Assembly: GCA_017618275.1 (NCBI GenBank)
Contig: JAFZUS010000128.1
Location: 1 to 64,000 of the forward strand
DNA from: Prevotella sp.
Lineage (GTDB): Bacteria; Bacteroidota; Bacteroidia; Bacteroidales; Bacteroidaceae
Length of the DNA stretch: 64,000 nt
Reading direction: 5' to 3'
In this document: positions 1 to 64,000 of the stretch, piece by piece
How positions within the stretch are numbered: the first letter of the stretch is position 1
How the letters are laid out: each line of letters begins with the position of its first letter
Notes under the pieces: generated by a model
Seen by the model: the letters and a program-made list of their open reading frames with translations, nothing else
What the model was told of the DNA's origin: nothing
Database searches by the model: none
Translations under genes and position numbers: made by a program

Positions 1-1512
<1,512 letters not shown>

Positions 1513-1539
1513 AATCTTCTAGAATTTAAATGTTGATAA

Positions 1540-2253
1540 TTAGCAGCAGAAACTACCACAGCAAGAGCCATCGCAGAGACTGGGAGCGCATCCGAACCAG
1601 AATGCCAGAACCACAACGAGGAAGCAGAGCAGCAGCAATGTAACATAGATGATACCGATCACCTTCCAGCGCTGGAACCAGATCTTACCACTCCAGCCGA
1701 GCGTTTGCAGAGCCGACCAGAAACCATGAGAGAGATGGAACCAGAGAGCCACAAGCCAAACGATGTAAAGCACACTGAATACAGGATTTGAGAAAGTTTC
1801 CTTGATCCAGCCGAAGCCATCTGTAGGATCGATTACAGGCATAGCACCGATGAGTTCTGCGAACATCATGTTGTACCAGAAGTTCCAGAGGTGAATCAGC
1901 AAACCGACTACGATAATGAGTCCCAGCACGAGCATGTTCTTCGAAGCCCACTCCACCTTACCAGCATTGACTACCGTAGAAACCTCGTAGCGGTTGTCGC
2001 CACGGGCCGTGCGGTTTTGTGCCGTCAGGATGAAGGCATAGACGATGTGAATCACTGCCAAGGCAGCCAAACCAAGTGTTGCTACAACAGCATACCAGTT
2101 GGCACCCAGGAATTCGCAAATCATGTTGTAACCTTCCTCCGAGAAAAGCGCCACCATGTTCATGCAACCGTGGAAGGTCAGGAACAAGATCAGCGCAATA
2201 CCCGTTACGGACATTACAACTTTTCTACCAATTGATGAATTGATTAACCACAT
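1540..2253 (-). CDS. frdC: Fumarate reductase / succinate dehydrogenase cytochrome b subunit
   Basis: Membrane anchor (237 aa) that binds heme b and passes electrons between menaquinol and FrdAB. About five hydrophobic helices are visible, with histidines in or near them (FHGCMNMVALF about residue 28, IHIVYAFI, LLIHLWNFWYN, LWFHLSHGFW) matching the diheme B-type family. It starts MWLINSSIGRKVVMSVTG, typical of the family, and is first in the operon before frdA. A -7 box lies about 75 bp upstream. Odd: the last 16 residues hold six cysteines (CAPSLCDGSCCGSFCC), a Cys-rich tail that I do not recognise as a family feature. Confidence 0.93.
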   Translation of the reverse strand: MWLINSSIGRKVVMSVTGIALILFLTFHGCMNMVALFSEEGYNMICEFLGANWYAVVATLGLAALAVIHIVYAFILTAQNRTARGDNRYEVSTVVNAGKVEWASKNMLVLGLIIVVGLLIHLWNFWYNMMFAELIGAMPVIDPTDGFGWIKETFSNPVFSVLYIVWLVALWFHLSHGFWSALQTLGWSGKIWFQRWKVIGIIYVTLLLLCFLVVVLAFWFGCAPSLCDGSCCGSFCC

Positions 2254-2326
2254 AAGTTGTTGAATTTTAATTATTTAATAGATAAATGTTACTTAATTTT
2301 AGGTACGTGTGTACGCGTTGAGGGTA

Positions 2327-2334
2327 CAAAGGTA
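2327..2334 (-). promoter_or_regulatory. -7 promoter element of frdCAB
   Basis: On the minus strand this reads TACCTTTG, a full match to the Bacteroidetes -7 consensus TAnnTTTG, about 75 bp before the frdC start. The predicted transcript has a 5' leader of roughly 70 nt. Confidence 0.6.
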
Positions 2335-2387
2335 ATGAATAATTGTGAGAAATACAAACTTTTTTTCATTTTTCGTGTAGTTTTTTG

Positions 2388-2395
2388 TAACTTTG
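2388..2395 (+). promoter_or_regulatory. -7 promoter element before the sigma-factor remnant
   Basis: TAACTTTG matches the TAnnTTTG consensus 38 bp before the small reading frame at 2434. It suggests the remnant is still transcribed. Confidence 0.5.
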
Positions 2396-2433
2396 CTGCG
2401 TCTAACGGGTAAAAGATTCAAAACAGAAGGACA

Positions 2434-2625
2434 ATGACAACAGAAAGACAGTTTGCGCAAACCGTTGCAGAACACAAGAGCACCATCTACACCGTGTGCT
2501 ACATGTTCTCGCAAGATGCCGACGAAGTGAACGACCTGTTCCAGGAGGGTCTCAGCCTCAACTTCAAGACACAGCGCCAGTATCAGGACATCATCGACCA
2601 GATCGAAGACCTGACAGCCGAGTAG
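2434..2625 (+). pseudogene. Truncated sigma-70 family (ECF-like) sigma factor remnant or small ORF
   Basis: A 63-aa frame. Residues 1-33 (FAQTVAEHKSTIYTVCYMFS, then DADEVNDLFQE) look like the start of region 2 of Bacteroidetes ECF sigma factors, which are normally 160-190 aa. After NDLFQE the family sequence stops and 30 unrelated polar residues follow (FKTQRQYQDIIDQIEDLTAE). Regions 2.3-2.4 and all of region 4 are missing, so it cannot work as a normal sigma factor. It has its own -7 box and a good terminator, so it could be an expressed micro-protein that competes for core polymerase, or simply the product of an internal deletion. I favour a decayed gene. Confidence 0.5.
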
Positions 2626-2643
2626 GATACAATACAAATTGAA

Positions 2644-2680
2644 AATCCCCGAATCCTGGTGGTTCGGGGATTTTTTTATT
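2644..2680. terminator. Intrinsic terminator, usable on both strands
   Basis: Ten-bp perfect stem AATCCCCGAA / TTCGGGGATT (2644-2653 with 2663-2672), 9-nt loop, followed by a T tract on the plus strand. It sits between the converging sigma remnant and LUD gene. Confidence 0.85.
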
Positions 2681-3321
2681 CAGTAACCATAGTCTTCGCC
2701 AACAAGCACCACCTTGTGTTTTCCTTTCGGTGAGTTACGCAGGAAATGTACGTAGTTGCAGATGCTCTCAGGCGAATTGCAGTTGTGGCATACACCATCT
2801 ACCTGACAAGGTGTTTTGATGTCGAAACGGGCAGCATTAATGGGCGAGGCTGTGCTTCGGGCTCTTGCCAAAGCCGCCTCAACGGTCTGGGTCACTTTGT
2901 TCAAACCAATAATAAAGATGACCTTCTTGGGCCCCCACGTAATGGCAGCCACACGGTTGCCATTTCCATCAATGTTCACAATCACGCCATCCTCACTGAT
3001 GGCATTGGCACTCGAGAGATAGACATCAGCCGTAAAGGCGCGCTCGTAGATTTTCACCACTTCCTCACGATCTGTCAACTCATCACGATCGAGGACTTCA
3101 AGAGTTTCGCGATCTTTCAGTGCCTGAGGAATTCCCATATCTCGGATGGTCATCGAACCGCCCCACGTCACACTGCTCCCATCGGCAATTAGTTCAGATA
3201 CTTTCCTTACCGCCTCTGCTGCTGTCTTGCAGTAGAAAGCCTCCATGTTGCGCTGCTTCAGATTCTTAATCATCCGCTCCGCCAAACGTTCGTTTCTCAG
3301 TTCTTTTGGTGTCATATTCAT
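2680..3321 (-). CDS. LUD-domain protein (LutC/YkgG-like, DUF162)
   Basis: Cytosolic protein of 213 aa. It has the LUD fold seen in LutB/LutC lactate-utilisation proteins: AFYCKTAAEAVRKVSELI, a glycine-rich TWGGSMTIRDMG (about 47-58), SSANAISEDGVIVNIDGNGNR (split here as SSANAISEDG plus VNIDGNGNR), and the cysteine segment VDGVCHNCNSPESIC near the C terminus. I chose MNMTPKELRNERL at 3321; the frame stays open further upstream but that stretch covers the divergent promoter and looks like non-coding sequence. No LutA or LutB neighbour is visible, so a lactate role is unproven; stand-alone LUD proteins are common in Bacteroidetes and uncharacterised. Confidence 0.8.
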   Translation of the reverse strand: MNMTPKELRNERLAERMIKNLKQRNMEAFYCKTAAEAVRKVSELIADGSSVTWGGSMTIRDMGIPQALKDRETLEVLDRDELTDREEVVKIYERAFTADVYLSSANAISEDGVIVNIDGNGNRVAAITWGPKKVIFIIGLNKVTQTVEAALARARSTASPINAARFDIKTPCQVDGVCHNCNSPESICNYVHFLRNSPKGKHKVVLVGEDYGY

Positions 3322-3373
3322 TGGATTTTGGTGCAAAGATACGATATTCCTTGGAATTATCAAAAAGAATTCA

Positions 3374-3381
3374 TATCTTTG
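3374..3381 (+). promoter_or_regulatory. -7 promoter element of the Memo-AMMECR1 gene
   Basis: TATCTTTG, with CTTG at 3350-3353 separated by 20 nt in the -33 position. The ATG follows only 10 nt after the box, so the leader is nearly absent. Confidence 0.6.
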
Positions 3382-3391
3382 CGCAGAAAAT

Positions 3392-4852
3392 ATGAGAATA
3401 ATTGTAATAATCATAATAGCAATGGTGATGAATGCGTGTGACGGACAGACGAAGCAGGCAGTGGTGCGACCTGCCACACAGGCAAACCGATTCTATACGG
3501 GGGACGCTGAGGAACTGAGACAAGAGGTGGATAGTTTCCTAAGAATGCACCGTGGGAAGACGCAGTATGAGAATATGGCAGCAGTGATCGTGCCCCATGC
3601 AGGGTATTATTACTCGGGCAATGTGGCTGCATCGGCGTATATGTCGATTGACAATAAGAAGCCATACAAGCGGATTTTCCTGCTGGGACCGAGTCATCAT
3701 GAGTGGCTCAACGGGGCTTCGGTGAATACAGAGGCTGACTATTATGCCACACCTTTAGGCAATGTGAAGGTAGACCACGAAACGGCTGTCAAATTAACCG
3801 AGGATTCTGCGTTTTTCTACCGTCCTGAGGCACACGACAGGGAGCATTGCTTGGAAGTGCAGTTACCGTTCTTGCAACGTAGGTTTGGCGAGAATCTGCC
3901 ACCCATCGTACCGATTATCATTTCCACCAACGACTATCAAAAGTTGAAACAAATGGCGGAGGTACTTAAGCCGTATTTCACAGATGAGAACCTGTTTGTG
4001 ATTAGTAGCGACTTTTCGCACTACCCTAACTACGAGGATGCCTGCGAGGTGGATGCTCGGACAGGAAAGGCGATTGAGACAGGCCATGTGGAGGAGTTCA
4101 TTGCCACCATCGAAGCAAATGAAAGATTCGGAAAACGAAACCTGGCCACAAGTGCCTGCGGACAGTTTCCTATTATCACACTGATGCTGATGCTCGACGG
4201 GTATTACGAGGTGAAGCATCTGATGTATCAGAACTCTGGCGACATCAGCGGTGATCATTCTCGTGTGGTGGGCTATCATTCGTTTGCTTTCTTACGTAAG
4301 GATAGTACGAATTTCGTACTCTCCGACACAGATAAGCGTCTGCTGAAAGAGATTGCATTACAGAGTATCAAAGACTCTCTCGATGGGAAACCCATCACAC
4401 AGCCAGATCTTAGTTCTATATCCTCAGTAGTTAGTTCAAAGTGTGGTGCATTTGTATCATTGCATGAGCACGGACGACTTCGTGGCTGTATCGGACATTT
4501 CGGCGAGGACTATCCGCTGTATGAGATTGTTTCCCAAATGGCCCGTTCCGCCGCCTTCGAGGATCCGCGGTTCGCGCCTGTCCGTCGTGAAGAACTGGAA
4601 GATCTTGATATCGAGATATCCGTACTCACACCCATGAGGCGCATCCAAAGTCTCGATGAGTTGGAACTGCACCGTCACGGCATCTATATCCGAAAGGGCT
4701 ACCGCAGTGGTACATTTCTACCCCAAGTGGCCGATGAGGTGAACTGGACAAAAGAAGAATTCGTGGGACACTGCTCTCAGGACAAGGCCGGACTCGGATG
4801 GAACGGCTGGAAAGACGCAGAATTGTATGTATATGAGGCCATTGTGTTCTGA
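3392..4852 (+). CDS. Memo-AMMECR1 fusion (AmmeMemoRadiSam system proteins B and A), putative lipoprotein
   Basis: A 486-aa fusion of two normally separate proteins. Residues about 25-300 are the Memo family (RPATQANRFYTGDAEELR; the metal-site-like histidines IVPHAGYYYSG, LGPSHHEWLNG and DFSHYPNYEDA). Residues about 320-486 are AMMECR1 (HEHGRLRGCIGHF, RSAAFEDPRFAPV, EISVLTP). Start MRIIVIIIIAMVMNACDG at 3392 gives a hydrophobic stretch ending at a cysteine, a loose lipobox, so the protein may be exported and lipid-anchored. Its stop overlaps the start of the radical SAM gene (TGATG), so the two are translationally coupled. The biochemical role of this three-part system is unknown; the fold assignment is firm, the export is inferred. 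Confidence 0.87.
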   Translation: MRIIVIIIIAMVMNACDGQTKQAVVRPATQANRFYTGDAEELRQEVDSFLRMHRGKTQYENMAAVIVPHAGYYYSGNVAASAYMSIDNKKPYKRIFLLGPSHHEWLNGASVNTEADYYATPLGNVKVDHETAVKLTEDSAFFYRPEAHDREHCLEVQLPFLQRRFGENLPPIVPIIISTNDYQKLKQMAEVLKPYFTDENLFVISSDFSHYPNYEDACEVDARTGKAIETGHVEEFIATIEANERFGKRNLATSACGQFPIITLMLMLDGYYEVKHLMYQNSGDISGDHSRVVGYHSFAFLRKDSTNFVLSDTDKRLLKEIALQSIKDSLDGKPITQPDLSSISSVVSSKCGAFVSLHEHGRLRGCIGHFGEDYPLYEIVSQMARSAAFEDPRFAPVRREELEDLDIEISVLTPMRRIQSLDELELHRHGIYIRKGYRSGTFLPQVADEVNWTKEEFVGHCSQDKAGLGWNGWKDAELYVYEAIVF

Positions 4853-5715
4853 TGGAGTGTCGGTATTATCAAAAATTAGATGATGGAAGAGTAGAGTGTC
4901 TTCTCTGTCCGCATCATTGCCGTATATCCGATGGCAAAACGGGAATCTGCCACAGTCGTCGCAATCATAGTGGCATACTCATCAGTGAGGTCTATGCCAA
5001 ACCTTGTGCTCTGGCCATCGACCCCATTGAGAAGAAACCGCTCTACCACTTCCATCCAGGCACCACATGTCTCTCCATCGCCTGCACAGGCTGTAATTTC
5101 CGTTGTCTGAACTGTCAGAACCACGATATCTCGCAGGTCTCGCCCTCAGATGTTAATCATTATCATTTATCGCCCGAAGAAGTAGTAGGCCTCTGCCAGA
5201 AGCATCACTGCCCAGGTATCGCCTACACTTATACCGAGCCGTTCACTTACATTGAATATATCATCGATTGTGCCCGTCTGGCCCACGAGGCAGGTCTCTG
5301 GAATATTCTCGTTACGGCAGGTTACGTCTGTCAAGAGCCTTTAAACGACCTCCTGCCCTATCTCGATGCTGCCAACATCGACCTGAAATCGTTCAGCGAC
5401 GACATCTACCACCAAGTCAGCGGAGGACATTTGCAACCCGTACTCGACACTATTCTTACAATGCACAATGCTGGCGTATGGATAGAACTTACCAACCTCG
5501 TCATTCCTGGCATCAACGATGATATGAACATGATTCGTCAGATGTGCCGTTGGCTCGTCTCAAACGGTCTTTCTGACGCTCCATTACATTTCAGTCGCTT
5601 TTTCCCTCGCTTCAAGATGCAGGACAAGTCTCCCACTTCCATCCAAACACTACAAGCCGCCAAACAAGTGGCTGAGGAGGAGGGCATCAAACATGTATAC
5701 TTAGGAAACGTATGA
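4852..5715 (+). CDS. amrS: AmmeMemoRadiSam system radical SAM enzyme
   Basis: Radical S-adenosylmethionine enzyme of 287 aa, related to pyruvate-formate-lyase activating enzymes. The cluster motif CNFRCLNC (Cx3Cx2C, about residues 81-88) binds the 4Fe-4S cluster. An additional N-terminal cysteine set is visible (ECLLCPHHC about 15-23, GICHSR), as in this subfamily. YTYTEPFTYIEYI and DLKSFSDDIYHQVSGG match the TIM-barrel core. It overlaps the preceding Memo-AMMECR1 gene by one base. The substrate is unknown for the whole family. If the partner is exported, enzyme and partner would lie on opposite sides of the inner membrane, which is a puzzle. Confidence 0.9.
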   Translation: MECRYYQKLDDGRVECLLCPHHCRISDGKTGICHSRRNHSGILISEVYAKPCALAIDPIEKKPLYHFHPGTTCLSIACTGCNFRCLNCQNHDISQVSPSDVNHYHLSPEEVVGLCQKHHCPGIAYTYTEPFTYIEYIIDCARLAHEAGLWNILVTAGYVCQEPLNDLLPYLDAANIDLKSFSDDIYHQVSGGHLQPVLDTILTMHNAGVWIELTNLVIPGINDDMNMIRQMCRWLVSNGLSDAPLHFSRFFPRFKMQDKSPTSIQTLQAAKQVAEEEGIKHVYLGNV

Positions 5716-5778
5716 TTTCTTTGGAAGCAAAATTTCACTTTTTCTCTGAAACAATGCAACTATATGCAGAGAATTTCG

Positions 5779-5786
5779 TAATTTTG
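5779..5786 (+). promoter_or_regulatory. -7 promoter element of mnmG
   Basis: TAATTTTG, full match to TAnnTTTG, 17 nt before the mnmG ATG. Confidence 0.55.
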
Positions 5787-5802
5787 CGGGCAGAAATAAG
5801 AT

Positions 5803-7764
5803 ATGAATATGATACTGAAGTATGATGTCATTGTTATTGGAGGTGGTCATGCGGGTTGTGAGGCAGCCTGCGCCAGTGCCAACATGGGTGCAAAGACCTG
5901 TCTGGTAACGATGGATATGAATAAGATTGCACAGATGTCGTGCAATCCAGCCATTGGTGGCATCGCTAAAGGACAGATAGTCAGAGAGATAGATGCGCTT
6001 GGCGGACAAATGGGTTTAGTCACTGATGCCACCTCGATACAATTCCGGATGCTGAATGTTGGTAAGGGACCAGCGGTGTGGAGTCCAAGAGCGCAATGCG
6101 ACAGAGGAAAGTTCATCTGGGAATGGCGCAGACGACTCGATGAAACGGAGAATCTGGAAATCTGGCAAGACCAGGCAGATGAACTCATTGTAGAGTCTGT
6201 TGCTGTGGCACAGCCGCTCGGCTCTGCCGCTTCGCTCGTCGAAGAACAAACAAAACGGGCCATTGGTGTGCGCACCATCTGGGGTGCAGAAATCTATGCC
6301 AAATGCATCATCCTGACAGCAGGCACCTTCCTCAACGGCTTGATGCATATTGGCAGGAAGATGGTAGATGGAGGACGTATTGCAGAACCAGCAGTGCCCC
6401 ATCTCACAGAAAGCATCACTCGTCATGGGGTTGTATCAGCCAGGATGAAGACAGGAACACCTGTACGCATCGACAAGCGTTCCGTACATTTCGAGGACTT
6501 GGAGATCCAGCCAGGCGAAAACCGCCCCTATCAGTTCAGTTATCTGAACCAAAGCGGAGCCCTGAAGCAATTGCCCTGTTGGACAGTGAACACCAACGAG
6601 GAGGTGCATGAAATCCTGAAAAGCGGTTTGGCCGACTCCCCACTCTATAATGGACAGATTCAATCGATAGGACCTCGCTATTGTCCTTCGATAGAAACGA
6701 AACTCGTCACCTTCCCAGACCGTGAAAAACATCCTTTGTTCTTGGAGCCAGAAGGCGAAAATACCAATGAGATGTATCTCAATGGCTTTTCTTCTTCACT
6801 ACCTATGGATGTACAGATAAATGCCTTGAGAAAAATGCCTGCTTTCAGGGATGTGAAGGTATATAGACCTGGGTACGCCATTGAATATGATTTCTTCGAC
6901 CCAACCCAATTAAACCACTCGTTGGAATCGAAAGTGATTGCCAATCTCTTTATGGCTGGACAGGTTAATGGTACTACGGGTTACGAAGAGGCTGGAGGCC
7001 AAGGAACGATAGCAGGTATCAATGCTGCCCTGAAGGCTGGTTCTGCTGGCAGTTGTGGCACAGCAACAAACAAGACCGAACCGTTTGTGCTCCATCGCGA
7101 TGAGGCCTATATCGGCGTACTCATCGACGACTTGGTGACAAAAGGTGTAGACGAGCCCTATCGTATGTTTACCTCTCGTGCCGAATATCGTATCCTACTG
7201 CGTCAAGATGATGCAGATGCCCGTCTCACCGAGAAGGCATATGAATTAGGTCTGGCAAAAAGAGAAAGGTACGACTGGTGGTTGGAGAAAAAACAGCACA
7301 TCGAAGAAATCGAATCTTTCTGTCAAGACTTTGCGATTAAACCGAAATTGATCAATTCATCTCTCGAAGCCCTTGGCACCACCCCACTTCAGTTTGGTTG
7401 TAAACTCATTGATCTGGTGAACCGCCCCCAACTCAATCTAGCCAATCTCTCGGAAATCATTCCAGCATTAAAAGAGGTATTAAACCGCCCGGTTAATCGC
7501 AAAGAAGAAATCGCAGAGGCTGCAGAGATCAGGATGAAATATAAAGGATACATCGAAAGGGAAAAGGTGGTTGCAGAGAAGATGCACCGTTTGGAGAACA
7601 TCAAGATCAAGGGACACTTCAACTACGAAGAACTGCAAGGTCTCTCCACCGAGTGTCGACAGAAACTGATGAAGATCCAACCCGAGACATTGGCACAGGC
7701 CAGTCGTATTCCTGGAGTCTCTCCGAGCGACATCAATGTGCTCCTAGTTCTGATGGGGAGATAA
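5803..7764 (+). CDS. mnmG: tRNA uridine-5-carboxymethylaminomethyl modification enzyme MnmG (GidA)
   Basis: FAD-dependent enzyme that works with MnmE to make cmnm5U at the wobble base of certain tRNAs. Clear signatures are VIVIGGGHAGCEAA at the N terminus, MSCNPAIGGIAKG, GPAVWSPRAQCDR, TGTFLNG-like ILTAGTFLNGLMHIG, GQVNGTTGYEEAGGQG and DEPYRMFTSRAEYRILLRQDDAD (given here as SRAEYRILLRQDDAD). At 653 aa it is about 25-30 aa longer than usual; the extra residues seem to be two low-complexity insertions, near 6211-6250 (VAQPLGSAASLVEEQ) and 7036-7070 (GSAGSCGTATN). Start MNMILKYDV fits the family. First of the mnmG-apt-uvrC run; mnmG is often near the replication origin. Confidence 0.97.
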   Translation: MNMILKYDVIVIGGGHAGCEAACASANMGAKTCLVTMDMNKIAQMSCNPAIGGIAKGQIVREIDALGGQMGLVTDATSIQFRMLNVGKGPAVWSPRAQCDRGKFIWEWRRRLDETENLEIWQDQADELIVESVAVAQPLGSAASLVEEQTKRAIGVRTIWGAEIYAKCIILTAGTFLNGLMHIGRKMVDGGRIAEPAVPHLTESITRHGVVSARMKTGTPVRIDKRSVHFEDLEIQPGENRPYQFSYLNQSGALKQLPCWTVNTNEEVHEILKSGLADSPLYNGQIQSIGPRYCPSIETKLVTFPDREKHPLFLEPEGENTNEMYLNGFSSSLPMDVQINALRKMPAFRDVKVYRPGYAIEYDFFDPTQLNHSLESKVIANLFMAGQVNGTTGYEEAGGQGTIAGINAALKAGSAGSCGTATNKTEPFVLHRDEAYIGVLIDDLVTKGVDEPYRMFTSRAEYRILLRQDDADARLTEKAYELGLAKRERYDWWLEKKQHIEEIESFCQDFAIKPKLINSSLEALGTTPLQFGCKLIDLVNRPQLNLANLSEIIPALKEVLNRPVNRKEEIAEAAEIRMKYKGYIEREKVVAEKMHRLENIKIKGHFNYEELQGLSTECRQKLMKIQPETLAQASRIPGVSPSDINVLLVLMGR

Positions 7765-7780
7765 TGTTCCACGTGAAACA
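7765..7780. other. parS-like centromere site 1
   Basis: TGTTCCACGTGAAACA begins at the mnmG stop codon and fits the ParB/Spo0J binding consensus TGTTNCACGTGAAACA at every position. In other bacteria such sites lie near oriC and load ParB for chromosome segregation. A second near-copy sits 566 bp further on. Confidence 0.85.
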
Positions 7781-7814
7781 AACAACATGTAACAACAATT
7801 ATAACTTACTGATT

Positions 7815-8342
7815 ATGAACAACAAAGTACTGATTGACAATTTGCGTTGCATACCAGACTTCCCCAAGAAGGGTATCAACTTCAGAGACGTAACAACCCT
7901 ATTTAAAAACGGCGAATGCATGAAGATCATGCTCGACGAACTTGAGACGATTTACAAAGACAAGGGCATCACCAAAATCGTCGGCATTGAGAGCCGAGGT
8001 TTTGTGATGGCTTCAGCATTAGCAGGAAGACTTGGTTGCGGAGTGGTACTAGCCCGCAAACCAGGAAAACTACCAGCAACTGTGATTAAAGAGTCATTCT
8101 CAAAAGAATATGGCGTAGACACCATCGAGATGCATATCGACTCCATCGAAGAGAATGACGTAGTGCTAATCCATGATGATTTGTTGGCGACTGGTGGCAC
8201 GGCGAAGGCTGCCTACAATCTGGTACAGCACTTTCATCCTAAGAAGGTTTACATGAACTTTATCATCGAAATCACAGATGAAGGTCTGCACGGACGCGAC
8301 CTGTTTGAAGGCATCGACCTAAAAACATTGTTGACCATATAA
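7815..8342 (+). CDS. apt: Adenine phosphoribosyltransferase
   Basis: Purine-salvage enzyme converting adenine and PRPP to AMP. The 175-aa translation from MNNKVLIDNLRCIPDFPKKG at 7815 matches the family length. The PRPP-binding loop is VVLIHDDLLATGGTAKA (about residues 116-132); GIESRGFVMASALAGRLG and ARKPGKLP are also typical of APRT. The frame runs open 162 bp further upstream but that part overlaps mnmG and covers parS site 1, so I place the start at 7815. The gene is bracketed by two parS-like sites, one in each flanking gap. Confidence 0.96.
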   Translation: MNNKVLIDNLRCIPDFPKKGINFRDVTTLFKNGECMKIMLDELETIYKDKGITKIVGIESRGFVMASALAGRLGCGVVLARKPGKLPATVIKESFSKEYGVDTIEMHIDSIEENDVVLIHDDLLATGGTAKAAYNLVQHFHPKKVYMNFIIEITDEGLHGRDLFEGIDLKTLLTI

Positions 8343-8345
8343 GAA

Positions 8346-8361
8346 GGTTCCACGTGAAACA
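8346..8361. other. parS-like centromere site 2
   Basis: GGTTCCACGTGAAACA, identical to site 1 except for the first base, in the apt-uvrC gap. The CACGTG core and AAACA half are intact. Confidence 0.75.
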
Positions 8362-8423
8362 ATACGCGGTGAAAGTCCTATAAACAAAGGGATTTCGGAA
8401 GGTTGACAAACAAAGTAAAAGGG

Positions 8424-10244
8424 ATGACAAGAGAAGAGAACGAGAAACGGTTGGCGTATTTGAAAGGGATTGTTAGCAGGTTGCCAGACAAGCCTGGAAG
8501 TTATCAATTCTATGACGAGACGAAAACTATCATTTATGTAGGCAAGGCGAAAAACCTCAAGGCGAGGGTTTCGTCTTATTTCCATACAGAGGTGGATCGA
8601 TTCAAGACAAAAGTGCTCGTCAGCAAAATCTTCGACATCAGTTATACGGTAGTAAACACCGAAGAAGATGCCCTACTCCTGGAAAACTCTCTCATCAAGA
8701 AATACAATCCTCGCTATAATGTGTTGTTGAAAGACGGCAAGACCTACCCTTCGATCTGTGTCACCAACGAGTTCTTCCCACGAATCTTCAAAACACGAAC
8801 AATCAACAAGAAATGGGGTACCTATTACGGGCCTTATGCGCACGTAGGAGCCATGTACGACATCCTCAATCTGATCAAGGAACTCTACCATCCACGTACC
8901 TGTCGACAACCTGTCACAAAGGAGGGTGTGGAGACAGGAAAATATAGAGTCTGCTTAGACTATCATATCAAGAAATGTATGGGTCCTTGCGTGGGTAAAC
9001 AAGGCTACGAAGACTATCAAAAGAATATCGCCCAGGCTCGTGAGATCCTGAAAGGCAACACCCGTCAGGTGCTGAAAGATCTTAAAGAGGAAATGCTTCA
9101 ACTGAGCGAAGAATTACGCTTTGAAGAGGCCGAGGAAGTGAAACGAAAATACCTGGCATTAGATGGTTTTGTCAGCAAGAGTGAGGTCGTCAGCCACACC
9201 ATCAATAACGTCGATGTATTCTCAATTACGAGCGACGAGAAAATGGCATTCATCAACTATCTGCATGTCTCAAACGGTAGCATTAACCAGAGTTTTACCA
9301 TTGAATACAAGAAGAAACTGAATGAGACAGACGAAGAACTTCTGCAGTTAGGTATCGTAGAATTACGAGAACGATTTAAAAGCGATTCGAAGGAAATCAT
9401 CTTAGAAAAAGAGGTGGATATAGAACTGGAAGGTGTCAAGTTTACGATACCCAAAATGGGCGATAAAAAGACGCTTCTCGACCTGTCGATTATGAACGGA
9501 AAACAATATAAAATAGACCGTTTGAAACAGGCAGAAAAACTCAATCCAGAACAGCGTCAGACACGGCTGATGAAGGAGTTGCAAGACAAACTTCATCTAC
9601 CCAAACTACCCTACCAGATCGAGTGCTTCGACAACTCAAATATCTCTGGTACAGACGCAGTTGCGTCATGCGTGGTTTTTAAGGCAATGAAGCCAAGTAA
9701 AAAAGACTATAAACACTTCAATATCAAGACAGTAGTAAGTCCTGACGACTATGCATCGATGAAGGAAGTAGTAGGGCGTCGATATCGTAGAATGCTTGAT
9801 GAAGAACAACCCCTGCCCGACCTTATTATTGCGGATGGCGGTAAGGGTCAGATGGAGATCATCAGGCAGGTGATTCAAGACGAACTCAACCTTGATATCC
9901 CTATTGCCGGACTTGCCAAAGACGACCGCCATCGCACCAACGAACTACTCTATGGGTTCCCTCCCATCCACATTGCGCTGAAGGTAGATAGCGAACTTTT
10001 CCACATACTTACGCAGATCCAAGACGAAGTACATCGCTTCGCCATTGAATTCCATCGAAACAAGCGTTCTAAGCGCGCTCTGCACTCCGAGTTGGATGAT
10101 ATCAAGGGAATCGGTCCCAAAACGCGTGACGGGCTTCTAAATGGCCTTAAATCGGTCAAGAAGATCCGTGAGGCTGACCTCGAAACGCTCAGTGCCCTCA
10201 TCGGGCCCTCAAAAGCCCAAATCGTCTATGACTACTTCCACTAA
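8424..10244 (+). CDS. uvrC: Excinuclease ABC subunit C
   Basis: Endonuclease of nucleotide excision repair; makes the 3' and 5' incisions at lesions marked by UvrAB. About 606 aa from MTREENEKRLAYLKG at 8424 (a TTG 21 bp earlier is possible). N-terminal GIY-YIG domain: LPDKPGSYQFYDE, TIIYVGKAKNLKARVSSYF. Cysteine segment CLDYHIKKCMGPCVG (about 178-192); UVR helix LRFEEAEEVKRKYLAL; RNase H-like domain ECFDNSNISGTDAVAS, DLIIADGGKGQ; C-terminal helix-hairpin-helix DDIKGIGPKTRDGLL. Housekeeping gene in the mnmG-apt-uvrC cluster. Confidence 0.97.
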   Translation: MTREENEKRLAYLKGIVSRLPDKPGSYQFYDETKTIIYVGKAKNLKARVSSYFHTEVDRFKTKVLVSKIFDISYTVVNTEEDALLLENSLIKKYNPRYNVLLKDGKTYPSICVTNEFFPRIFKTRTINKKWGTYYGPYAHVGAMYDILNLIKELYHPRTCRQPVTKEGVETGKYRVCLDYHIKKCMGPCVGKQGYEDYQKNIAQAREILKGNTRQVLKDLKEEMLQLSEELRFEEAEEVKRKYLALDGFVSKSEVVSHTINNVDVFSITSDEKMAFINYLHVSNGSINQSFTIEYKKKLNETDEELLQLGIVELRERFKSDSKEIILEKEVDIELEGVKFTIPKMGDKKTLLDLSIMNGKQYKIDRLKQAEKLNPEQRQTRLMKELQDKLHLPKLPYQIECFDNSNISGTDAVASCVVFKAMKPSKKDYKHFNIKTVVSPDDYASMKEVVGRRYRRMLDEEQPLPDLIIADGGKGQMEIIRQVIQDELNLDIPIAGLAKDDRHRTNELLYGFPPIHIALKVDSELFHILTQIQDEVHRFAIEFHRNKRSKRALHSELDDIKGIGPKTRDGLLNGLKSVKKIREADLETLSALIGPSKAQIVYDYFH

Positions 10245-10617
10245 TTGTTGCGCGTTGCAGCGTTGCAGTTCCAAAATAGATTCTAGGATAGTCAAAAATT
10301 AACTCTATATTTATATATAAATATAGAAGTATTTTAGGGTATAGGAAAACCCTTTAGAGAACTGCAACACTGCAACAACCGCAACAGAAGGGCCGAAAGA
10401 TTCTTACAATATCCGAATTGCATAATAAGGCGAAAACACTTGTTAATAAGGGGATAATTGCGGGAATTAATAGTAACAATTGTTAGATTTAATAGTAGCA
10501 ATTGCAGGATTTAACGTGCGATTTTGGATAGTAAAAAGGAGTAATTTGAAAAAACATGTCAGAAAAATATTTGGTTCTTTCGAAATAAAGTTGTATCTTT
10601 GCCGAAAATTGAGAAAA
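10245..10617. repeat. Gene-free stretch with nested inverted repeats and a 22-bp tandem array
   Basis: Three structures lie in this 373-bp gap. First, GTTGCAGCGTTGCAGTTC (10254-10271) pairs with GAACTGCAACACTGCAAC (10359-10376), 17 of 18 matching, around 87 bp. Second, at its centre a perfect 22-bp AT palindrome at 10305-10326. Third, tandem 22-bp units at 10457-10478, 10479-10500 and a partial unit at 10501-10514, each beginning ATTG and carrying TTAATAGTA. The same 22-bp unit recurs at 33631-33674. No coding sequence is evident. Confidence 0.8.
10594..10601 (+). promoter_or_regulatory. -7 and -33 promoter of dtd operon
   Basis: TATCTTTG at 10594-10601 with TTTG at 10570-10573, a 20-bp spacer, fitting the Bacteroidetes -33/-7 consensus. 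The ATG of dtd is 17 nt after the box. Confidence 0.7.
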
Positions 10618-11070
10618 ATGAGAGCAGTTATCCAGCGTGTCAGTCACGCCAGCGTCACTATTGAGGGAACGGTAAAAAGCCGGATTCAGCAGGGTTTTCT
10701 CATCCTGTTGGGCATCTGCGACGCGGACTCGATGGAAGATGTGGATTGGCTGGTGAAGAAGATCGCTAATCTGCGTGTGTTCGGCGACGAAAACGACGTG
10801 ATGAACCGCTCCATTCTCGACGTTGATGGTGAAGCCCTCGTCGTGAGTCAATTCACACTCTACGCCAGTTATAAGAAAGGCAACCGTCCCTCTTGGTTCC
10901 GTGCTGGCTCCCACGAGCACTCTATCCCACTCTACGAAGCCTTCTGCGCCCAACTGTCCGAGGCCATTGGCAAGCCAGTTGGTACAGGCGAATTTGGCGC
11001 AGACATGAAGGTGGAACTCTTGAATGATGGTCCTGTCACCATATGTATGGATACTAAAAACAAAGAATAA
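10618..11070 (+). CDS. dtd: D-aminoacyl-tRNA deacylase
   Basis: Hydrolyses D-amino acids wrongly attached to tRNA. 150 aa, the usual size. Signatures: MRAVIQRVSHASVTIEG at the N terminus, the catalytic region ALVVSQFTLYASYKKGNRPS (SQxT motif, about residues 76-79) and the C-terminal NDGPVT motif (about 139-144) that with SQFT blocks L-amino acids. It is first in a run of same-strand genes: dtd, three small membrane proteins, MazG-like protein, deoC. Confidence 0.96.
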   Translation: MRAVIQRVSHASVTIEGTVKSRIQQGFLILLGICDADSMEDVDWLVKKIANLRVFGDENDVMNRSILDVDGEALVVSQFTLYASYKKGNRPSWFRAGSHEHSIPLYEAFCAQLSEAIGKPVGTGEFGADMKVELLNDGPVTICMDTKNKE

Positions 11071-11072
11071 CT

Positions 11073-11294
11073 ATGGACAGAAGACAAATTACCAATTACG
11101 TGAACTTTGCAGCGCTGATTTGCTACATCATCGGACGCATTGCAAACATGGGCATCCTCATCTGGATCGGCCTTGGTATCATGACCCTTTCGAGCATCTG
11201 GACGATTATCCATTGGAAAGAAAACGACAAGATGTCGAACTACATCAGCGTTGCTTTCTTAGTACTTGTAGGCTTATCGCTCTTCGGAATCTAA
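11073..11294 (+). CDS. Small membrane protein, unknown
   Basis: 73 aa starting 2 bp after dtd, so clearly cotranscribed. Two or three hydrophobic segments are visible (about 8-25, 28-46, 58-73), separated by HWKENDKM. No catalytic motif and no family I recognise. The phrase HWKE-near-a-helix-end recurs in the next gene (AFHWKEYERD), suggesting the two are distant paralogues. Function unknown. Confidence 0.7.
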   Translation: MDRRQITNYVNFAALICYIIGRIANMGILIWIGLGIMTLSSIWTIIHWKENDKMSNYISVAFLVLVGLSLFGI

Positions 11295-11318
11295 GACATC
11301 AAAAAGGTTCATCATGGA

Positions 11319-11567
11319 ATGAAGAAATATCTAAGAGAAATAGAGGTTTCGGGCCTGATCCTAACGGCTATAGGCATTGTCTGTGCTTTGATCTGGAACA
11401 CGAGTTTTGGAGCGTGGGCCTGTGGATTCGGGCTGCTATTGCTACTCGTCGTCTTCCTCTATAAAGCCTTCCATTGGAAGGAATATGAGCGTGATAATAA
11501 GCAGTATATCTTCATCATACTCATTGCCATCCTAATATTGTTCATTCAAATACTGATCAAACGATGA
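11319..11567 (+). CDS. Small membrane protein, unknown
   Basis: 82 aa, start MKKYLREIEVSG at 11319. Three hydrophobic segments (about 10-25, 28-46, 60-80) flank a charged FHWKEYERDNKQ loop like that of the preceding gene. Its end overlaps the start of the next gene by 4 bp (ATGA), indicating translational coupling. Not recognised; probably part of a set of three inner-membrane micro-proteins. Confidence 0.7.
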   Translation: MKKYLREIEVSGLILTAIGIVCALIWNTSFGAWACGFGLLLLLVVFLYKAFHWKEYERDNKQYIFIILIAILILFIQILIKR

Positions 11568-11851
11568 TAATGGACAAACTCATCACACAAATAAAAGAAG
11601 AATGGTCGGATATTGCGAGCCACAAAATGAAGAAATTCATAATCATGGTGGCATTGGCTGTAGTAATATCCTTTATAGGGGCCTTACTACATTCAAACAT
11701 AGTAATCTTCATAGGAATTGCAATTTTATTATGGGAAGGTTATTATATAAGAAATGCACAATTTGAATTTGAATCAATAATGGAAGGAATATCAGCAATT
11801 CTCATTTTTCTTGCAGCCTTTGGATTAATAATAGGTATAATAAAAATATGA
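11564..11851 (+). CDS. Small membrane protein, unknown
   Basis: 95 aa starting MIMDKLITQIKEEW. The first 25 residues are charged and helical, followed by three hydrophobic segments (about 26-42, 43-60, 75-93). The coding sequence is distinctly AT-rich compared with dtd and the MazG gene on either side. It overlaps the upstream gene by 4 bp and the downstream MazG gene by 4 bp. No known family recognised. Confidence 0.68.
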   Translation: MIMDKLITQIKEEWSDIASHKMKKFIIMVALAVVISFIGALLHSNIVIFIGIAILLWEGYYIRNAQFEFESIMEGISAILIFLAAFGLIIGIIKI

Positions 11852-12195
11852 CCATCAAGGAAGCACAGGAATTGGTAGACCGCTGGATCAAGGAATATGG
11901 CGTGCGCTACTTCTCAGAACTGACGAATATGACGGTTCTGACAGAGGAAGTAGGTGAACTGGCACGAATCATCGCCCGCAGGTATGGCGACCAGTCGTGG
12001 AAGGCAGAGGACCCACGAGGCGAAGATAACGGTAAACAGGCCCTCGGCGAGGAGATGGCGGATGTGCTCTGGGTGTTGCTCTGTCTGGCTAATCAGACGG
12101 AGGTAGATCTCACAGCAGAACTTGAAAAGAGCATCGAAAAGAAGACCCAGCGCGACTCGCTCAGACATATTCACAACAAGAAACTTATGGCGTAA
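11848..12195 (+). CDS. MazG-like nucleotide pyrophosphohydrolase
   Basis: 115-aa all-alpha NTP pyrophosphatase; probably hydrolyses a (d)NTP to the monophosphate and pyrophosphate. The Mg-binding motif is seen as TEEVGELARI (about 32-41) and GEEMADVLWVLLCLAN (about 72-87), the EExxE...ExxD pattern of the MazG/iMazG superfamily. The length fits single-domain MazG proteins. It sits between the small membrane proteins and deoC, so it may serve nucleotide clean-up alongside deoxynucleoside catabolism. Confidence 0.88.
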   Translation: MTIKEAQELVDRWIKEYGVRYFSELTNMTVLTEEVGELARIIARRYGDQSWKAEDPRGEDNGKQALGEEMADVLWVLLCLANQTEVDLTAELEKSIEKKTQRDSLRHIHNKKLMA

Positions 12196-12222
12196 GAATC
12201 ATTCATAAAAAACAATATCATT

Positions 12223-13146
12223 ATGGCAGAACATCACCACGAGCATCACCACGAGATGCCACAAAAGAGCCGGATAGAAGAGGCTCTGAGCAAGTACAAC
12301 CTCGACGTGAAGGACGAGGAAGTGAAGGAAGCAGTGAAGAAAATCATTGCTGAGAAAGTACACGAGAACGATAACCTCGAAGTGAAGAAATTCCTGATGG
12401 GCAGCGTGGAACTGACTACCCTGAAGACCACCGACTCCGATGAGTCAGTGCTGGCCTTTACAGAGCGTGTGAACCAGTTCGAGGAGGCCTACCCTAACCT
12501 ACCCCATGTAGCCACCATCTGCGTCTATCCACGCTTTGCGAAGATTGTTTCAGAGACCCTGGAGGTAGAAGGTGTCGAGGTGGCTTGTGTATCGGGCTCA
12601 TTCCCCAGTTCTCAGGCCTTGATCGAGGTGAAGACGATAGAGACCAGTCTGGCCGTAAAAGACGGCGCCACAGAGATCGATATGGTGCTCAGCGTGGGTG
12701 CCTTCCTCAGTGGCGACTACGACACTGTCTGCGACGAGATCCAACAGATGAAGGAGGCCTGTGGCGACAAAAAGATGAAGGTCATCTTAGAAACAGGTTG
12801 TCTGAAGACAGCCTCGAACATCAAGACAGCCTCGCTCCTTGCCATGTATTCAGGTGCCGACTACATCAAGACTTCTACAGGCAAAGAGCAACCGGCTGCC
12901 ACACCAGAGGCTGCCTACGTGATGTGTCAGGCCATCAAGGAATACTACGAAAAAACAGGCATACAGATTGGTTTTAAGCCCGCTGGTGGCCTGAATTCAG
13001 TAATGGACGCACTAATCTACTACACGATTGTAAAGGAGGTTCTGGGCGAGAAATGGCTCACCAACCAGTGGTTCCGCATGGGTACCTCTCGACTCGCAAA
13101 CCTGTTGTTGAGCGAAGTCGTTGGCGAGGAAGTGAAATTCTTCTAA
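12223..13146 (+). CDS. deoC: Deoxyribose-phosphate aldolase
   Basis: Class I aldolase cleaving 2-deoxyribose-5-phosphate to glyceraldehyde-3-phosphate and acetaldehyde. Schiff-base lysine segment DYIKTSTGKEQPAATPE (Lys about 217-222) and the second lysine in GFKPAGGLNS. CVYPRFAKIV and EIDMVLSVGAFLSGDYD also match DeoC. At 307 aa it is longer than the about 220-260 aa bacterial norm; the extra length is an N-terminal helical extension (about residues 15-65) preceded by a histidine-rich start, EHHHEHHHEM (about 3-12). A strong terminator follows, so it ends the dtd operon. Confidence 0.95.
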   Translation: MAEHHHEHHHEMPQKSRIEEALSKYNLDVKDEEVKEAVKKIIAEKVHENDNLEVKKFLMGSVELTTLKTTDSDESVLAFTERVNQFEEAYPNLPHVATICVYPRFAKIVSETLEVEGVEVACVSGSFPSSQALIEVKTIETSLAVKDGATEIDMVLSVGAFLSGDYDTVCDEIQQMKEACGDKKMKVILETGCLKTASNIKTASLLAMYSGADYIKTSTGKEQPAATPEAAYVMCQAIKEYYEKTGIQIGFKPAGGLNSVMDALIYYTIVKEVLGEKWLTNQWFRMGTSRLANLLLSEVVGEEVKFF

Positions 13147-13170
13147 GAATTAAGGAATCCAATACAAAGG

Positions 13171-13208
13171 AGAACTCCAGTGCGCCCCTAAGCGCACTGG
13201 AGTTCTTT
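13171..13208 (+). terminator. Strong intrinsic terminator after deoC
   Basis: Perfect 15-bp stem AGAACTCCAGTGCGC (13171-13185) with GCGCACTGGAGTTCT (13192-13206), 6-nt loop, then TTT. A second smaller hairpin GCGCACT-CA-AGTGCGC (13214-13229) follows and repeats the same core. Confidence 0.88.
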
Positions 13209-13240
13209 CGTATGCGCACTCAAGTGCGCCAGTAGACGTA

Positions 13241-14215
13241 CTACTTGTTTCTCTGGATGACGTATTCCAGATAAGCGGTAAAAGCCTCCTTCAATTCTGG
13301 TTTGACGCTTTCATCGATATATTTCTGCGCCTCCTGGGCAAACTCTTCCATCTTCTGTTCAGCATACTCAATGCCTCCATGTTGCTTGGTAAACTCAACA
13401 AGGACTGCGATTTCATCGGAGTTAATAGTACCAGCCTTCACTTTCTTGGCCAGTGTCTGCATCGACTCATAGTTGGAGTTGTTTAGGGCATAGATCACAG
13501 GCAGAGTTAATTTGCCTTCCGTCATATCATTACCCGTAGGCTTTCCGATTTCCTTCGAATCGTAATAATCGAAAATATCGTCACGGATTTGGAAGATCAT
13601 ACCGATATTATGTCCGAATTTTCGTGCTTTTGCTATCTCTGCTTCAGACGCTCCGGCAGAGATGGCTCCCAACTCAGAACAAGCCTCGAATAGTACTGCC
13701 GTCTTTTTGTTAATGACCTGATAATAAACGTCTTCCGAAATTTCCTGATTAGAGATATTCGAAAGTTGAAGTATTTCTCCAGCAGCAAGGATTCTTCCCA
13801 AATCAGCCAAAAGTTGTACGATTCTATGATTATTTGACAAGGCAACTCTCAACAAGGCTGTAGAAAGGATATAATCACCCACAAGAACTGCCACCTTATT
13901 ATTATACGAAGCGTTGACAGAGGCTTGCCCTCGACGTTCACTACTCTCATCCACTACATCATCATGAACCAAACTGGCAGTATGAAGCAGTTCCAGACCC
14001 AAGGCAGAATTCTGAGTCACATCAGATATCTTACCGTAATTGAGAGCAGTCAACAGAATCAAGATAGGACGCATGCGCTTGCCACCTCTTTGACGAATAT
14101 GTGAAAGTACGGTACCAAGAAGACCATCCTCCTCAGATAAACACTGATTGAACAACTCAACAAAGTTGTTCATCTCGCCCTCGATGGGTTTTCTTATCGT
14201 TGACAAATAATCCAT
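13241..14215 (-). CDS. Polyprenyl (trans-isoprenyl) diphosphate synthase
   Basis: Builds long-chain isoprenyl diphosphate, most likely for the menaquinone side chain. 324 aa. First Asp-rich motif LVHDDVVDESSERRG (DDxxD, about 88-92), second FQIRDDIFDYY (about 210-220). GGKRMRPILILLTA is the substrate-binding region and KKTAVLFEACSELGA is typical. The -7 box TAATTTTG lies on the minus strand at 14236-14243. It is divergent from polA and converges on deoC with two hairpins between. Octaprenyl synthase (IspB-like) is the likely subtype, but chain length cannot be read safely. Confidence 0.92.
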   Translation of the reverse strand: MDYLSTIRKPIEGEMNNFVELFNQCLSEEDGLLGTVLSHIRQRGGKRMRPILILLTALNYGKISDVTQNSALGLELLHTASLVHDDVVDESSERRGQASVNASYNNKVAVLVGDYILSTALLRVALSNNHRIVQLLADLGRILAAGEILQLSNISNQEISEDVYYQVINKKTAVLFEACSELGAISAGASEAEIAKARKFGHNIGMIFQIRDDIFDYYDSKEIGKPTGNDMTEGKLTLPVIYALNNSNYESMQTLAKKVKAGTINSDEIAVLVEFTKQHGGIEYAEQKMEEFAQEAQKYIDESVKPELKEAFTAYLEYVIQRNK

Positions 14216-14235
14216 TTCGCACAGAATTTTGATAC

Positions 14236-14243
14236 AAAATTAG
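14236..14243 (-). promoter_or_regulatory. -7 promoter element of the polyprenyl synthase gene
   Basis: Minus strand TAATTTTG, full consensus match, 21 bp before the start codon. Confidence 0.55.
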
Positions 14244-14302
14244 TAAAAACCGATGGAATTCGAAGAATTTTAAGTAATTTTACAGCGAAAATTAAGAAAG
14301 TT

Positions 14303-17068
14303 ATGCAGAAATTATTTCTTTTAGACGCCTACGCACTGATTTATCGCAGTTATTATGCGTTCATCAAAAACCCACGAATCAACTCGAAGGGTCTCAATAC
14401 GAGTGCAATTGTTGGCTTCCTGAACACCCTGAACGAAGTACTGGAAAAAGAGAAACCTACCCATATCGGTGTGGCCTTCGACCCTCACGGGCCTACCTTC
14501 CGCAGCGAGGCTTTTCCTGAGTATAAGTCCCAGCGTGAAGAGACACCAGAGGATATCCGCAAGGCTGTACCCATCATCAAAGACCTGCTCAGGGCCTATC
14601 GTATTCCTATCCTTCAAGTGGACGGTTTCGAGGCGGATGATGTCATCGGAACACTGGCTAAAAAGGCCGGTTCCATCGGCGTGGAAACTTATATGCTGAC
14701 ACCTGATAAGGACTATGGACAATTGGTAAGTGACAACGTCAAGATATTTCGACCCCGTCATGGAGGCGGTTACGAGACGATGGGACCGAAAGAGGTGATG
14801 GAGAAATACGGCATTCCATCGACAGAATCCGTCATTGACCTCCTGGCACTAATGGGTGACTCAGCGGATAATTTCCCTGGTTGTCCTGGTGTGGGTGAGA
14901 AGACAGCCGTAAAACTCATTGAAGAGTTTGGAAGCATCGAACAGTTGTTGGCGCGTTCGAGTGAGATCAAGGGCAAGTTGCGTGAGAAGGTGGAAGAGCA
15001 TGTTGACGATATCAAGATGAGTTACTTCCTCGCCACCATCAAAACCGATGTTCCCATCGACCTCGATATGGAAGCATTGAAACTTGTTGAGCCTGATAAG
15101 GACGAACTCGGCAAATTGCTCCTCGAACTGGAGATGAAATCGTTTGCAGAGCGAGTTCTTAAAAAAAGCCAAAAACCGCAAATACCCGTTAACGCACAAC
15201 TCGATCTCTTTGCAGAATTTCCAGTCGACGGGGCGAATCTGAGCGAAAATTCGAGTTTTGAGACGCTTAAAACAACGCCTCACGACTATAAACTCGTTGA
15301 AAATGAGGAAGATTTGAGGAAATTGTGTGATTATTTCTTGACAAACGAAATTCTCAGTCTAGACACGGAAACAACCTCAACGAGTCCAATCGATGCAGAA
15401 TTGGTAGGTTTGAGTTTCGCCGTGAAGGAATTCGAGGCATTTTATGTCCCCGTTCCAGCCAATCGTGAAGAAGCGTTGCGAATTGTTAATATCTTTAAAG
15501 AGGTCTATGAGAGTGTAAAAATCCTCAAGGTTGGGCAAAATCTGAAGTACGACCTCGAGGTACTCTGCAACTATGACATCCATCTGGCAGGTCCGATGTG
15601 GGACACGATGATCGCCCACTATCTCATCCAACCCGAACTCCGTCACAACATGGACTATATGGCTGAGATCTATCTCAACTACCAGACCATCCATATCGAT
15701 GAACTCATCGGACCCAAGGGAAAGAACCAACGTTCGATGCGCGACCTTGAGCCTTCGAAAGTGTATGAATATGCAGCGGAGGATGCCGACATCACCTTAC
15801 GCCTGAAGAACAAACTCGAACCCGAACTGAAGAAATTCGAATGCGAAGACCTCTTCTATAACATCGAGATGCCATTGATGCCTGTGCTCGCAGAGATGGA
15901 GATGAACGGGGTCTGTCTGGATACAGCATCGTTGCAAGAAACGTCAGATATTTTAACCAAGAGAATGCTAGAAATCGAGCAGCGTATCTACGAACTCGCA
16001 GGCGAACATTTCAATATTGCCTCACCCAAACAAGTGGGTGATATCCTCTTCGACAAGTTGAAGATTGTAGAGAAAGCCAAGAAGACCAAGACGGGCCAGT
16101 ACGTCACCTCGGAAGATGTGCTTCAGCAACTCCGAAACAAGCACGAAATCGTGGCAGACATCTTGGAACACAGAGGTTTAAAGAAGTTGCTCGGCACATA
16201 CGTCGATGCCCTACCCTCTCTGATTAATAAGCGCACGGGACATATCCACACTTCGTTTAATCAGACGATTACCGCCACAGGTCGTCTTTCTTCGAGTGAT
16301 CCGAATCTGCAGAATATCCCTATCAGAGGCGAGGATGGTAAAGAGATAAGAAAAGCCTTTGTACCAGAGTCTGGATGTCTGTTCTTTTCAGCAGACTATT
16401 CACAGATTGAATTGCGTGTGATGGCACATCTGTCGCAGGATGAAAATATGATCCGTGTGTTTAATGAAGGCAAGGATCTGCATGCGGCCACCGCAGCTAA
16501 TATCTATAAGAAGCCCATCGAAGAAGTGACACGCGACGAACGTACCAAATCGAAACGTGCCAATTTCGGTATCATCTATGGCATCACCGTCTTTGGTTTG
16601 GCAGAACGTTTAGACATCCCTCGCGATGAAGCCAAGATGCTCATCGACGGCTATTTCGCTACCTTCCCACAGGTACACGACTACATGGAGAAATCGAAGG
16701 AGATTGCCCGTCAGAAAGGCTATGTCACGACCTTATTCGGTCGTCGCCGATACCTGCCGGATATCAACTCACACAATGCCACCGTTCGTGGTTTTGCCGA
16801 GCGTAACGCTATCAATGCCCCCATTCAGGGCACTGCTGCTGATATCATCAAAGTGGCGATGATACATATCTTCCAACGCTTTAAGGCAGAGGGCATCAAG
16901 AGCAAGATGATCCTGCAGGTACACGACGAACTCAACTTCTCCGTCATCCCTGAGGAGAAAGAAAAAGTTGAGCATATTGTGATTGAAGAAATGCAGCGTG
17001 CAATCGACTTAAAAGTGCCTCTCGTGGCCGACTCCGGCTTCGGCAACAACTGGCTCGAGGCTCATTAA
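14303..17068 (+). CDS. polA: DNA polymerase I
   Basis: Repair and Okazaki-fragment processing polymerase, 921 aa. N-terminal 5'-3' nuclease: FLLDAYALIYRSYYAF, GFEADDVIGTLAKKA, GDSADNFPGCPGVGEKTA. The 3'-5' proofreading domain is intact: SLDTETTSTSP (Exo I, about 352), VGQNLKYDLEVL (Exo II), YEYAAEDADITLRL (Exo III). Polymerase domain: FSADYSQIELRVMAHLS (motif A, about 696-712), RANFGIIYGITVFGLA (motif B), LQVHDELNF (motif C). The last 4 bp overlap the end of the convergent gene. A degenerate -7 box (TAATTTTA, 14275-14282) precedes it. Confidence 0.97.
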   Translation: MQKLFLLDAYALIYRSYYAFIKNPRINSKGLNTSAIVGFLNTLNEVLEKEKPTHIGVAFDPHGPTFRSEAFPEYKSQREETPEDIRKAVPIIKDLLRAYRIPILQVDGFEADDVIGTLAKKAGSIGVETYMLTPDKDYGQLVSDNVKIFRPRHGGGYETMGPKEVMEKYGIPSTESVIDLLALMGDSADNFPGCPGVGEKTAVKLIEEFGSIEQLLARSSEIKGKLREKVEEHVDDIKMSYFLATIKTDVPIDLDMEALKLVEPDKDELGKLLLELEMKSFAERVLKKSQKPQIPVNAQLDLFAEFPVDGANLSENSSFETLKTTPHDYKLVENEEDLRKLCDYFLTNEILSLDTETTSTSPIDAELVGLSFAVKEFEAFYVPVPANREEALRIVNIFKEVYESVKILKVGQNLKYDLEVLCNYDIHLAGPMWDTMIAHYLIQPELRHNMDYMAEIYLNYQTIHIDELIGPKGKNQRSMRDLEPSKVYEYAAEDADITLRLKNKLEPELKKFECEDLFYNIEMPLMPVLAEMEMNGVCLDTASLQETSDILTKRMLEIEQRIYELAGEHFNIASPKQVGDILFDKLKIVEKAKKTKTGQYVTSEDVLQQLRNKHEIVADILEHRGLKKLLGTYVDALPSLINKRTGHIHTSFNQTITATGRLSSSDPNLQNIPIRGEDGKEIRKAFVPESGCLFFSADYSQIELRVMAHLSQDENMIRVFNEGKDLHAATAANIYKKPIEEVTRDERTKSKRANFGIIYGITVFGLAERLDIPRDEAKMLIDGYFATFPQVHDYMEKSKEIARQKGYVTTLFGRRRYLPDINSHNATVRGFAERNAINAPIQGTAADIIKVAMIHIFQRFKAEGIKSKMILQVHDELNFSVIPEEKEKVEHIVIEEMQRAIDLKVPLVADSGFGNNWLEAH

Positions 17069-17622
17069 GACGCACTAAGACGGCTATTCATCTCGTCTAA
17101 AAGCCAGTTCGCATCAACATCCATCGAATGAATATCGATGTTGATGACTGAGCGTCTGACTATAAGGCTATTCGTCCACATAATGTAGCGACGCAACAGG
17201 CTGGACAGCTGCTGATAAAAGACTTCATAATCCTTCAGTACGACGTAATAAGTGGTATTTCCTTTAAAATCAAAGGGTTCAAAGGCCTCGATTTCTGCCC
17301 AAGGAAGCACAATATACTTACCTGCAAAATAGTCGTAAATATGAAGACTGTCATCTGTCAGCACCAATGCCGGCCGATGAAGGATGATACATTTTACAAA
17401 CTGTCGGAGATAGATCCAATTGAGATATAACAGCAACAAAGCGCCAAAGATAACGACAGCCATAATAATATAAAAGATGACATCATTACCCGACTTTTGT
17501 CTCATGTCAAGGAAATCTCTGGCAAACAACTCATAGACGCACCAAAAATAGCCTAAGCCACAGACAAAAATGCCTAATGTATTGAAAGTGTATTTGACTT
17601 TGCGAAAAAATATTTCTTCCAT
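17065..17622 (-). CDS. STM3941-like membrane protein with PH-like domain, unknown
   Basis: 185 aa with two transmembrane segments (about 12-32 and 46-70) followed by a cytoplasmic beta-rich domain: ALVLTDDSLHIYDYFAGKYI, LPWAEIEAFEPFDFKGNTTY. This pattern (two helices, then 'L..T.D.L.I.....G....W.EI') resembles the STM3941/YcxB-type bacterial PH-domain proteins, whose function is not known. It overlaps the end of polA by 4 bp on the other strand and is followed, 6 bp upstream, by the GIN-domain gene on the same strand, so the two may be one transcript. Confidence 0.6.
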   Translation of the reverse strand: MEEIFFRKVKYTFNTLGIFVCGLGYFWCVYELFARDFLDMRQKSGNDVIFYIIMAVVIFGALLLLYLNWIYLRQFVKCIILHRPALVLTDDSLHIYDYFAGKYIVLPWAEIEAFEPFDFKGNTTYYVVLKDYEVFYQQLSSLLRRYIMWTNSLIVRRSVINIDIHSMDVDANWLLDEMNSRLSAS

Positions 17623-17628
17623 ACCTGA

Positions 17629-18363
17629 TTACAGTTTTTTGATACTGCCGACCATCGTATCCTTGTTGAGTTCTGCACCACGTGGATTGCCGGCATATTC
17701 CAGACTACCGACACCAGTGACACGCCCTTTGATAAAGTCTGAGGCGAAGCACTTGATACCCCCTACTCCACTGACAACAGCCTCAACATTGAGGGCTTTC
17801 AGATCAACAGCATTGATACTGCCCACACCACTACATTCATACTCTGCCTCCTCAGTCTTACCACTCAGTTTGATACTACCCACACCACTGCATTTCACCT
17901 CCACTTCACGAGCCCTGATCTGAGCCACATCGAAGGCACCTACACCGGAGTTGTCTATCTCCAATTCATCGGTAGTCAGACTGTCCAGACGGATATCTGC
18001 CGCTCCGGAATTCTTGATTTTATGAAGATTTGGTGTATAGACGATAAAAGTGATGTTGCTTGCATCAATATTGAAATTGTCTTTCGAGAAGTCAATTACC
18101 AATTTCCCGTGATCGTTATTGATACTGAATAAGTCGACATAGTTCTCAGGTGCCGACAGCGTTACACGACTCTGGTTACTCTGTACCAATTGGATGTTAC
18201 CTACTACGTGACTTTCCACCTTGTCGAAAGCATCCATCGGATACTTGGTCTTTACAATGTTCGAACTGGGTTCAATCCGTTCAGAACCCTCCCCAAAATT
18301 AACTGAACACGACGATGCTGAGAGCAGCATGGCTACTAATGCCAATAACAGATTTGTCTTCAT
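17629..18363 (-). CDS. GIN-domain (DUF2807) putative adhesin lipoprotein
   Basis: 244 aa from MKTNLLLALVAMLLSASSC at 18363; signal peptide with lipobox cysteine at about 19, so probably lipid-anchored. The rest is the DUF2807 right-handed beta-helix-like domain: YPMDAFDKVESHVVGNIQLV, then repeated short strands around NSGVGAFDVAQIRA, CSGVGSIKLSGKT, CSGVGSINAVDLKA, VSGVGGIKC and VTGVGSLEY. The recurring SGVGS turns every about 20 residues are clear. A -7 box TATTTTTG lies at 18405-18412 on the minus strand. These proteins are common in Bacteroidetes envelopes; their binding target is unknown. Confidence 0.88.
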   Translation of the reverse strand: MKTNLLLALVAMLLSASSCSVNFGEGSERIEPSSNIVKTKYPMDAFDKVESHVVGNIQLVQSNQSRVTLSAPENYVDLFSINNDHGKLVIDFSKDNFNIDASNITFIVYTPNLHKIKNSGAADIRLDSLTTDELEIDNSGVGAFDVAQIRAREVEVKCSGVGSIKLSGKTEEAEYECSGVGSINAVDLKALNVEAVVSGVGGIKCFASDFIKGRVTGVGSLEYAGNPRGAELNKDTMVGSIKKL

Positions 18364-18404
18364 ATTCTTTCGCTTTTTTGTTTCACTTTGTCTGTTTGAC
18401 GTTG

Positions 18405-18412
18405 CAAAAATA
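18405..18412 (-). promoter_or_regulatory. -7 promoter element of the GIN-domain gene
   Basis: Minus strand TATTTTTG, consensus match, 42 bp before the start codon. Confidence 0.5.
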
Positions 18413-18429
18413 CAAAAAGTTGCAAGATA

Positions 18430-18466
18430 TTTGGTTTTTCGCTCGGTTTGCACTAACTTTGCACCC
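18430..18466 (+). promoter_or_regulatory. ychF promoter, copy A of a repeated promoter cassette
   Basis: TTTG at 18430-18433, 20-bp spacer, TAACTTTG at 18454-18461. The whole 37-bp block, including the spacer, is repeated on the minus strand at 34179-34215 in front of the phosphatase gene. Confidence 0.8.
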
Positions 18467-18490
18467 AGAAATAAACGTTTATAGAAGAAA

Positions 18491-19591
18491 ATGGCATTAA
18501 AATGTGGTATCGTCGGACTGCCTAACGTGGGCAAATCGACGCTTTTCAATTGTCTGTCGAGTGCAAAGGCACAGGCAGCAAATTTCCCCTTTTGTACAAT
18601 AGAACCCAACGTGGGTGTGATTACCGTTCCTGATGAACGACTCACCAAATTGGCCGAGTTGGTTCATCCTGGTCGTATCGTGCCTGCCACTTGTGAGATT
18701 GTAGATATTGCAGGTTTGGTGAAAGGAGCCTCAAAGGGTGAAGGTTTAGGAAATAAATTCTTAGGAAATATTCGTGAGACGGATGCAATCATTCATGTCT
18801 TGCGCTGTTTCGAGGACGAGAATATCACCCATGTAGATGGTACCATTGACCCTATCCGCGACAAGGAAATCATCGATACAGAACTTCAGTTGAAGGACCT
18901 CGAAACCATCGAAAGTCGCCTTGCTAAGACCGAGAAGGCCGCTGCTGCAGGTAACAAGGAGGCGAAGGTTGAAGTGGGTGTCCTGAAAGCCTATAAGGAG
19001 GCTTTGGATCAGGGCAAAAATGCTCGTGTGGTGGAGTTCGAGACAAAGGACGAACAGGATTGCGCGCGTAACCTCTTCCTATTGACTTCCAAGCCAGTGC
19101 TCTATGTCTGCAACGTAGGTGAGGCCGATGCCAAAGACGGTAATGACTTCACCAAAAAAGTCGAGGCACTGGCCAAGGAAGAAGGCGCAGAAGCAATGAT
19201 TATCGCCGCCAAAACAGAAGAGGATATCGCAGAACTCGAATCGTACGAAGACAAGCAGATGTTCCTCGAGGAACTCGGCTTGGAGGAGAGTGGTGTGAAC
19301 CGACTTATCAAGAAAGCCTATGCCCTGCTGAACCTCGAAACCTTTATCACCGCTGGTGAGATGGAGGTGAAGGCCTGGACTTATAAGAAGGGTTGGAAGG
19401 CTCCGCAGTGTGCTGGTGTCATCCATACGGACTTCGAAAAGGGCTTTATTCGTGCAGAAGTGATCAAGTACGACGACTATATCCAATACGGCTCTGAGGC
19501 TGCTGTTCGCGAGGCAGGCAAGATGGGCGTTGAGGGTAAGGACTATGTCGTTCAGGATGGTGATATCATGCATTTCCGCTTTAACGTATGA
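18491..19591 (+). CDS. ychF: Redox-regulated ATPase YchF
   Basis: Obg-family P-loop protein that prefers ATP and associates with ribosomes. 366 aa. G1 loop [12 protein letters not shown] (residues 8-19), switch region [35 protein letters not shown], and CNVGEADA in place of NKxD, the substitution that changes nucleotide choice in this family. C-terminal TGS-like domain ends [17 protein letters not shown], as expected. The stop overlaps the lgt start (ATGA), so translation of the two is coupled. Confidence 0.97.
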
Positions 19592-20442
19592 TGAACTTGA
19601 TCAATTATATCGTCTGGAATCCGGACTTAGAGGCCTTTCGTCTGAGTTTTATCACGGTGCGGTGGTACGGACTGATGTGGATCATCGGACTGGCACTCGC
19701 CTATTTCGTGGTAAAACGGCTGTATAAAGAGCAGAAGATCAAGGATGAACTCTTCGATCCGCTCTTTATCTATTGTTTCTTCGGCATCCTGATTGGTGCA
19801 CGTCTGGGACATTGCCTCTTCTATCAACCAGAAGACTTCCTGACCTCTTGGCAAGGATTTGTAGAGATGCTGCTGCCTATCCATTTTGGCAACGACGGCA
19901 GTTGGCTGGGCAAGACGTTTGGCTTCTTCATCACAGGCTACGCCGGCTTGGCCTCACATGGTGGTACACTGGGTCTGATGATTGCCCTCTGGCTCTATGT
20001 CCGCAAGACAAAATTGAGCATTTGGACGGTACTCGACAATATCGCCATCGCCACAGGTACAACAGCCTGTTTTATCCGTCTGGGCAACCTCATGAACTCT
20101 GAGATTATCGGTAAGATTACGGATGTGCCCTGGGCCTTTATTTTCGAGCGTGTTGATATGATGCCTCGCCATCCAGGACAACTCTATGAGGCCATCGCCT
20201 ACGCCATCCTTTTCTTCATCATGTGGGCACTCCATAAGCGGATGCCAGAGAAGATCGGCACAGGCTGGTATTTCGGCTTCTGTCTGACCTACATCTTCAC
20301 CTTCCGCTTCTTCATCGAATACACCAAGGAGATCCAGGAAGCCTTCGAGGCCTCCCTCCCCCTCGACATGGGACAGATCCTCTCGATTCCCTTCATCATT
20401 CTGGGGGTCTATTGCATGATTAGGGCTAAGAAACAAGTATAA
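19588..20442 (+). CDS. lgt: Phosphatidylglycerol:prolipoprotein diacylglyceryl transferase
   Basis: Inner-membrane enzyme that attaches diacylglycerol to the lipobox cysteine, the first step of lipoprotein maturation. 284 aa with about seven hydrophobic segments. Motifs: [32 protein letters not shown] (HGG), the Lgt signature [19 protein letters not shown] (residues about 158-176) and [12 protein letters not shown]. Overlaps ychF by 4 bp. This window encodes about ten putative lipoproteins that would be its substrates. Confidence 0.96.
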
Positions 20443-20446
20443 AAAG

Positions 20447-20475
20447 AAATCGCCTCACTTTCCTGAGACGATTTT
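20447..20475. terminator. Hairpin between convergent lgt and mutS
   Basis: AAATCGCCTCA (20447-20457) pairs with TGAGACGATTT (20464-20474), 10 of 11, 6-nt loop, followed by TTC; it overlaps the mutS stop codon. A likely shared terminator. Confidence 0.5.
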
Positions 20476-23073
20476 CTTGATATCGTTGAGTTTATTGAGG
20501 GCTTCGAGAGGGGTGAGGTTGTTGACATCGAGGCCAAGGATTTCATCACGCACCTGACAGAGGACGGGATCGTCGAGTTGGAAGAAGGAGAGTTGCATAC
20601 CTTCGCGAGAGGCGGCGATTTCTGCAGTGGGCTTACCAACAGCGCCTACCTGAGCATTCTCAGCCTCCAGTTGCTTTAAAATCACGTTGGCGCGCTTCAC
20701 AATGCTGCGAGGCATTCCAGCAATCTCTGCCACGTGGATACCAAAGGAGTGCTCACTCCCACCCCGCTCCAGTTTTCGCAGGAAGATTACCTTGCCATCC
20801 ACCTCCTTCACAGAGACATTGTAGTTCTTGATGCGGGAGAAATTTTTCTCCATCTCATTGAGTTCGTGGTAGTGGGTAGCAAAGAGGGTTCGCGGATGGC
20901 CTTTGGCATTCTCGTGGAGATATTCCACTATGGCCCAGGCAATGCTGATACCATCATAAGTACTGGTTCCTCGACCCAATTCATCGAAAAGCACCAACGA
21001 ACGCGAAGACACATTATTTAATATATTCGACGCCTCCGTCATTTCCACCATAAACGTAGATTCTCCAAGAGAAATATTATCCGAAGCCCCTACCCTTGTG
21101 AAAATCTTATCCACCAGACCGATTCTCGCGGCTTCTGCGGGCACAAAACAGCCAATCTGCGCCAATAGTACTATCAAAGCCGTTTGACGCAACAGCGCCG
21201 ATTTACCAGCCATATTCGGACCCGTAATGATAATAATCTGCTGACGCTCATTATCGAGCAGGATGTCATTGGGTATATAACGTTCGCCTAAAGGCAACTC
21301 CGTCTCAATGACAGGATGGCGACCCTGTTTGATGTCTATCACCTCCGATGCGTCAATCACAGGTCGCACATACTTATTCTCTTCCGCTGCCTTCGCAAAC
21401 GAAAGCAGACAATCAAGGCGAGCCACAATGTTCGCATTGATCTGTATCTGAGGAATAAACTCCTGCATACCCAGAATCAGGTCGTTGAAGAGTTTTGCCT
21501 CAAGACTCAGGATCTTATCCTCTGCCCCAAGAATCTTCTCTTCGTACTCCTTCAATTCCTGAGTAATATAGCGTTCTGCCTGAGCCAACGTCTGCTTGCG
21601 CACCCACTCCTGAGGCACCAGATCCTTATAGGTATTACGCACTTCGAGGTAGTAGCCAAACACATTGTTATAGCCAATCTTCAGCGAACTGATACCCGTC
21701 AATTCAGCCTCGCGCTGTTGAATCTTCAGCAGATAGTCCTTGCCACTATAGGCAATGCTTCGGAGTTCATCGAGTTCGGCATTCACGCCATCACGAATCA
21801 CCCCACCCTTAGCCACCAACTGAGGCGGATCATTCTGGATTTCCTTTTCGATTCTGTCACGCAACGACTCGCAGAGATTCAACTGCTCGCCAACCCGTTT
21901 CAAGGCCTCATTTTTGGCATAGAGGCAAGCCGTCTTGATGGGTTGGATAGCCTGCAGAGCCGTCTTCAACTGCACCACCTCACGAGGCGATACACGACCT
22001 ACGGCCACCTTCGAGATGATACGCTCCAAGTCGCCAATGCGATGGATCTGGTCGTCAATACACTGTCTGAACTCGGGTTCGCGATAATAATACTCCACGA
22101 TGTCGAGGCGTTCGTTGATGGGCTTTTCGTCTTTCAGCGGAAATACCAGCCAACGACGCAATAATCGTCCACCCATCGGACTCACCGTCTTATCAATCAC
22201 ATCCAACAGCGACTTGCCGTCGTCCTGCATCGGATGGATCAGTTCAAGACTACGAATGGTGAATTTGTCGAGGCGTACATATTTATCCTCCTCGATGCGA
22301 GAGATAGAGGTGATATGACCTATCTGTGTGTGCTGCGTCTGTTCGAGATATTGCAGGATGGCTCCAGCAGCGATGATACCATTCTGCAGATGATCCACGC
22401 CAAAACCCTTCAGGTTCTTCACGTGGAAATGCTTCAGCAACTTCTGGCGCGACGTCTGGTCAGTAAACACCCAGTCGTCGAGTTCGAAGGTAAAGAACCT
22501 GTTGCCGAACCGTTGTTCAAACTGTTGTTTCTTACCCCTCTCAAAGAGCACTTCCTTTGGCGAGAAATTCCCTAAGAGTTTCTCTACATAGTCCTGTGTC
22601 CCCTCACCAGTCAGGAACTCACCCGTCGAGATATCCAGGAACGCCACACCGTATGCCGTCTTGCCGAAATGCACAGCAGCGAGGAAATTGTTCTCCTTGT
22701 AGTTCAGCACATTGTCTGACATGGCCACACCTGGTGTCACGAGTTCCGTGATACCTCGTTTGACGAGTTTCTTCGTCAGTTTGGGGTCCTCGAGTTGGTC
22801 GCAGATGGCCACACGCTTACCCGCCCGGACGAGTTTGGGCAGATAGGTGTCAAGAGCATGATGGGGGAATCCTGCCATCTCGTCGCCCTTATTGTAACCA
22901 TTGTTACGATGGGTCAGCGTGATGCCAAGGATACCAGCCGCTGTGACGGCATCCTCGCAATAGGTCTCATAGAAGTCACCACAACGAAACAACAGCACAG
23001 CATCGGGATGCTTTGCCTTCAGGTCGAAGAACTGCTTCATCATCGGGGTGAGTTCCCCGTCTTTCTTTGCCAT
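20455..23073 (-). CDS. mutS: DNA mismatch repair protein MutS
   Basis: Mismatch-recognition ATPase of 872 aa. N-terminal domain carries the mismatch-reading phenylalanine in [14 protein letters not shown] (FxE, about 35-37). C-terminal ATPase: Walker [18 protein letters not shown] (about 618-634), [12 protein letters not shown], Walker [18 protein letters not shown], and [12 protein letters not shown]. The order and length match MutS1 of bacteria. It converges on lgt with a shared hairpin. Confidence 0.97.
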
Positions 23074-23150
23074 CTAGATTGTACTCTTTAAAACCGCCTT
23101 GCGAATCTTTCGAAACGCAAGGCGGGATAGGGTAGGGTAGGAAAAGTCCT

Positions 23151-24647
23151 TTATGCGAACGGATTCTCCGTGGGATAGTAGTCACCCTTCGGGAAGTTGT
23201 AGTCGATCTCCTCAACGGGGATACCCATGTACTTCAGCACCTCCCAGAGATACTTACCAGCGTGCTCGAACATCACGGCAGCGTGGTGCGGATAGTGCTT
23301 CTCGATGAGGACGTGACGATAGAAGCGGCTCATGTTCTTGATACCGAAGATACCGATAGAACCGAACGAGCGGGTAGCCACTGGGATAATCTCGCCCTGA
23401 GCGATGTAAGCACGGAGTTTGGTGTCAGCAGTTGACTGCAGACGATAGACTGTTGCCAAGCCTGGCTTCAGGTCACCCTCGAGGGTACCATTCGTTACCT
23501 CAACAGGCAGAGCGCGAGCCATAATACGCTGGAAGCACATCTGGCAGTTGCAAACCTTAGAAGAAGCGGTGTTACCACAGTGGAAGCCCATGAAGATTTC
23601 CTTCTCTGTGTAACTGTCGCAAGCAAACTTCTTGCCCTTGATGCTCTCCTCGAACATATCGGTAGGAACGCTGTTGTTGATGTCGAGCAGGGTAACGGCA
23701 TCCTCAGTGATGCAGGTGCCGATGTACTCAGACAGAGCGCCATAGATATCCACCTCGCAAGCCACGGGGATACCACGACCTGTCAGACGGCTGTTCACAT
23801 AGCAAGGAACGAAGCCAAACATGGTCTGGAAAGCAGGCCAGCACTTGTTGGCCATAGCCACGAACTGACGAGAACCCTTGTGACCCTCGATCCAGTCGGT
23901 CAGCGTCAACTCATACTGAGCGAGTTTCGGAAGCACAGAAGGAATCTTGTTACCTGTGCCGAGTTCAGCAGCCATATCCTTCACCACGTCGTCGATACGT
24001 GGGTCGCCCTGGTGCTTCTGGAAGGCCTCGAGCAGGTCGAGTTCTGAGTTCTCCTCAATCTCCACGTCGAGATCATAGAGGGCACGGATAGGAGCGTTAC
24101 AAGCCAGGAAGTTGTTTGGACGAGGACCGAAGGAAATAATCTTCAGGTTCTGCAGACCTACGATAGCACGAGCGATAGGCAGGAACTCGTGGATCATCTC
24201 AGCACACTGGGCAGCGTCGCCGACGGGCTCCTCAGGGATGTAAGCGCGAGTCTTGCGCAGGCTCAGAGCCTGGCTGGCGTTCAGCATACCGCAGTAAGCA
24301 TCGCCACGACCATCAATCAGGTCCTTCTGAGTCTCCTCAGCAGCAGCGATAAACATCGACGGGCCCTTGAACCAGTCGGCAATCATGGTCTCAGAGATCT
24401 CAGGACCGAAGTTGCCCAGATATACACAAAGAGCGTTACAGCCAGCCTTCTCTACATCAGCCAGCGCCTGCTGAGCGTGGATCTCACTCTCAACAATGCA
24501 AATGGGGCACTCATAGATACCTTCCTTACCAAACTTTTTTTCATACTCGGCGATAACGGCCTTACGACGGTTAACTGCCAGTGACTCAGGGAAACAGTCG
24601 CGAGAAACGGCGACGATTCCAATCTTAATTTTGGGTACGTTGTTCAT
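23151..24647 (-). CDS. L-fucose/L-arabinose isomerase-family protein
   Basis: 498 aa, cytosolic. N-terminal Rossmann-like part MNNVPKIKIGIVAVSRDCFPE (given as IKIGIVAVSRDCFPE), CIVESEIHAQQALADVEKAG, LCVYLGNFGPEISE; C-terminal metal-site region with GFHCGNTASSKVC, VACEVDIYGALSEYIG (Glu/Asp ligand region) and MFEHAGKYLWEVLKYMG. This layout fits the fucose/arabinose ketol-isomerase superfamily, which turns an aldose into a ketose with Mn2+. No kinase or aldolase partner sits nearby, so the sugar cannot be fixed from context. A -7 box TATCTTTG lies at 24691-24698 on the minus strand. Confidence 0.8.
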   Translation of the reverse strand: MNNVPKIKIGIVAVSRDCFPESLAVNRRKAVIAEYEKKFGKEGIYECPICIVESEIHAQQALADVEKAGCNALCVYLGNFGPEISETMIADWFKGPSMFIAAAEETQKDLIDGRGDAYCGMLNASQALSLRKTRAYIPEEPVGDAAQCAEMIHEFLPIARAIVGLQNLKIISFGPRPNNFLACNAPIRALYDLDVEIEENSELDLLEAFQKHQGDPRIDDVVKDMAAELGTGNKIPSVLPKLAQYELTLTDWIEGHKGSRQFVAMANKCWPAFQTMFGFVPCYVNSRLTGRGIPVACEVDIYGALSEYIGTCITEDAVTLLDINNSVPTDMFEESIKGKKFACDSYTEKEIFMGFHCGNTASSKVCNCQMCFQRIMARALPVEVTNGTLEGDLKPGLATVYRLQSTADTKLRAYIAQGEIIPVATRSFGSIGIFGIKNMSRFYRHVLIEKHYPHHAAVMFEHAGKYLWEVLKYMGIPVEEIDYNFPKGDYYPTENPFA

Positions 24648-24690
24648 TTTTTTAAGAGTTATTTGTTAGTAATGCATAAATTTCAAGCCA

Positions 24691-24698
24691 CAAAGATA
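24691..24698 (-). promoter_or_regulatory. -7 promoter element of the isomerase gene
   Basis: Minus strand TATCTTTG, full consensus, 44 bp before the start codon, divergent from the box at 24741. Confidence 0.6.
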
Positions 24699-24740
24699 CA
24701 TATTTATTGGCAAACCACCAAATTTTTTCCATATTTTTAC

Positions 24741-24748
24741 TACCTTTG
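24741..24748 (+). promoter_or_regulatory. -7 promoter element of the inositol monophosphatase gene
   Basis: TACCTTTG, full consensus, 17 nt before the ATG. Confidence 0.55.
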
Positions 24749-24765
24749 CCCCAAAATAGAACAAT

Positions 24766-25557
24766 ATGAAGAGAGATTGTCTGGAGAAATGTACCATTGC
24801 TGTGTGTGAGATTGCACGACGTGCTGGGGCTTATATCAGAGAGGAACGTCATAAGTTCTCCCTCGAAAGGGTGGAACGGAAGCATGCCCACGATTATGTG
24901 TCGTATGTGGATAAGGGTTCAGAACGGCTGATTGTCACTGCGCTGCGAGAACTGTTGCCTGAGGCTGGCTTTATTACTGAAGAGGGCTTGGCAGGACATG
25001 AGGCAGAGCAGATGCTTTGGGTGGTGGATCCGCTCGACGGAACAACGAACTTCATCCATCAGTATGCGCCATACGCTGTTAGCATCGCCCTGTTGCAGGG
25101 CAAGGAGATTCTTCTTGGTGTAGTCTATGAGATCTGTGCTGATGAGTGTTTCTATGCCTGGCAGGGTGGGGGAGCCTATCTCGACGGAAAACGTCTGCAC
25201 GTCAGCAGTCAGAAGATACAGGATGCACTTTTGTGTCTGCAGTTGCCTTACAATAGTGATGCCTACAAACCCGTCATCAAACATCTCATCGATCAGTTAT
25301 ATGGAAATGTTGGCAGCATCCGTGCCTGTGGCTCTGCTGCAATGGCACTTTGTCAGGTGGCTGCTGGCAGACTCGACGGCTATGCAGAACAATATATCGG
25401 ACAATGGGACTATATGGCTGGCAGCCTGATTGTGATGGAGGCAGGTGGCACAGTGACTGACTATCAGGGCTCTGAGGATTTCACGCAAGGCAACAGCGTC
25501 GTCGCTACAAACGGCATCATCCAGCAAGATTTACTGTCAGTCATCAGAACTGCATAA
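24766..25557 (+). CDS. Inositol monophosphatase family protein (SuhB-like)
   Basis: 263-aa Mg-dependent, Li-sensitive sugar phosphatase fold. Metal-site motifs: ITEEGLAG (EE, about 66-67), WVVDPLDGTTNFIHQ (DPLDGT, about 87-92) and GQWDYMAGSLIVMEAGG (WD, about 210-220). The usual WDxAAG appears as WDYMAG. The substrate may be inositol-1-phosphate or another small phosphomonoester. Stand-alone gene, divergent from the isomerase. Confidence 0.92.
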   Translation: MKRDCLEKCTIAVCEIARRAGAYIREERHKFSLERVERKHAHDYVSYVDKGSERLIVTALRELLPEAGFITEEGLAGHEAEQMLWVVDPLDGTTNFIHQYAPYAVSIALLQGKEILLGVVYEICADECFYAWQGGGAYLDGKRLHVSSQKIQDALLCLQLPYNSDAYKPVIKHLIDQLYGNVGSIRACGSAAMALCQVAAGRLDGYAEQYIGQWDYMAGSLIVMEAGGTVTDYQGSEDFTQGNSVVATNGIIQQDLLSVIRTA

Positions 25558-25570
25558 AATTTCCGGCCGT

Positions 25571-25607
25571 TTTCTTGTTTGTTTCAGAAAAATTGTCTAT
25601 CTTTGCC
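25571..25607 (+). promoter_or_regulatory. Promoter of the large secreted protein; TTTCTTG-type cassette copy 1
   Basis: TTTCTTGTTTGTTTCAGAAA at 25571-25590 and -7 box TATCTTTG at 25598-25605. The same block with the same 24-base spacing from the C of CTTG to the -7 box recurs at 29384, 30340 and 60285. Confidence 0.75.
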
Positions 25608-25653
25608 AACAAACTGCCGAACAGGCCCAAACTAATCAAAAACAAAAAGGCTT

Positions 25654-28227
25654 ATGAATAAGTTATTTACAATTCTTTGTCTGCTGATGCTGACCTTTTC
25701 ATCGGCATGGGGACAAACATCGACAGCCGCCGATAATGAAGAACTGACTGAACTGATCGCCAAGGCTAAGGATCTTGTTGCCAATGAATACAAGACGAAC
25801 GGCAAGGATGCGCTGAGTGGGGCTATCGAAACCGCTGAATCTGCTGTGGCAAGCAACGTGGATGACATAGCCGAGGTTGAGGCACTTATCGCCTCTCTGA
25901 AGAAGGCCATCGACGACTTCATCAAAGCAAACTACTTCATCGATTTCGAGAAAGGCGAGTACTACTTGATGGATTTGGAAACAGGTCTGATGATGGGCGC
26001 TGACAACGACTCACACGGTATTGTCAACGAACTGGGTCTCGACATAACACTCACCCCGAATGCGGAAACCCGCAGAGTGACCTTCGACTCCCGCATCAGT
26101 AATGGTGACGACCAGCATTATCTGGGCACGAACCTCAATATGGACATCGATGCGTTCGGCTGGGCACTCGACTTCCAGGGCCTCGGCTTCTACATCACCG
26201 ACGGCGACCAGTACATCAGTGTTGACGACAAAAACAACCTCATAATGAGCGATACGCCTCACGAATGGTTGATCACCTCCAAAGAGAAGCAGATGGAACT
26301 TTTTCTGGAAAATCTGGCTACGGCAACGCCCGACAGTCCAATGGATGCCACCTTCCTGCTCACCGGTGCCAACTTCAACCGCAACGATACGCGCAATCAG
26401 GCATGGACGGTGATACAAGGTCAGACCGGCGAGGGTCATACCTTCAACATCAGCGAAGGCAACAACGTGAACAACTGCGCTGAGGCCTTCCATACGGGCT
26501 TTACCATCAGCCAGATTCTCAGTGCATCGGCGCCGAAGGGTACCTACAAACTGATGGCACAGGGCTTCTATCGTCAGGACGACGATGAGAGAGAGGGCCT
26601 ACCCGTACTCTTTGTCGGCGACATTAATGCCGTATTGCCTGAATGCAAAGGCGAGGAGACTATAGCAGATGCTTCGGAGGCATTCATCCAAGGCGACTAC
26701 CCCGTGGGGCCCATCTCCTTCTATTACGACGGTGAGAGCGAAATGAGCATCGGTATCAAGGGCACTGCCGAGCACCAGTGGGTATGCTTCGACAACTTCG
26801 TGCTGATGTATCTCGGCTACGAAGAGCCTAACGTACTCGTCGAACTTCCTGAAGGAGTGATACCACAGACGTGGACCATCGAAGGTAATTTCAGGACGAA
26901 TTCAGCCGTTTACCAAGTTCAAGACGATACACAGGTAGCGTTCGACGGCAACGTTGTATATATGCAGGGTCTCTCCTACTACTTTGAAGATGCATGGATC
27001 AAGGGCACGTACGACCCCTCGACGGGCCACATCTCTTTCCCCTCCGGACAGTATGTCGGTGAGGACGAGTATGGCTATGAGTACATGATGGGTTCCTACG
27101 ACGGTGACGTCATTAGCGATATTATCTTCGAGTACGACCCCATAGTTCAGATGATGACGCTTGTCAACTACGTCTTTGAGAACTCTTCTCGTTCGGAACT
27201 CAACTTCTTTGGCTACTGGTTTGATGTCACCTACTATGCAGGTGAACCTATAGTCCTTGAGCCTGTTGATGTTCCTGAAGACCTGGTGGCTGAACCGTAT
27301 ATGTTAACGGCTCTGTCACTGGTACCTGAAAGTGATGTGTGGACCGACTTCACTTTCCAACCGCAGGTAGGCTTTGATGGAAATGACGTTTATTTCAACG
27401 GATTCTCAACGGATTCGAAGGATATGTGGGCAAAGGGTACGCTGAGCGACGACGGCAAGACCGTCACCATTCCTGCCAACCAATACATCGGAATGCTTGA
27501 TGTGATGGGTATATATACCTTCGACTACTTCATCACGGCTGTCGATGACGAAGGACACCTTGTTGACCTCGTGCTGAACTACGACGCAGAGACAAGTACC
27601 TTCACCACCGACCAACTCCTGTATATCAATGGAAGTAAGTTGAAGTTGGATTATTATGAAATCCTCGACAATGTTGTCATTTCCAAGATGACGGACTTTG
27701 CTGCCACACCTGCCGACCCTCAGGTGACGAGTATCGGTGCTACGGCGTATTTCCCATACATAAAAATCCATGTTCCTGTGAAAGACACAGAAGGCCGTCT
27801 TATCCAGTCCGAACAGCTCTACTACACCATCTGGTATGAGAAGGACGGCACAGCACAGCAGCTCAAATTTACCACTGCTGACTACTCGTACTTGCCGTAC
27901 GATATGACGGAGGTTCCCTATAACTACGGCGACGACTACGACTTCTATAGGGATTCTGAGGAAACGTTAGTCTATATCAATGGGGTCGATGAGGACATCA
28001 AGACCACTTGGACGAAGATGGGCATACAGAGCATTTACTACGGTGGTGGCGAACGCCACGAATCAAACATCTGTTGGACGGAAAACGAGGCCGTAACCGT
28101 CGGTATCAGCGACATTCCCACGAACAACAACCGTGAGCGTGTCATCTACGACCTGCAGGGTCGCCGCGTCGAGGCTCCTACCAAGGGCATGTACATCATC
28201 AACGGCAAGAAGGTCGTCTTGAAATAG
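25654..28227 (+). CDS. Large secreted multidomain protein with C-terminal sorting tail, unknown function
   Basis: 857 aa. Signal peptide MNKLFTILCLLMLTFSSAWG. Residues about 28-92 form an Ala/Glu/Lys-rich helical segment like FIVAR repeats. Residues about 95-390 look like beta-sandwich sequence. Two related domains follow (about 398-530 and 538-680): both have 'V.FDGN.VY..G......WIKGT/WAKGT....G..I..P..QY.G'. The end, VIYDLQGRRVEAP then KGMYIINGKKVVLK, is the short C-terminal tail very common on secreted Prevotella proteins and probably a T9SS sorting or anchoring signal. No catalytic motif was found; binding to a surface polymer is a guess. Confidence 0.75.
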   Translation: MNKLFTILCLLMLTFSSAWGQTSTAADNEELTELIAKAKDLVANEYKTNGKDALSGAIETAESAVASNVDDIAEVEALIASLKKAIDDFIKANYFIDFEKGEYYLMDLETGLMMGADNDSHGIVNELGLDITLTPNAETRRVTFDSRISNGDDQHYLGTNLNMDIDAFGWALDFQGLGFYITDGDQYISVDDKNNLIMSDTPHEWLITSKEKQMELFLENLATATPDSPMDATFLLTGANFNRNDTRNQAWTVIQGQTGEGHTFNISEGNNVNNCAEAFHTGFTISQILSASAPKGTYKLMAQGFYRQDDDEREGLPVLFVGDINAVLPECKGEETIADASEAFIQGDYPVGPISFYYDGESEMSIGIKGTAEHQWVCFDNFVLMYLGYEEPNVLVELPEGVIPQTWTIEGNFRTNSAVYQVQDDTQVAFDGNVVYMQGLSYYFEDAWIKGTYDPSTGHISFPSGQYVGEDEYGYEYMMGSYDGDVISDIIFEYDPIVQMMTLVNYVFENSSRSELNFFGYWFDVTYYAGEPIVLEPVDVPEDLVAEPYMLTALSLVPESDVWTDFTFQPQVGFDGNDVYFNGFSTDSKDMWAKGTLSDDGKTVTIPANQYIGMLDVMGIYTFDYFITAVDDEGHLVDLVLNYDAETSTFTTDQLLYINGSKLKLDYYEILDNVVISKMTDFAATPADPQVTSIGATAYFPYIKIHVPVKDTEGRLIQSEQLYYTIWYEKDGTAQQLKFTTADYSYLPYDMTEVPYNYGDDYDFYRDSEETLVYINGVDEDIKTTWTKMGIQSIYYGGGERHESNICWTENEAVTVGISDIPTNNNRERVIYDLQGRRVEAPTKGMYIINGKKVVLK

Positions 28228-28234
28228 AATTCGA

Positions 28235-28291
28235 ACACAGGAGTCAGGAACGACGTGTAATAACACAATAGCCCTGACCCCTGTGTCTTTT
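28235..28291 (+). terminator. Terminator after the large secreted protein
   Basis: ACACAGGAGTCAGG (28235-28248) pairs with CCTGACCCCTGTGT (28273-28286), 13 of 14, followed by CTTTTT. Confidence 0.8.
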
Positions 28292-28307
28292 TGAAACGAC
28301 ATAGATT

Positions 28308-29033
28308 ATGGATACAAAACGAATACTTGGATTTCTCCGTCAGGTGATGGCCAACAACAATCGGGCTTGGTTTCAGGAGCATAAGGCGGAATATGATGCT
28401 GTTCGTCAGGAGTTCGAACGGGGTGTGGCTCAGGCGTTGGAGCGTATCTGCAGTTTCGATGAGGAAGTCGTGCATCTGACAGTCAAGGACTGCACCTACC
28501 GTTTCTATCGCGATACGCGTTTCTCAGCAGACAAATCGCCCTATAAGAACCATTTGGGTGCCTACATAGACGCCAAAGGCAAGAAGGCGCTGAGAGGCGG
28601 TTATTATCTGCATCTGGAGCCAGAACATTGTCTTTTGGCTGTGGGAAATTATTGGTTGCCAACAAACATTCTGACCTCTTGTCGCAACAAGATCATGACA
28701 GAAACCGACGAGTGGCTGCGATGTGTGGAGAACAAGGAGTTTCTAAGGTATTTTGGCAGCGATGTCGTCAGTTCCTTTCAAGAACCCACGAATATCTCGA
28801 GTTGGGATCAGCCACAGGGTTTTGGTTTGGAGAAACTCAAAACCTGTCCTTCGGGCTTTCCTAAGGACTGGGAGTATGTTCGTTATCTGCGCCTGAAGGA
28901 CTATTGTGCCTGGCACGCTGTCGATGAAGATTTCTTCGAGGGCGATGGCTGGCTCGACGAGATGGAGAAGATGTTTCGTGCTGCCAAACCCATGATGGAC
29001 TTTATGAACGAGGTGATTGACGATTACGAGTAA
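28308..29033 (+). CDS. DUF2461 (TIGR02453) family protein
   Basis: 241 aa. Family signatures are the start ILGFLRQVMANNNRAWFQEH, FRFYRDTRFSADKSPYK-like segment YRFYRDTRFSADKSPYKNH, and GGYYLHLEPEHCLLAVG. The family is widespread in bacteria and fungi and has no established function. Length is normal. It stands alone after a terminator; nothing in the context points to a role. Confidence 0.9.
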   Translation: MDTKRILGFLRQVMANNNRAWFQEHKAEYDAVRQEFERGVAQALERICSFDEEVVHLTVKDCTYRFYRDTRFSADKSPYKNHLGAYIDAKGKKALRGGYYLHLEPEHCLLAVGNYWLPTNILTSCRNKIMTETDEWLRCVENKEFLRYFGSDVVSSFQEPTNISSWDQPQGFGLEKLKTCPSGFPKDWEYVRYLRLKDYCAWHAVDEDFFEGDGWLDEMEKMFRAAKPMMDFMNEVIDDYE

Positions 29034-29423
29034 ACACAACGAGGAGGGTTTTCCATATAGTGCCCCAGTAGCCGAAGCAGGTACGCAGCGGGCGCTGCTG
29101 ATAAAATCCCCGCTCGCTGCCGATATTAGCAGCGGCCGCTGCTGATTATGTCCACGCCCGCTGCCGATCCGAGGGAAAGGGGTTTTATCCCTGCTGCAAA
29201 GGCACTTTACCCCTGTATCGAACGTCTCTTTCCCTTGTTCCCTACGTCTTAACAACCGTAAAGGAACCTCTTTAAATACTGGGGGTTCAGGATGGTTAGG
29301 TGTTATGGTAAGGGGGCTCGAAAAATAAACTGTGAATTGTGAATCTGTGAATAACCCACAATGATCCAAAGATTTCTGGCTACTTTCTTGCTTGTTTCGA
29401 AAAGAAAACGTACCTTTGTGCCG
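29034..29423. repeat. Gene-free stretch with a 44-bp tandem duplication and one copy of a 50-bp dispersed repeat
   Basis: 29085-29128 and 29129-29172 are a diverged direct duplication of 44 bp: both carry GCAGCG, CGCTGCTGAT, TCC, CGC and CGCTGCCGAT in the same order. 29263-29312 is a 50-bp repeat matching 33380-33429 at 49 positions. No coding frame stands out. The promoter of the DUF3667 gene occupies the right end. Confidence 0.8.
29384..29418 (+). promoter_or_regulatory. Promoter of the DUF3667 gene; TTTCTTG-type cassette copy 2
   Basis: TTTCTTGCTTGTTTC at 29384-29398 and -7 box TACCTTTG at 29411-29418. The ATG is 5 nt after the box, so the transcript probably begins at or very near the start codon. 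Confidence 0.7.
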
Positions 29424-30308
29424 ATGTTTGAAGAATTGAAGGAGAAATACAGGCAATTCAGGGAGTGGCAACAGCAACCATATCAGGTGAAGCCGTTGTC
29501 AGCAAAGGAGCACGACTGCACTACCTGCGGAACTCACTTTGAAGGTAACTATTGTCCCCGTTGCGGACAGTCGTCAAAAATAGGCAGATACTCCTTCAAG
29601 AACGCCTTCCTCCTGTTTCTCGATGTATGGGGCTTGGGCAACAGAGGCATGTTCCGTACCATTCGCGACCTGATTTTCAGGCCAGGCTATATGATTCGCG
29701 ACTACCTGCAAGGGATGCAGATGGCATACTTTCCACCTTTCAAGTTGTTCTTCTTGCTCATCGCCCTATCGTTGCTTGTGCAGACAGGTTTGAATGTCAA
29801 GGGTGTAAACCGCATCGATGAGAGTATAGAAATGTTAGATAAGGCAACGACTATTTCTCCTGAACAGTATTATACTGAAAACGCTGATGAAAGACAAAAG
29901 CAGATAGCATACTATACCACCACGAAAGAGATAATGACATGGACTTACAAACACATGACTATCGTGTCGCTTGTCTTCCTGCTATTCTTCACTGGCCCGC
30001 TATACCTGTTCTTCCGCCATAGTCCGAATATTCCCGATATGAGGTTTTCAGAGTTCTTCGTCTCTGTGATCTATTTCACGAACATGACGAGTATCTATTC
30101 CATTGTTTGGGAATTCTTCTGTGGGAATATATACTTTGAGATGTCTCTTTCTTTGCTCGCCTTCATTCCCCTGAAACAATTGTCAGGCTATAGTTACTGG
30201 CGCACAATATGGAAAACCCTCCTCGCATTCATTCTCTTCTGGATAATAATCATATTCTTTGGAGGGATCTTTGGTGGCATTTACTCCATCATCAACATGA
30301 TCGGATAA
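29424..30308 (+). CDS. DUF3667 membrane protein with zinc-ribbon
   Basis: 294 aa from MFEELKEKYRQF at 29424. A zinc-ribbon-like cluster, CTTCGTHFEGNYCPRCGQ (about 33-50), is followed by YSFKNAFLLFLDVWGLG and RDLIFRPGYMIRDYLQG, both typical of DUF3667. Then four or five transmembrane helices (about 112-128, 192-212, 225-240, 250-265, 270-290). The family is limited largely to Bacteroidetes and its function is unknown. The longer frame upstream is rejected because it would run through the promoter. Confidence 0.85.
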   Translation: MFEELKEKYRQFREWQQQPYQVKPLSAKEHDCTTCGTHFEGNYCPRCGQSSKIGRYSFKNAFLLFLDVWGLGNRGMFRTIRDLIFRPGYMIRDYLQGMQMAYFPPFKLFFLLIALSLLVQTGLNVKGVNRIDESIEMLDKATTISPEQYYTENADERQKQIAYYTTTKEIMTWTYKHMTIVSLVFLLFFTGPLYLFFRHSPNIPDMRFSEFFVSVIYFTNMTSIYSIVWEFFCGNIYFEMSLSLLAFIPLKQLSGYSYWRTIWKTLLAFILFWIIIIFFGGIFGGIYSIINMIG

Positions 30309-30339
30309 GACTACGCTGTTCCGTAAGATTTCTTGCCTT

Positions 30340-30376
30340 TTTCTTGTTTGTTTCAGAAATAATCCCTATCTTTGCC
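30340..30376 (+). promoter_or_regulatory. Promoter of the Fic operon; TTTCTTG-type cassette copy 3
   Basis: Same 20-base block as at 25571 (30340-30359) and -7 box TATCTTTG at 30367-30374. ATG again 5 nt after the box; the bases around the start (CCGATGTTTGA) match those of the DUF3667 gene. Confidence 0.75.
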
Positions 30377-30379
30377 CCG

Positions 30380-31159
30380 ATGTTTGAGAAGGAAATAGAG
30401 GAATACGAGCGCATCCGAGAGGAGTATCAGCAGAAGATAGCCGATAGGATGGGGAAGGAGCAGTGGATGGAATACAACGAGATTCTGTTCTCTGCCCACT
30501 CTTGTGCTATTGAGGGCAACTCGTTTACTGTCGATGATACGCGTATCCTTCGAGAGCAAGGCATGGCGATGATTCCTGTAGGCCGCTCTTTGCTCGAATG
30601 CACAGAGATGGCAGACCATTTCCGAGCCTTCGACTATATGGCGAGCCATCTGAATCATCCCTTCGATGAAGCCTTATTAAAAGAGGTAAATCGTTTGGTA
30701 ACAGAGCATACGCTCAGTTATCGAACCCCCAATGCGATTCCAGGCGAATACACCACAGAAGATATGGCTGCTGGCGATACCGTCTTTGGAGACCACGAGG
30801 CTCTGATTGCTCGTGTACCCAACCTGATGGCCTCAACACAAAAGGCACTCGATGAAGGCCAGCACCCATTAGTTGTCGCAGCCAAATGGCACGGCTATTA
30901 CGAATATCTGCATCCTTTCCGTGATGGCAACGGAAGGACTGGTCGCTTACTCTCAAACTTTATCCTCCTTCGTGCCAATCATCCTTTACTCATCATCCGC
31001 CTCGAAGATCGTGCTGTCTATATATCTGCCCTCAAGCAGATCCGTACAGAAGGAACAGACGAGCATCTCATCGCCTTCTTCTTCAAAACTGCCATCTCTC
31101 GCATGAAGTCCGAACTCTCCCAAAAGCGCAAGAACTCTCTTCCAACGATGTTTTTCTGA
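30380..31159 (+). CDS. Fic-family AMPylator-like protein (class II, self-inhibited type)
   Basis: 259 aa. Catalytic loop HPFRDGNGRTGR, His at 178, an exact match to HxFx(D/E)GNGRxxR, so the enzyme should be active as a nucleotidyl (usually AMP) transferase to a protein hydroxyl. An N-terminal inhibitory motif of the (S/T)xxxE(G/N) type is present as SCAIEGN (Ser 41, Glu 45), which puts the antitoxin-like switch in the same chain. Start at 30380 was chosen because the upstream frame covers the promoter. The stop is one base before the next ATG, so Fic and the zeta-like kinase are one operon. Confidence 0.93.
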   Translation: MFEKEIEEYERIREEYQQKIADRMGKEQWMEYNEILFSAHSCAIEGNSFTVDDTRILREQGMAMIPVGRSLLECTEMADHFRAFDYMASHLNHPFDEALLKEVNRLVTEHTLSYRTPNAIPGEYTTEDMAAGDTVFGDHEALIARVPNLMASTQKALDEGQHPLVVAAKWHGYYEYLHPFRDGNGRTGRLLSNFILLRANHPLLIIRLEDRAVYISALKQIRTEGTDEHLIAFFFKTAISRMKSELSQKRKNSLPTMFF

Positions 31160-31160
31160 T

Positions 31161-31736
31161 ATGAGCAAGAATTTGTATATCATCAGCGGTTGTAATGGCG
31201 CAGGAAAGACTACAGCGTCATATACCGTGCTTCCTGAAATCTTGGATTGCAGGGAGTTCGTCAATGCTGATGAAATTGCTCGTGGACTATCACCTTTTAA
31301 TCCTGGGAGTGTCGCTATCGAGGCTGGGCGACTGATGCTCAAACGTATCGAAGAACTATTGGGAAAGGGCGAGTCATTCTCCATCGAGACCACACTTGCC
31401 ACCAAATCGTACATTAATCTCGTCCGTCGTGCTCAGGCAGAAGGTTATGCCGTTAAGATCATTTTCTTCTGGCTTAAGACTCCAGAACTTGCTGTCCTTC
31501 GAGTTGCAGAGCGTGTACAGAAGGGTGGGCACGATATTCCTGAGGATGTTATTAGACGCAGATACGTAGCCGGAATCAAAAATCTTTTCCAATTGTTTAT
31601 GAACGAGGTGGACTATTGGGCAATTTATGACAATTCTGAACAATTTCGGCAAAAAGTAGCAAGCGGTAGGAAAGGAAAGGCTATGGATATTTTTGTGGAT
31701 TATAAGTTTAAAGCAATTGAAGATTATGTCAGATAA
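31161..31736 (+). CDS. Zeta-toxin-like P-loop kinase
   Basis: 191 aa. Walker A GCNGAGKTT at residues 10-18; INADEIA-like FVNADEIARGLSPFN and IETTLATKSY resemble the substrate-binding part of zeta/PezT-type kinases, which phosphorylate UDP-amino sugars in well-studied cases. LRVAERVQKGGHDIPEDVIRRRY is typical of Bacteroidetes/Gammaproteobacteria 'zeta toxin family' entries that lack an epsilon antitoxin. It begins 1 bp after Fic and its last 11 bp overlap the next small gene. Toxicity and substrate are not shown by sequence. Confidence 0.87.
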   Translation: MSKNLYIISGCNGAGKTTASYTVLPEILDCREFVNADEIARGLSPFNPGSVAIEAGRLMLKRIEELLGKGESFSIETTLATKSYINLVRRAQAEGYAVKIIFFWLKTPELAVLRVAERVQKGGHDIPEDVIRRRYVAGIKNLFQLFMNEVDYWAIYDNSEQFRQKVASGRKGKAMDIFVDYKFKAIEDYVR

Positions 31737-31908
31737 AGAATATTTAGAATTTACTGAGAGTTTGGATAAGGGACTTTTGTTAGCCGAGAAACGTATGCTT
31801 CAGGAAAAGGCCCTTCATGATGAGTCTGTTGTCGTTTGCGACAAGGATGGTAACATCAAACGCATCCCTGCCAAACAGGTCATCGCTGAGAATCCTATTT
31901 TCCAATAA
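31726..31908 (+). CDS. Small protein after the zeta-like kinase, possible antitoxin
   Basis: 60 aa starting MSDKEYLEFTESLDKG inside the end of the kinase gene (11-bp overlap), a coupling typical of toxin-antitoxin pairs. Residues 1-30 are acidic and helical; the second half is VVVCDKDGNIKRIPAKQVIAE, a short beta hairpin like those in small partners of zeta-type kinases. No DNA-binding motif is visible. An antitoxin or regulatory role is inferred from position only. Confidence 0.65.
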   Translation: MSDKEYLEFTESLDKGLLLAEKRMLQEKALHDESVVVCDKDGNIKRIPAKQVIAENPIFQ

Positions 31909-31986
31909 ATGGGTCAGGCACCATTGTGACAAGGTTTCCCTGATAAAGACAAATTTCTGTCAATTTTACAAAACCAAGGAAAAAAA

Positions 31987-33261
31987 ATGAAAAGAATTAT
32001 TGTTTATAAATTGATAGTTTTTCTACTAATGGGTCTTTTGACAGGTTGTGTACAACCAAAGCCCCAAAGAGTAAACGCAGAGGACCACACAGAAATCAAA
32101 GATTCTCTGACGGCTGAAAACAATGAGAATTATCAATTTGAGGAAGAAGATCGTGCTCTTATTCAAAATGGGAATGCTTTTTCGTTACAACTTTTTCAAA
32201 AAATAGCGGCAGAAACAAAGAAAAGCACATTCATTTCTACCATTGGCATTCTTTACTCTTTAAATATTCTGAATCTTGGAGCAACAGGTGAGACACTTCA
32301 GGAAATTTGTGATGTTTTAGGTGTTGACAGCACAGATTTAAAAAGGATGAACACACTTTGCCGTCGAATGATAAAGGGACGGGTAAAAATGCAAGCAGAT
32401 GATTTGCCAGGGCTTTCGTCAAACTTGTTAACAGGCTGTGCTCTCTTTGTAAAAAGTGGCGTTGAGATATCCCAGTTATTTACTAACGACTTTGAACATT
32501 TTTATTTTGGACAAATCATTCAAGGTAGTTTCGATGACAAGATGCAAAATCAGATAGATGACTGGTGCAGTGACAAAACGGATAATAAAATAAATCATTT
32601 ACCAATCGAGGGTGACGCACAATGTATTTTGGCTGTCGTTAACTGCTTTAATGGAAAATGGGAAAAGGAATTTGATACGGAGAAAACGAAAGAAGAACCT
32701 TTCTATGGAAGAAGGCACAAGACTGTCATGATGATGAATGATGCGGATTACGACAGAAAACTATCTATTGCTCAGCGGTCAGATTATTCATTGTTAAGGA
32801 TTCCATACCGTGGCGGTTATGTGATGTATGTCATATTACCTGAAAAGGGAAAAATGTTACCATCAGTCATTCATAAACTTACTTGGAAAGAGTTGCAAAA
32901 TGCTATTGACAATTTGGACTACTATGACACTGTCTATATAAAACTTCCAAAGTTTGAAATGGATTATAACTGGATAGCTAATAAATGTTTGACATCATTG
33001 GGAATACACAAAGTGTTTGGACATGAGGCTGATTTGGATAATTTGAATAAAGATCTTTATGTATCAAATATTTCACAATACACCAAGATTAAGGTAGATG
33101 AAATAGGAACAGATGCGTCAGCTATAACTTTTGAGGTATTAAAAGCTAAAGAAGAAAAAGAACCTTCTGTCGCATATTTCTATGCTGACCATCCTTTTGC
33201 CTATATTATTCAAGATACATTTGGTAACTATTGTTTCATGGGAACATTCTGGGGTGATTGA
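31987..33261 (+). CDS. Serpin-family lipoprotein 1
   Basis: 424 aa. Signal peptide with lipobox LLTGC (Cys about 21), then CVQPKPQ, without the acidic export signal, so it may stay periplasm-facing. The serpin fold is clear: STIGILYSLNILNLGATGETL, TLCRRMI, ILAVVNCFNGKWEKEF, YSLLRIPYRGGYVMYVILPEKG, VYIKLPKFEMDYNW, and the end ADHPFAYIIQDTFGNYCFMG. The hinge region VDEIGTDASAIT is close to inhibitory serpins. Counting from it places a Lys near P1 (VLKAKEEKE), which would suit trypsin-like proteases; this position is an estimate. The gene is more AT-rich than its neighbours. Confidence 0.9.
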   Translation: MKRIIVYKLIVFLLMGLLTGCVQPKPQRVNAEDHTEIKDSLTAENNENYQFEEEDRALIQNGNAFSLQLFQKIAAETKKSTFISTIGILYSLNILNLGATGETLQEICDVLGVDSTDLKRMNTLCRRMIKGRVKMQADDLPGLSSNLLTGCALFVKSGVEISQLFTNDFEHFYFGQIIQGSFDDKMQNQIDDWCSDKTDNKINHLPIEGDAQCILAVVNCFNGKWEKEFDTEKTKEEPFYGRRHKTVMMMNDADYDRKLSIAQRSDYSLLRIPYRGGYVMYVILPEKGKMLPSVIHKLTWKELQNAIDNLDYYDTVYIKLPKFEMDYNWIANKCLTSLGIHKVFGHEADLDNLNKDLYVSNISQYTKIKVDEIGTDASAITFEVLKAKEEKEPSVAYFYADHPFAYIIQDTFGNYCFMGTFWGD

Positions 33262-33704
33262 TTTATATTTTTGCATTTGTGAACTCACTGGGGACGGTTC
33301 TCAATGAGTTCAGAACACAGGCTCACAGAGGAGTACTGTGAGTTGTGCAGAACTCCTAACAACCTAACCTGACACGTCTGGAACCTCTTTAAATACTGGG
33401 GGTTCGGGATGGTTAGGTGTTATGGTAAGACCCAACCAACACCTAACCTATTTGATGTTGTATGAATGTAAAGAAAACTTGCCTATATTTAACACTTCAA
33501 AAGTGGGGCTTCTAGAATAGGAAAAGGCGAGGGGAGAACGAGAAGTAAGCAAACAAGGGGCGAGATTGCTGCATGCCTATGGAGATATTGCTGCTTGCCT
33601 AAGAAAAATTTGTTCCCTAGGCAGGGAACAATTGCAAGCATTAATAGTAGCAATTGCGGAAATTAATAGTAAAAGTCGCTGCTATTAATAGAAAAAGAAA
33701 AAGG
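33262..33704. repeat. Gene-free stretch rich in hairpins and dispersed repeats
   Basis: Contents from left to right: a hairpin CTCACAG/CTGTGAG (33322-33342); the second copy of the 50-bp repeat (33380-33429), here extended into an 11-bp stem GGTTAGGTGTT (33411-33421) with AACACCTAACC (33438-33448); two direct repeats around ATTGCTGC-TGCCTA (about 33566-33602); a 9-bp stem TTGTTCCCT/AGGGAACAA (33610-33631); and two 22-bp tandem units (33631-33652, 33653-33674) shared with 10457-10514. No coding frame is supported. Confidence 0.78.
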
Positions 33705-34175
33705 CTACGCTCTTGTCAGTTCATCAAGCAGGCCTTCGCAAGCATCTTCGAGAAGTTCGAGGGCAAATTCGAAGTCGCGAGTGCCCCCATAATAGGGGTC
33801 AGGAACGGTCTTCTGGCCTGGATGATGACGCAGATAGTCGCTCATGCGGATGATTTTGGCGAGGTCGGCTTGGGAATTCGCCTGTCGAGCCACATCGTGA
33901 TAGTTCTCCTGATCCATCACAGCAATTAGGTCGAAACGGGCAAAATCCTTCGAAGAGAACTGACGGGCCCGATGATCAAACGTATATCCGTGCCTTTCTC
34001 CACACTTTCGCATACGATAGTCAGGCAACTGCCCCACATGCCAGGAGCCAATGCCAGCAGAATCAATCAGAAATTCGTCTTCGAGACCTCGTTCAGCCAC
34101 GAGATGTTTCATGATGCCGTCAGCAGCAGGCGAACGGCATATATTGCCCAAGCAGATAAAGAGTATCTTTTTCAT
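33705..34175 (-). CDS. Low-molecular-weight protein-tyrosine phosphatase
   Basis: 156 aa from MKKILFICLGNICRSP at 34175. The P-loop CLGNICRSP (Cys 8, Arg 14) and the C-terminal VPDPYYGG (catalytic Asp) are complete, so it should be an active cysteine phosphatase acting on phosphotyrosine or a related phospho-ligand; in Gram-negatives such enzymes often tune exopolysaccharide export. No tyrosine kinase lies nearby. The promoter is the inverted second copy of the cassette at ychF; the start codon lies only 8 nt after its -7 box. Confidence 0.95.
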   Translation of the reverse strand: MKKILFICLGNICRSPAADGIMKHLVAERGLEDEFLIDSAGIGSWHVGQLPDYRMRKCGERHGYTFDHRARQFSSKDFARFDLIAVMDQENYHDVARQANSQADLAKIIRMSDYLRHHPGQKTVPDPYYGGTRDFEFALELLEDACEGLLDELTRA

Positions 34176-34178
34176 TTT

Positions 34179-34215
34179 GGGTGCAAAGTTAGTGCAAACC
34201 GAGCGAAAAACCAAA
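34179..34215 (-). promoter_or_regulatory. Phosphatase promoter, copy B of the repeated promoter cassette
   Basis: On the minus strand a 37-bp block identical by eye to 18430-18466: TTTG, the spacer containing TCGCTCGG, then TAACTTTG (34184-34191). Confidence 0.8.
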
Positions 34216-34314
34216 TTAATTTGAGTTTTTCCGAGGTGCAGCCTAACTTCGGCGATAAAATCGCCAAAGATAGCAATTTTTTGGCAAAATGACCGATTAT
34301 TCAAAATAATGTTG

Positions 34315-34322
34315 TATCTTTG
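34315..34322 (+). promoter_or_regulatory. -7 promoter element of leuS
   Basis: TATCTTTG, full consensus, 45 nt before the leuS ATG. Confidence 0.6.
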
Positions 34323-34367
34323 CAGCCCAAATTATAATGTACGGAAACAAAATAAATACAAAATACA

Positions 34368-37184
34368 ATGGATTACAATTTCAGAGAAATCGAACAGAAA
34401 TGGCAGAAGCGATGGGTAGAGAATGGAACCTATCGTGTGGTGGAGGACAAAAACAAGAAGAAATTCTATGTGCTGAACATGTTCCCTTATCCGAGTGGAG
34501 CAGGCTTGCACGTGGGTCATCCCTTAGGATATATCGCATCGGACATCTATGCCCGTTACAAGCGTCAGCAGGGTTATAATGTGCTCAACCCGATGGGTTA
34601 TGATGCCTACGGACTGCCTGCAGAGCAATATGCTATCCAAACAGGTCAACATCCTGAGAAGACGACAGTTGAGAACATCAACCGCTATCGCAGTCAGCTG
34701 GATAAGATTGGTTTCTGCTTCGACTGGGAGCGTGAGGTGCGCACTTGCGACCCCATCTACTACAAGTGGACACAGTGGGCCTTTCAGCGCATGTTCAAGA
34801 GTTACTACAGCACTTCGTCGCACAAGGCTCAGCCAACCATTAAACTGATTGAGCACTTTGAGTTGATGGGTACTGAGAATTGTCACGCGCTTGGTACTGA
34901 AGAGCTGCACTTTACAGCCTCTGACTGGGCAGGCTTCTCTGAGAAGAAAAAGCAGGAGGTGCTGATGAACTATCGTATTGCCTATCTTGCTGATACGATG
35001 GTGAACTGGTGTCCGAAGTTGGGTACTGTGTTGGCTAACGATGAGGTAGTGGATGGTGTCAGCGTTCGTGGTGGTTATCCTGTGGTGCAGAAGAAGATGC
35101 GCCAGTGGTGCCTGCGTGTCAGCGCTTATGCTCAGCGTCTGCTCGATGGTCTCGAGGAAATCGATTGGACAGACTCACTGAAGGAGACCCAGCGCAACTG
35201 GATTGGTCGAAGCGAAGGAACAGAAGTCGAGTTTAACGTGGCTGACAGCGACAAACATTTCACCATCTTCACGACTCGTGCTGATACAATGTTTGGTGTG
35301 ACCTTCATGGTGCTGGCTCCTGAATCAGAGTTGGTGGCTGAACTCACCACACCTGAGCAGAAAGCTGAAGTCGATAAATATCTCGACTATGTGAAGAAGC
35401 GCACAGAGCGTGATCGTCAGATGGATCACAAGGTGACGGGCGTATTCTCTGGAAGTTACGCCATCAATCCGTTCAACGATGAGAAGATCCCCATCTGGAT
35501 TGCAGAATATGTGTTGGCTGGTTATGGTACTGGTGCCATCATGGCCGTACCTGCTCACGACTCTCGTGACTACGCCTTCGCCAAGCACTTCAACTTGCCC
35601 ATCATCCCGCTGATTGAGGGTGCTGATGTATCAGAGGAGAGCTACGATGCCAAGGAGGGTATCATGTGTAACTCTTCAAGCGCTAAGTTCTCCTTGAATG
35701 GCCTGACTGTGAAGGAGGCCATTGCTGCTACTAAGAAGTTCGTGACAGAGCAGGGTCTTGGACGTGTAAAAGTAAACTATCGTTTGCGCGATGCTATCTT
35801 CTCTCGTCAGCGCTATTGGGGCGAGCCGTTCCCAGTTTACTACAAGGACGATATGCCCTATATGATTCCCAAGGAGTGTCTGCCTCTGGAGTTGCCTGAG
35901 ATCGACAAGTACCAGCCCACAGAGACTGGCGAGCCCCCATTGGGTCGTGCTAAGATGTGGGCTTGGGATACCAAGACAGACAAGGTGGTCAGCAAGGATG
36001 AAATCGACAACAAGACCGTCTTCCCACTTGAACTGAATACCATGCCTGGTTTCGCTGGCTCTTCAGCCTACTATCTGCGCTACATGGATCCCAAGAACGA
36101 GAAGGCTCTCGTAAGTCGCGAGGCTGATGAGTACTGGCGCAATGTAGACCTCTACGTGGGTGGTACGGAGCATGCAACTGGTCACCTGATCTACTCTCGT
36201 TTCTGGAACAAGTTTCTCTATGACTCAGGTTATTCTTGCGAGGATGAGCCCTTCAAGAAGTTGGTGAATCAGGGTATGATTCAGGGTCGCTCGAACTTCG
36301 TGTATCGTATCGAGGATGAGGGCGCTGATAAGGGTAAGTTCGTCAGCTTCGGACTGAAGGACAACTACACCACCACACCTATCCACGTGGATGTGAATAT
36401 CGTCAGCGCTGATGTGCTCGATGTTGAGGCCTTTAAGGCTTGGCGCCCTGAATATGAGAATGCTGAGTTTATCCTCGAGAATGGACAGTACAAGTGTGGC
36501 TGGGCCATTGAAAAAATGTCTAAGTCGATGTTCAACGTGGTGAATCCGGATATGATTGTCGAGAAGTATGGTGCTGACACGCTCCGTCTCTACGAGATGT
36601 TCCTTGGGCCTGTGGAGCAAAGCAAGCCTTGGGATACCAATGGTATCGACGGTTGCCACAGATTCCTGCGCAAGTTCTGGAATCTTTACCAGAATGGTTT
36701 CGAGGGCGAGGCAACAGCAGACAACCTGAAGAGCGTGCATAAACTCATCAAGAAGGTGTCTCAGGATATCGAGACCTTCAGTTATAACACCTCGATCTCT
36801 GCCTTTATGATCTGCGTGAATGAACTCTCGCAGCAGAAGTGCAAGAACAAGGAGATGCTGAAGACCCTCGTGATCCTGATCGCGCCCTTTGCTCCCCATA
36901 TCGCTGAAGAATTGTGGGAGATGCTAGGCGAGCAGGGTAGTGTCTGCGATTCTCAGTGGCCTGCATGGAACGAGGAGTATCTGGTAGAGAGTCAGGTGAA
37001 GTTGGGTGTTGCCTTCAACGGTAAGGCCCGCTTTGAGATGCAGTTCGCTGCTGATGCCGACAACAAGACCATCGAGGAGGCTGTCCTTGCTGACGAGCGC
37101 TCAGCCAAGTATCTCGAAGGCTTCCAAGTAGCAAAGGTTATCATCGTCCCTAAGCGTATGGTGAACATCGTGCTGAAGAAATAA
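34368..37184 (+). CDS. leuS: Leucyl-tRNA synthetase
   Basis: Class I aminoacyl-tRNA synthetase, 938 aa, charging tRNA-Leu. HIGH motif as [16 protein letters not shown] (about 43-58), KMSKS motif as [14 protein letters not shown] (about 708-712). The CP1 editing domain is present ([34 protein letters not shown]). A Bacteroidetes-type insert of about 60 aa lies between [18 protein letters not shown] and [11 protein letters not shown]. It begins a leuS-yitT-rdgB run with almost no gaps. Confidence 0.98.
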
Positions 37185-38144
37185 ATGATGACAATACATC
37201 GCAAAATGATATGGAATGAGGTCAAGGACTATTCTTTCATAGCCCTTGGCCTTGCCATCTATACCATTGCCTTTACCGTCTTCCTGATGCCTTATCAGAT
37301 TGTGGCTGGAGGTGTGACGGGTCTCTCTGCTATCATCTACTACGCCACAGGATTCCATTTGGAGAATACCTACATCATCATCAACGGCATTCTGCTCATC
37401 ATGGCACTGAAGATACTCGGCTTCAAGTTTATGATGAAGACCATCTTTGCCATCTTCACGCTTTACTTTATGCTGATGTTTGCCCAGGATATTCTGCCAA
37501 AACAGGACAATGGGCTGCCTTTCAAACTGATGGGTGAGGGACAGGACTTTATGTCGATGATTATCGGATGTGTGCTTACAGGTATCGCCTTGGCTACGGT
37601 GTTCTCTAATAATGGTTCAACTGGTGGTACAGATATTATCGCTGCTTCAGTCAATAAGTATCATCCAAATGTGACACTGGGCAATGTCCTTTTAGCAGCC
37701 GATTTCTGTATTATCGGATCCTGTATGTTCTTCCCCCAGTTTGGTACGTACCTGGAACGGGCTCATAAGGTGATGTTCGGCTTCTGTGTGATGGCGATGG
37801 AGAACTATACCCTTGACTATGTGATGAACGCCAGACGACAATCTGTGCAATTCCTCATTTTTACCAAGAAATGGCAGGAGATAGCCAACGCTATCGGCAC
37901 AGAAATGAATCATGGTGTGACCATCCTCGACGGACACGGTTGGTACACTGGTCAGGAAATGAAAGTACTTTGTATCCTTGCCAAGAAGAACGAAAGCCTC
38001 AATATCTTCCGCTTGATTAAGATGATCGACCCCCAGGCCTTTGTCTCGCAGAGTGCCGTTATCGGTGTCTATGGTGAGGGATTTGATGAAATGAGGGTAA
38101 AAATAAAACAACATAAACTCGATGAAGATCGTATTCGCAACTAA
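37185..38144 (+). CDS. YitT-family (DUF161/DUF2179) membrane protein
   Basis: 319 aa. Five or so transmembrane helices in the first 210 residues ([55 protein letters not shown]) followed by a soluble DUF2179 domain, [20 protein letters not shown]-like segment [14 protein letters not shown] and [20 protein letters not shown]. The family is widespread and functionally uncharacterised, possibly a transporter. It starts at the base after the leuS stop and its end overlaps the next gene by 23 bp. Confidence 0.9.
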
Positions 38145-38733
38145 CAATCAGCATAAACTCAGTGAGATCCGTGATATACTTGGTGAGAGCATTGAAGTGC
38201 TTTCGCTGAAGGACATCAATTGTGATGTAGATATCCCTGAGACAGGCAAGACACTCGAAGAGAATGCCCTGCAAAAGGCACAATACGTCTATGACCACTA
38301 TCATATCGACTGTTTTGCAGATGATACAGGTTTAGAGGTAGAAGCCCTCAATGGAGCACCTGGCGTCTATTCTGCACGTTATGCTGGGGAGGGACACGAT
38401 TCTGAGGCCAATATGGCCAAACTTTTGAAGGAATTAGGAGAAAATAACAATCGCAAAGCAAGATTTCGCACTGTTATTACGTTAATACAAAGAAAGGATA
38501 TATGCCCCTGTGGCTGTAACAGTATTAAGGAGATCCACCAGTTTGAGGGAATCGTCAATGGCGAGATAATCCGTGAACGTAGGGGAGGGGAGGGCTTCGG
38601 CTATGACCCCATCTTTCAGCCTGAAGGCTACGACAAGACGTTTGCTGAGTTAGGTATGGACATCAAGAATCACATCAGTCATCGTGCCAGAGCCACACAG
38701 AAACTCGCAGACTTTCTCTTAAAAGGAAAATAA
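38122..38733 (+). CDS. rdgB: XTP/dITP diphosphatase (non-canonical purine NTP pyrophosphatase)
   Basis: House-cleaning enzyme that hydrolyses ITP, dITP and XTP. 203 aa. Motifs: [16 protein letters not shown] at the N terminus, [25 protein letters not shown] (catalytic Asp; shown here in part as [20 protein letters not shown]), [14 protein letters not shown] and HRARA near the end. A small insertion with cysteines ([13 protein letters not shown], about 127-139) lengthens one loop. Starts inside the end of the YitT gene. Confidence 0.95.
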
Positions 38734-38748
38734 AAAAGTAAAGGAATT

Positions 38749-40797
38749 ATGAGGAAAATAATAACAACAATATGTGACTTTTGGATAAAAGGTATTTTAC
38801 CTTTATTCCTTTTTACCTTTTTACCTTTACAGGCTCAGGTTGGAACGTGGAAGAACTATCTTTCATACAATCATATAGAACAAATCTATGCTTCAGGCGA
38901 TGACATCTTCGTCAGAGCCAGCAATGGTCTTTATATGTACAACAAGAAAGACCAAAGTATTACTACCTTTGACAGAACGAACGGCCTCTCTGACACCAAC
39001 ATCAAACTGATTGGTTGGAGCAAACAAGCCAAGAGATTGATTGCCGTCTATCAGAATTCCAATATCGACCTGATTGAGACCAATGGTAATATTACCAATA
39101 TCTCTTCGCTCTACTCAAAAACGATGACAGGTGATAAATCTGTAAACGATATATACATCGATGGTCAGTTTGCCTATCTTTCCACAGGATTTGGTATTGT
39201 AAAAGTCAATATGCAGAAAGTAGAGATTACAGAAACCTATCATTTGGGAAAGAAAATCCTGGCTACCAGTATCAGGAATAATATTATCTACGCAAAGATA
39301 AATAAATCAACAGCGATGTCAGCGTCCCTCTCCAGTAATCTCCTTGATCCAAACAACTGGACAACAACAAAAGATTTCCCTGCTGACACTTTCATCAGCG
39401 ATCAAAGCGACTGGGAAACCTATTATGACCTGATATCAACCCTTAAACCTGGAGGTCCTAAATATAACCTTTTCGGCTTTATGAGATTCATCAATGGTAA
39501 ACTTATTACCTGCGATAACAACAAAAGCGATAATGTTACTGCTACAATACAAGTTCTACATAATGATGACTGGACATCCTTTGAAACAGAAACCGTCTAT
39601 GAAAAAATAGGCAGGAGTTTTGTTAATGCTTATGCTGTGGATGTAGACCCGTTAGATGATACACATTATTTTGTTGGAGCAAGAGCCGGTCTCTTTGAAT
39701 TCAAAGATGGAAAGTTTGTAAATCACTACAATAGCAATAATAGTCCTATCGAAGCATATAATGGAACAAGTCTTAACCATCAGATGGTAACAGGGGTAAA
39801 ATATGATAAATCTGGAGATTTATGGTTAATAAATAGTTCTGCTCCAACAAAGTCCGTTATAAAATATACAAAATCAGGCGAGTTTGTATCATACGATGTT
39901 CCACAAGTGATGAAACTCGAGAGTAATGGATATACCAATAAGAGTAATGGCGAACTAGCAAATATCATTATAGACAGCAAGGGCTACATGTGGTTCGTCA
40001 ACAATAACTGGTACAGGCCAGCAGCCTATAGATACGACATGAACAATAATAATTGTATAGAATATTATAATTTTGTCAATCAGGATGGCACGGAAATTAA
40101 TACCACCTATGGTGTTAGGTGTGTATGTGAAGATAAAGAGGGCAACATGTGGTTAGGTACAGACTTAGGGCCTATCTTGCTTGAGAAATCACAAATCGAA
40201 GCAGAGAATCCTATTTACACACAAGTTAAAGTACCACGTAACGACGGTACTAACTATGCTGACTACCTGCTTAACAAAATGGATATCACTGCTATTGCTA
40301 TTGATGCAGGAAACAGAAAGTGGATGGGTACTAATGGTAATGGTGTTTACCTGATAAGTGCTGACAATATTACACAACTACAACATTTCACTACCGAGAA
40401 TAGCAAATTACTTTCAAATATCGTTAAGTCTATTGCCATTAATGAAAAGACCGGTGAAATATTCTTTGGCACAGACAATGGATTATGTTCATACATAAGT
40501 GACGCTACCGATATCAATACAGAAATGACAAAAGACAACGTATGGGCATATCCTAATCCTGTCACTCCAGATTATACGGGACTCATAACCGTTGTAGGGC
40601 TTACATATAATGCCGACGTTAAGATTCTATCTTCTAATGGTGCCCTTATAGCGGAAGGACGCAGCAATGGTGGGTCATTCACATGGGATGGAAAAGACAA
40701 AAACGGCAACCGTGTTGCATCGGGAATCTATATGGTGGCAACTGCAACAAGCGACGGAAAGAAGGGTACTGTGTGTAAAATTGCTATTCTGAACTGA
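38749..40797 (+). CDS. porZ: PorZ-like type IX secretion beta-propeller protein
   Basis: 682 aa. Signal peptide ending LPLQAQ. VGTWKNYLSYNHIEQIYASG and the following propeller blades (LYMYNKKDQSITTFDRTNGL, FGIVKVNMQKVEITETYHLG, GLFEFKDGKF, NMWLGTDLGPILLEK, GNGVYLISADNITQL, GEIFFGTDNGLCSY) match PorZ, a surface protein of the T9SS attachment complex that binds anionic LPS in Porphyromonas. The C terminus, VWAYPNPVTPDYTG to GNRVASGIYMVATATSDGKK, is a type A T9SS sorting domain, as PorZ itself carries. It starts 15 bp after rdgB and heads a run of surface genes. Confidence 0.82.
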   Translation: MRKIITTICDFWIKGILPLFLFTFLPLQAQVGTWKNYLSYNHIEQIYASGDDIFVRASNGLYMYNKKDQSITTFDRTNGLSDTNIKLIGWSKQAKRLIAVYQNSNIDLIETNGNITNISSLYSKTMTGDKSVNDIYIDGQFAYLSTGFGIVKVNMQKVEITETYHLGKKILATSIRNNIIYAKINKSTAMSASLSSNLLDPNNWTTTKDFPADTFISDQSDWETYYDLISTLKPGGPKYNLFGFMRFINGKLITCDNNKSDNVTATIQVLHNDDWTSFETETVYEKIGRSFVNAYAVDVDPLDDTHYFVGARAGLFEFKDGKFVNHYNSNNSPIEAYNGTSLNHQMVTGVKYDKSGDLWLINSSAPTKSVIKYTKSGEFVSYDVPQVMKLESNGYTNKSNGELANIIIDSKGYMWFVNNNWYRPAAYRYDMNNNNCIEYYNFVNQDGTEINTTYGVRCVCEDKEGNMWLGTDLGPILLEKSQIEAENPIYTQVKVPRNDGTNYADYLLNKMDITAIAIDAGNRKWMGTNGNGVYLISADNITQLQHFTTENSKLLSNIVKSIAINEKTGEIFFGTDNGLCSYISDATDINTEMTKDNVWAYPNPVTPDYTGLITVVGLTYNADVKILSSNGALIAEGRSNGGSFTWDGKDKNGNRVASGIYMVATATSDGKKGTVCKIAILN

Positions 40798-40811
40798 TCA
40801 ATGGATACGGC

Positions 40812-42236
40812 ATGAAAAAGTTTATAATAAAGTATTATGGTATTATACTAATATTATTATTAGTTCCACTGCTGCTTTATTATGTCATACCTATTCTACC
40901 TACTCATGATGACTGGGCTTCAACAACAAGGCCTGACTTCAATCCTTTTTTTATAAAGGAAAGGTTTCTTTTTTATGGATACCATTGGAGACCTTTTGAT
41001 GCCATCCTTGGGTATATTGTAGGCCTTAATCCTCAACAACTTTACCCGACATTCAATCATTGTATCATCATTATTGGACATTTACTATGTGCGTGTCTTA
41101 TATTCAGGTTACTATCAGAACTAAAATTTAGTAATCAGGCTAATAACATTACAACCATCTATTTTTTCATAGCCCCTGCCACAATGGCAACTGTAACTGC
41201 CGTAGACAGTATGAACCAGACATTTGCTCTTGTCTGTGATATCATTGCATTCTTGGTCTATATTAACCTGAGAAAAGGCAAATACCTTGCTTGGATAGGC
41301 ATGGTTTTCGTGGCTACTCTGTTTAAGGAAAACGGCCTGATGTGGGCACTGATATGTCCTATATTAGCCTATGAATTTGACTTCATAAATTTTAAGACAC
41401 TGAAAAAAGATATCCTGATAGGATTAGTCATAATGGCTTCTTATGCACTTGTCATTTTCCTGTTGCCAAAAGAAATCATTATACATCCAGAATATGTTCC
41501 TGAAGTATTAAAGATAATAAAGAACGTTGTCAAATTCGTATTCACTACATTTATTACAATAGACTATATCTATCTGCTCCACGAACCCAACCGTAATCTG
41601 ACGATTGCCGTTATTTCCTTTATTCTGACACTACCATTCCTATACCTACTCTTTATTAGAAATGCCAGACAGTTTCTCAGTAAGAAGATGATTTGTACCG
41701 TATTGTGCTTGCTTATTGCAGTTGCACCACACATTGGCACAGTCTTCAGTATGATGCATACTTATGCTGGTATGGCTATGTTGGCCATAATGATAGCATT
41801 CTCTATTGATAAATATAAAAAAAATCTCAAACCTATTTACATTTCATTTGTTCTGTTCTGTCTATCAGCCATCATCATTAATCATCATCTCATCAATTCA
41901 TCTGTAGAGTCAGGAATGGTAGGCAAAATGATGGCTAGAGAAGCAATTAAGAAAACAGAAAAACCTGTTAATTCTGTCTATGTTGTCATCATTGAAGACG
42001 ATAATTCTAAATTATCCTCATTTTGCGTTATTCCTTATGAAGCATTTGGATGGGGATTGGCATCACAATATGAGACGAATTACCAATGGCCAAAGGTTAT
42101 AGAAGATACTACTATCGAACGTTCTCAGGAATCCCTAAAACTTGCTAAAAAAATCTGTTTTGAGATTCTAAACAGAAAGAAATATGATTGTGTATGGATT
42201 GTTAATGGAAAAGAAATCGATGTCGTTAAATATTAA
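40812..42236 (+). CDS. Polytopic membrane protein, GT-C glycosyltransferase-like
   Basis: 474 aa with about ten transmembrane helices. The first loop holds LPTHDDWASTTRPDFNPFF and FYGYHWRPFDAILG; an acidic pair just after the first helix is typical of GT-C fold enzymes that use lipid-linked sugars. LFKENGLMWALICPILAYEF resembles the KE-containing helix of similar proteins. The family could not be named. It is strongly AT-rich and overlaps the CotH gene that follows by 17 bp, so it may supply a sugar for the surface proteins or polysaccharide handled here. Confidence 0.6.
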   Translation: MKKFIIKYYGIILILLLVPLLLYYVIPILPTHDDWASTTRPDFNPFFIKERFLFYGYHWRPFDAILGYIVGLNPQQLYPTFNHCIIIIGHLLCACLIFRLLSELKFSNQANNITTIYFFIAPATMATVTAVDSMNQTFALVCDIIAFLVYINLRKGKYLAWIGMVFVATLFKENGLMWALICPILAYEFDFINFKTLKKDILIGLVIMASYALVIFLLPKEIIIHPEYVPEVLKIIKNVVKFVFTTFITIDYIYLLHEPNRNLTIAVISFILTLPFLYLLFIRNARQFLSKKMICTVLCLLIAVAPHIGTVFSMMHTYAGMAMLAIMIAFSIDKYKKNLKPIYISFVLFCLSAIIINHHLINSSVESGMVGKMMAREAIKKTEKPVNSVYVVIIEDDNSKLSSFCVIPYEAFGWGLASQYETNYQWPKVIEDTTIERSQESLKLAKKICFEILNRKKYDCVWIVNGKEIDVVKY

Positions 42237-43695
42237 AAATACAATTACCAAATCTATTATCATCTTCGTTTGGATATCTATTCAGGCGACAAACACTATG
42301 ATGTCACAAAATGTGATTACTATTGATGAAGTTAAACAAGTCGGCTTATGCGTTTTAGAAATAACCACCATTGATGGTGAAGAACCTAAGGGTGCTATTA
42401 TAGAATCAAAGTGGCAACCGGGTACTTATAATATAACTTACGAAAACAAAGTGCCGTGCCAATTGGTATTAAGTAAAAATAATCATCTATTATATGATAG
42501 TGGACCATATCAAAAAGATACTTCTGGAGCAACCATACGTATCAATGGTAACACTTCAGCATTTTATTCAGATCCACTGAATATGCCATATAAACTGAAA
42601 TTAGAAAATGCTGCTGATATGTTATGTCGTGGAAATGATGAAAAATATGCTGATAAACACTGGCGGCTGTTAAAAGATGCTACATCATTAAATACCATCG
42701 TAGGACTTAAGTTAAGCCAACTTATAGGATTGGAATGGACAGCGGCATATACTCCGTGTAACGTCATCATAAATGGTGATTATCGTGGCTGTTATCTGCT
42801 TATTGAGACAGTTAAGCGTAATAATAAATGTCGTATTAGTTGTGATAAAGAAACAGGATGTATCATAGAGCGTGATCCTTATTGGTGGAAAGAGAACAAA
42901 TACTTTTCTTCGACTTGGTATAGTGATGATAGCATGTATCGGTGGACATGGAAATATCCTGATGAAGATAATTTGAGCGAGGATACTGAGTTATATATAA
43001 GCCAATTTATTGACAATATGGAACATAATATTGAGAATGGAAAATATAACGAATATATAGATATAGAATCATGGGTAAAATGGTTATTGGCTCATGATAT
43101 TCTAGGAACTCGCGACTCTGGAGGAGCCAATATGTATTTTAAAAAAGAAGATAATACTTATAACAGTGTTTTAGAAATGCCATGTATCTGGGATTTTGAT
43201 TCTAACTATGATGTTAGCCCTGGTAACTTTTCAAAATTACATACTTCTACACATGCTTATTTCAGTTCTTTATTCAAAAGCGATAATAAAGCATTTGCGA
43301 AAAAATATGTTGAATTTTGGAATGATATTAAGGATGAGTTAGTAAATAAACTTACCCAATATTTCAATGATTATGCAATGTCAGAAGAATCTACTGCTTT
43401 AGATTTATCAAGAATTTTAAATAACAGACGATGGAATACAACATATGGAAATGTGGAAAATGATATCAGTAAATTATTTGATTGGCTTAATAAACACATA
43501 GAGCCACTTAATAATAATATACAACTTATACAAAATACATATTCTTACATAAACACAATAAATATTAATGATGAATTAGATAATAAATACTTTAATGTAA
43601 AAGGTATAAGTGTAAGAACCCCAAAAATGGGATCTATTGTAATACTTACAGATAATAAAAAGCATAAAACATACAAAGTATTAGTAAATAGATGA
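42220..43695 (+). CDS. CotH-kinase family secreted protein 1
   Basis: About 491 aa from MSLNIKNTITKSIIIFVW at 42220 (42205 is also possible). Hydrophobic signal-like N terminus. CotH-type atypical kinase core: TIRINGNTSAFYSDPLNMPY (ligand-binding strand with GN.S), YKLKLEN, GLKLSQLIGLEW, NVIINGDYRGCYLLIETVKR, and the metal-binding CIWDFDSNYDVSPG. In Bacillus, CotH phosphorylates spore-coat proteins; secreted relatives in Bacteroidetes have no known substrate. Overlaps the previous gene by 17 bp and the GtrA gene by 4 bp. Confidence 0.85.
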   Translation: MSLNIKNTITKSIIIFVWISIQATNTMMSQNVITIDEVKQVGLCVLEITTIDGEEPKGAIIESKWQPGTYNITYENKVPCQLVLSKNNHLLYDSGPYQKDTSGATIRINGNTSAFYSDPLNMPYKLKLENAADMLCRGNDEKYADKHWRLLKDATSLNTIVGLKLSQLIGLEWTAAYTPCNVIINGDYRGCYLLIETVKRNNKCRISCDKETGCIIERDPYWWKENKYFSSTWYSDDSMYRWTWKYPDEDNLSEDTELYISQFIDNMEHNIENGKYNEYIDIESWVKWLLAHDILGTRDSGGANMYFKKEDNTYNSVLEMPCIWDFDSNYDVSPGNFSKLHTSTHAYFSSLFKSDNKAFAKKYVEFWNDIKDELVNKLTQYFNDYAMSEESTALDLSRILNNRRWNTTYGNVENDISKLFDWLNKHIEPLNNNIQLIQNTYSYINTININDELDNKYFNVKGISVRTPKMGSIVILTDNKKHKTYKVLVNR

Positions 43696-44117
43696 CAATT
43701 AAACACTTCATATATTTATTTACCGATAAGACTTTTATGAAGTTTGTTATGGTGGGAATTATCAATACTATAGTTGGTACTACTATCATGTTTGTATTCT
43801 ATAATGTATTTAATCTTAGTTATTGGGTATCTTCTGCCTCAAATTACTTTTTTGGCAGCATCTGCAGTTTTATTTTAAATAAACATTTTACCTTTAATTA
43901 TAAGAATCATTTTTGGTCTTCATTTTTACGATTCACAATTAATATTCTTATATGCTATCTGTTAGCATACGGAATAGCAAAGCCATTGATAAAATGGATA
44001 CTCTCTGATTTTAGTACCACATATCAAGAAAATATAGCAATGCTATTAGGTATGTGTCTCTTTGTGGTATTTAACTATTTAGGACAACGCTTCTTTACAT
44101 TTAAACATAAAAAATGA
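43692..44117 (+). CDS. GtrA-family membrane protein
   Basis: 141 aa with four transmembrane helices. KFVMVGIINTIVGTTIMFVF, YWVSSASNYFFGSICSFILN and NKHFTFNYK match the GtrA/flippase family, small proteins thought to help move lipid-linked sugars across the inner membrane. It sits between two CotH genes with 4-bp overlaps on each side (ATGA), so the three are tightly coupled. The combination suggests that glycosylation and protein phosphorylation of the cell surface are linked here. Confidence 0.9.
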   Translation: MTIKHFIYLFTDKTFMKFVMVGIINTIVGTTIMFVFYNVFNLSYWVSSASNYFFGSICSFILNKHFTFNYKNHFWSSFLRFTINILICYLLAYGIAKPLIKWILSDFSTTYQENIAMLLGMCLFVVFNYLGQRFFTFKHKK

Positions 44118-45748
44118 AAAGGTTATTTCTTTCACTTCTAGTATTAAGTATTACATACTATTTACAGGCACAATTGGTTATTAATAATCATGCTGCATTT
44201 TATGATAGCCAAACAAATACATGGCTGGCAAGTATTCCTGAAACAATGTTTGGAAAAGACTGTCAATTGAGTATTACTATGCAAGACGGATGGAAAGACT
44301 TAATTATTGACAATGAATCAGTGGACAGCCATTTTACATTTAAAGAAATAACTGCAGAAAGTGCTTATCAAACAAGTATTACAGATGCAGATGGAAATAT
44401 CATTAAAGGCAATATACAGTTTACTTTTCTTCCTATTTTACATTTGAATGGAGAATTCGGTAATGAATATCAGCACGGAACTGTTACCATTTCTAGTCCT
44501 GACGAACATACAGACATCATTTTGGATGCTAATATTAAATGGCGTGGTGGATCAACTAACAAAGGTAAGAAACACAAAAGAAATTACAAATTAAAATTCA
44601 ATGACGATTACCAATTTTTCGGACTCCGAAAAGATAACAATTGGATTCTTGATGCAGGACAAAATGATCTTTTCCGTTTGCGTAATCGAGTTGCTATGGA
44701 TATTTGGAATGATATGGTTTGTAAGCCGTACTATATCGACCAAGAACCCAAGGCTCTTAGTGGGGTCAGGGGGCAAGTTTTAGAAGTTTTTCTAAACAAT
44801 GAATATCGGGGAATTTATAATTTCTCTGAAAACATGGATCGGAAACAACTTAAACTTAAGAAATATGATAAGAATACTGGAGAAATACATGGCGGCCTAT
44901 GGAAATCGGAAGGATATGGTAACACGCTCATGTGGGAATGTACTGATACATATGACAATAAAAGTGAAAAATGGGGCAAATTTGAACTAAAATATCCAGA
45001 TTTGGATGATTTGCCAGAAAGTGACTGGAGCACATTATGGAATGCTATCTACTTCGTTGCATATAGCAATGAAGAAGAATTCAGTCAAAATGTGGCTAGT
45101 TACTTCGATGTTCCCGTGCTTATTGATTATTATATATTTCTAGAAACACTTGCTGCACGAGATAATGTTGGTAAGAATGTTTTCTGGGCAGTTTACGACA
45201 AAACTATAGATAAAAAACTAACCCTTGCTATATGGGATTTGGATGGTACAGTAGGTACAAAATGGTTGGGTGAAAAAGCAGGACCAACATGTGAGATGGA
45301 TTATAGTCTTAAAGTTCTTACAGATCTATTAACATTTGATGTAAATCATTTTTACGAAAAAGCAAATAAACGTTATCATGAACTAAGAAAAAAAATATTA
45401 TCCGAAGATAAACTCATCAGTCGTTACACCAATTACTACACATTATTGAAAAAAAGTGGTGCCACAAAAAGAGAGGAAAAAAAGTGGTCAGGTGACACTG
45501 ATGTAAAAAATGAAGAAATCAACTTTGATAAAGAAATAGCATATATTACTGACTGGATAAATAAACGTATGCCATATCTGGATCATGATATTTTCCCAGA
45601 ATCACTCTCAAATATAACGAATATCAGTAAAGAGTCAATAAATGACAATAAACTATATAATCTAAATGGTCAAGTTATTAACGACAAAATGCATCTAAGA
45701 AAAGGTATATATATCCGTAATGGAAGGAAAATAATAATCATCAAATAA
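44114..45748 (+). CDS. CotH-kinase family secreted protein 2 with C-terminal sorting tail
   Basis: 544 aa. Signal peptide MKRLFLSLLVLSITYYLQAQ. Core kinase-like motifs: NIKWRGGSTNKGKKHKRNYK, NWILDAGQNDLFRLRNRVAM, VFLNNEYRGIYNFSENMDR, and LAIWDLDGTVGTKW, where the DxD would bind metal. The C terminus, LYNLNGQVINDK then LRKGIYIRNGRKIIII, is the tail seen on secreted Prevotella proteins and fits T9SS export. It ends the operon. Compared with the first CotH it keeps the longer, more standard form. Confidence 0.87.
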   Translation: MKRLFLSLLVLSITYYLQAQLVINNHAAFYDSQTNTWLASIPETMFGKDCQLSITMQDGWKDLIIDNESVDSHFTFKEITAESAYQTSITDADGNIIKGNIQFTFLPILHLNGEFGNEYQHGTVTISSPDEHTDIILDANIKWRGGSTNKGKKHKRNYKLKFNDDYQFFGLRKDNNWILDAGQNDLFRLRNRVAMDIWNDMVCKPYYIDQEPKALSGVRGQVLEVFLNNEYRGIYNFSENMDRKQLKLKKYDKNTGEIHGGLWKSEGYGNTLMWECTDTYDNKSEKWGKFELKYPDLDDLPESDWSTLWNAIYFVAYSNEEEFSQNVASYFDVPVLIDYYIFLETLAARDNVGKNVFWAVYDKTIDKKLTLAIWDLDGTVGTKWLGEKAGPTCEMDYSLKVLTDLLTFDVNHFYEKANKRYHELRKKILSEDKLISRYTNYYTLLKKSGATKREEKKWSGDTDVKNEEINFDKEIAYITDWINKRMPYLDHDIFPESLSNITNISKESINDNKLYNLNGQVINDKMHLRKGIYIRNGRKIIIIK

Positions 45749-45758
45749 CTCCATTACA

Positions 45759-47063
45759 CTACCAACTTAATATGATATGTTTCACAATCTTCACAATATC
45801 AGCAATGGTAATCACGTTGTCACCATTTATATCGGCTTCCTCTTCATTGAAATATCCCGTTGAAGTCTGCTTTCCCATCATATGGTTCACAATATCCACG
45901 ATGTCCTTTGTATCCACCTCTCCATCATCATTGGCATCACCTTTGTCTATAACAATATGTGAGTTAGGATCATCAAGCATTTCATCGCGAAAATAATCTA
46001 TGTCATCTTGTGAAACAGATAATTTATTGATAAAAAAACTATTGAATTTATCACGTAGGGTTTCGCCTTCCTGCTGATATATATATTCTAATGCTTCGTC
46101 AATAGATGATTTTGTACTTTCTTTTTTATTATAAAAATAGGTTAGTTCATAGTCTTTTATCAATTCATTATAAGGAACACCTAATAAACCTTCTAAAAGA
46201 AAAGACAAATACCCAGTACGATCCTTACCATAAACACAATGTTCATAGATACAACGTCCTTCACTTAAATTATTTACAATAAATTGAAATTCTTTGCGCC
46301 ATCTATACAACCAATTAAAATTATCTAAATGTTCTGGCAATTGTCCACTATTATTTGTATAACAATAAGTAGGTACATCTCTAGAAGGTGTAGAATTCTC
46401 ATCTAAAAAGCCAAAAACAGACACATTATTTCCCTCGTTATAATAAGCACGTAAATCTAATTCTGCTTTTATACCTAATTCACGCAAAATACTGATACCT
46501 TCCTCAGTAACACTATGTTTACCATTTAACTCTGTACCACGAATTATTCTACCATATTTAATCGTTTTATTATCTATTGTCTTCCAACCACCTAAGTCAC
46601 GGATATTTGATACATTACCTGGTATCTTTATCATACGTAATTGTCCGTCAGTTTTTATTTTACCTTGTTGTAACAATTGACCATCATACAATATTTTATA
46701 AAGATAAGTACGGTTTGGTATAAGATTATATAGTTTAATTTTACCATTATTTACTGGTACTTTAAACTTTAGACTATCTTTTAGTCTTTCCTCGTTGCGA
46801 CATATAATATAAACACTATCAATATTATTATTTTTAATAGTCATAGCCACATAGTTAGGCCAATCTTTTCTATATGATCCATCATTTCTATAATCATTTA
46901 TTACACTGGCTTCATTTGGTTCATAAACAACTTCTTCCATATAACGATGAACAGCATTATTCTCTAAATTCGCATAGTAATCAATTTCCTCTATGGTTTG
47001 ACTATGAGAAGAATAAAACCCTAACCATAATAAAAATGAAATTATAAGAAACTTATGATTCAT
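45759..47063 (-). CDS. Secreted tyrosine phosphatase (Y_phosphatase3 type) with dockerin-like repeats
   Basis: 434 aa. Signal peptide ending FYSSHSQ. Phosphatase domain: IPGNVSNIRDLGGWK, GRIIRGTELNGKHSVT, ELDLRAYYNEG, and the catalytic loop YEHCVYGKDRTGYL (HCxxGKDRT). C-terminal residues about 370-434 carry two dockerin-like calcium loops, DANDDGEVDTKDIVDIVNHM and DINGDNVITIADIVKIVKHI. Transcribed 23 bp after nadA on the same strand and converging on the CotH operon. A secreted phosphatase facing two secreted kinase-like proteins is suggestive, but the link is inference. Confidence 0.88.
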   Translation of the reverse strand: MNHKFLIISFLLWLGFYSSHSQTIEEIDYYANLENNAVHRYMEEVVYEPNEASVINDYRNDGSYRKDWPNYVAMTIKNNNIDSVYIICRNEERLKDSLKFKVPVNNGKIKLYNLIPNRTYLYKILYDGQLLQQGKIKTDGQLRMIKIPGNVSNIRDLGGWKTIDNKTIKYGRIIRGTELNGKHSVTEEGISILRELGIKAELDLRAYYNEGNNVSVFGFLDENSTPSRDVPTYCYTNNSGQLPEHLDNFNWLYRWRKEFQFIVNNLSEGRCIYEHCVYGKDRTGYLSFLLEGLLGVPYNELIKDYELTYFYNKKESTKSSIDEALEYIYQQEGETLRDKFNSFFINKLSVSQDDIDYFRDEMLDDPNSHIVIDKGDANDDGEVDTKDIVDIVNHMMGKQTSTGYFNEEEADINGDNVITIADIVKIVKHIILSW

Positions 47064-47086
47064 ATTAATTAATTTCTTCCTTCATT

Positions 47087-48079
47087 TTAACTCAATTCCA
47101 GCATTCGTTGAATAGGTTTCACTGCTTTCTTAGCTATCTTAGGATCCACTTCAACAGAAGGCCAGCCATATTTAAGGGCATTGTATATCTTAAGTAATGT
47201 ATTCATCTTCATATACTGACATTCGTTACAACTGCATTCCAAGCCACTCTCGCTGATTTCTGGAGGCACTGGAATAAATTTCTTATCAGGACAAGTTCGT
47301 TGCATCTCATGGAGAATACCAGCCTCTGTAGCCACAATAAACTGCTTCTTATCACTCTGCTGTGCATAGTTAAGCATTGTAGCCGTACTGCCCTTTACAT
47401 CTGCCAAAGCCAATACTGGTCCTTTGCACTCTAAATGAGCCATTACTATCGCATCTGGATATTGTTTTTTTAATTCAATTATCTTATTGACAGAAAAACG
47501 TTCGTGTACATGGCAACCGCCATTCCAAAGCAACATATTCCTGCCTGTCACCTCATTGATATAATTACCTAAGTTATAATCAGGTCCAAAAATTAATTTA
47601 GCATCTTTAGGCAATTGATCTACAACCTTCTTAGCATTACCTGAAGTAACTACAACATCTGTCAGAGCCTTTACAGCAGCAGTTGTATTGACATAAGAGA
47701 TGACCTGATAACCAGGATGCTCTTTCTTATATTTTTTCAAATCTTCAGCCTTACATGAATCAGCCAAAGAACAACCAGCATTCAGATCAGGACAAAGTAC
47801 AGTCTTATCTGGTGATAACAATTTACAAGTCTCTGCCATAAAGTGGACACCACACATGACCATCATCTTGGCATCTGTTTCTGCAGCCTTATGGGCTAAT
47901 GCTAAAGAGTCACCAACAAAATCTGCTATCTCCTGAATTTCACCAACCGTATAATAGTGTGCTAGAATAATAGCATCTTTCTCTTGACATAGTTTTCTGA
48001 TCTCAGCCTTCAAATCAATACCATCTGCTACAGGTTCATCAATAAAACCTTGTTTAATCCACTCCTTTTTCAACACCAT
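47087..48079 (-). CDS. nadA: Quinolinate synthase
   Basis: 4Fe-4S enzyme making quinolinate from iminoaspartate and dihydroxyacetone phosphate in NAD synthesis. 330 aa. IILAHYYTVGEIQEIADFVGDS, VMCGVHFMAETCKLLSPDK (Cys ligand), CPDLNAGCSLADSC, HLECKGPVLALADVKGSTATML and the last ligand region SGLECSCNECQYMKM are all present. No nadB or nadC is in the window. It reads away from the candidate origin. Confidence 0.97.
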   Translation of the reverse strand: MVLKKEWIKQGFIDEPVADGIDLKAEIRKLCQEKDAIILAHYYTVGEIQEIADFVGDSLALAHKAAETDAKMMVMCGVHFMAETCKLLSPDKTVLCPDLNAGCSLADSCKAEDLKKYKKEHPGYQVISYVNTTAAVKALTDVVVTSGNAKKVVDQLPKDAKLIFGPDYNLGNYINEVTGRNMLLWNGGCHVHERFSVNKIIELKKQYPDAIVMAHLECKGPVLALADVKGSTATMLNYAQQSDKKQFIVATEAGILHEMQRTCPDKKFIPVPPEISESGLECSCNECQYMKMNTLLKIYNALKYGWPSVEVDPKIAKKAVKPIQRMLELS

Positions 48080-48510
48080 ATTATTATTATTCTTTTATTT
48101 TTTTCTTTTAAAAATAGAAATGAATAGAATGATGTGACGTGAATAAGTTGATAAATTTTTAGTATATTTCTTGCAAATGAACTTATCACTATTAACTTTT
48201 CACTTATCATTTCTATTTGTGGATTGTTTCTTTCTGATAATGAATACCTAAGATAGTTTATCCACAATTTCCTATTTTGGTGCAAAATTAATAAGTTTAT
48301 ATTTTTTTTCAGCAAAAAACGGTAGAAATCTTTCGAAAAACAGCAGAATAAGTTTATGGATATCCTCAATCTCTAATCATCTTTCTCTAAATAGAGAGTT
48401 ATCCAATGAGTTTTCCACACACTTATTCACACGTTTTCCACAAAACATTTGGTAATTTCCTAACTTAATTGTATCTTTGTGGCTGAAATATGTAAATAAA
48501 TTAATAAGGT
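48080..48510. other. Candidate replication origin (oriC)
   Basis: Gene-free, AT-rich 431 bp. A perfect DnaA box TTATCCACA lies at 48258-48266 and TTATTCACA, also perfect to TTATNCACA, at 48423-48431. The second belongs to a same-strand row: TTATCCAAT 48399-48407, TTTTCCACA 48411-48419, TTATTCACA 48423-48431, TTTTCCACA 48434-48442, with starts 12, 12 and 11 bp apart, about one helical turn. AT-rich runs flank it (48081-48120, 48290-48312). Two parS-like sites lie 40 kb away. No dnaA gene is in the window. The right edge carries the promoter of the next gene. Confidence 0.65.
48472..48479 (+). promoter_or_regulatory. -7 promoter element of the barrel-protein gene
   Basis: TATCTTTG, full consensus, 31 nt before the ATG at 48511. 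Confidence 0.55.
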
Positions 48511-49146
48511 ATGAAAAAAAGTCTTTTATTATTAGCCATTTTGGCACTTACAATGAGTGTTCATGCACAACATGAAGAGGGTGATATTACTATTCAACCC
48601 AGAGTAGGTGTATCGTTTTCTAATATTACAGGTGATGATTTATTTTCTGAGGATTCCAAAATGAAGGTAAACCTTACCTATGGTTTTGAAGCAGAATACT
48701 ATTTCACGGATAAATTAAGTATTGCTGGTGGTTTGTTATTCACAAATCAGGGTTATAAGTTTGATTACTATGACGAAATAGACGCAAATTCATCAAATAC
48801 TGCAAGTTTGAATAATTATTATGCAGCAGTACCTATCACACTTAACTATTATTTAGTTGAGGGTCTTGCAATTAAGGCAGGTGTACAACCATCTTTTCGA
48901 GTAAAGACAAAGTTGAAAGCAGATGGTGTAAAGATGGATCTTGATGAGGCCTTGGATTTTTTATTTCCAAACCAGGAAGTCACTCTTAATAAGTTTGATT
49001 TTATGATTCCTGTAGGTTTTTCATACGAATATAATAAAATAGTCTTTGATGCTCGCTATAACTTCGGACTCATAAAACTATTCAAAGACATAGATGCTTC
49101 ATCTCATAATAGTCTTATTACTTTGACACTTGGTTATAAGTTTTAA
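48511..49146 (+). CDS. Outer-membrane beta-barrel protein (PorT-like)
   Basis: 211 aa. Signal peptide MKKSLLLLAILALTMSVHAQ. The rest alternates in short amphipathic strands: VGVSFSNITGDDL, YGFEAEYYFTDKLSIAGGLLF, NYYAAVPITLNYYLVEGLAI, GFSYEYNKIVFDARYNFGLI, ending LITLTLGYKF with the terminal aromatic typical of barrel insertion. An eight-stranded barrel of the PF13568 type is likely. The next gene begins 3 bp after its stop. Confidence 0.88.
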   Translation: MKKSLLLLAILALTMSVHAQHEEGDITIQPRVGVSFSNITGDDLFSEDSKMKVNLTYGFEAEYYFTDKLSIAGGLLFTNQGYKFDYYDEIDANSSNTASLNNYYAAVPITLNYYLVEGLAIKAGVQPSFRVKTKLKADGVKMDLDEALDFLFPNQEVTLNKFDFMIPVGFSYEYNKIVFDARYNFGLIKLFKDIDASSHNSLITLTLGYKF

Positions 49147-49149
49147 GTT

Positions 49150-49683
49150 TTGAAGAAACTCCGTACCATAGAGATGCAGAGACTGTCTGTTGATGAATTC
49201 AAACAGGCAGAGAAGTTACCATTAATAGTGGTACTTGATGATGTACGTTCGATGTATAATGTAGGTAGTGTATTTCGTACGGGTGATGCCTTTCGTATTG
49301 AGGCTGTTTATCTGTGTGGTATCACCTCTACACCTCCAAGTACTGAGATTCATAAGACAGCCTTAGGAGCAGAGGATAGTGTTAGTTGGAAATACTATAA
49401 AACTGCACTTGAGGCTATTGAAGCAGTAAAGGCTGACGGTTATGAAATTTATTCGATAGAACAGGCACACGGTTCCACTAACCTACAAAATTTTGTTCCC
49501 TCACTGGGAAAAAAATATGCAGTAGTATTGGGCAATGAAGTGAAGGGCGTCCATCAAGAAGTGATAGATGCTTCTAATGGTTGTTTAGAGATTCCCCAAT
49601 TTGGTACCAAACACTCTATGAATGTCTCCGTTACAGCAGGTATCATTATCTGGCACTTTGCACAAACATTTATAAATAAATAA
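49150..49683 (+). CDS. TrmH/SpoU-family RNA methyltransferase
   Basis: 177 aa, SPOUT-fold 2'-O-ribose methyltransferase. Motif 1 DDVRSMYNVGSVFRTGDAF (N and R catalytic region, about 31-49), motif 2 YAVVLGNEVKGVHQEVID and motif 3 CLEIPQFGTKHSMNVSVTAG are intact. The start is probably TTG at 49150: that gives MKKLRTIEMQRLS, matching the usual N terminus of Bacteroidetes relatives, whereas the first ATG (49174) would trim 8 residues. Ends at a good bidirectional hairpin. Confidence 0.92.
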   Translation: MKKLRTIEMQRLSVDEFKQAEKLPLIVVLDDVRSMYNVGSVFRTGDAFRIEAVYLCGITSTPPSTEIHKTALGAEDSVSWKYYKTALEAIEAVKADGYEIYSIEQAHGSTNLQNFVPSLGKKYAVVLGNEVKGVHQEVIDASNGCLEIPQFGTKHSMNVSVTAGIIIWHFAQTFINK

Positions 49684-49706
49684 GGTGGCAAACAATCGCC
49701 ACCTTA
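49681..49706. terminator. Bidirectional terminator between the methyltransferase and rubredoxin genes
   Basis: TAAGGTGGC (49681-49689) pairs with GCCACCTTA (49698-49706), 8-nt loop, followed by TTTATTATT. Confidence 0.8.
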
Positions 49707-49713
49707 TTTATTA

Positions 49714-49878
49714 TTATTCCTCTACGGGTGAGAAATCACTCTTTCCTACTCCACAGACGGGGCATACCCAATCTTCGGGAATGTCTTCGAAGGCTGTGCC
49801 TGGAGCAATGCCGCTATCAGCGTCACCCTCTGCTGGATCATACACGTAACCACATACGTCGCATACATACTTTTTCAT
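49714..49878 (-). CDS. Rubredoxin
   Basis: 54-aa electron-transfer protein with one FeCys4 centre. Translation: [18 protein letters not shown] at the N terminus, [19 protein letters not shown] and a short acidic end. The two CxxCG iron-binding loops (about residues 6-10 and 39-43) and the aromatic core residues are complete. Rubredoxins in anaerobes usually pass electrons to oxygen or peroxide reductases. It begins 15 bp before the end of the window between the terminator and the GT9 gene, and converges on the methyltransferase gene. Confidence 0.95.
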
Positions 49879-49893
49879 AATCGTACTTGTTTT

Positions 49894-50946
49894 TTAGTTA
49901 TTAATGATGGTTGTTATTCTCTCAACAATCCGCTCTGGCGGAATGTTCTTCATACAAGCATAGTCGCCACGCTGACAGGGTTTCTGTCCATAGATACTAC
50001 AGGGTCGACATTCTAAGTCGAGTTGAATGGCATTATCCTTCAGTTGATTGAATCCCATAAAACCGGCGTATGGATGGGTGGCTCCCCAGACACTGACCAC
50101 AGGTACGGCAGTAAGAGAAGCCAGATGCATATTGGCAGAGTCCATCGAGAGCATCACATTGAGATGACTCATGATAATGAGTTCCTGATACATGTTTTCG
50201 CAATAGCGGCTGGCATTGATACATTGCCGATACTGGGCACTCCAAAGACTAAAGTACTTATCCTCTTGTTCTCCTCGTCCGAAAAAGAAGATACGACATT
50301 GAGGATATTTCTCCAATAATTGATGAATGACCTGTTCCATCAGTCGTGAGGGATAGATCTTACCCTCATGGGCAGCAAAGGGAGCAATGCCTATCCATTG
50401 TTCAAAATCCTTCTTGGGTCCAATCTCCTTGGGCAGCAGATTGAGGTTGCCTCCTTCTTCAGGGAAGATGCTATGGAACTTGCTGACGTCGATAGGATAA
50501 CCTAAACGTTCGAATACCTCTATATAATTATTAAAAGAGGTGGGAAGTGGTCGCATAGATTTCTTCTTCTGGGATACCAGATGGCGACGGTCTTTCCGAT
50601 GCTTGTTGATATGCTCTACCCGATAGCGTCCCAAGTTGAATCGCATACGGAGATATTCAGAACGGAGCACATTGTGCAGGTCGGCTACCTTAGTAAACTG
50701 CTTGGCTACCAATCGACGATAGAGAGAGTTGAGACCTCTGATACCATGATATTCCACCTTCAAGTCGGCCTCCATAAAATTCACGTTAGGAGCAAGATCA
50801 TCAAAAAGAGTTCTGGCATATTTGCGACTCAGCACCGTGATACGTATATCAGGGTACTGGTGTGCCAATGACCATACCACAGGTACAGTCATAGCCACAT
50901 CGCCTAACGACGAGAAACGGATCACCAGTATATGTTCCTTTTTCAC
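49894..50946 (-). CDS. Glycosyltransferase family 9 (heptosyltransferase-like)
   Basis: 350 aa, LPS-core type transferase at the inner face of the inner membrane. N-terminal IRFSSLGDVAMTVPVVWSL and C-terminal IGIAPFAAHEGKIYP, IMSHLNVMLSMDSANMHLAS and TAVPVVSVWGATHPYAGFMG are family signatures (GT-B fold). PCSIYGQKPCQRGDYACM near the end is a cysteine segment common to Bacteroidetes members. Its start overlaps the DUF4254 gene by 4 bp. Confidence 0.93.
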   Translation of the reverse strand: MKKEHILVIRFSSLGDVAMTVPVVWSLAHQYPDIRITVLSRKYARTLFDDLAPNVNFMEADLKVEYHGIRGLNSLYRRLVAKQFTKVADLHNVLRSEYLRMRFNLGRYRVEHINKHRKDRRHLVSQKKKSMRPLPTSFNNYIEVFERLGYPIDVSKFHSIFPEEGGNLNLLPKEIGPKKDFEQWIGIAPFAAHEGKIYPSRLMEQVIHQLLEKYPQCRIFFFGRGEQEDKYFSLWSAQYRQCINASRYCENMYQELIIMSHLNVMLSMDSANMHLASLTAVPVVSVWGATHPYAGFMGFNQLKDNAIQLDLECRPCSIYGQKPCQRGDYACMKNIPPERIVERITTIINN

Positions 50947-51545
50947 TTTTTATAAAAGATAGGATTAGTCGAAGGGTCATTGTACATCTTCATCTGGCGA
51001 TACACCTTCATATATTTTCTGCCAGCCTCGATATCTTCCAGCAGTTGGTCAATGGCCAATGACAGATCCTTTTGCTGTTCCAACAATATGTTAAGTTTGG
51101 CCTGACATTTGGCAACATGGTCTGCAGAGACATCCTTGCGCTCCACCTGTTCCTGCATGTGGTAGATCTTCAAAGCCAAGATACTCAGACGGTCAACGGC
51201 CCAGGCAGGACTCTCCGTATTGAGCCGGGCATCAGGCAAAGGTTTCACATGACTGTATAACTGACGGAAATAGGAATCGATTTCCTCCACCAGATCTGTA
51301 CGGTCCTGATTACTACGGTCAATCCGACGCTTCAAGGCAAGAGCCTCTATCGGATCGATATGGGGGTCACGTATGACGTCCTCATAGTGCCACTGAACAG
51401 TATCTATCCAGCATTTCAGATAGAGACTGTGGTCAATACTTTCCCTCTCATAGGGATTGTGGATGGGCGTATCAATATTATCAGTCAGATGATAGTCGCT
51501 GATCACCTGATTGAAGATCTGATTAGCATGCTCAGTAAATGACAT
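50943..51545 (-). CDS. DUF4254 protein
   Basis: 200 aa from MSFTEHANQIFNQVISDY at 51545. Charged, all-helical, with no signal peptide. IHNPYERESIDHSLYLKCWIDTVQWHYEDV is split here as HNPYERESIDHSLYLKC and DTVQWHYEDVIRDP, both typical of DUF4254. The gene is regularly found beside GT9 transferases in Bacteroidetes and overlaps one here, so a role in LPS core synthesis is plausible. The biochemical function is unknown. A -7 box TAGTTTTG lies at 51572-51579 on the minus strand. Confidence 0.88.
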   Translation of the reverse strand: MSFTEHANQIFNQVISDYHLTDNIDTPIHNPYERESIDHSLYLKCWIDTVQWHYEDVIRDPHIDPIEALALKRRIDRSNQDRTDLVEEIDSYFRQLYSHVKPLPDARLNTESPAWAVDRLSILALKIYHMQEQVERKDVSADHVAKCQAKLNILLEQQKDLSLAIDQLLEDIEAGRKYMKVYRQMKMYNDPSTNPIFYKK

Positions 51546-51671
51546 TTTGATCAAAAATTGTTTCTTAGGTGCAAAACTACGGAAACTTTTTCAATTAACC
51601 AACTAATTACGGATATTTTCATCTAATTTTGCATTTTTATTACTGGTAACGCACACAAAAGGGTCATTTTT

Positions 51672-51698
51672 TTGCACAATCACACCCCAAATGTGCAA
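51672..51698. promoter_or_regulatory. Possible operator in the acpP upstream region
   Basis: Inverted repeat TTGCACA (51672-51678) and TGTGCAA (51692-51698) with a 13-bp spacer, about 55 bp upstream of the likely acpP promoter (GTTACTTTGC near 51748). Could bind a dimeric regulator of fatty-acid synthesis; no regulator is known here. Confidence 0.35.
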
Positions 51699-51830
51699 AG
51701 CGGAGTCACTTTTTCCTCAAAAAGTTTGCGTAACTCAAAGAAAATGTGTTACTTTGCACCCCGAAAGCGGAAAAACCGCAAAATTTTCAAGATAGCAAAT
51801 ACATTATTAACATTTTAAAGAAAGAAAATT

Positions 51831-52067
51831 ATGTCAGAAATTGAAAGCAAAGTAAAGGCTATTATCGTAGACAAACTGGGTGTTGATGAGGCAGAGGTTA
51901 AGCCAGAAGCAAGTTTCACAAATGATCTGGGCGCAGATTCACTGGATACCGTAGAACTCATCATGGAATTTGAGAAGGAGTTTGGTATTTCTATCCCCGA
52001 CGATAAGGCTGAGAAGATCGGAACAGTAGGTGATGCTATCGCTTATATCGAGGAGAACGCAAAATAA
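51831..52067 (+). CDS. acpP: Acyl carrier protein
   Basis: 78-aa carrier of growing fatty acyl chains as thioesters on 4'-phosphopantetheine. The attachment site is [14 protein letters not shown], Ser 37. Acidic, four-helix composition and length are standard. First gene of acpP-fabF-rnc. A perfect 16-bp hairpin lies between it and fabF and may make acpP mRNA more abundant than the rest. Confidence 0.97.
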
Positions 52068-52080
52068 ATCACTTAGATAA

Positions 52081-52116
52081 CATAATGGTTGCTTCGTACC
52101 CGAAGCAACCATTATG
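52081..52116 (+). promoter_or_regulatory. Perfect 16-bp hairpin between acpP and fabF (attenuator or RNase III site)
   Basis: CATAATGGTTGCTTCG (52081-52096), loop TACC, CGAAGCAACCATTATG (52101-52116), then CTTTAATATT. The T tract is poor for a full terminator. It sits 14 bp after the acpP stop and 16 bp before fabF. Confidence 0.8.
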
Positions 52117-52131
52117 CTTTAATATTAGCTT

Positions 52132-53394
52132 ATGGAATTAAAAAGAGTAGTTGTAACAGGTCTGGGCGCAGTGACGCCAGTCGGCAACACTCCTGATGAG
52201 ATGTGGAAGAACCTTCTCAACGGGGTAAGCGGTGCAGCACCTATTACACTTTTCGATGCAAGTCAGTTTAAGACACAGTTCGCCTGTGAGGTTAAGAACC
52301 TCAATGTGAACGATTATCTCGACCGCAAGGAGGCCCGTAAGATGGACCGTTATACACAGTTGGCCATGATTGCTGCCAAGCAGGCTGTCGAGGATAGCGG
52401 AATGGATCTGGAGAAAGTTGACAAGAACCGTATCGGTGTAGTCTTTGGCGTGGGTATCGGTGGTATCAAGACCTTCGAGGAGGAGGTGAGTTATTACGCC
52501 TTGCATCAGGCTGATGGCCCGAAGTTCAATCCTTTCTTCATCCCGAAGATGATTGCTGATATCGCAGCAGGACAGATTTCCATCATGTATGGCCTCCATG
52601 GTCCCAACTATATCACCGCTTCTGCTTGTGCTTCTTCATCGAATGCACTGGCTGACGCCTTCAATCTGATTCGTCTGGGCAAGGCAAATGCCATCGTTGC
52701 CGGTGGTGCTGAGGCTGCCATCTGCGCCTGTGGCGTAGGCGGTTTCAATGCAATGCACGCACTCTCTACCCGCAACGATGAGCCAGAGAAGGCCAGCCGT
52801 CCGTTCAGCGCCAGTCGCGACGGATTTATCATGGCAGAGGGTTCTGGCTGTCTGATTCTTGAGGAATTGGAGCACGCCAAGGCTCGTGGTGCGAAGATCT
52901 ATGCTGAGATGGTTGGTGCAGGCATGAGTGCTGATGCCCATCATATCACAGCCTCTCATCCTGAGGGATTGGGTGCCAAACTTGTGATGCAGAACGCCCT
53001 TGAGGATGCAGGCATGAAGCCCGAGGAAATTGACTATATCAACGTTCACGGCACCTCTACCCATGTGGGTGACATCTCTGAGGCTAAGGCCATCAAGGAG
53101 GTGTTTGGCGAGGCTGCCTTCAAACTGAATATTTCGTCTACGAAGTCAATGACAGGTCACCTGCTGGGTGCTGCTGGAGCCGTTGAGGCTATGGTAACGG
53201 TACTGGCTGTGAAGAACGATATCATTCCTCCCACCATCAACCACGAGGAGGGCGATGAGGATCCTGAGATTGACTACAATCTGAACTTCACCTTCAACAA
53301 GGCGCAAAAGCGTGAGGTACGTGCTGGTCTCAGCAACACCTTTGGCTTTGGTGGCCACAATGCTTGTGTAGTCTTTAGCAAGTATGTGGGTTAA
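52132..53394 (+). CDS. fabF: 3-oxoacyl-[acyl-carrier-protein] synthase II
   Basis: Condensing enzyme of fatty-acid elongation, 420 aa. Catalytic triad: Cys 166 in ITASACASSSNALAD, His 306 in VHGTSTHVGD, His 343 in TGHLLGAAGAVEA. N terminus VVVTGLGAVTPVGNTPDE and C-terminal GLSNTFGFGGHNACVVF are typical of KAS II. Its stop overlaps the start of rnc by 11 bp. Confidence 0.98.
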   Translation: MELKRVVVTGLGAVTPVGNTPDEMWKNLLNGVSGAAPITLFDASQFKTQFACEVKNLNVNDYLDRKEARKMDRYTQLAMIAAKQAVEDSGMDLEKVDKNRIGVVFGVGIGGIKTFEEEVSYYALHQADGPKFNPFFIPKMIADIAAGQISIMYGLHGPNYITASACASSSNALADAFNLIRLGKANAIVAGGAEAAICACGVGGFNAMHALSTRNDEPEKASRPFSASRDGFIMAEGSGCLILEELEHAKARGAKIYAEMVGAGMSADAHHITASHPEGLGAKLVMQNALEDAGMKPEEIDYINVHGTSTHVGDISEAKAIKEVFGEAAFKLNISSTKSMTGHLLGAAGAVEAMVTVLAVKNDIIPPTINHEEGDEDPEIDYNLNFTFNKAQKREVRAGLSNTFGFGGHNACVVFSKYVG

Positions 53395-54397
53395 TAATAT
53401 CATTGACAGAATTAAGCTCCCTTTCCGCAAGGATAAGGAGCTTTTTTCTGCTCTCTACGAGATACTGGGCTTCTATCCCCACAACATCGAGTATTACCGT
53501 CAGGCCCTGATGCACAAGAGCATCGGCAAGCGCAACGACAAGGGCAAGCCGCTGAACAACGAACGGCTGGAGTTTTTGGGTGACGCCATCCTTGATGCTG
53601 CTGTGGGTGATATAGTCTACCGTCATTATGAAGGCAAGCGTGAAGGGTTCCTCACAAATACCCGTTCGAAACTTGTATCCCGTGAGACGTTGGGTAAACT
53701 TGCCAACGAGATGGGTCTTTCGCAACTCATTCTCTCAGCAGGCCACAACAACTCGCACAACAGTTATGTGGGAGGCAACGCCTTCGAGGCGCTGGTGGGA
53801 GCCATCTATCTGGATCGTGGCTATGATGCCTGCATGTGGTTCTGGGAGAATCGGGTGCTGGGCAAATACATCAATCTCGACAAGGTGGCCTTCAAGGAAG
53901 TCAACTTCAAGTCGAAACTCTTGGAGTGGAGCCAGAAGAACAAGGTGCATATGGAGTATCGGATGCTGAAACAGAAGAAGGACGACAACGGTAGTCCTAT
54001 CTTCAGTTTCCAGGTTCTGCTCGAAGGCATAGAAGGCGAGAAGGGTTCTGGCTATTCCAAGAAAGAGGCCCAGCAACTGGCTTCGAAGGATACTCTGCAG
54101 AAACTGAAGCGTGAGCCACAGTTCATTGATGCTATCTTTACCGCCAAGTCAGAGCGTACGAAGATGGAGGAAGAGCCCACGATGTCTGTGCCTGATCCAG
54201 AACAGGAACAGCAGGACTTCATCATCGTAAATGATAATGTAGAGTGTAGAACTGATAGTGTAGAACTTGTTACCGCTGTTCCCACAGAGTCTGGTGGAGA
54301 AGATAATGAATTCGACCTCTCCCACATCACTCACAAGGAGAAATCCCGTGAGGATATCATCGCCGAGGCAGAAGCAGCCGCCTTCGCAGAGGAGTAA
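53384..54397 (+). CDS. rnc: Ribonuclease III
   Basis: Double-strand-specific endoribonuclease processing rRNA and structured mRNAs. 337 aa. Catalytic signature NNERLEFLGDAILDAAVGD (about 63-81), second acidic site GNAFEALVGAIYLDRG. A dsRNA-binding domain follows (SKLLEWSQKNKVHMEY, GYSKKEAQQLASKDTLQKLK). The last 85 residues (about 250-337) are an acidic Glu/Asp-rich tail not found in E. coli RNase III; a C-terminal tail of this sort occurs in other Bacteroidetes but is not conserved. It overlaps fabF by 11 bp. Confidence 0.96.
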   Translation: MWVNNIIDRIKLPFRKDKELFSALYEILGFYPHNIEYYRQALMHKSIGKRNDKGKPLNNERLEFLGDAILDAAVGDIVYRHYEGKREGFLTNTRSKLVSRETLGKLANEMGLSQLILSAGHNNSHNSYVGGNAFEALVGAIYLDRGYDACMWFWENRVLGKYINLDKVAFKEVNFKSKLLEWSQKNKVHMEYRMLKQKKDDNGSPIFSFQVLLEGIEGEKGSGYSKKEAQQLASKDTLQKLKREPQFIDAIFTAKSERTKMEEEPTMSVPDPEQEQQDFIIVNDNVECRTDSVELVTAVPTESGGEDNEFDLSHITHKEKSREDIIAEAEAAAFAEE

Positions 54398-54408
54398 GGA
54401 TATAAAAT

Positions 54409-54470
54409 AGTCCGTCCCGTACGGACTCTTAGTCCGTAAGGAACGAACTGGGAGTCCGACGGGACGGACT
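54409..54470. terminator. Large bidirectional hairpin between rnc and the serpin operon
   Basis: AGTCCGTCCCG (54409-54419) pairs with CGGGACGGACT (54460-54470); next to it CGGACT and AGTCCG extend the stem after a small bulge. The inner part also forms ACGGACT/AGTCCGT. The motif GTCCG occurs five times. Confidence 0.75.
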
Positions 54471-54482
54471 AAAATTATCAAA

Positions 54483-55796
54483 CTATTGTCCTGTGAACTT
54501 GCCTACGAAGAGGATAACGCCAGAAGAGGCTTCGCTGATGACATAGACGAAGGGACGATTAGCGTGGAAGGTGGCCTTGGGATACTCAACGGGACCGCCT
54601 ATGGAAGTGCATTCATTCATACCTGCAATAGTAACTGCAGCGGCTTCAGAACCTTCCTCGTTGACCTTGATTTTGGCCTTTTGGCGCATCATGGCGATAT
54701 AGACAGGAACGTCGCACATATTGGGTATTTGAGCGAAGGAATCGTCGAAAGCCTGATTGATGCCCATCTTCTGCATCAGGCCTATAAGCCCGTCTTTAAG
54801 ATTGTTTGTGTCCGAACTTGTCTCAAAGCGTGGCAGTTTCAGATCTACCTCATAGCCTTTGAAGAAGTTTCCTCCTGTTTCGCACCAAGCAGGATTATTC
54901 AAAATACTACTTTGTGTCACCTCTTTAATGATGTCGTCGATAGTTTCCCCCTTTTCTGGCAGCAAGACAGTCATGTTCCAAAGACCAGAACCATAAGGCA
55001 GGATAACAGCAGAGTAGGTGTTGGTTTTCAGATAACTAATCAGCACGTTTTGGTGCATCAGGGGTAGTTTGTTTGAGCCGTTTTCTGTGGTAAAGGTCTC
55101 TTCCTTGGTGTTCTTCTGGTCGAACTTCGAGGCCCAATCCGCCTTAAAGTAGATGGCATTCAGCAGATACGACACTATACTTGGATCCACCTCGTCGAGG
55201 ATGGTGGGAATCATGCCGTTGGTCTTCTCCTTGCACCAGCCGTTGATATGATTGAGTGTTTGTGGCGATGAGAAGTCGAGTGCCTCAGCCTTCGCATCGT
55301 AATAGTTTTTCATATCTTGCTCAAACTGAGGATTTAAGGTATAGTTCTTATTCAGGAAGATGGCGTTGGCAATGTTCAGCGTCACCTTGTCGTCTACCTT
55401 AGGCAGACCTTCAATCAGTTTCTTGCAATAGTCGTTAACTGCCTGTATGCCTCCCTCGTGGAATCCTAAAGTCTCCTCTAATTCTTTTTCTGTAGTTCCT
55501 ACAGCAGCATCGTTCACCATTCCCAAGACGTAGGTGATGCTCAATGGCGAGTAAATAAAACTCTTGCCACTCTGATCCACATCATTCACCGTTTTCAGGA
55601 AGTTCAGCGTGAAACGGTTATTGTCGTTGGCAAAGACTCTCTGTGCCTCCGTCAACTGTATCGGCTGTGGTTCCGACAACATATTTACCACTTGCTTGGC
55701 CTCACCCAAGTCAATACTCTCTTCCTCAGACGAGGAACAAGACACCATCGCACCACTCAGCACAACGGCTGCCAACAAAAATAGATACCTTTTCAT
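54483..55796 (-). CDS. Serpin-family surface lipoprotein 2
   Basis: 437 aa. Lipobox MVSC with CSSSEEES following: the acidic run after the cysteine fits the surface-export signal of Bacteroidetes lipoproteins. Serpin core: FIYSPLSITYVLGMVNDAAVG, NIANAIFLNKNYTLN, LLNAIYFKADWASKF, AVILPYGSGLWNMTVLLPEKG, VDLKLPRFET. The hinge NEEGSEAAAVTIAG is the canonical inhibitory form (small residues P12-P9). Counting from it puts P1 near the segment MNECTS. Ends with HANRPFVYVISEASSGVILF. Last gene of the five-gene lipoprotein operon. Confidence 0.93.
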   Translation of the reverse strand: MKRYLFLLAAVVLSGAMVSCSSSEEESIDLGEAKQVVNMLSEPQPIQLTEAQRVFANDNNRFTLNFLKTVNDVDQSGKSFIYSPLSITYVLGMVNDAAVGTTEKELEETLGFHEGGIQAVNDYCKKLIEGLPKVDDKVTLNIANAIFLNKNYTLNPQFEQDMKNYYDAKAEALDFSSPQTLNHINGWCKEKTNGMIPTILDEVDPSIVSYLLNAIYFKADWASKFDQKNTKEETFTTENGSNKLPLMHQNVLISYLKTNTYSAVILPYGSGLWNMTVLLPEKGETIDDIIKEVTQSSILNNPAWCETGGNFFKGYEVDLKLPRFETSSDTNNLKDGLIGLMQKMGINQAFDDSFAQIPNMCDVPVYIAMMRQKAKIKVNEEGSEAAAVTIAGMNECTSIGGPVEYPKATFHANRPFVYVISEASSGVILFVGKFTGQ

Positions 55797-55817
55797 CTGC
55801 TATTTCTTTATGGATTA

Positions 55818-56264
55818 TTATTTCAGTTTTTGGAAAGTATAGCCATCACCGTCAAAAGCTTCTTGAGAAAGGTAAAGAAAGCCTTTGTCAAAGGTATAAC
55901 TATACGTAAAAAAATAGCCAAAAGATATACATGTTCTTGGCTCACCTGTAAATATGGATCTTTCAATATCAACAAAAGAGTACGTCCATTTGCCTGTTGC
56001 AAAAGGGCGCTGGTCTTCTCTTTTATTGACGACTTGCATTTCCCCATTTTTGGTGAATGTAACAGTCACCTCCCCGGCTTCGTAATCCTCTTTAATTCCC
56101 CAGCCATTAGAATAGTGTAATATGTGCCAGGTTCCAATAAGGTTTTCTTTATCGTTGTTATTACTGAATTCCTGAACATAGTCGTAGTCATCGTCTTTGC
56201 TGCAACTGCTCAGTCCTGCCAATATCAGCACAACGGCTGCCAACCGAAATAAAAACTTCTTCAT
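55818..56264 (-). CDS. Lipocalin-like surface lipoprotein
   Basis: 148 aa. Signal peptide and lipobox LAGLSSC, then SKDDDYDY, a strong acidic surface-export signal. The mature part has NLIGTWHILHYSNGWG, TVTFTKNGEMQVVNKREDQRPF and GKWTYSF: 'L.GTW' plus 'G.W.Y' is the lipocalin-like (DUF4923/lipocalin_5) pattern of small beta-barrels. Ligand or partner unknown. Spaced 21 bp from its neighbours in the operon. Confidence 0.78.
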   Translation of the reverse strand: MKKFLFRLAAVVLILAGLSSCSKDDDYDYVQEFSNNNDKENLIGTWHILHYSNGWGIKEDYEAGEVTVTFTKNGEMQVVNKREDQRPFATGKWTYSFVDIERSIFTGEPRTCISFGYFFTYSYTFDKGFLYLSQEAFDGDGYTFQKLK

Positions 56265-56285
56265 ATCTGTATTTCTATTTATTTC

Positions 56286-57107
56286 TCAAAAAGGAATAAA
56301 ATGCTTCATGCCTACATAGATAATTTGTCCTGTATGCGCATCAATCTCAGCAGATTCATTAGAGTCAATTTCACATGGCCAACTTCCCATATACGTCGTT
56401 GCTTTTATTGCAGGTCCTGTTATATAATAGACCAGTCGTTGTTCACGCCTGAAAGTCTCTCCCTCTACTCTGACGTGATACTCTCTGGCATAAAGGGTAG
56501 CAGTCCATGAAGTCTCTATCGGCTTTTCCAGATATGCAGAGAATATTTTTATAGCCTGATTGCCAGTGATGGCAGGTGTCACATCAAGGTTGTCGAAGGA
56601 AATGAAATAGCCCGAGCAATGATGGATGTGCTGTTCCTGAGGGTTATAAAAGTAAAGAAAAGAATACTGTCCGCCCAAGACAGGGATGCCACGATAATAT
56701 TCATGGTAGAAGTCCTGTCTATGGCTATATCCCTCTTCACTGTCCGTGTAATGCTCCACAGAATCTAATTTCAGACTATGATCATCATCCAGATTAAATA
56801 GTGTTCCGTCCAGTTCCTCATAAGAAGATGGAGCAGCATACAATTTTTCGATAGGATCCCCTTTATCATAGAGGGTTGCCCACCGATAGCGTCCCTCATC
56901 ATCTATACAGACATTCCAATTGTCAAGGGTCTCAACGTGGGTCTTGTAGTTATAACTCAAATCATTACTAGAATAAAGTGGAATCAAAAAATTCTGCCCA
57001 TTTTCTTCATCATGCAAGCCATAATCGGTGATGTCATCATCACTACTGCTGCATCCTGCCAGTATCAGCAGAAGTGCACTTATCCATAATAGACTTTTCT
57101 TTTTCAT
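56286..57107 (-). CDS. Lipoprotein resembling an M4-protease propeptide (FTP/PepSY) without a protease
   Basis: 273 aa. Lipobox LAGC with CSSSDDDITD, a surface-export signal. The C-terminal half reads like the fungalysin/thermolysin propeptide: YRGIPVLGGQYSFLYFY (138-154), CSGYFISFDNLDVTPAITGN (164-183), then the PepSY-like RLVYYITGPAI and EIDAHTGQIIYVG (254-266). In true M4 precursors this propeptide folds and inhibits the enzyme and the peptidase follows the 'DAHTGEI' end; here the protein stops there. A secreted inhibitor or chaperone of a metalloprotease is likely. Family match by eye, function inferred. Confidence 0.7.
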   Translation of the reverse strand: MKKKSLLWISALLLILAGCSSSDDDITDYGLHDEENGQNFLIPLYSSNDLSYNYKTHVETLDNWNVCIDDEGRYRWATLYDKGDPIEKLYAAPSSYEELDGTLFNLDDDHSLKLDSVEHYTDSEEGYSHRQDFYHEYYRGIPVLGGQYSFLYFYNPQEQHIHHCSGYFISFDNLDVTPAITGNQAIKIFSAYLEKPIETSWTATLYAREYHVRVEGETFRREQRLVYYITGPAIKATTYMGSWPCEIDSNESAEIDAHTGQIIYVGMKHFIPF

Positions 57108-57118
57108 AATTAATAACT

Positions 57119-57796
57119 TTAATTTGATGGAAAGTCAGAACTCAGAATTTCCCCTGAATGAGCGTCAACAAAACATTCATAATAAGCAAAGCACCCAACA
57201 CAATTTCCATACACATAGGTTAATCGAACATCAATTATGCCATTTGTGTAAAAAGGTGTTATTTGAAGTTGTATAGGTATTTCACTATCATTAAGATGAA
57301 GATATTTCACAATAATATACTTTGCTTGTTCTTTACTGATTGTCGGATTGACATCCAAATCGTCTATGGGTACAAATGCGCCTTCTATACTTTTCAGCAC
57401 GTCGTTTTCATCATAATTGCAAACATATCCACATCGATTTACCTGTATACCTTTATATAACTGGTCAAAATGTTTATAGTTCGTCAATGCATTCTTCAAT
57501 GAATGGCTAAACTTAAGTACATTGTCAACTGATAAAGGCATTTTGTCTTTGAAGAACAACTCTGCTGATGATGGAGGATTCGAGTTAAACTCTGCCCTTG
57601 TTATCATATTTGCATAAGTTGTTATTGTCCAAGAATCTTGGGTAATTACAACTTTATCTTCATCTGAAGGGAATATGTTTTGATACGAATACCTGCATTC
57701 TTGTGAAGACACATTATTATCGTCACCATCATCACTACTGCATCCTGCCAGCATTAGCAGAAGGGCGCTTATCCATAAAAGATTATTTATCTTCAT
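57119..57796 (-). CDS. Second lipoprotein resembling an M4-protease propeptide
   Basis: 225 aa. Lipobox LAGC with CSSDDGDDNN. Its signal region is nearly the same as that of the preceding gene (NNLLWISALLLMLAGC against KSLLWISALLLILAGC), so they are likely paralogues. Matching parts: LYKGIQVNRCGYVCNYDEND (113-132), IEGAFVPIDDLDVNPTISKE (137-156), and FVDAHSGEILSSD (209-221) at the very end. The usual PVxGG is changed to QVNRCG, so this copy is more diverged. No peptidase domain follows. Confidence 0.68.
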   Translation of the reverse strand: MKINNLLWISALLLMLAGCSSDDGDDNNVSSQECRYSYQNIFPSDEDKVVITQDSWTITTYANMITRAEFNSNPPSSAELFFKDKMPLSVDNVLKFSHSLKNALTNYKHFDQLYKGIQVNRCGYVCNYDENDVLKSIEGAFVPIDDLDVNPTISKEQAKYIIVKYLHLNDSEIPIQLQITPFYTNGIIDVRLTYVYGNCVGCFAYYECFVDAHSGEILSSDFPSN

Positions 57797-57806
57797 AGTT
57801 ATTTGT

Positions 57807-58319
57807 TTATAAGTCGATTGTGATTACATTCTGATCCTTGAAGGAGATAATGCCATTGTAGTCAGCCCATGTTTCTTGATGTTTTTGGCCGTCATGTTCA
57901 ACAATTGTGACAGTCCGACGATTCACCACCAAGTGATAGTTGTTCATCGTGGCATTACGGATGGTGAAGTAGATGTTGATGTGACAGATGCAGTCTACCA
58001 TATTCTCGGCTTCGTTCCAAGGGTTCAACACGAGTGTGCCGTCAGCATCTTGCTCGATATTGATGCCTGCATCGGTATAGTCGCAACTTAGCGTATAATT
58101 AATGTACTCGCCCGTGATGGTTTGGTCGGCCTCATTATAAGTCAGTTTCAACTTAGATGCAAACGGGTTTTCATCTTCGCCACGTGTTCGAGAATGGTTT
58201 TCACATTCGCTGTGCGAGACTTTTGAAAGCGAAATAGATTCTGTAATGCTGTCGCTGGTAGAACAACTGCTTAACATGAGCATCATTGCGCCCATCCATA
58301 AGAAAATGTTTTTTTTCAT
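57807..58319 (-). CDS. Surface lipoprotein, unknown, first gene of the operon
   Basis: 170 aa from MKKNIFLWMGAMMLMLSSC at 58319 (an ATG at 58340 is also possible). Lipobox then CSTSDSITES. The mature part (LKLTYNEADQTITGEYINYTL, CDYTDAGINIEQDADGTLVL, CICHINIYFTIRNATMNNY) is beta-rich with two or three cysteines and no match I can name. Leads the lipoprotein-serpin operon and is divergent from the sigma factor. Confidence 0.7.
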   Translation of the reverse strand: MKKNIFLWMGAMMLMLSSCSTSDSITESISLSKVSHSECENHSRTRGEDENPFASKLKLTYNEADQTITGEYINYTLSCDYTDAGINIEQDADGTLVLNPWNEAENMVDCICHINIYFTIRNATMNNYHLVVNRRTVTIVEHDGQKHQETWADYNGIISFKDQNVITIDL

Positions 58320-58355
58320 ACTTGTTCGTTTTGTTTGCATTTTTAATTCTTTCTG

Positions 58356-58363
58356 CAAATATA
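58356..58363 (-). promoter_or_regulatory. -7 promoter element of the lipoprotein-serpin operon
   Basis: Minus strand TATATTTG, full consensus. The left arm of the inverted repeat at 58376-58391 lies where the -33 region would be. Confidence 0.6.
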
Positions 58364-58375
58364 ATACGGGAATTG

Positions 58376-58439
58376 GCAAAATCTTGTATGGAAATACGTT
58401 AAAGAATCTAAAAAGATAGCAATCCCATACAAGATTTGC
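58376..58439. promoter_or_regulatory. Inverted repeat between the divergent sigma and lipoprotein promoters
   Basis: GCAAAATCTTGTATGG (58376-58391) and CCATACAAGATTTGC (58425-58439) are inverted copies (15 bases, one extra A). Each arm lies just upstream of one of the two divergent -7 boxes, so one regulator or the local ECF sigma could control both directions. Confidence 0.6.
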
Positions 58440-58440
58440 G

Positions 58441-58448
58441 TAATTTTG
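58441..58448 (+). promoter_or_regulatory. -7-like element of the ECF sigma gene
   Basis: TAATTTTG, consensus match, 30 nt before the ATG and directly after the right arm of the inverted repeat. Confidence 0.5.
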
Positions 58449-58477
58449 AATTATTAAAGTAGAACATAAGGATAAAA

Positions 58478-59020
58478 ATGGTCGAACAACTCGTTGAGCG
58501 CATACGGCAGAAAGACCAAAGGGCGATGAGCCAGTTCTATCAGACGTACGTCAAGGAACTTTCATCGGTCTGCTACCGTTATGTGCCTTCTGGCGACGAT
58601 GCGAAGGACGTGTTGCAGAACAGTTTCGTGAAGATATTCACGTCGATTCCGACCATTGCTTATCATAGTGATGAAGCCCTTTGGGGCTGGATGAAACGGA
58701 TAGTGGTTAATGAGTCACTCGCCTATCTCAGAGAAAGGAAAAGACTGCTCTTCGTGGTGCAAGCGATAGAAGGTGTGGAGCAGATGGATGAGTCAGAGCC
58801 ACAATCAGAACAGATCTCGTCAGAAGAACTGCACCAACTGATCAGCGAACTGCCTGACGGCTATCGAACGGTGGTGAACCTCTACGTCTTCGAAGGTTAC
58901 TCTCATAAGCAGATTGCAGAACTGCTTGGTATCAAAGAGAGCACTTCTAGTTCACAATTCTATTATGCAAAACGGCTATTGGCTAAGCAAATCAAGAAAT
59001 TAACAAACGACAAGCGATGA
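58478..59020 (+). CDS. ECF-type RNA polymerase sigma factor
   Basis: 180 aa. Region 2: QFYQTYVKELSSVCYRYV, DDAKDVLQNSFVKIFTSIPT, WGWMKRIVVNESLAYLRER. Region 4: ELISELPDGYRT-like LISELPDGYRTVVNLYVFEG, YSHKQIAELLGIKESTSSSQ and YYAKRLLAKQIKK. Regions 1 and 3 are absent, as in ECF factors. The stop overlaps the next gene by 4 bp (ATGA), the usual sigma/anti-sigma coupling. It is divergent from the lipoprotein-serpin operon with a shared inverted repeat, so that operon is its likely target. Confidence 0.95.
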   Translation: MVEQLVERIRQKDQRAMSQFYQTYVKELSSVCYRYVPSGDDAKDVLQNSFVKIFTSIPTIAYHSDEALWGWMKRIVVNESLAYLRERKRLLFVVQAIEGVEQMDESEPQSEQISSEELHQLISELPDGYRTVVNLYVFEGYSHKQIAELLGIKESTSSSQFYYAKRLLAKQIKKLTNDKR

Positions 59021-60267
59021 AAGAGGACTGGATAAACGATATGAGACGCAAGTTGGAGAATCATCAGATGGATCCTCCTCCAGGGCTGTGGGACGATATC
59101 TGCAAGCAGATGGGTCTCTCGCCAGAGCCTGTTCGTAAGCCCACTACCACCAAGCGTTTGTATTGGGCAGCGGCAGCAGCCGTCTTGGCACTTGTGGGGT
59201 TCTTCGTCTTTCAAAACATCAACAACAGCGAGCAGCCTCAACAGGCCAATGCTGTCTCTCAGCAGCCACTCTCTGAACAGCAGTTACCAGAAAAACCAGT
59301 ATCCCAGCCATTAGCAGAATCAAATCCTGTGGAACAGGAGCCTCAGACAAAAGCACCTCTCTTAGCCCTTGCCCGTCATCAACAGCCAGTTGCTGAGAGC
59401 GAGACTGTGACAGAAGAAGTATTGCCAGAATCAGACTCTCCTGCAGAAGTCCTACAGACACCTGACGAACCAAAACCGGCTGTCGATGAGTCTAAAAAGA
59501 TGATAAGTGAATCCCAACAAACATCTGTCGAGCCTCAGCAAACGACAAATTTGGCACAGAAAGCAGAATGGTTGGAGAATCTGCCAATTGCAGAGAGTAA
59601 TGACGTACAGACCCAAAACAAGTGGTCTTTGGGCCTGAATGCCTCTGGGGGACTGCTTGCTGCCAACACCTCTCAGCGTACGGATCGTCTCTATCATCCT
59701 AGTTCTATGTATGATGATATTAATCGTTTTGATGGTAATCAATCTCAAAATGAAGTTGGTGATAAATCCTATGCCTATACGCTGACAGAATACAAATCAG
59801 AACATCACCTGCCGATACGCTTTGGCGTGAGCCTGAATTATCAGTTGACGCCTCATATCGCCCTGCTCAGTGGCATTAGTTATACCTATCTTTATTCTGA
59901 GTTCAGCATTCCCCTTTATGAGAGTGCTACCTATGACCAGAAGTTGCATTATCTTGGTATTCCCCTTGGGGTATCCTGGCAGTTGTGGTCAACCCATCGT
60001 TTCCAGTTCTACCTCTCTGGTGGTATGATGCTGGAGAAGTGTGTGAGTGCTGATTTGGATGGTGGTTCTGCGAGCAAAAAACCTTGGCAGTGGTCTGTTA
60101 GTGCAGCGGCTGGTGCAGAGTATAACCTTATCCCTCAACTCGGCTTCTATTTGGAGCCCTCTCTCGGCTATTACTTCGACGATGGCACCACTTTGGAACA
60201 CTATTACAAGAAGCACCCCCTTGCGCCAACTATCGAATTTGGCCTGCGCCTGCATCTCAATGAATAG
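59017..60267 (+). CDS. Anti-sigma-like inner-membrane domain fused to an outer-membrane beta-barrel
   Basis: 416 aa in three parts. Residues 1-46 are cytoplasmic and helical (DWINDMRRKLENHQMDPPPG, WDDICKQMGL), where anti-sigma domains sit. Residues about 47-66 form one transmembrane helix (YWAAAAAVLALVGFFVF) with no signal-peptide cleavage site. Residues about 67-200 are a disordered linker rich in Gln, Glu, Pro and Ser. Residues about 201-416 are an outer-membrane barrel: NKWSLGLNASGGLLA, IRFGVSLNYQLTPHIALLSG, YLGIPLGVSWQLWS, FQFYLSGGMML, ending TIEFGLRLHLNE. It overlaps the sigma gene by 4 bp. One chain would reach from cytoplasm to outer membrane; regulation of the sigma factor is inferred. 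Confidence 0.85.
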   Translation: MKEDWINDMRRKLENHQMDPPPGLWDDICKQMGLSPEPVRKPTTTKRLYWAAAAAVLALVGFFVFQNINNSEQPQQANAVSQQPLSEQQLPEKPVSQPLAESNPVEQEPQTKAPLLALARHQQPVAESETVTEEVLPESDSPAEVLQTPDEPKPAVDESKKMISESQQTSVEPQQTTNLAQKAEWLENLPIAESNDVQTQNKWSLGLNASGGLLAANTSQRTDRLYHPSSMYDDINRFDGNQSQNEVGDKSYAYTLTEYKSEHHLPIRFGVSLNYQLTPHIALLSGISYTYLYSEFSIPLYESATYDQKLHYLGIPLGVSWQLWSTHRFQFYLSGGMMLEKCVSADLDGGSASKKPWQWSVSAAAGAEYNLIPQLGFYLEPSLGYYFDDGTTLEHYYKKHPLAPTIEFGLRLHLNE

Positions 60268-60284
60268 TCAATCTTTTCCCCGTT

Positions 60285-60319
60285 TTTCTTGGACGGTTGA
60301 ATTATTCTTTGTACTTTTG
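60285..60319 (+). promoter_or_regulatory. murQ promoter; TTTCTTG-type cassette copy 4
   Basis: TTTCTTGG at about 60285-60292 and -7 box TACTTTTG at 60312-60319, with the same 24-base spacing as the three other copies. The GTG start is 5 nt after the box. Confidence 0.65.
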
Positions 60320-60324
60320 CATCG

Positions 60325-61128
60325 GTGGACAATAGAATCACAGAATATCCGTCGCGATACGACCATCTCGAACAGATGTCGGTAGCCGAACTCTTGCAGC
60401 ACATCAACGATGAGGATGCGCTGGTGGCTGAGGCTGTCCGAAAGGCTATCCCACAGATTCAGGCCTTAGTGGAAGCCATCGAACCGAGAATGAAACGGGG
60501 CGGCAGACTCTTTTATGTAGGTGCAGGCACCAGCGGACGTCTGGGTGTCTTAGATGCCAGTGAACTTCCTCCCACCTTTGGTGTGCCTGATACTTGGGTG
60601 GTGGGCATTATCGCTGGTGGCGAAAAAGCCTTGCGCCATGCTGTCGAGAAGGCAGAGGATATTGCAAGGAAGGGCTGGGAGGATGTGCTGACCTATCATC
60701 CGACGGCAGATGACTCCGTGATAGGCATTGCGGCTTCAGGTACGACGCCATACGTGATTGGTGCCGTGAAGGAAGCCCGAAAGAATGGTCTGCTGACAGG
60801 TTGCATCACCAGTAATCCCAACACCCCTCTGGCTGAGGCGTCAGAGTTTTCCATTGAGACGATTGTTGGCCCGGAGTTCGTAACGGGCTCCAGTCGCATG
60901 AAGAGCGGAACGGCTCAGAAGATGGTTTTGAATATGATTTCTACCTCGTTGATGATCCGTTTAGGTAGGGTTGAAGGCAACCGGATGGTAAAGATGCAGT
61001 TGACGAATGCCAAACTCGTGGATCGTGGCACTCGGATGCTTCAGGATTCTCTCGGGCTGAGTTATGAGGAGGCCCAGCAGCGCCTGCTTGATGCAGGCAG
61101 CGTTGACAAAGCCCTCAATGAAGAATAG
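60325..61128 (+). CDS. murQ: N-acetylmuramic acid 6-phosphate etherase
   Basis: Cytosolic peptidoglycan-recycling enzyme that cleaves the lactyl ether of MurNAc-6-phosphate to give GlcNAc-6-phosphate. 267 aa. SIS domain with GRLFYVGAGTSGRLGVLDAS, the catalytic glutamate in DASELPPTFG, IGIAASGTTPYVIGA, and GSSRMKSGTAQKMVLNMIST. The start is GTG at 60325 (protein MDNRITEYPSRYDHLEQ); the first internal ATG is too far in and would remove conserved residues. The mRNA is probably leaderless. Confidence 0.95.
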   Translation: MDNRITEYPSRYDHLEQMSVAELLQHINDEDALVAEAVRKAIPQIQALVEAIEPRMKRGGRLFYVGAGTSGRLGVLDASELPPTFGVPDTWVVGIIAGGEKALRHAVEKAEDIARKGWEDVLTYHPTADDSVIGIAASGTTPYVIGAVKEARKNGLLTGCITSNPNTPLAEASEFSIETIVGPEFVTGSSRMKSGTAQKMVLNMISTSLMIRLGRVEGNRMVKMQLTNAKLVDRGTRMLQDSLGLSYEEAQQRLLDAGSVDKALNEE

Positions 61129-61134
61129 TGAATT

Positions 61135-62253
61135 TTATTGCAGTTTCCTGTAATAGCGGAAGGGTTCGAGGCCTTCTGTCTCTGGGTGGAGAATACGGAT
61201 GAAGTCGTTGAGGAGCCAGTCGGGACGGAAAGGGGATTCCTCATAGAACTGTGAGCGCTCTACATCACAACCGTAGACATTCTTCTGACGAAATGCGTGG
61301 AACTGGTCGTAGCCGTGATGCTCTGCACTTAGTTCCGGGTAGGTGATATCGTGGTCGCTGCTGTAGCGGAAAAGCCACACATCAGCCTCACCAGCCTTTT
61401 CCAGCACAGCCTCAAAGGGTAGGGAGACGGAGCCGCTATGCTCATCTTTTGCCCAGGGATTGTTGCCGCCTGCGTCCTGAATCATCTGACCGATGGTACT
61501 CTGGCCACCTGGCACGTACCACACGCTACCCGTCACCTTGTCGACAAGCACAGTAGGCTTTTTCTCTGTCTTCTGAGCCAGTTGTTTCAGATGGTTGTAG
61601 TTCTGGTCTATGACCTGAAACAGGCTGTCGGCCTTTTCCTCGCAACCGAAGAGCATACCATAGAAACGTAGCCACTCGGCACGTCCTAAGGGTGTCTTTT
61701 CCATATACTCGGCACATTCTACGAGGGGGATGTCTATCTCTTCGAGTTTACCATAGCCGCCACTATTCTCAAAAGGAGAAAGGAAGATGGCGTCAGGATG
61801 TTCGTCGATAATCTTTTCTACTACCGGACTGAGCCCGTCGCCTACATCGGCAATCCTACCCTTTTTCACCTGTTCCTGAATCCAAGGAATCTTGATATAC
61901 TTCAGGTCAGCCACGCCAGCAATACAGTCTTGTTTGCCAAACGACATCAGCATGGCGCAGTGGACGGTAGTAAACATCATGGAGCGGCGCAGGGGCGTGC
62001 GGATGATGGTGCCTTCAGGTATATGTGGCGGAATCTCACGGTCAGAGGGAATGAGCACATACCGATGCAGTGTCATTCCCTCTTTCCATGGGTTCTTTAG
62101 TGACGCCACCACATAGCCTTCGTGTCTCACGACAGTAAGTTGGGTGGCGTACTTGAAGGTGACGGTGTCGCCCTCTGCCTGGACAGAGGAGGTCTGACCT
62201 CCCCTGCAGGCAGAGAATAATGTCACCAGGAATAATAATTTAACGTATTTCAA
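61135..62253 (-). CDS. ABC transporter substrate-binding lipoprotein (BtuF/FepB-like)
   Basis: 372 aa. Signal peptide ending LVTLFSAC, then CRGGQTSS. Class III binding-protein fold: RSMMFTTVHCAMLMSFGKQD, IAGVADLKYIKIP, DAIFLSPFENSGGYGKLEE, PLVECAEYMEKTPLGRAEWL (the long inter-lobe helix region), and KKPTVLVDKVTGSVWYVPGG. It would deliver a metal chelate such as a corrinoid or ferric siderophore to an inner-membrane permease. The two genes upstream on the same strand are of types often found in Bacteroidetes vitamin B12 loci, so a BtuF role is favoured over siderophore. Confidence 0.85.
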   Translation of the reverse strand: MKYVKLLFLVTLFSACRGGQTSSVQAEGDTVTFKYATQLTVVRHEGYVVASLKNPWKEGMTLHRYVLIPSDREIPPHIPEGTIIRTPLRRSMMFTTVHCAMLMSFGKQDCIAGVADLKYIKIPWIQEQVKKGRIADVGDGLSPVVEKIIDEHPDAIFLSPFENSGGYGKLEEIDIPLVECAEYMEKTPLGRAEWLRFYGMLFGCEEKADSLFQVIDQNYNHLKQLAQKTEKKPTVLVDKVTGSVWYVPGGQSTIGQMIQDAGGNNPWAKDEHSGSVSLPFEAVLEKAGEADVWLFRYSSDHDITYPELSAEHHGYDQFHAFRQKNVYGCDVERSQFYEESPFRPDWLLNDFIRILHPETEGLEPFRYYRKLQ

Positions 62254-62267
62254 GGTCTTTTACCTTT

Positions 62268-63032
62268 TTACTTTTCTATCACGATATCGTCGATACAGAT
62301 GTATGTTGGCGTGGTTACACCATAGTCATTTGCTTTACTTCCTTCGAAAGCGAATGAAAGGCTCTTGATGTTCTTGAAGGCATCTACATCGCTCAGGTCA
62401 CAATACTTCCATTCTTTCACGTAGTCACCATCCTTGGCGAGACTGAGTTCATAACGAGCCCCACCTACGCCCTCGGCAGGAGTCGGATAGAGAACACAAG
62501 TCAGATAGTCGTCAGCCTCGAATTTGCCAGGTGTCATACCGTCGCCATTGAGGATAGCATCAACTGTCCATGCATCGTTGGTGTACCAGAAGCCTTTTAC
62601 TGTGACGGGAGAAGCAAACTCCAGTTTCTCACCATACGTATAGACAACGCAGAAGTTCTTGCCACTATGGGCACCACCGGCGATATTGTTGAACTGGTCG
62701 GGAGTCATGGTAGCGGCATTGAAGGTCGTTTCTGTACGATTGGAGATAGCAAAACCAGACCAACTGGCCCATGCAGGCGTGTAGTTGGCTTCGAAGGGAA
62801 CGCCAGCCTCTGTGTAGAAGCACTTAAAGGCCTCTGATCCCCAATTGTCGAACGGAGTACCGGTCTCGTCACCACACCAGAAACCCTGATTGTTGAGGGT
62901 TGCGTTCTCGAAACCGATGGTAACAGTAATTTTGTCACCACCTACAGGATTGTCTTCCTCACTACAAGAAGTGAATGACAGTGCGAAGCCACATACGATG
63001 GCTGCGAGTGCGAAAAATTTGTTTGTTTTCAT
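62268..63032 (-). CDS. DUF4465 surface lipoprotein (possible corrinoid-binding BtuH type)
   Basis: 254 aa. Lipobox SFTSC and CSEEDNPVGG, an acidic surface signal. The mature part matches DUF4465: ITVTIGFENATLNNQGFWCG, NYTPAWASWSGFAISNRTET, DQFNNIAGGAHSGKNFCVVY, VTVKGFWYTNDAWT and SLSFAFEGSKANDYGVTTPT. From memory, DUF4465 proteins sit in many Bacteroides B12-uptake loci and a related group binds B12 on the surface. It lies 14 bp upstream of the substrate-binding gene and 31 bp downstream of the next surface protein. Confidence 0.82.
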   Translation of the reverse strand: MKTNKFFALAAIVCGFALSFTSCSEEDNPVGGDKITVTIGFENATLNNQGFWCGDETGTPFDNWGSEAFKCFYTEAGVPFEANYTPAWASWSGFAISNRTETTFNAATMTPDQFNNIAGGAHSGKNFCVVYTYGEKLEFASPVTVKGFWYTNDAWTVDAILNGDGMTPGKFEADDYLTCVLYPTPAEGVGGARYELSLAKDGDYVKEWKYCDLSDVDAFKNIKSLSFAFEGSKANDYGVTTPTYICIDDIVIEK

Positions 63033-63063
63033 AATCTTTTGTTTTAAAAGTGAAACATGTTTA

Positions 63064-64000
63064 TTAATAAAGTTGACTATTAATCATATTGACCACGCAG
63101 ATAATATCAGCCACAGTCACATTACCATCGCCGTTGACATCTGCTGCTTGGGGAGTGATCCTGTCTGTCTTGCCAAAGATAACATCGGTGATGGCAGTGA
63201 TGTCACGGGCTGTGATGTGTCCGTCTCCGTCGACATCGGCTTTGCGAGCCATCTCCTGTGCCTGGCGGATGGCAGCGAGTGAGGATTCAAGATGGATATC
63301 CTCAGCACCCGCAAACTCCGTGGAGGTCTCTCCCCACCATTCGGGCTGTGGACATTTCTGGTTAAGTCCCGTATAGACCCGCACGAAGTCAATGAAGTCA
63401 AGATGGATAGGTTGGCGGTTCTCGTCAACGGCCCAACTGATATCTATGCCACAGCCCTCATAATTGTAAGAGGTAGCATCGGCTTTGTCGGTGAAGTTGG
63501 GCAAGTTGTCGGCATAGCCGTAACGGAAGCCGACGAGCACATAGTAGTAGGGACTCCAGGCATTATCCACCTTGTCGGAGAGGTTCTGCATATTGTCAGG
63601 CAGACGGGTACCTCGGAAGGTCAGTCCGTCTGGCAACCACAGGGGATAGTATTCTTGCATGTGGTAGTGGTTACGGTCAATGGTGCCATTGCCTCCACGG
63701 TTATCCGTCCAGGGGATGTCTCCCATCGGATTCTTGTGGTAAGTGACTTCATAACCATAGATGACCTTTCCGACACTATCCACATCACAACTGCCGCTGA
63801 TCTCGTACCACGGGTCATCTGGCAGACCGTTGCCATTGACATCCTTCGACACCATTACAATGCCCGCCTCATTCATGCCGCCAAAGACGAGGTTCCGCAT
63901 CTCCTGATAGGCATTGCCCCAGACGGCGAAGTCGCGCTGTCCAGGTATATTGGCGATAGAGTGGTCGAAGTGGAAAGTGATATAGCCTCCCCATCCACCG
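63064..64000 (-). CDS. Cell-surface protein with C-terminal dockerin-like repeats, partial
   Basis: The frame is open across the right edge, so the N terminus is missing; 311 codons are present. Visible parts: GYITFHFDHSIANIPGQRDF, AVWGNAYQEMRNLVFGGMNE, GIVMVSKDVNGNGLPDDPWY, EGCGIDISWAVDENRQPIHL and DFVRVYTGLNQ. The end carries two dockerin-like calcium loops, ADVDGDGHITARDITAITDV and ADVNGDGNVTVADIICVVNM. Such proteins often accompany DUF4465 and TonB-dependent receptor genes in B12 loci. It is the most upstream gene seen of this operon; the promoter and any cobalamin riboswitch would lie beyond the window. Confidence 0.8.
   Translation of the reverse strand, partial: GGWGGYITFHFDHSIANIPGQRDFAVWGNAYQEMRNLVFGGMNEAGIVMVSKDVNGNGLPDDPWYEISGSCDVDSVGKVIYGYEVTYHKNPMGDIPWTDNRGGNGTIDRNHYHMQEYYPLWLPDGLTFRGTRLPDNMQNLSDKVDNAWSPYYYVLVGFRYGYADNLPNFTDKADATSYNYEGCGIDISWAVDENRQPIHLDFIDFVRVYTGLNQKCPQPEWWGETSTEFAGAEDIHLESSLAAIRQAQEMARKADVDGDGHITARDITAITDVIFGKTDRITPQAADVNGDGNVTVADIICVVNMINSQLY

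What the first reader, a model, noticed from the sequence alone, without database searches (positions are those of the whole stretch)
54483..60267. ECF sigma locus that may display protease inhibitors on the cell surface
A sigma factor and its membrane partner are divergent from a five-gene lipoprotein operon. Of the five, one is a canonical-hinge serpin, two resemble free-standing M4-protease propeptides, one is lipocalin-like and one is unknown. Three or four carry acidic surface-export signals after the lipid cysteine. Seen directly: gene order, overlaps, 10-21 bp gaps, signals. Known: serpins and FTP/PepSY propeptides inhibit proteases of unrelated classes. Inferred: a regulon that senses envelope damage and answers with inhibitors of serine and metalloproteases, perhaps from the host or from competitors.
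Basis: partly seen in the sequence, partly recalled or inferred. Interest (0 to 1): 0.82.

Follow-up and report, generated by a model that had tools for sequence, protein, structure and literature searches.

The report
Stress-sigma locus for surface protease inhibitors
A rumen Prevotella carries a membrane-spanning stress switch joined by a shared promoter element to a set of lipoproteins that includes a protease trap (serpin) and two free-standing relatives of a metalloprotease's own propeptide; the switch-plus-serpin pairing recurs in other bacteria of the order, which suggests an inducible anti-protease coat.

Summary
The gene layout is as described. [quoted passage not shown] The serpin is clear (Pfam 5.1e-87). 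The two "propeptide" lipoproteins are below cut-off in Pfam, but a signal-peptide-free family profile matches the M4 propeptide of Mcp02 (6.8e-5), and the family is related to propeptides of M4 proteases in other genomes of the genus. "Lipocalin-like" is not confirmed. Four of five lipoproteins carry an acidic export signal.

New here: (1) 31 of 150 listed genus serpin matches lie within 6 kb of a Dma match, about 1.2 expected; four genomes of three other families also show the pairing. (2) The divergent promoters share a 13-bp inverted element, kept in most close relatives. (3) The serpin hinge is conserved, its bait loop hypervariable.

Best reading: an autoregulated ECF/Dma switch induces surface inhibitors against foreign proteases. 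Signal, targets and inhibition are untested. The parts are known kinds; the pairing is a new variant. At least 61 of 80 related named records bear ruminant or rumen-set labels, so host neutrophil or pancreatic proteases are not obvious targets.

The parts
54483..55796 (-). Serpin lipoprotein, 437 aa, CSSSEEE after the lipid Cys, conserved hinge and hypervariable bait loop
   Evidence: PF00079 5.1e-87; 5ncs 3.3e-59; loop analysis
55818..56264 (-). 148-aa lipoprotein, CSKDDDY, unassigned fold (lipocalin-like only below cut-off)
   Evidence: potempin hit was a signal-peptide artefact
56286..57107 (-). 273-aa lipoprotein, CSSSDDD, free-standing relative of M4 (thermolysin-like) propeptides
57119..57796 (-). 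225-aa lipoprotein, CSSDDGDD, free-standing relative of M4 propeptides
   Evidence: NF047971 2.6e-6 over its propeptide part, below the whole-protein cut-off
57807..58319 (-). 170-aa lipoprotein, first gene of the operon, no acidic export signal, function unassigned
58379..58391 (-). Promoter element arm facing the lipoprotein operon (CCATACAAGATTT on the minus strand), followed by an ATTAT box
58425..58437 (+). Promoter element arm facing the sigma gene (CCATACAAGATTT), followed by an ATTAT box
58441..58448 (+). TAATTTTG, fits TAnnTTTG (recalled as the Bacteroidota housekeeping -7 box), kept on the sigma side only
   Evidence: sequence; 30 of 40 sigma side, 5 of 31 operon side
58478..59020 (+). 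ECF sigma factor, 180 aa
   Evidence: PF08281 1.2e-14 and PF04542 5.2e-11
59017..60267 (+). Dma-type anti-sigma factor, 416 aa: anti-sigma region, TM helix, Pro/Gln/Glu-rich stretch, outer-membrane barrel
   Evidence: PF13568 1.1e-6, over cut-off; NF052375 antisigma 6.5e-6, below cut-off; sequence

Best explanation
The locus is an autoregulated ECF/Dma envelope switch whose local output is a set of surface lipoproteins that neutralise proteases. At rest the Dma-type protein, reaching from cytosol to outer membrane, holds the sigma factor; a low level of the pair is made from a housekeeping-like box. A disturbance at the outer membrane or cell surface frees sigma. Sigma then reads the same element in both directions, raising itself and the lipoprotein operon. 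The serpin traps serine (perhaps also cysteine) proteases; the two free-standing propeptide relatives block thermolysin-like M4 metalloproteases; export signals put four of the five on the surface and possibly on vesicles. The likeliest opponents are proteases of neighbouring rumen microbes. Shown: gene order, homologies, linkage above chance, shared element, conserved hinge with variable bait. Inferred: control by this sigma, surface location, inhibition, the signal and the targets.
For: Dma-like domain order matching PMC13088901. Serpin-Dma linkage: 31 of 150 printed genus serpin matches within 6 kb, 1.2 expected; 50 of 80 serpin-led loci have sigma and Dma (scan led by linked serpins, so biased upward); four genomes of three other families. 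Shared 13-bp inverted element, 42 of 44 loci on the sigma side and 34 of 44 on the operon side, spacing 38-39 bp in 32 of 34; in the own genome the strict pattern occurs only here plus twice inside genes; 3 of 28 checkable serpin loci without sigma/Dma have it. Hinge entropy 0-0.62 bits, bait loop up to 3.6 bits in 79 sequences. M4 propeptide relationship. Export signal in four of five, motif from PMC6222051. No M4 protease in the own genome.
Against: No expression, localisation or inhibition data. 121 of the 150 printed Dma matches have no printed serpin within 6 kb, and 30 of 80 serpin orthologs lack sigma/Dma within the fetched stretch (13 of these 30 lie within 2.5 kb of a contig end). The other lipoproteins are variable: of 80 loci, lcnB-like in 18, 170-aa relative in 3, 148-aa relative in 2 near the serpin. 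A second loop (292-313) is as variable as the bait. Only 38 of 72 serpin orthologs have two or more acidic residues in the export window. 13 of 21 free-standing propeptide places show no serpin in the stretch seen, many with only 1.5 kb flanks.
Confidence: 0.58

Rival explanations
1. A general Dma envelope/vesicle regulon: the lipoproteins are stress or vesicle cargo with structural or toxin-immunity roles (as suspected for NigD-like proteins), and protease inhibition is secondary or absent.
For: Dma1 acts through the lipoprotein NigD1 on vesicle formation and a like pair in P. vulgatus answers a toxin, inducing NigD orthologs (PMC13088901 and PMC9308784 passages). Two of the five lipoproteins are unassigned and lipoprotein content varies.
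Against: The serpin is the recurrent partner across layouts and families and keeps an inhibitory-type hinge with variable bait.
Confidence: 0.2
2. Self-protection: the inhibitors guard the cell from its own secreted or released serine and metalloproteases rather than from foreign ones.
For: PMC4404884 proposes this for miropin in Tannerella (passage). Own serine and cysteine proteases were not surveyed here.
Against: No M4 peptidase in the own genome; none of the 18 genomes with a free-standing propeptide relative is among the 30 of 398 with M4 (about 1.4 shared expected, so weak). No protease gene was recognised in the operon.
Confidence: 0.15
3. The serpin is part of the sensor: its cleavage and collapse by an attacking protease is passed to the Dma barrel and frees sigma.
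For: Serpin is often directly next to sigma-Dma, also as first gene of a serpin-sigma-Dma operon; serpins change shape on cleavage (recalled).
Against: The serpin operon carries the switch's promoter element, as expected of an output; many Dma matches have no serpin nearby.
Confidence: 0.06
4. The 273- and 225-aa proteins are chaperones or adaptors that kept the PepSY-type fold but no longer inhibit a protease.
For: They are diverged (23-31% identity between the two window proteins) and the FTP part is weak (0.2).
Against: The family keeps the region that corresponds to an M4 propeptide up to its end (alignment) and matches Mcp02 propeptide. Absence of a self M4 argues against a chaperone role for an own enzyme.
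Confidence: 0.3
5. The neighbourhood is accidental or simply inherited, without functional coupling.
For: The genus sets are related genomes, and most Dma matches lack a serpin nearby.
Against: Different layouts, several deep serpin clades, other families and the shared promoter element.
Confidence: 0.04

Closest known systems
Dma1/Das1 and Dma2/Das2 of Bacteroides thetaiotaomicron (PMC13088901: abstract, introduction, passages)
   Same: Domain order of the anti-sigma factor, adjacent ECF sigma factor, nearby genes among the candidate outputs
   Different: Reported outputs are NigD1, own operon and glycan loci, vesicle formation; no serpin is mentioned in what I read. Here the partner is a serpin operon
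Sigma/anti-sigma pair M0N98_03760-61 of Phocaeicola vulgatus (PMC9308784, passages)
   Same: Anti-sigma factor with predicted outer-membrane barrel; protective response to an antibacterial toxin
   Different: Protection there goes with longer O-antigen and NigD orthologs, not with protease inhibitors
Miropin, serpin of Tannerella forsythia (5ncs/5ncw)
   Same: Closest solved relative; bacterial lipoprotein-type serpin of Bacteroidales (lipoprotein status of miropin recalled)
   Different: I know of no reported link of miropin to a Dma/ECF pair (recalled, not searched in its genome)
M4 propeptides (Mcp02 3nqy, prothermolysin 5a3y)
   Same: Family profile match over the FTP-PepSY region
   Different: Here free-standing, lipidated, with no protease attached and no M4 enzyme in the genome
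Potempins of Tannerella forsythia
   Same: Works like, if the model holds: small lipoprotein inhibitors (inhibitor role recalled; the PMC4404884 passage calls them lipoproteins of unknown function before KLIKK protease genes)
   Different: Potempin genes precede a protease gene, none recognised here; the profile hits were signal peptide

Membership tests
Dma anti-sigma factors | N-terminal anti-sigma region, one TM helix, long disordered stretch, C-terminal outer-membrane barrel | tested here: met
   Barrel PF13568 over cut-off; anti-sigma region NF052375 6.5e-6 but below cut-off; TM and stretch read from sequence by eye
Dma anti-sigma factors | Encoded next to its ECF sigma factor | tested here: met
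   4-bp overlap with the sigma gene
Dma anti-sigma factors | Binds and restrains the sigma factor | not testable with these tools
   needs a bench test
ECF21 sigma factors | Membership of the ECF21 subgroup by sequence | not tested
   no ECF21 model in the libraries used; ECF type itself is clear
Serpins (inhibitory) | Serpin fold family | tested here: met
   PF00079 292.9 bits, cut-off 27
Serpins (inhibitory) | Conserved small-residue hinge before the bait loop | tested here: met
   EEGSEAAAVT, near-zero entropy in 79 sequences
Serpins (inhibitory) | Covalent complex with a target protease | not testable with these tools
   needs a bench test
M4 FTP/PepSY propeptide homologs | Single-sequence Pfam match over cut-off | tested here: not met
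   PepSY 0.17 and 0.13, FTP 0.2; of three true M4 enzymes of the genus, PepSY 0.17 and 0.12 in two and not listed in the third, FTP over cut-off in all three
M4 FTP/PepSY propeptide homologs | Family profile matches known M4 propeptides | tested here: met
   A11: 3nqy 6.8e-5 (best single stretch 0.0012), 5a3y 0.013; A10, which adds three M4 propeptides: 5e-9, 5.4e-7
M4 FTP/PepSY propeptide homologs | Inhibits an M4 enzyme | not testable with these tools
   needs a bench test
Potempins (148-aa lipoprotein) | Sequence relationship of the mature part | tested here: not met
   PotE 1.4e-4 with signal peptides, no potempin hit at E up to 5 without them
Lipocalin-like proteins (148-aa lipoprotein) | Curated family match or fold | tested here: inconclusive
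   only below cut-off; structure prediction was off
Surface-exported Bacteroidota lipoproteins (LES) | CS(D/E)2 or S(D/E)3-like acidic run after the lipid Cys | tested here: met
   four of five, not the 170-aa protein; acidic run starts at +3 or +4/+5 in the window proteins; motif from PMC6222051 passages

The most novel reading that the evidence does not exclude
A bacterial 'acute-phase' anti-protease response: a sensor spanning both membranes reads proteolytic attack at the cell surface and answers with a coat, and a cloud of vesicles, bearing a suicide serpin with a fast-evolving bait loop plus free-standing relatives of rivals' own M4 propeptides, used as immunity by mimicry. The serpin-Dma unit would be a standing module of inter-microbial conflict across Bacteroidales.
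Probability: 0.17. Interest if true: 0.85.

Novelty: new variant of a known kind. Interest (0 to 1): 0.62.

Why it matters
Outputs and signals of Dma/ECF switches are mostly unknown, and so are the targets of most bacterial serpins (general knowledge). A recurrent pairing of the two with a shared promoter element makes both questions directly testable: it names a candidate output for one branch of the Dma family and a candidate inducing condition (protease attack or outer-membrane damage) for bacterial serpins. Free-standing lipidated relatives of M4 propeptides would, if active, be a ready-made inhibitor type.

Tried and rejected
Potempin membership of the 148-aa family: the PotE hit at 1.4e-4 vanished when signal peptides were removed. 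Potempin hits of the propeptide family also began at the signal peptide and did not return in the mature-only profiles. Wider regulon: the strict promoter pattern occurs at only two other places of the genome, both inside coding genes; weaker sites were not sought. Lipocalin fold by structure prediction: tool off. Generic sigma-70 promoter and terminator scans gave numbers near their shuffles and were not used.

Rows dropped and limits of counts. One search uses only the 150 printed rows of each (both say that more matches exist) and assumes 3.0 Mb genomes and uniform placement. From I kept 21 places with at least 150 of 263 profile positions (18 genomes); the rest are mostly matches to positions 1-30 or so (signal peptide), four lie in M4 protease frames, and a few are partial. 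'Serpin beside it' for 8 of the 21 is read, often with only 1.5 kb flanks. The four order-level pairs were picked by eye from the printed rows and then checked, where the Dma-type proteins of L203-L205 are only weakly like the window's (blast 1.8e-4, 1e-8, none; they were found by the profile). The gene caller is my own simple script. The script stopped at L123; one search repeated the count by tblastn for all 80. In one search the operon-side pattern is a little looser than the sigma-side one; two loci without the sigma-side pattern have a variant. In one search rows whose names hold a sign fell out of the group table, so only the drawn tree, not the count of 14 changes, is used; support is SH-aLRT only and long rows are unsure; the own-genome serpin of L015, with no Dma in its 12-kb stretch, falls inside a linked clade.

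Literature: searches list no paper on a serpin beside a Dma/ECF pair. Most lists were cut (15 of 143, 15 of 32, 12 of 34, 12 of 830, 12 of 27, 8 of 77); (serpin with anti-sigma factor) listed 9 of 9. Only open-access papers are held. The Dma1 paper did not appear in any list and was not read, so this is no claim that nothing is in print.
Full report
What is there. The window belongs to a 3.6 Mb, 213-contig genome; its nearest named relatives at this locus are mostly Prevotella/Prevotellaceae records. Between an RNase III-like and a MurQ-like gene (names recalled from the sequence) lies a divergent pair of transcription units. On the minus strand, from the divergent promoter: 170-aa, 225-aa, 273-aa and 148-aa lipoproteins and a 437-aa lipoprotein serpin, with gaps of 10, 11, 21 and 21 bp. 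On the plus strand: a 180-aa ECF sigma factor overlapping a 416-aa membrane protein by 4 bp.

The regulator. The 416-aa protein has an anti-sigma region (NF052375, 6.5e-6, residues 17-84, below that model's cut-off), one TM helix and a Pro/Gln/Glu-rich stretch (read by eye) and a C-terminal outer-membrane barrel (PF13568, 1.1e-6, over cut-off). This is the domain order given for the Dma family in PMC13088901 (outline and abstract, passages and introduction seen), which describes Dma as found solely among Bacteroidota, next to ECF21 sigma factors, and tied to vesicle formation in B. theta. A like pair in P. vulgatus responds to an antibacterial toxin (PMC9308784, passages). Whether this sigma is ECF21 by sequence was not tested.

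The serpin. Pfam 5.1e-87; best solved relative 5ncs, 3.3e-59, whose sibling entries are labelled miropin. In 79 aligned sequences (the window and 78 of the 80 loci) residues 378-389, the hinge, show 0 to 0.62 bits of entropy, while 393-403, the bait loop, range from 1.09 to 3.62; the mean over 45-434 is 0.99. A second loop, about 292-313, is equally variable, so the bait loop is not unique. This is the pattern of a working inhibitor whose targets differ among species; it is not proof.

The propeptide relatives. Single-sequence Pfam hits are weak (PepSY 0.13-0.17, FTP 0.2). Three stronger tests agree. (i) The 225-aa protein matches the propeptide part of an M4 family model at 2.6e-6, below that model's whole-protein cut-off. 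(ii) A profile of five members, run over 398 genus genomes, also hit four places inside ORFs of 709-829 aa. All four frames carry an M4 domain, and the three examined (L189, L190, L198) have both Pfam M4 domains and FTP over cut-off; PepSY is at 0.17 and 0.12 in two and not listed in the third. By blast L189 matches the window's 225-aa protein at 8.4e-11; L190 and L198 match free-standing relatives at 4.6e-12 and 1.8e-7; alignment. (iii) A profile of ten free-standing members without signal peptides finds the Mcp02 propeptide 3nqy at 6.8e-5 (best single stretch 0.0012) and prothermolysin 5a3y at 0.013; adding the three M4 propeptides gives 5e-9 and 5.4e-7. The own genome has no M4 match. 30 of 398 genus genomes do, and none of the 18 genomes in which I kept a free-standing copy is among them; about 1.4 shared would be expected, so this is weak. 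Of 21 free-standing places 8 show a serpin next to them in the stretch seen.

The others. The 148-aa and 170-aa proteins remain unassigned. A potempin match of the 148-aa family was a signal-peptide artefact.

Linkage. In 150 genus genomes, 31 of the 150 printed serpin matches lie within 6 kb of one of the 150 printed Dma matches, against about 1.2 by uniform placement. By similarity of the Dma match to the window, serpin-linked rows are 10 of 17, 9 of 28, 9 of 45 and 1 of 60, from closest to most distant. Of the 17 stretches around the closest Dma matches (L051-L067), 10 show a serpin beside the unit; five of the other seven are cut by contig ends, and L059 and L061 lack it. Layouts differ: serpin divergent from sigma, serpin-sigma-Dma in one direction, and sigma-Dma-serpin. 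In 295 genomes drawn across the order, four genomes of three other families (L202-L205) have a serpin beside a sigma factor and a Dma-type protein, one of them with two serpins. Three further genus contigs (G018:C262, G127:C4, G086:C96) have a serpin 0.8-2.4 kb from an ORF that matches the sigma part of a sigma-barrel fusion. A serpin-led scan of named genomes returned 80 loci; 50 have both sigma and Dma within 6 kb, 41 of the 58 with at least 2.5 kb on both sides. That scan was led by linked serpins, so the fraction is biased upward. In a tree of 109 serpins, linked ones occur in several deep clades.

Promoter. The 158-bp intergenic region holds one inverted repeat, 13 bp and perfect, CCATACAAGATTT, one arm facing each way (58379-58391 and 58425-58437, 33 bp apart). 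Of 44 loci with a close sigma ortholog, 42 have the element facing sigma and 34 also facing the lipoprotein side; spacing is 38 or 39 bp in 32 of 34. Both sides share a downstream ATT(A/C) box and AGAA: 33 and 27 of 40 unique sequences on the sigma side, 22 and 18 of 31 on the operon side; shuffles give 2.2, 1.0, 3.8 and 0.9. Only the sigma side keeps TAnnTTTG, recalled as the Bacteroidota housekeeping -7 box: 30 of 40 versus 5 of 31, shuffles 1.0 and 0.4. This fits basal expression of the switch and stricter dependence of the output on the element. Among 30 serpin loci without sigma/Dma, 3 of 28 checkable have the element upstream. In the own genome the strict pattern occurs four times: these two, and two inside coding genes; the reversed control pattern occurs 0 times. 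So by the strict pattern the regulon is this locus alone; weaker sites were not sought. That this sigma reads the element is inference.

Surface location. Four of five lipoproteins have three acidic residues at +2..+7, the 170-aa one has one. In B. theta such a signal is needed for surface exposure and vesicle packing of SusG (PMC6222051, passages). Across orthologs 38 of 72 serpins have at least two acidic residues there, against 17 of 70 other lipobox proteins in the same stretches: enriched, not universal.

Ecology. Of the 80 record titles, 27 name a ruminant host or foregut organ, 34 bear RUG/RUI labels (recalled as rumen genome sets), 19 say neither. Sampling bias is possible. Host neutrophil or pancreatic proteases are therefore less likely targets than those of rumen microbes, among them protozoa and other Prevotella; this is inference.

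Mechanism and confidence. I hold control of the operon by this sigma at about 0.8, an inhibitory serpin at 0.85, surface display at 0.7, M4 inhibition by the propeptide relatives at 0.45, and foreign proteases as targets at 0.6. These are judgements, not computed values. The signal is unknown; outer-membrane disturbance is the best guess from PMC9308784.

Novelty. The recognised parts belong to known families. What I did not find in the held library (searches, mostly cut lists) is the pairing: serpins as a recurrent partner of Dma/ECF pairs with a shared promoter element, and lipidated free-standing M4-propeptide relatives in the same operon. The Dma1 paper did not appear in any list and was not read. 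I rate it a new variant of a known kind.

Noticed in passing
L018:5567-7240 (own genome C180:59566-61239, outside the window): A single 557-aa protein joins an ECF sigma factor (Pfam r2 and r4) directly to a TM helix, a long stretch and an outer-membrane barrel: a sigma factor apparently tethered across the envelope without a recognised anti-sigma region. Matches at E 1e-40 or better in 53 of 150 genus genomes; 50 printed rows span nearly the whole protein. No literature search was made for it.
   Followed up: partly
window 31987-33261 (+): A second serpin lipoprotein in the window, without an acidic export signal (CVQPKPQ) and on a very long branch of the serpin tree.
   Followed up: partly
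L012:183-2684; L013:32-2314 and 4073-7309; L014:8-1171; L015:3880-5166; L016:4456-5007: Unusual serpin richness of the own genome: 11 serpin matches in 8 ORFs, among them a two-serpin protein of 833 aa and two proteins of 760 and 1078 aa with a serpin domain behind other sequence. In one search no other genome printed has more than 7 matches.
   Followed up: partly
L065:7798-9360 (same contig as L148): Sigma and Dma-type protein in one 520-aa ORF, the counterpart of the window's overlapping pair; possibly a natural fusion or a sequence error.
   Followed up: no
L017, L054, L069-L073, L078, L082 (directly upstream of sigma): A family of nine lipoproteins of 208-266 aa next to the sigma gene of more distant Dma pairs, with no Pfam match in the three scanned; a second candidate partner of Dma switches.
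   Followed up: partly
L098, L101, L102, L106, L109: Serpin orthologs without sigma/Dma in the fetched stretch still keep a small lipoprotein of one family (lcnB) directly upstream, but not the promoter element.
   Followed up: partly
L189, L190, L198: The M4 protease genes of other genus genomes are each preceded by a small ORF of 120-170 aa, a lipoprotein in L190 and perhaps L198, which recalls the lipoprotein-protease pairs of Tannerella KLIKK genes (PMC4404884 passage).
   Followed up: no
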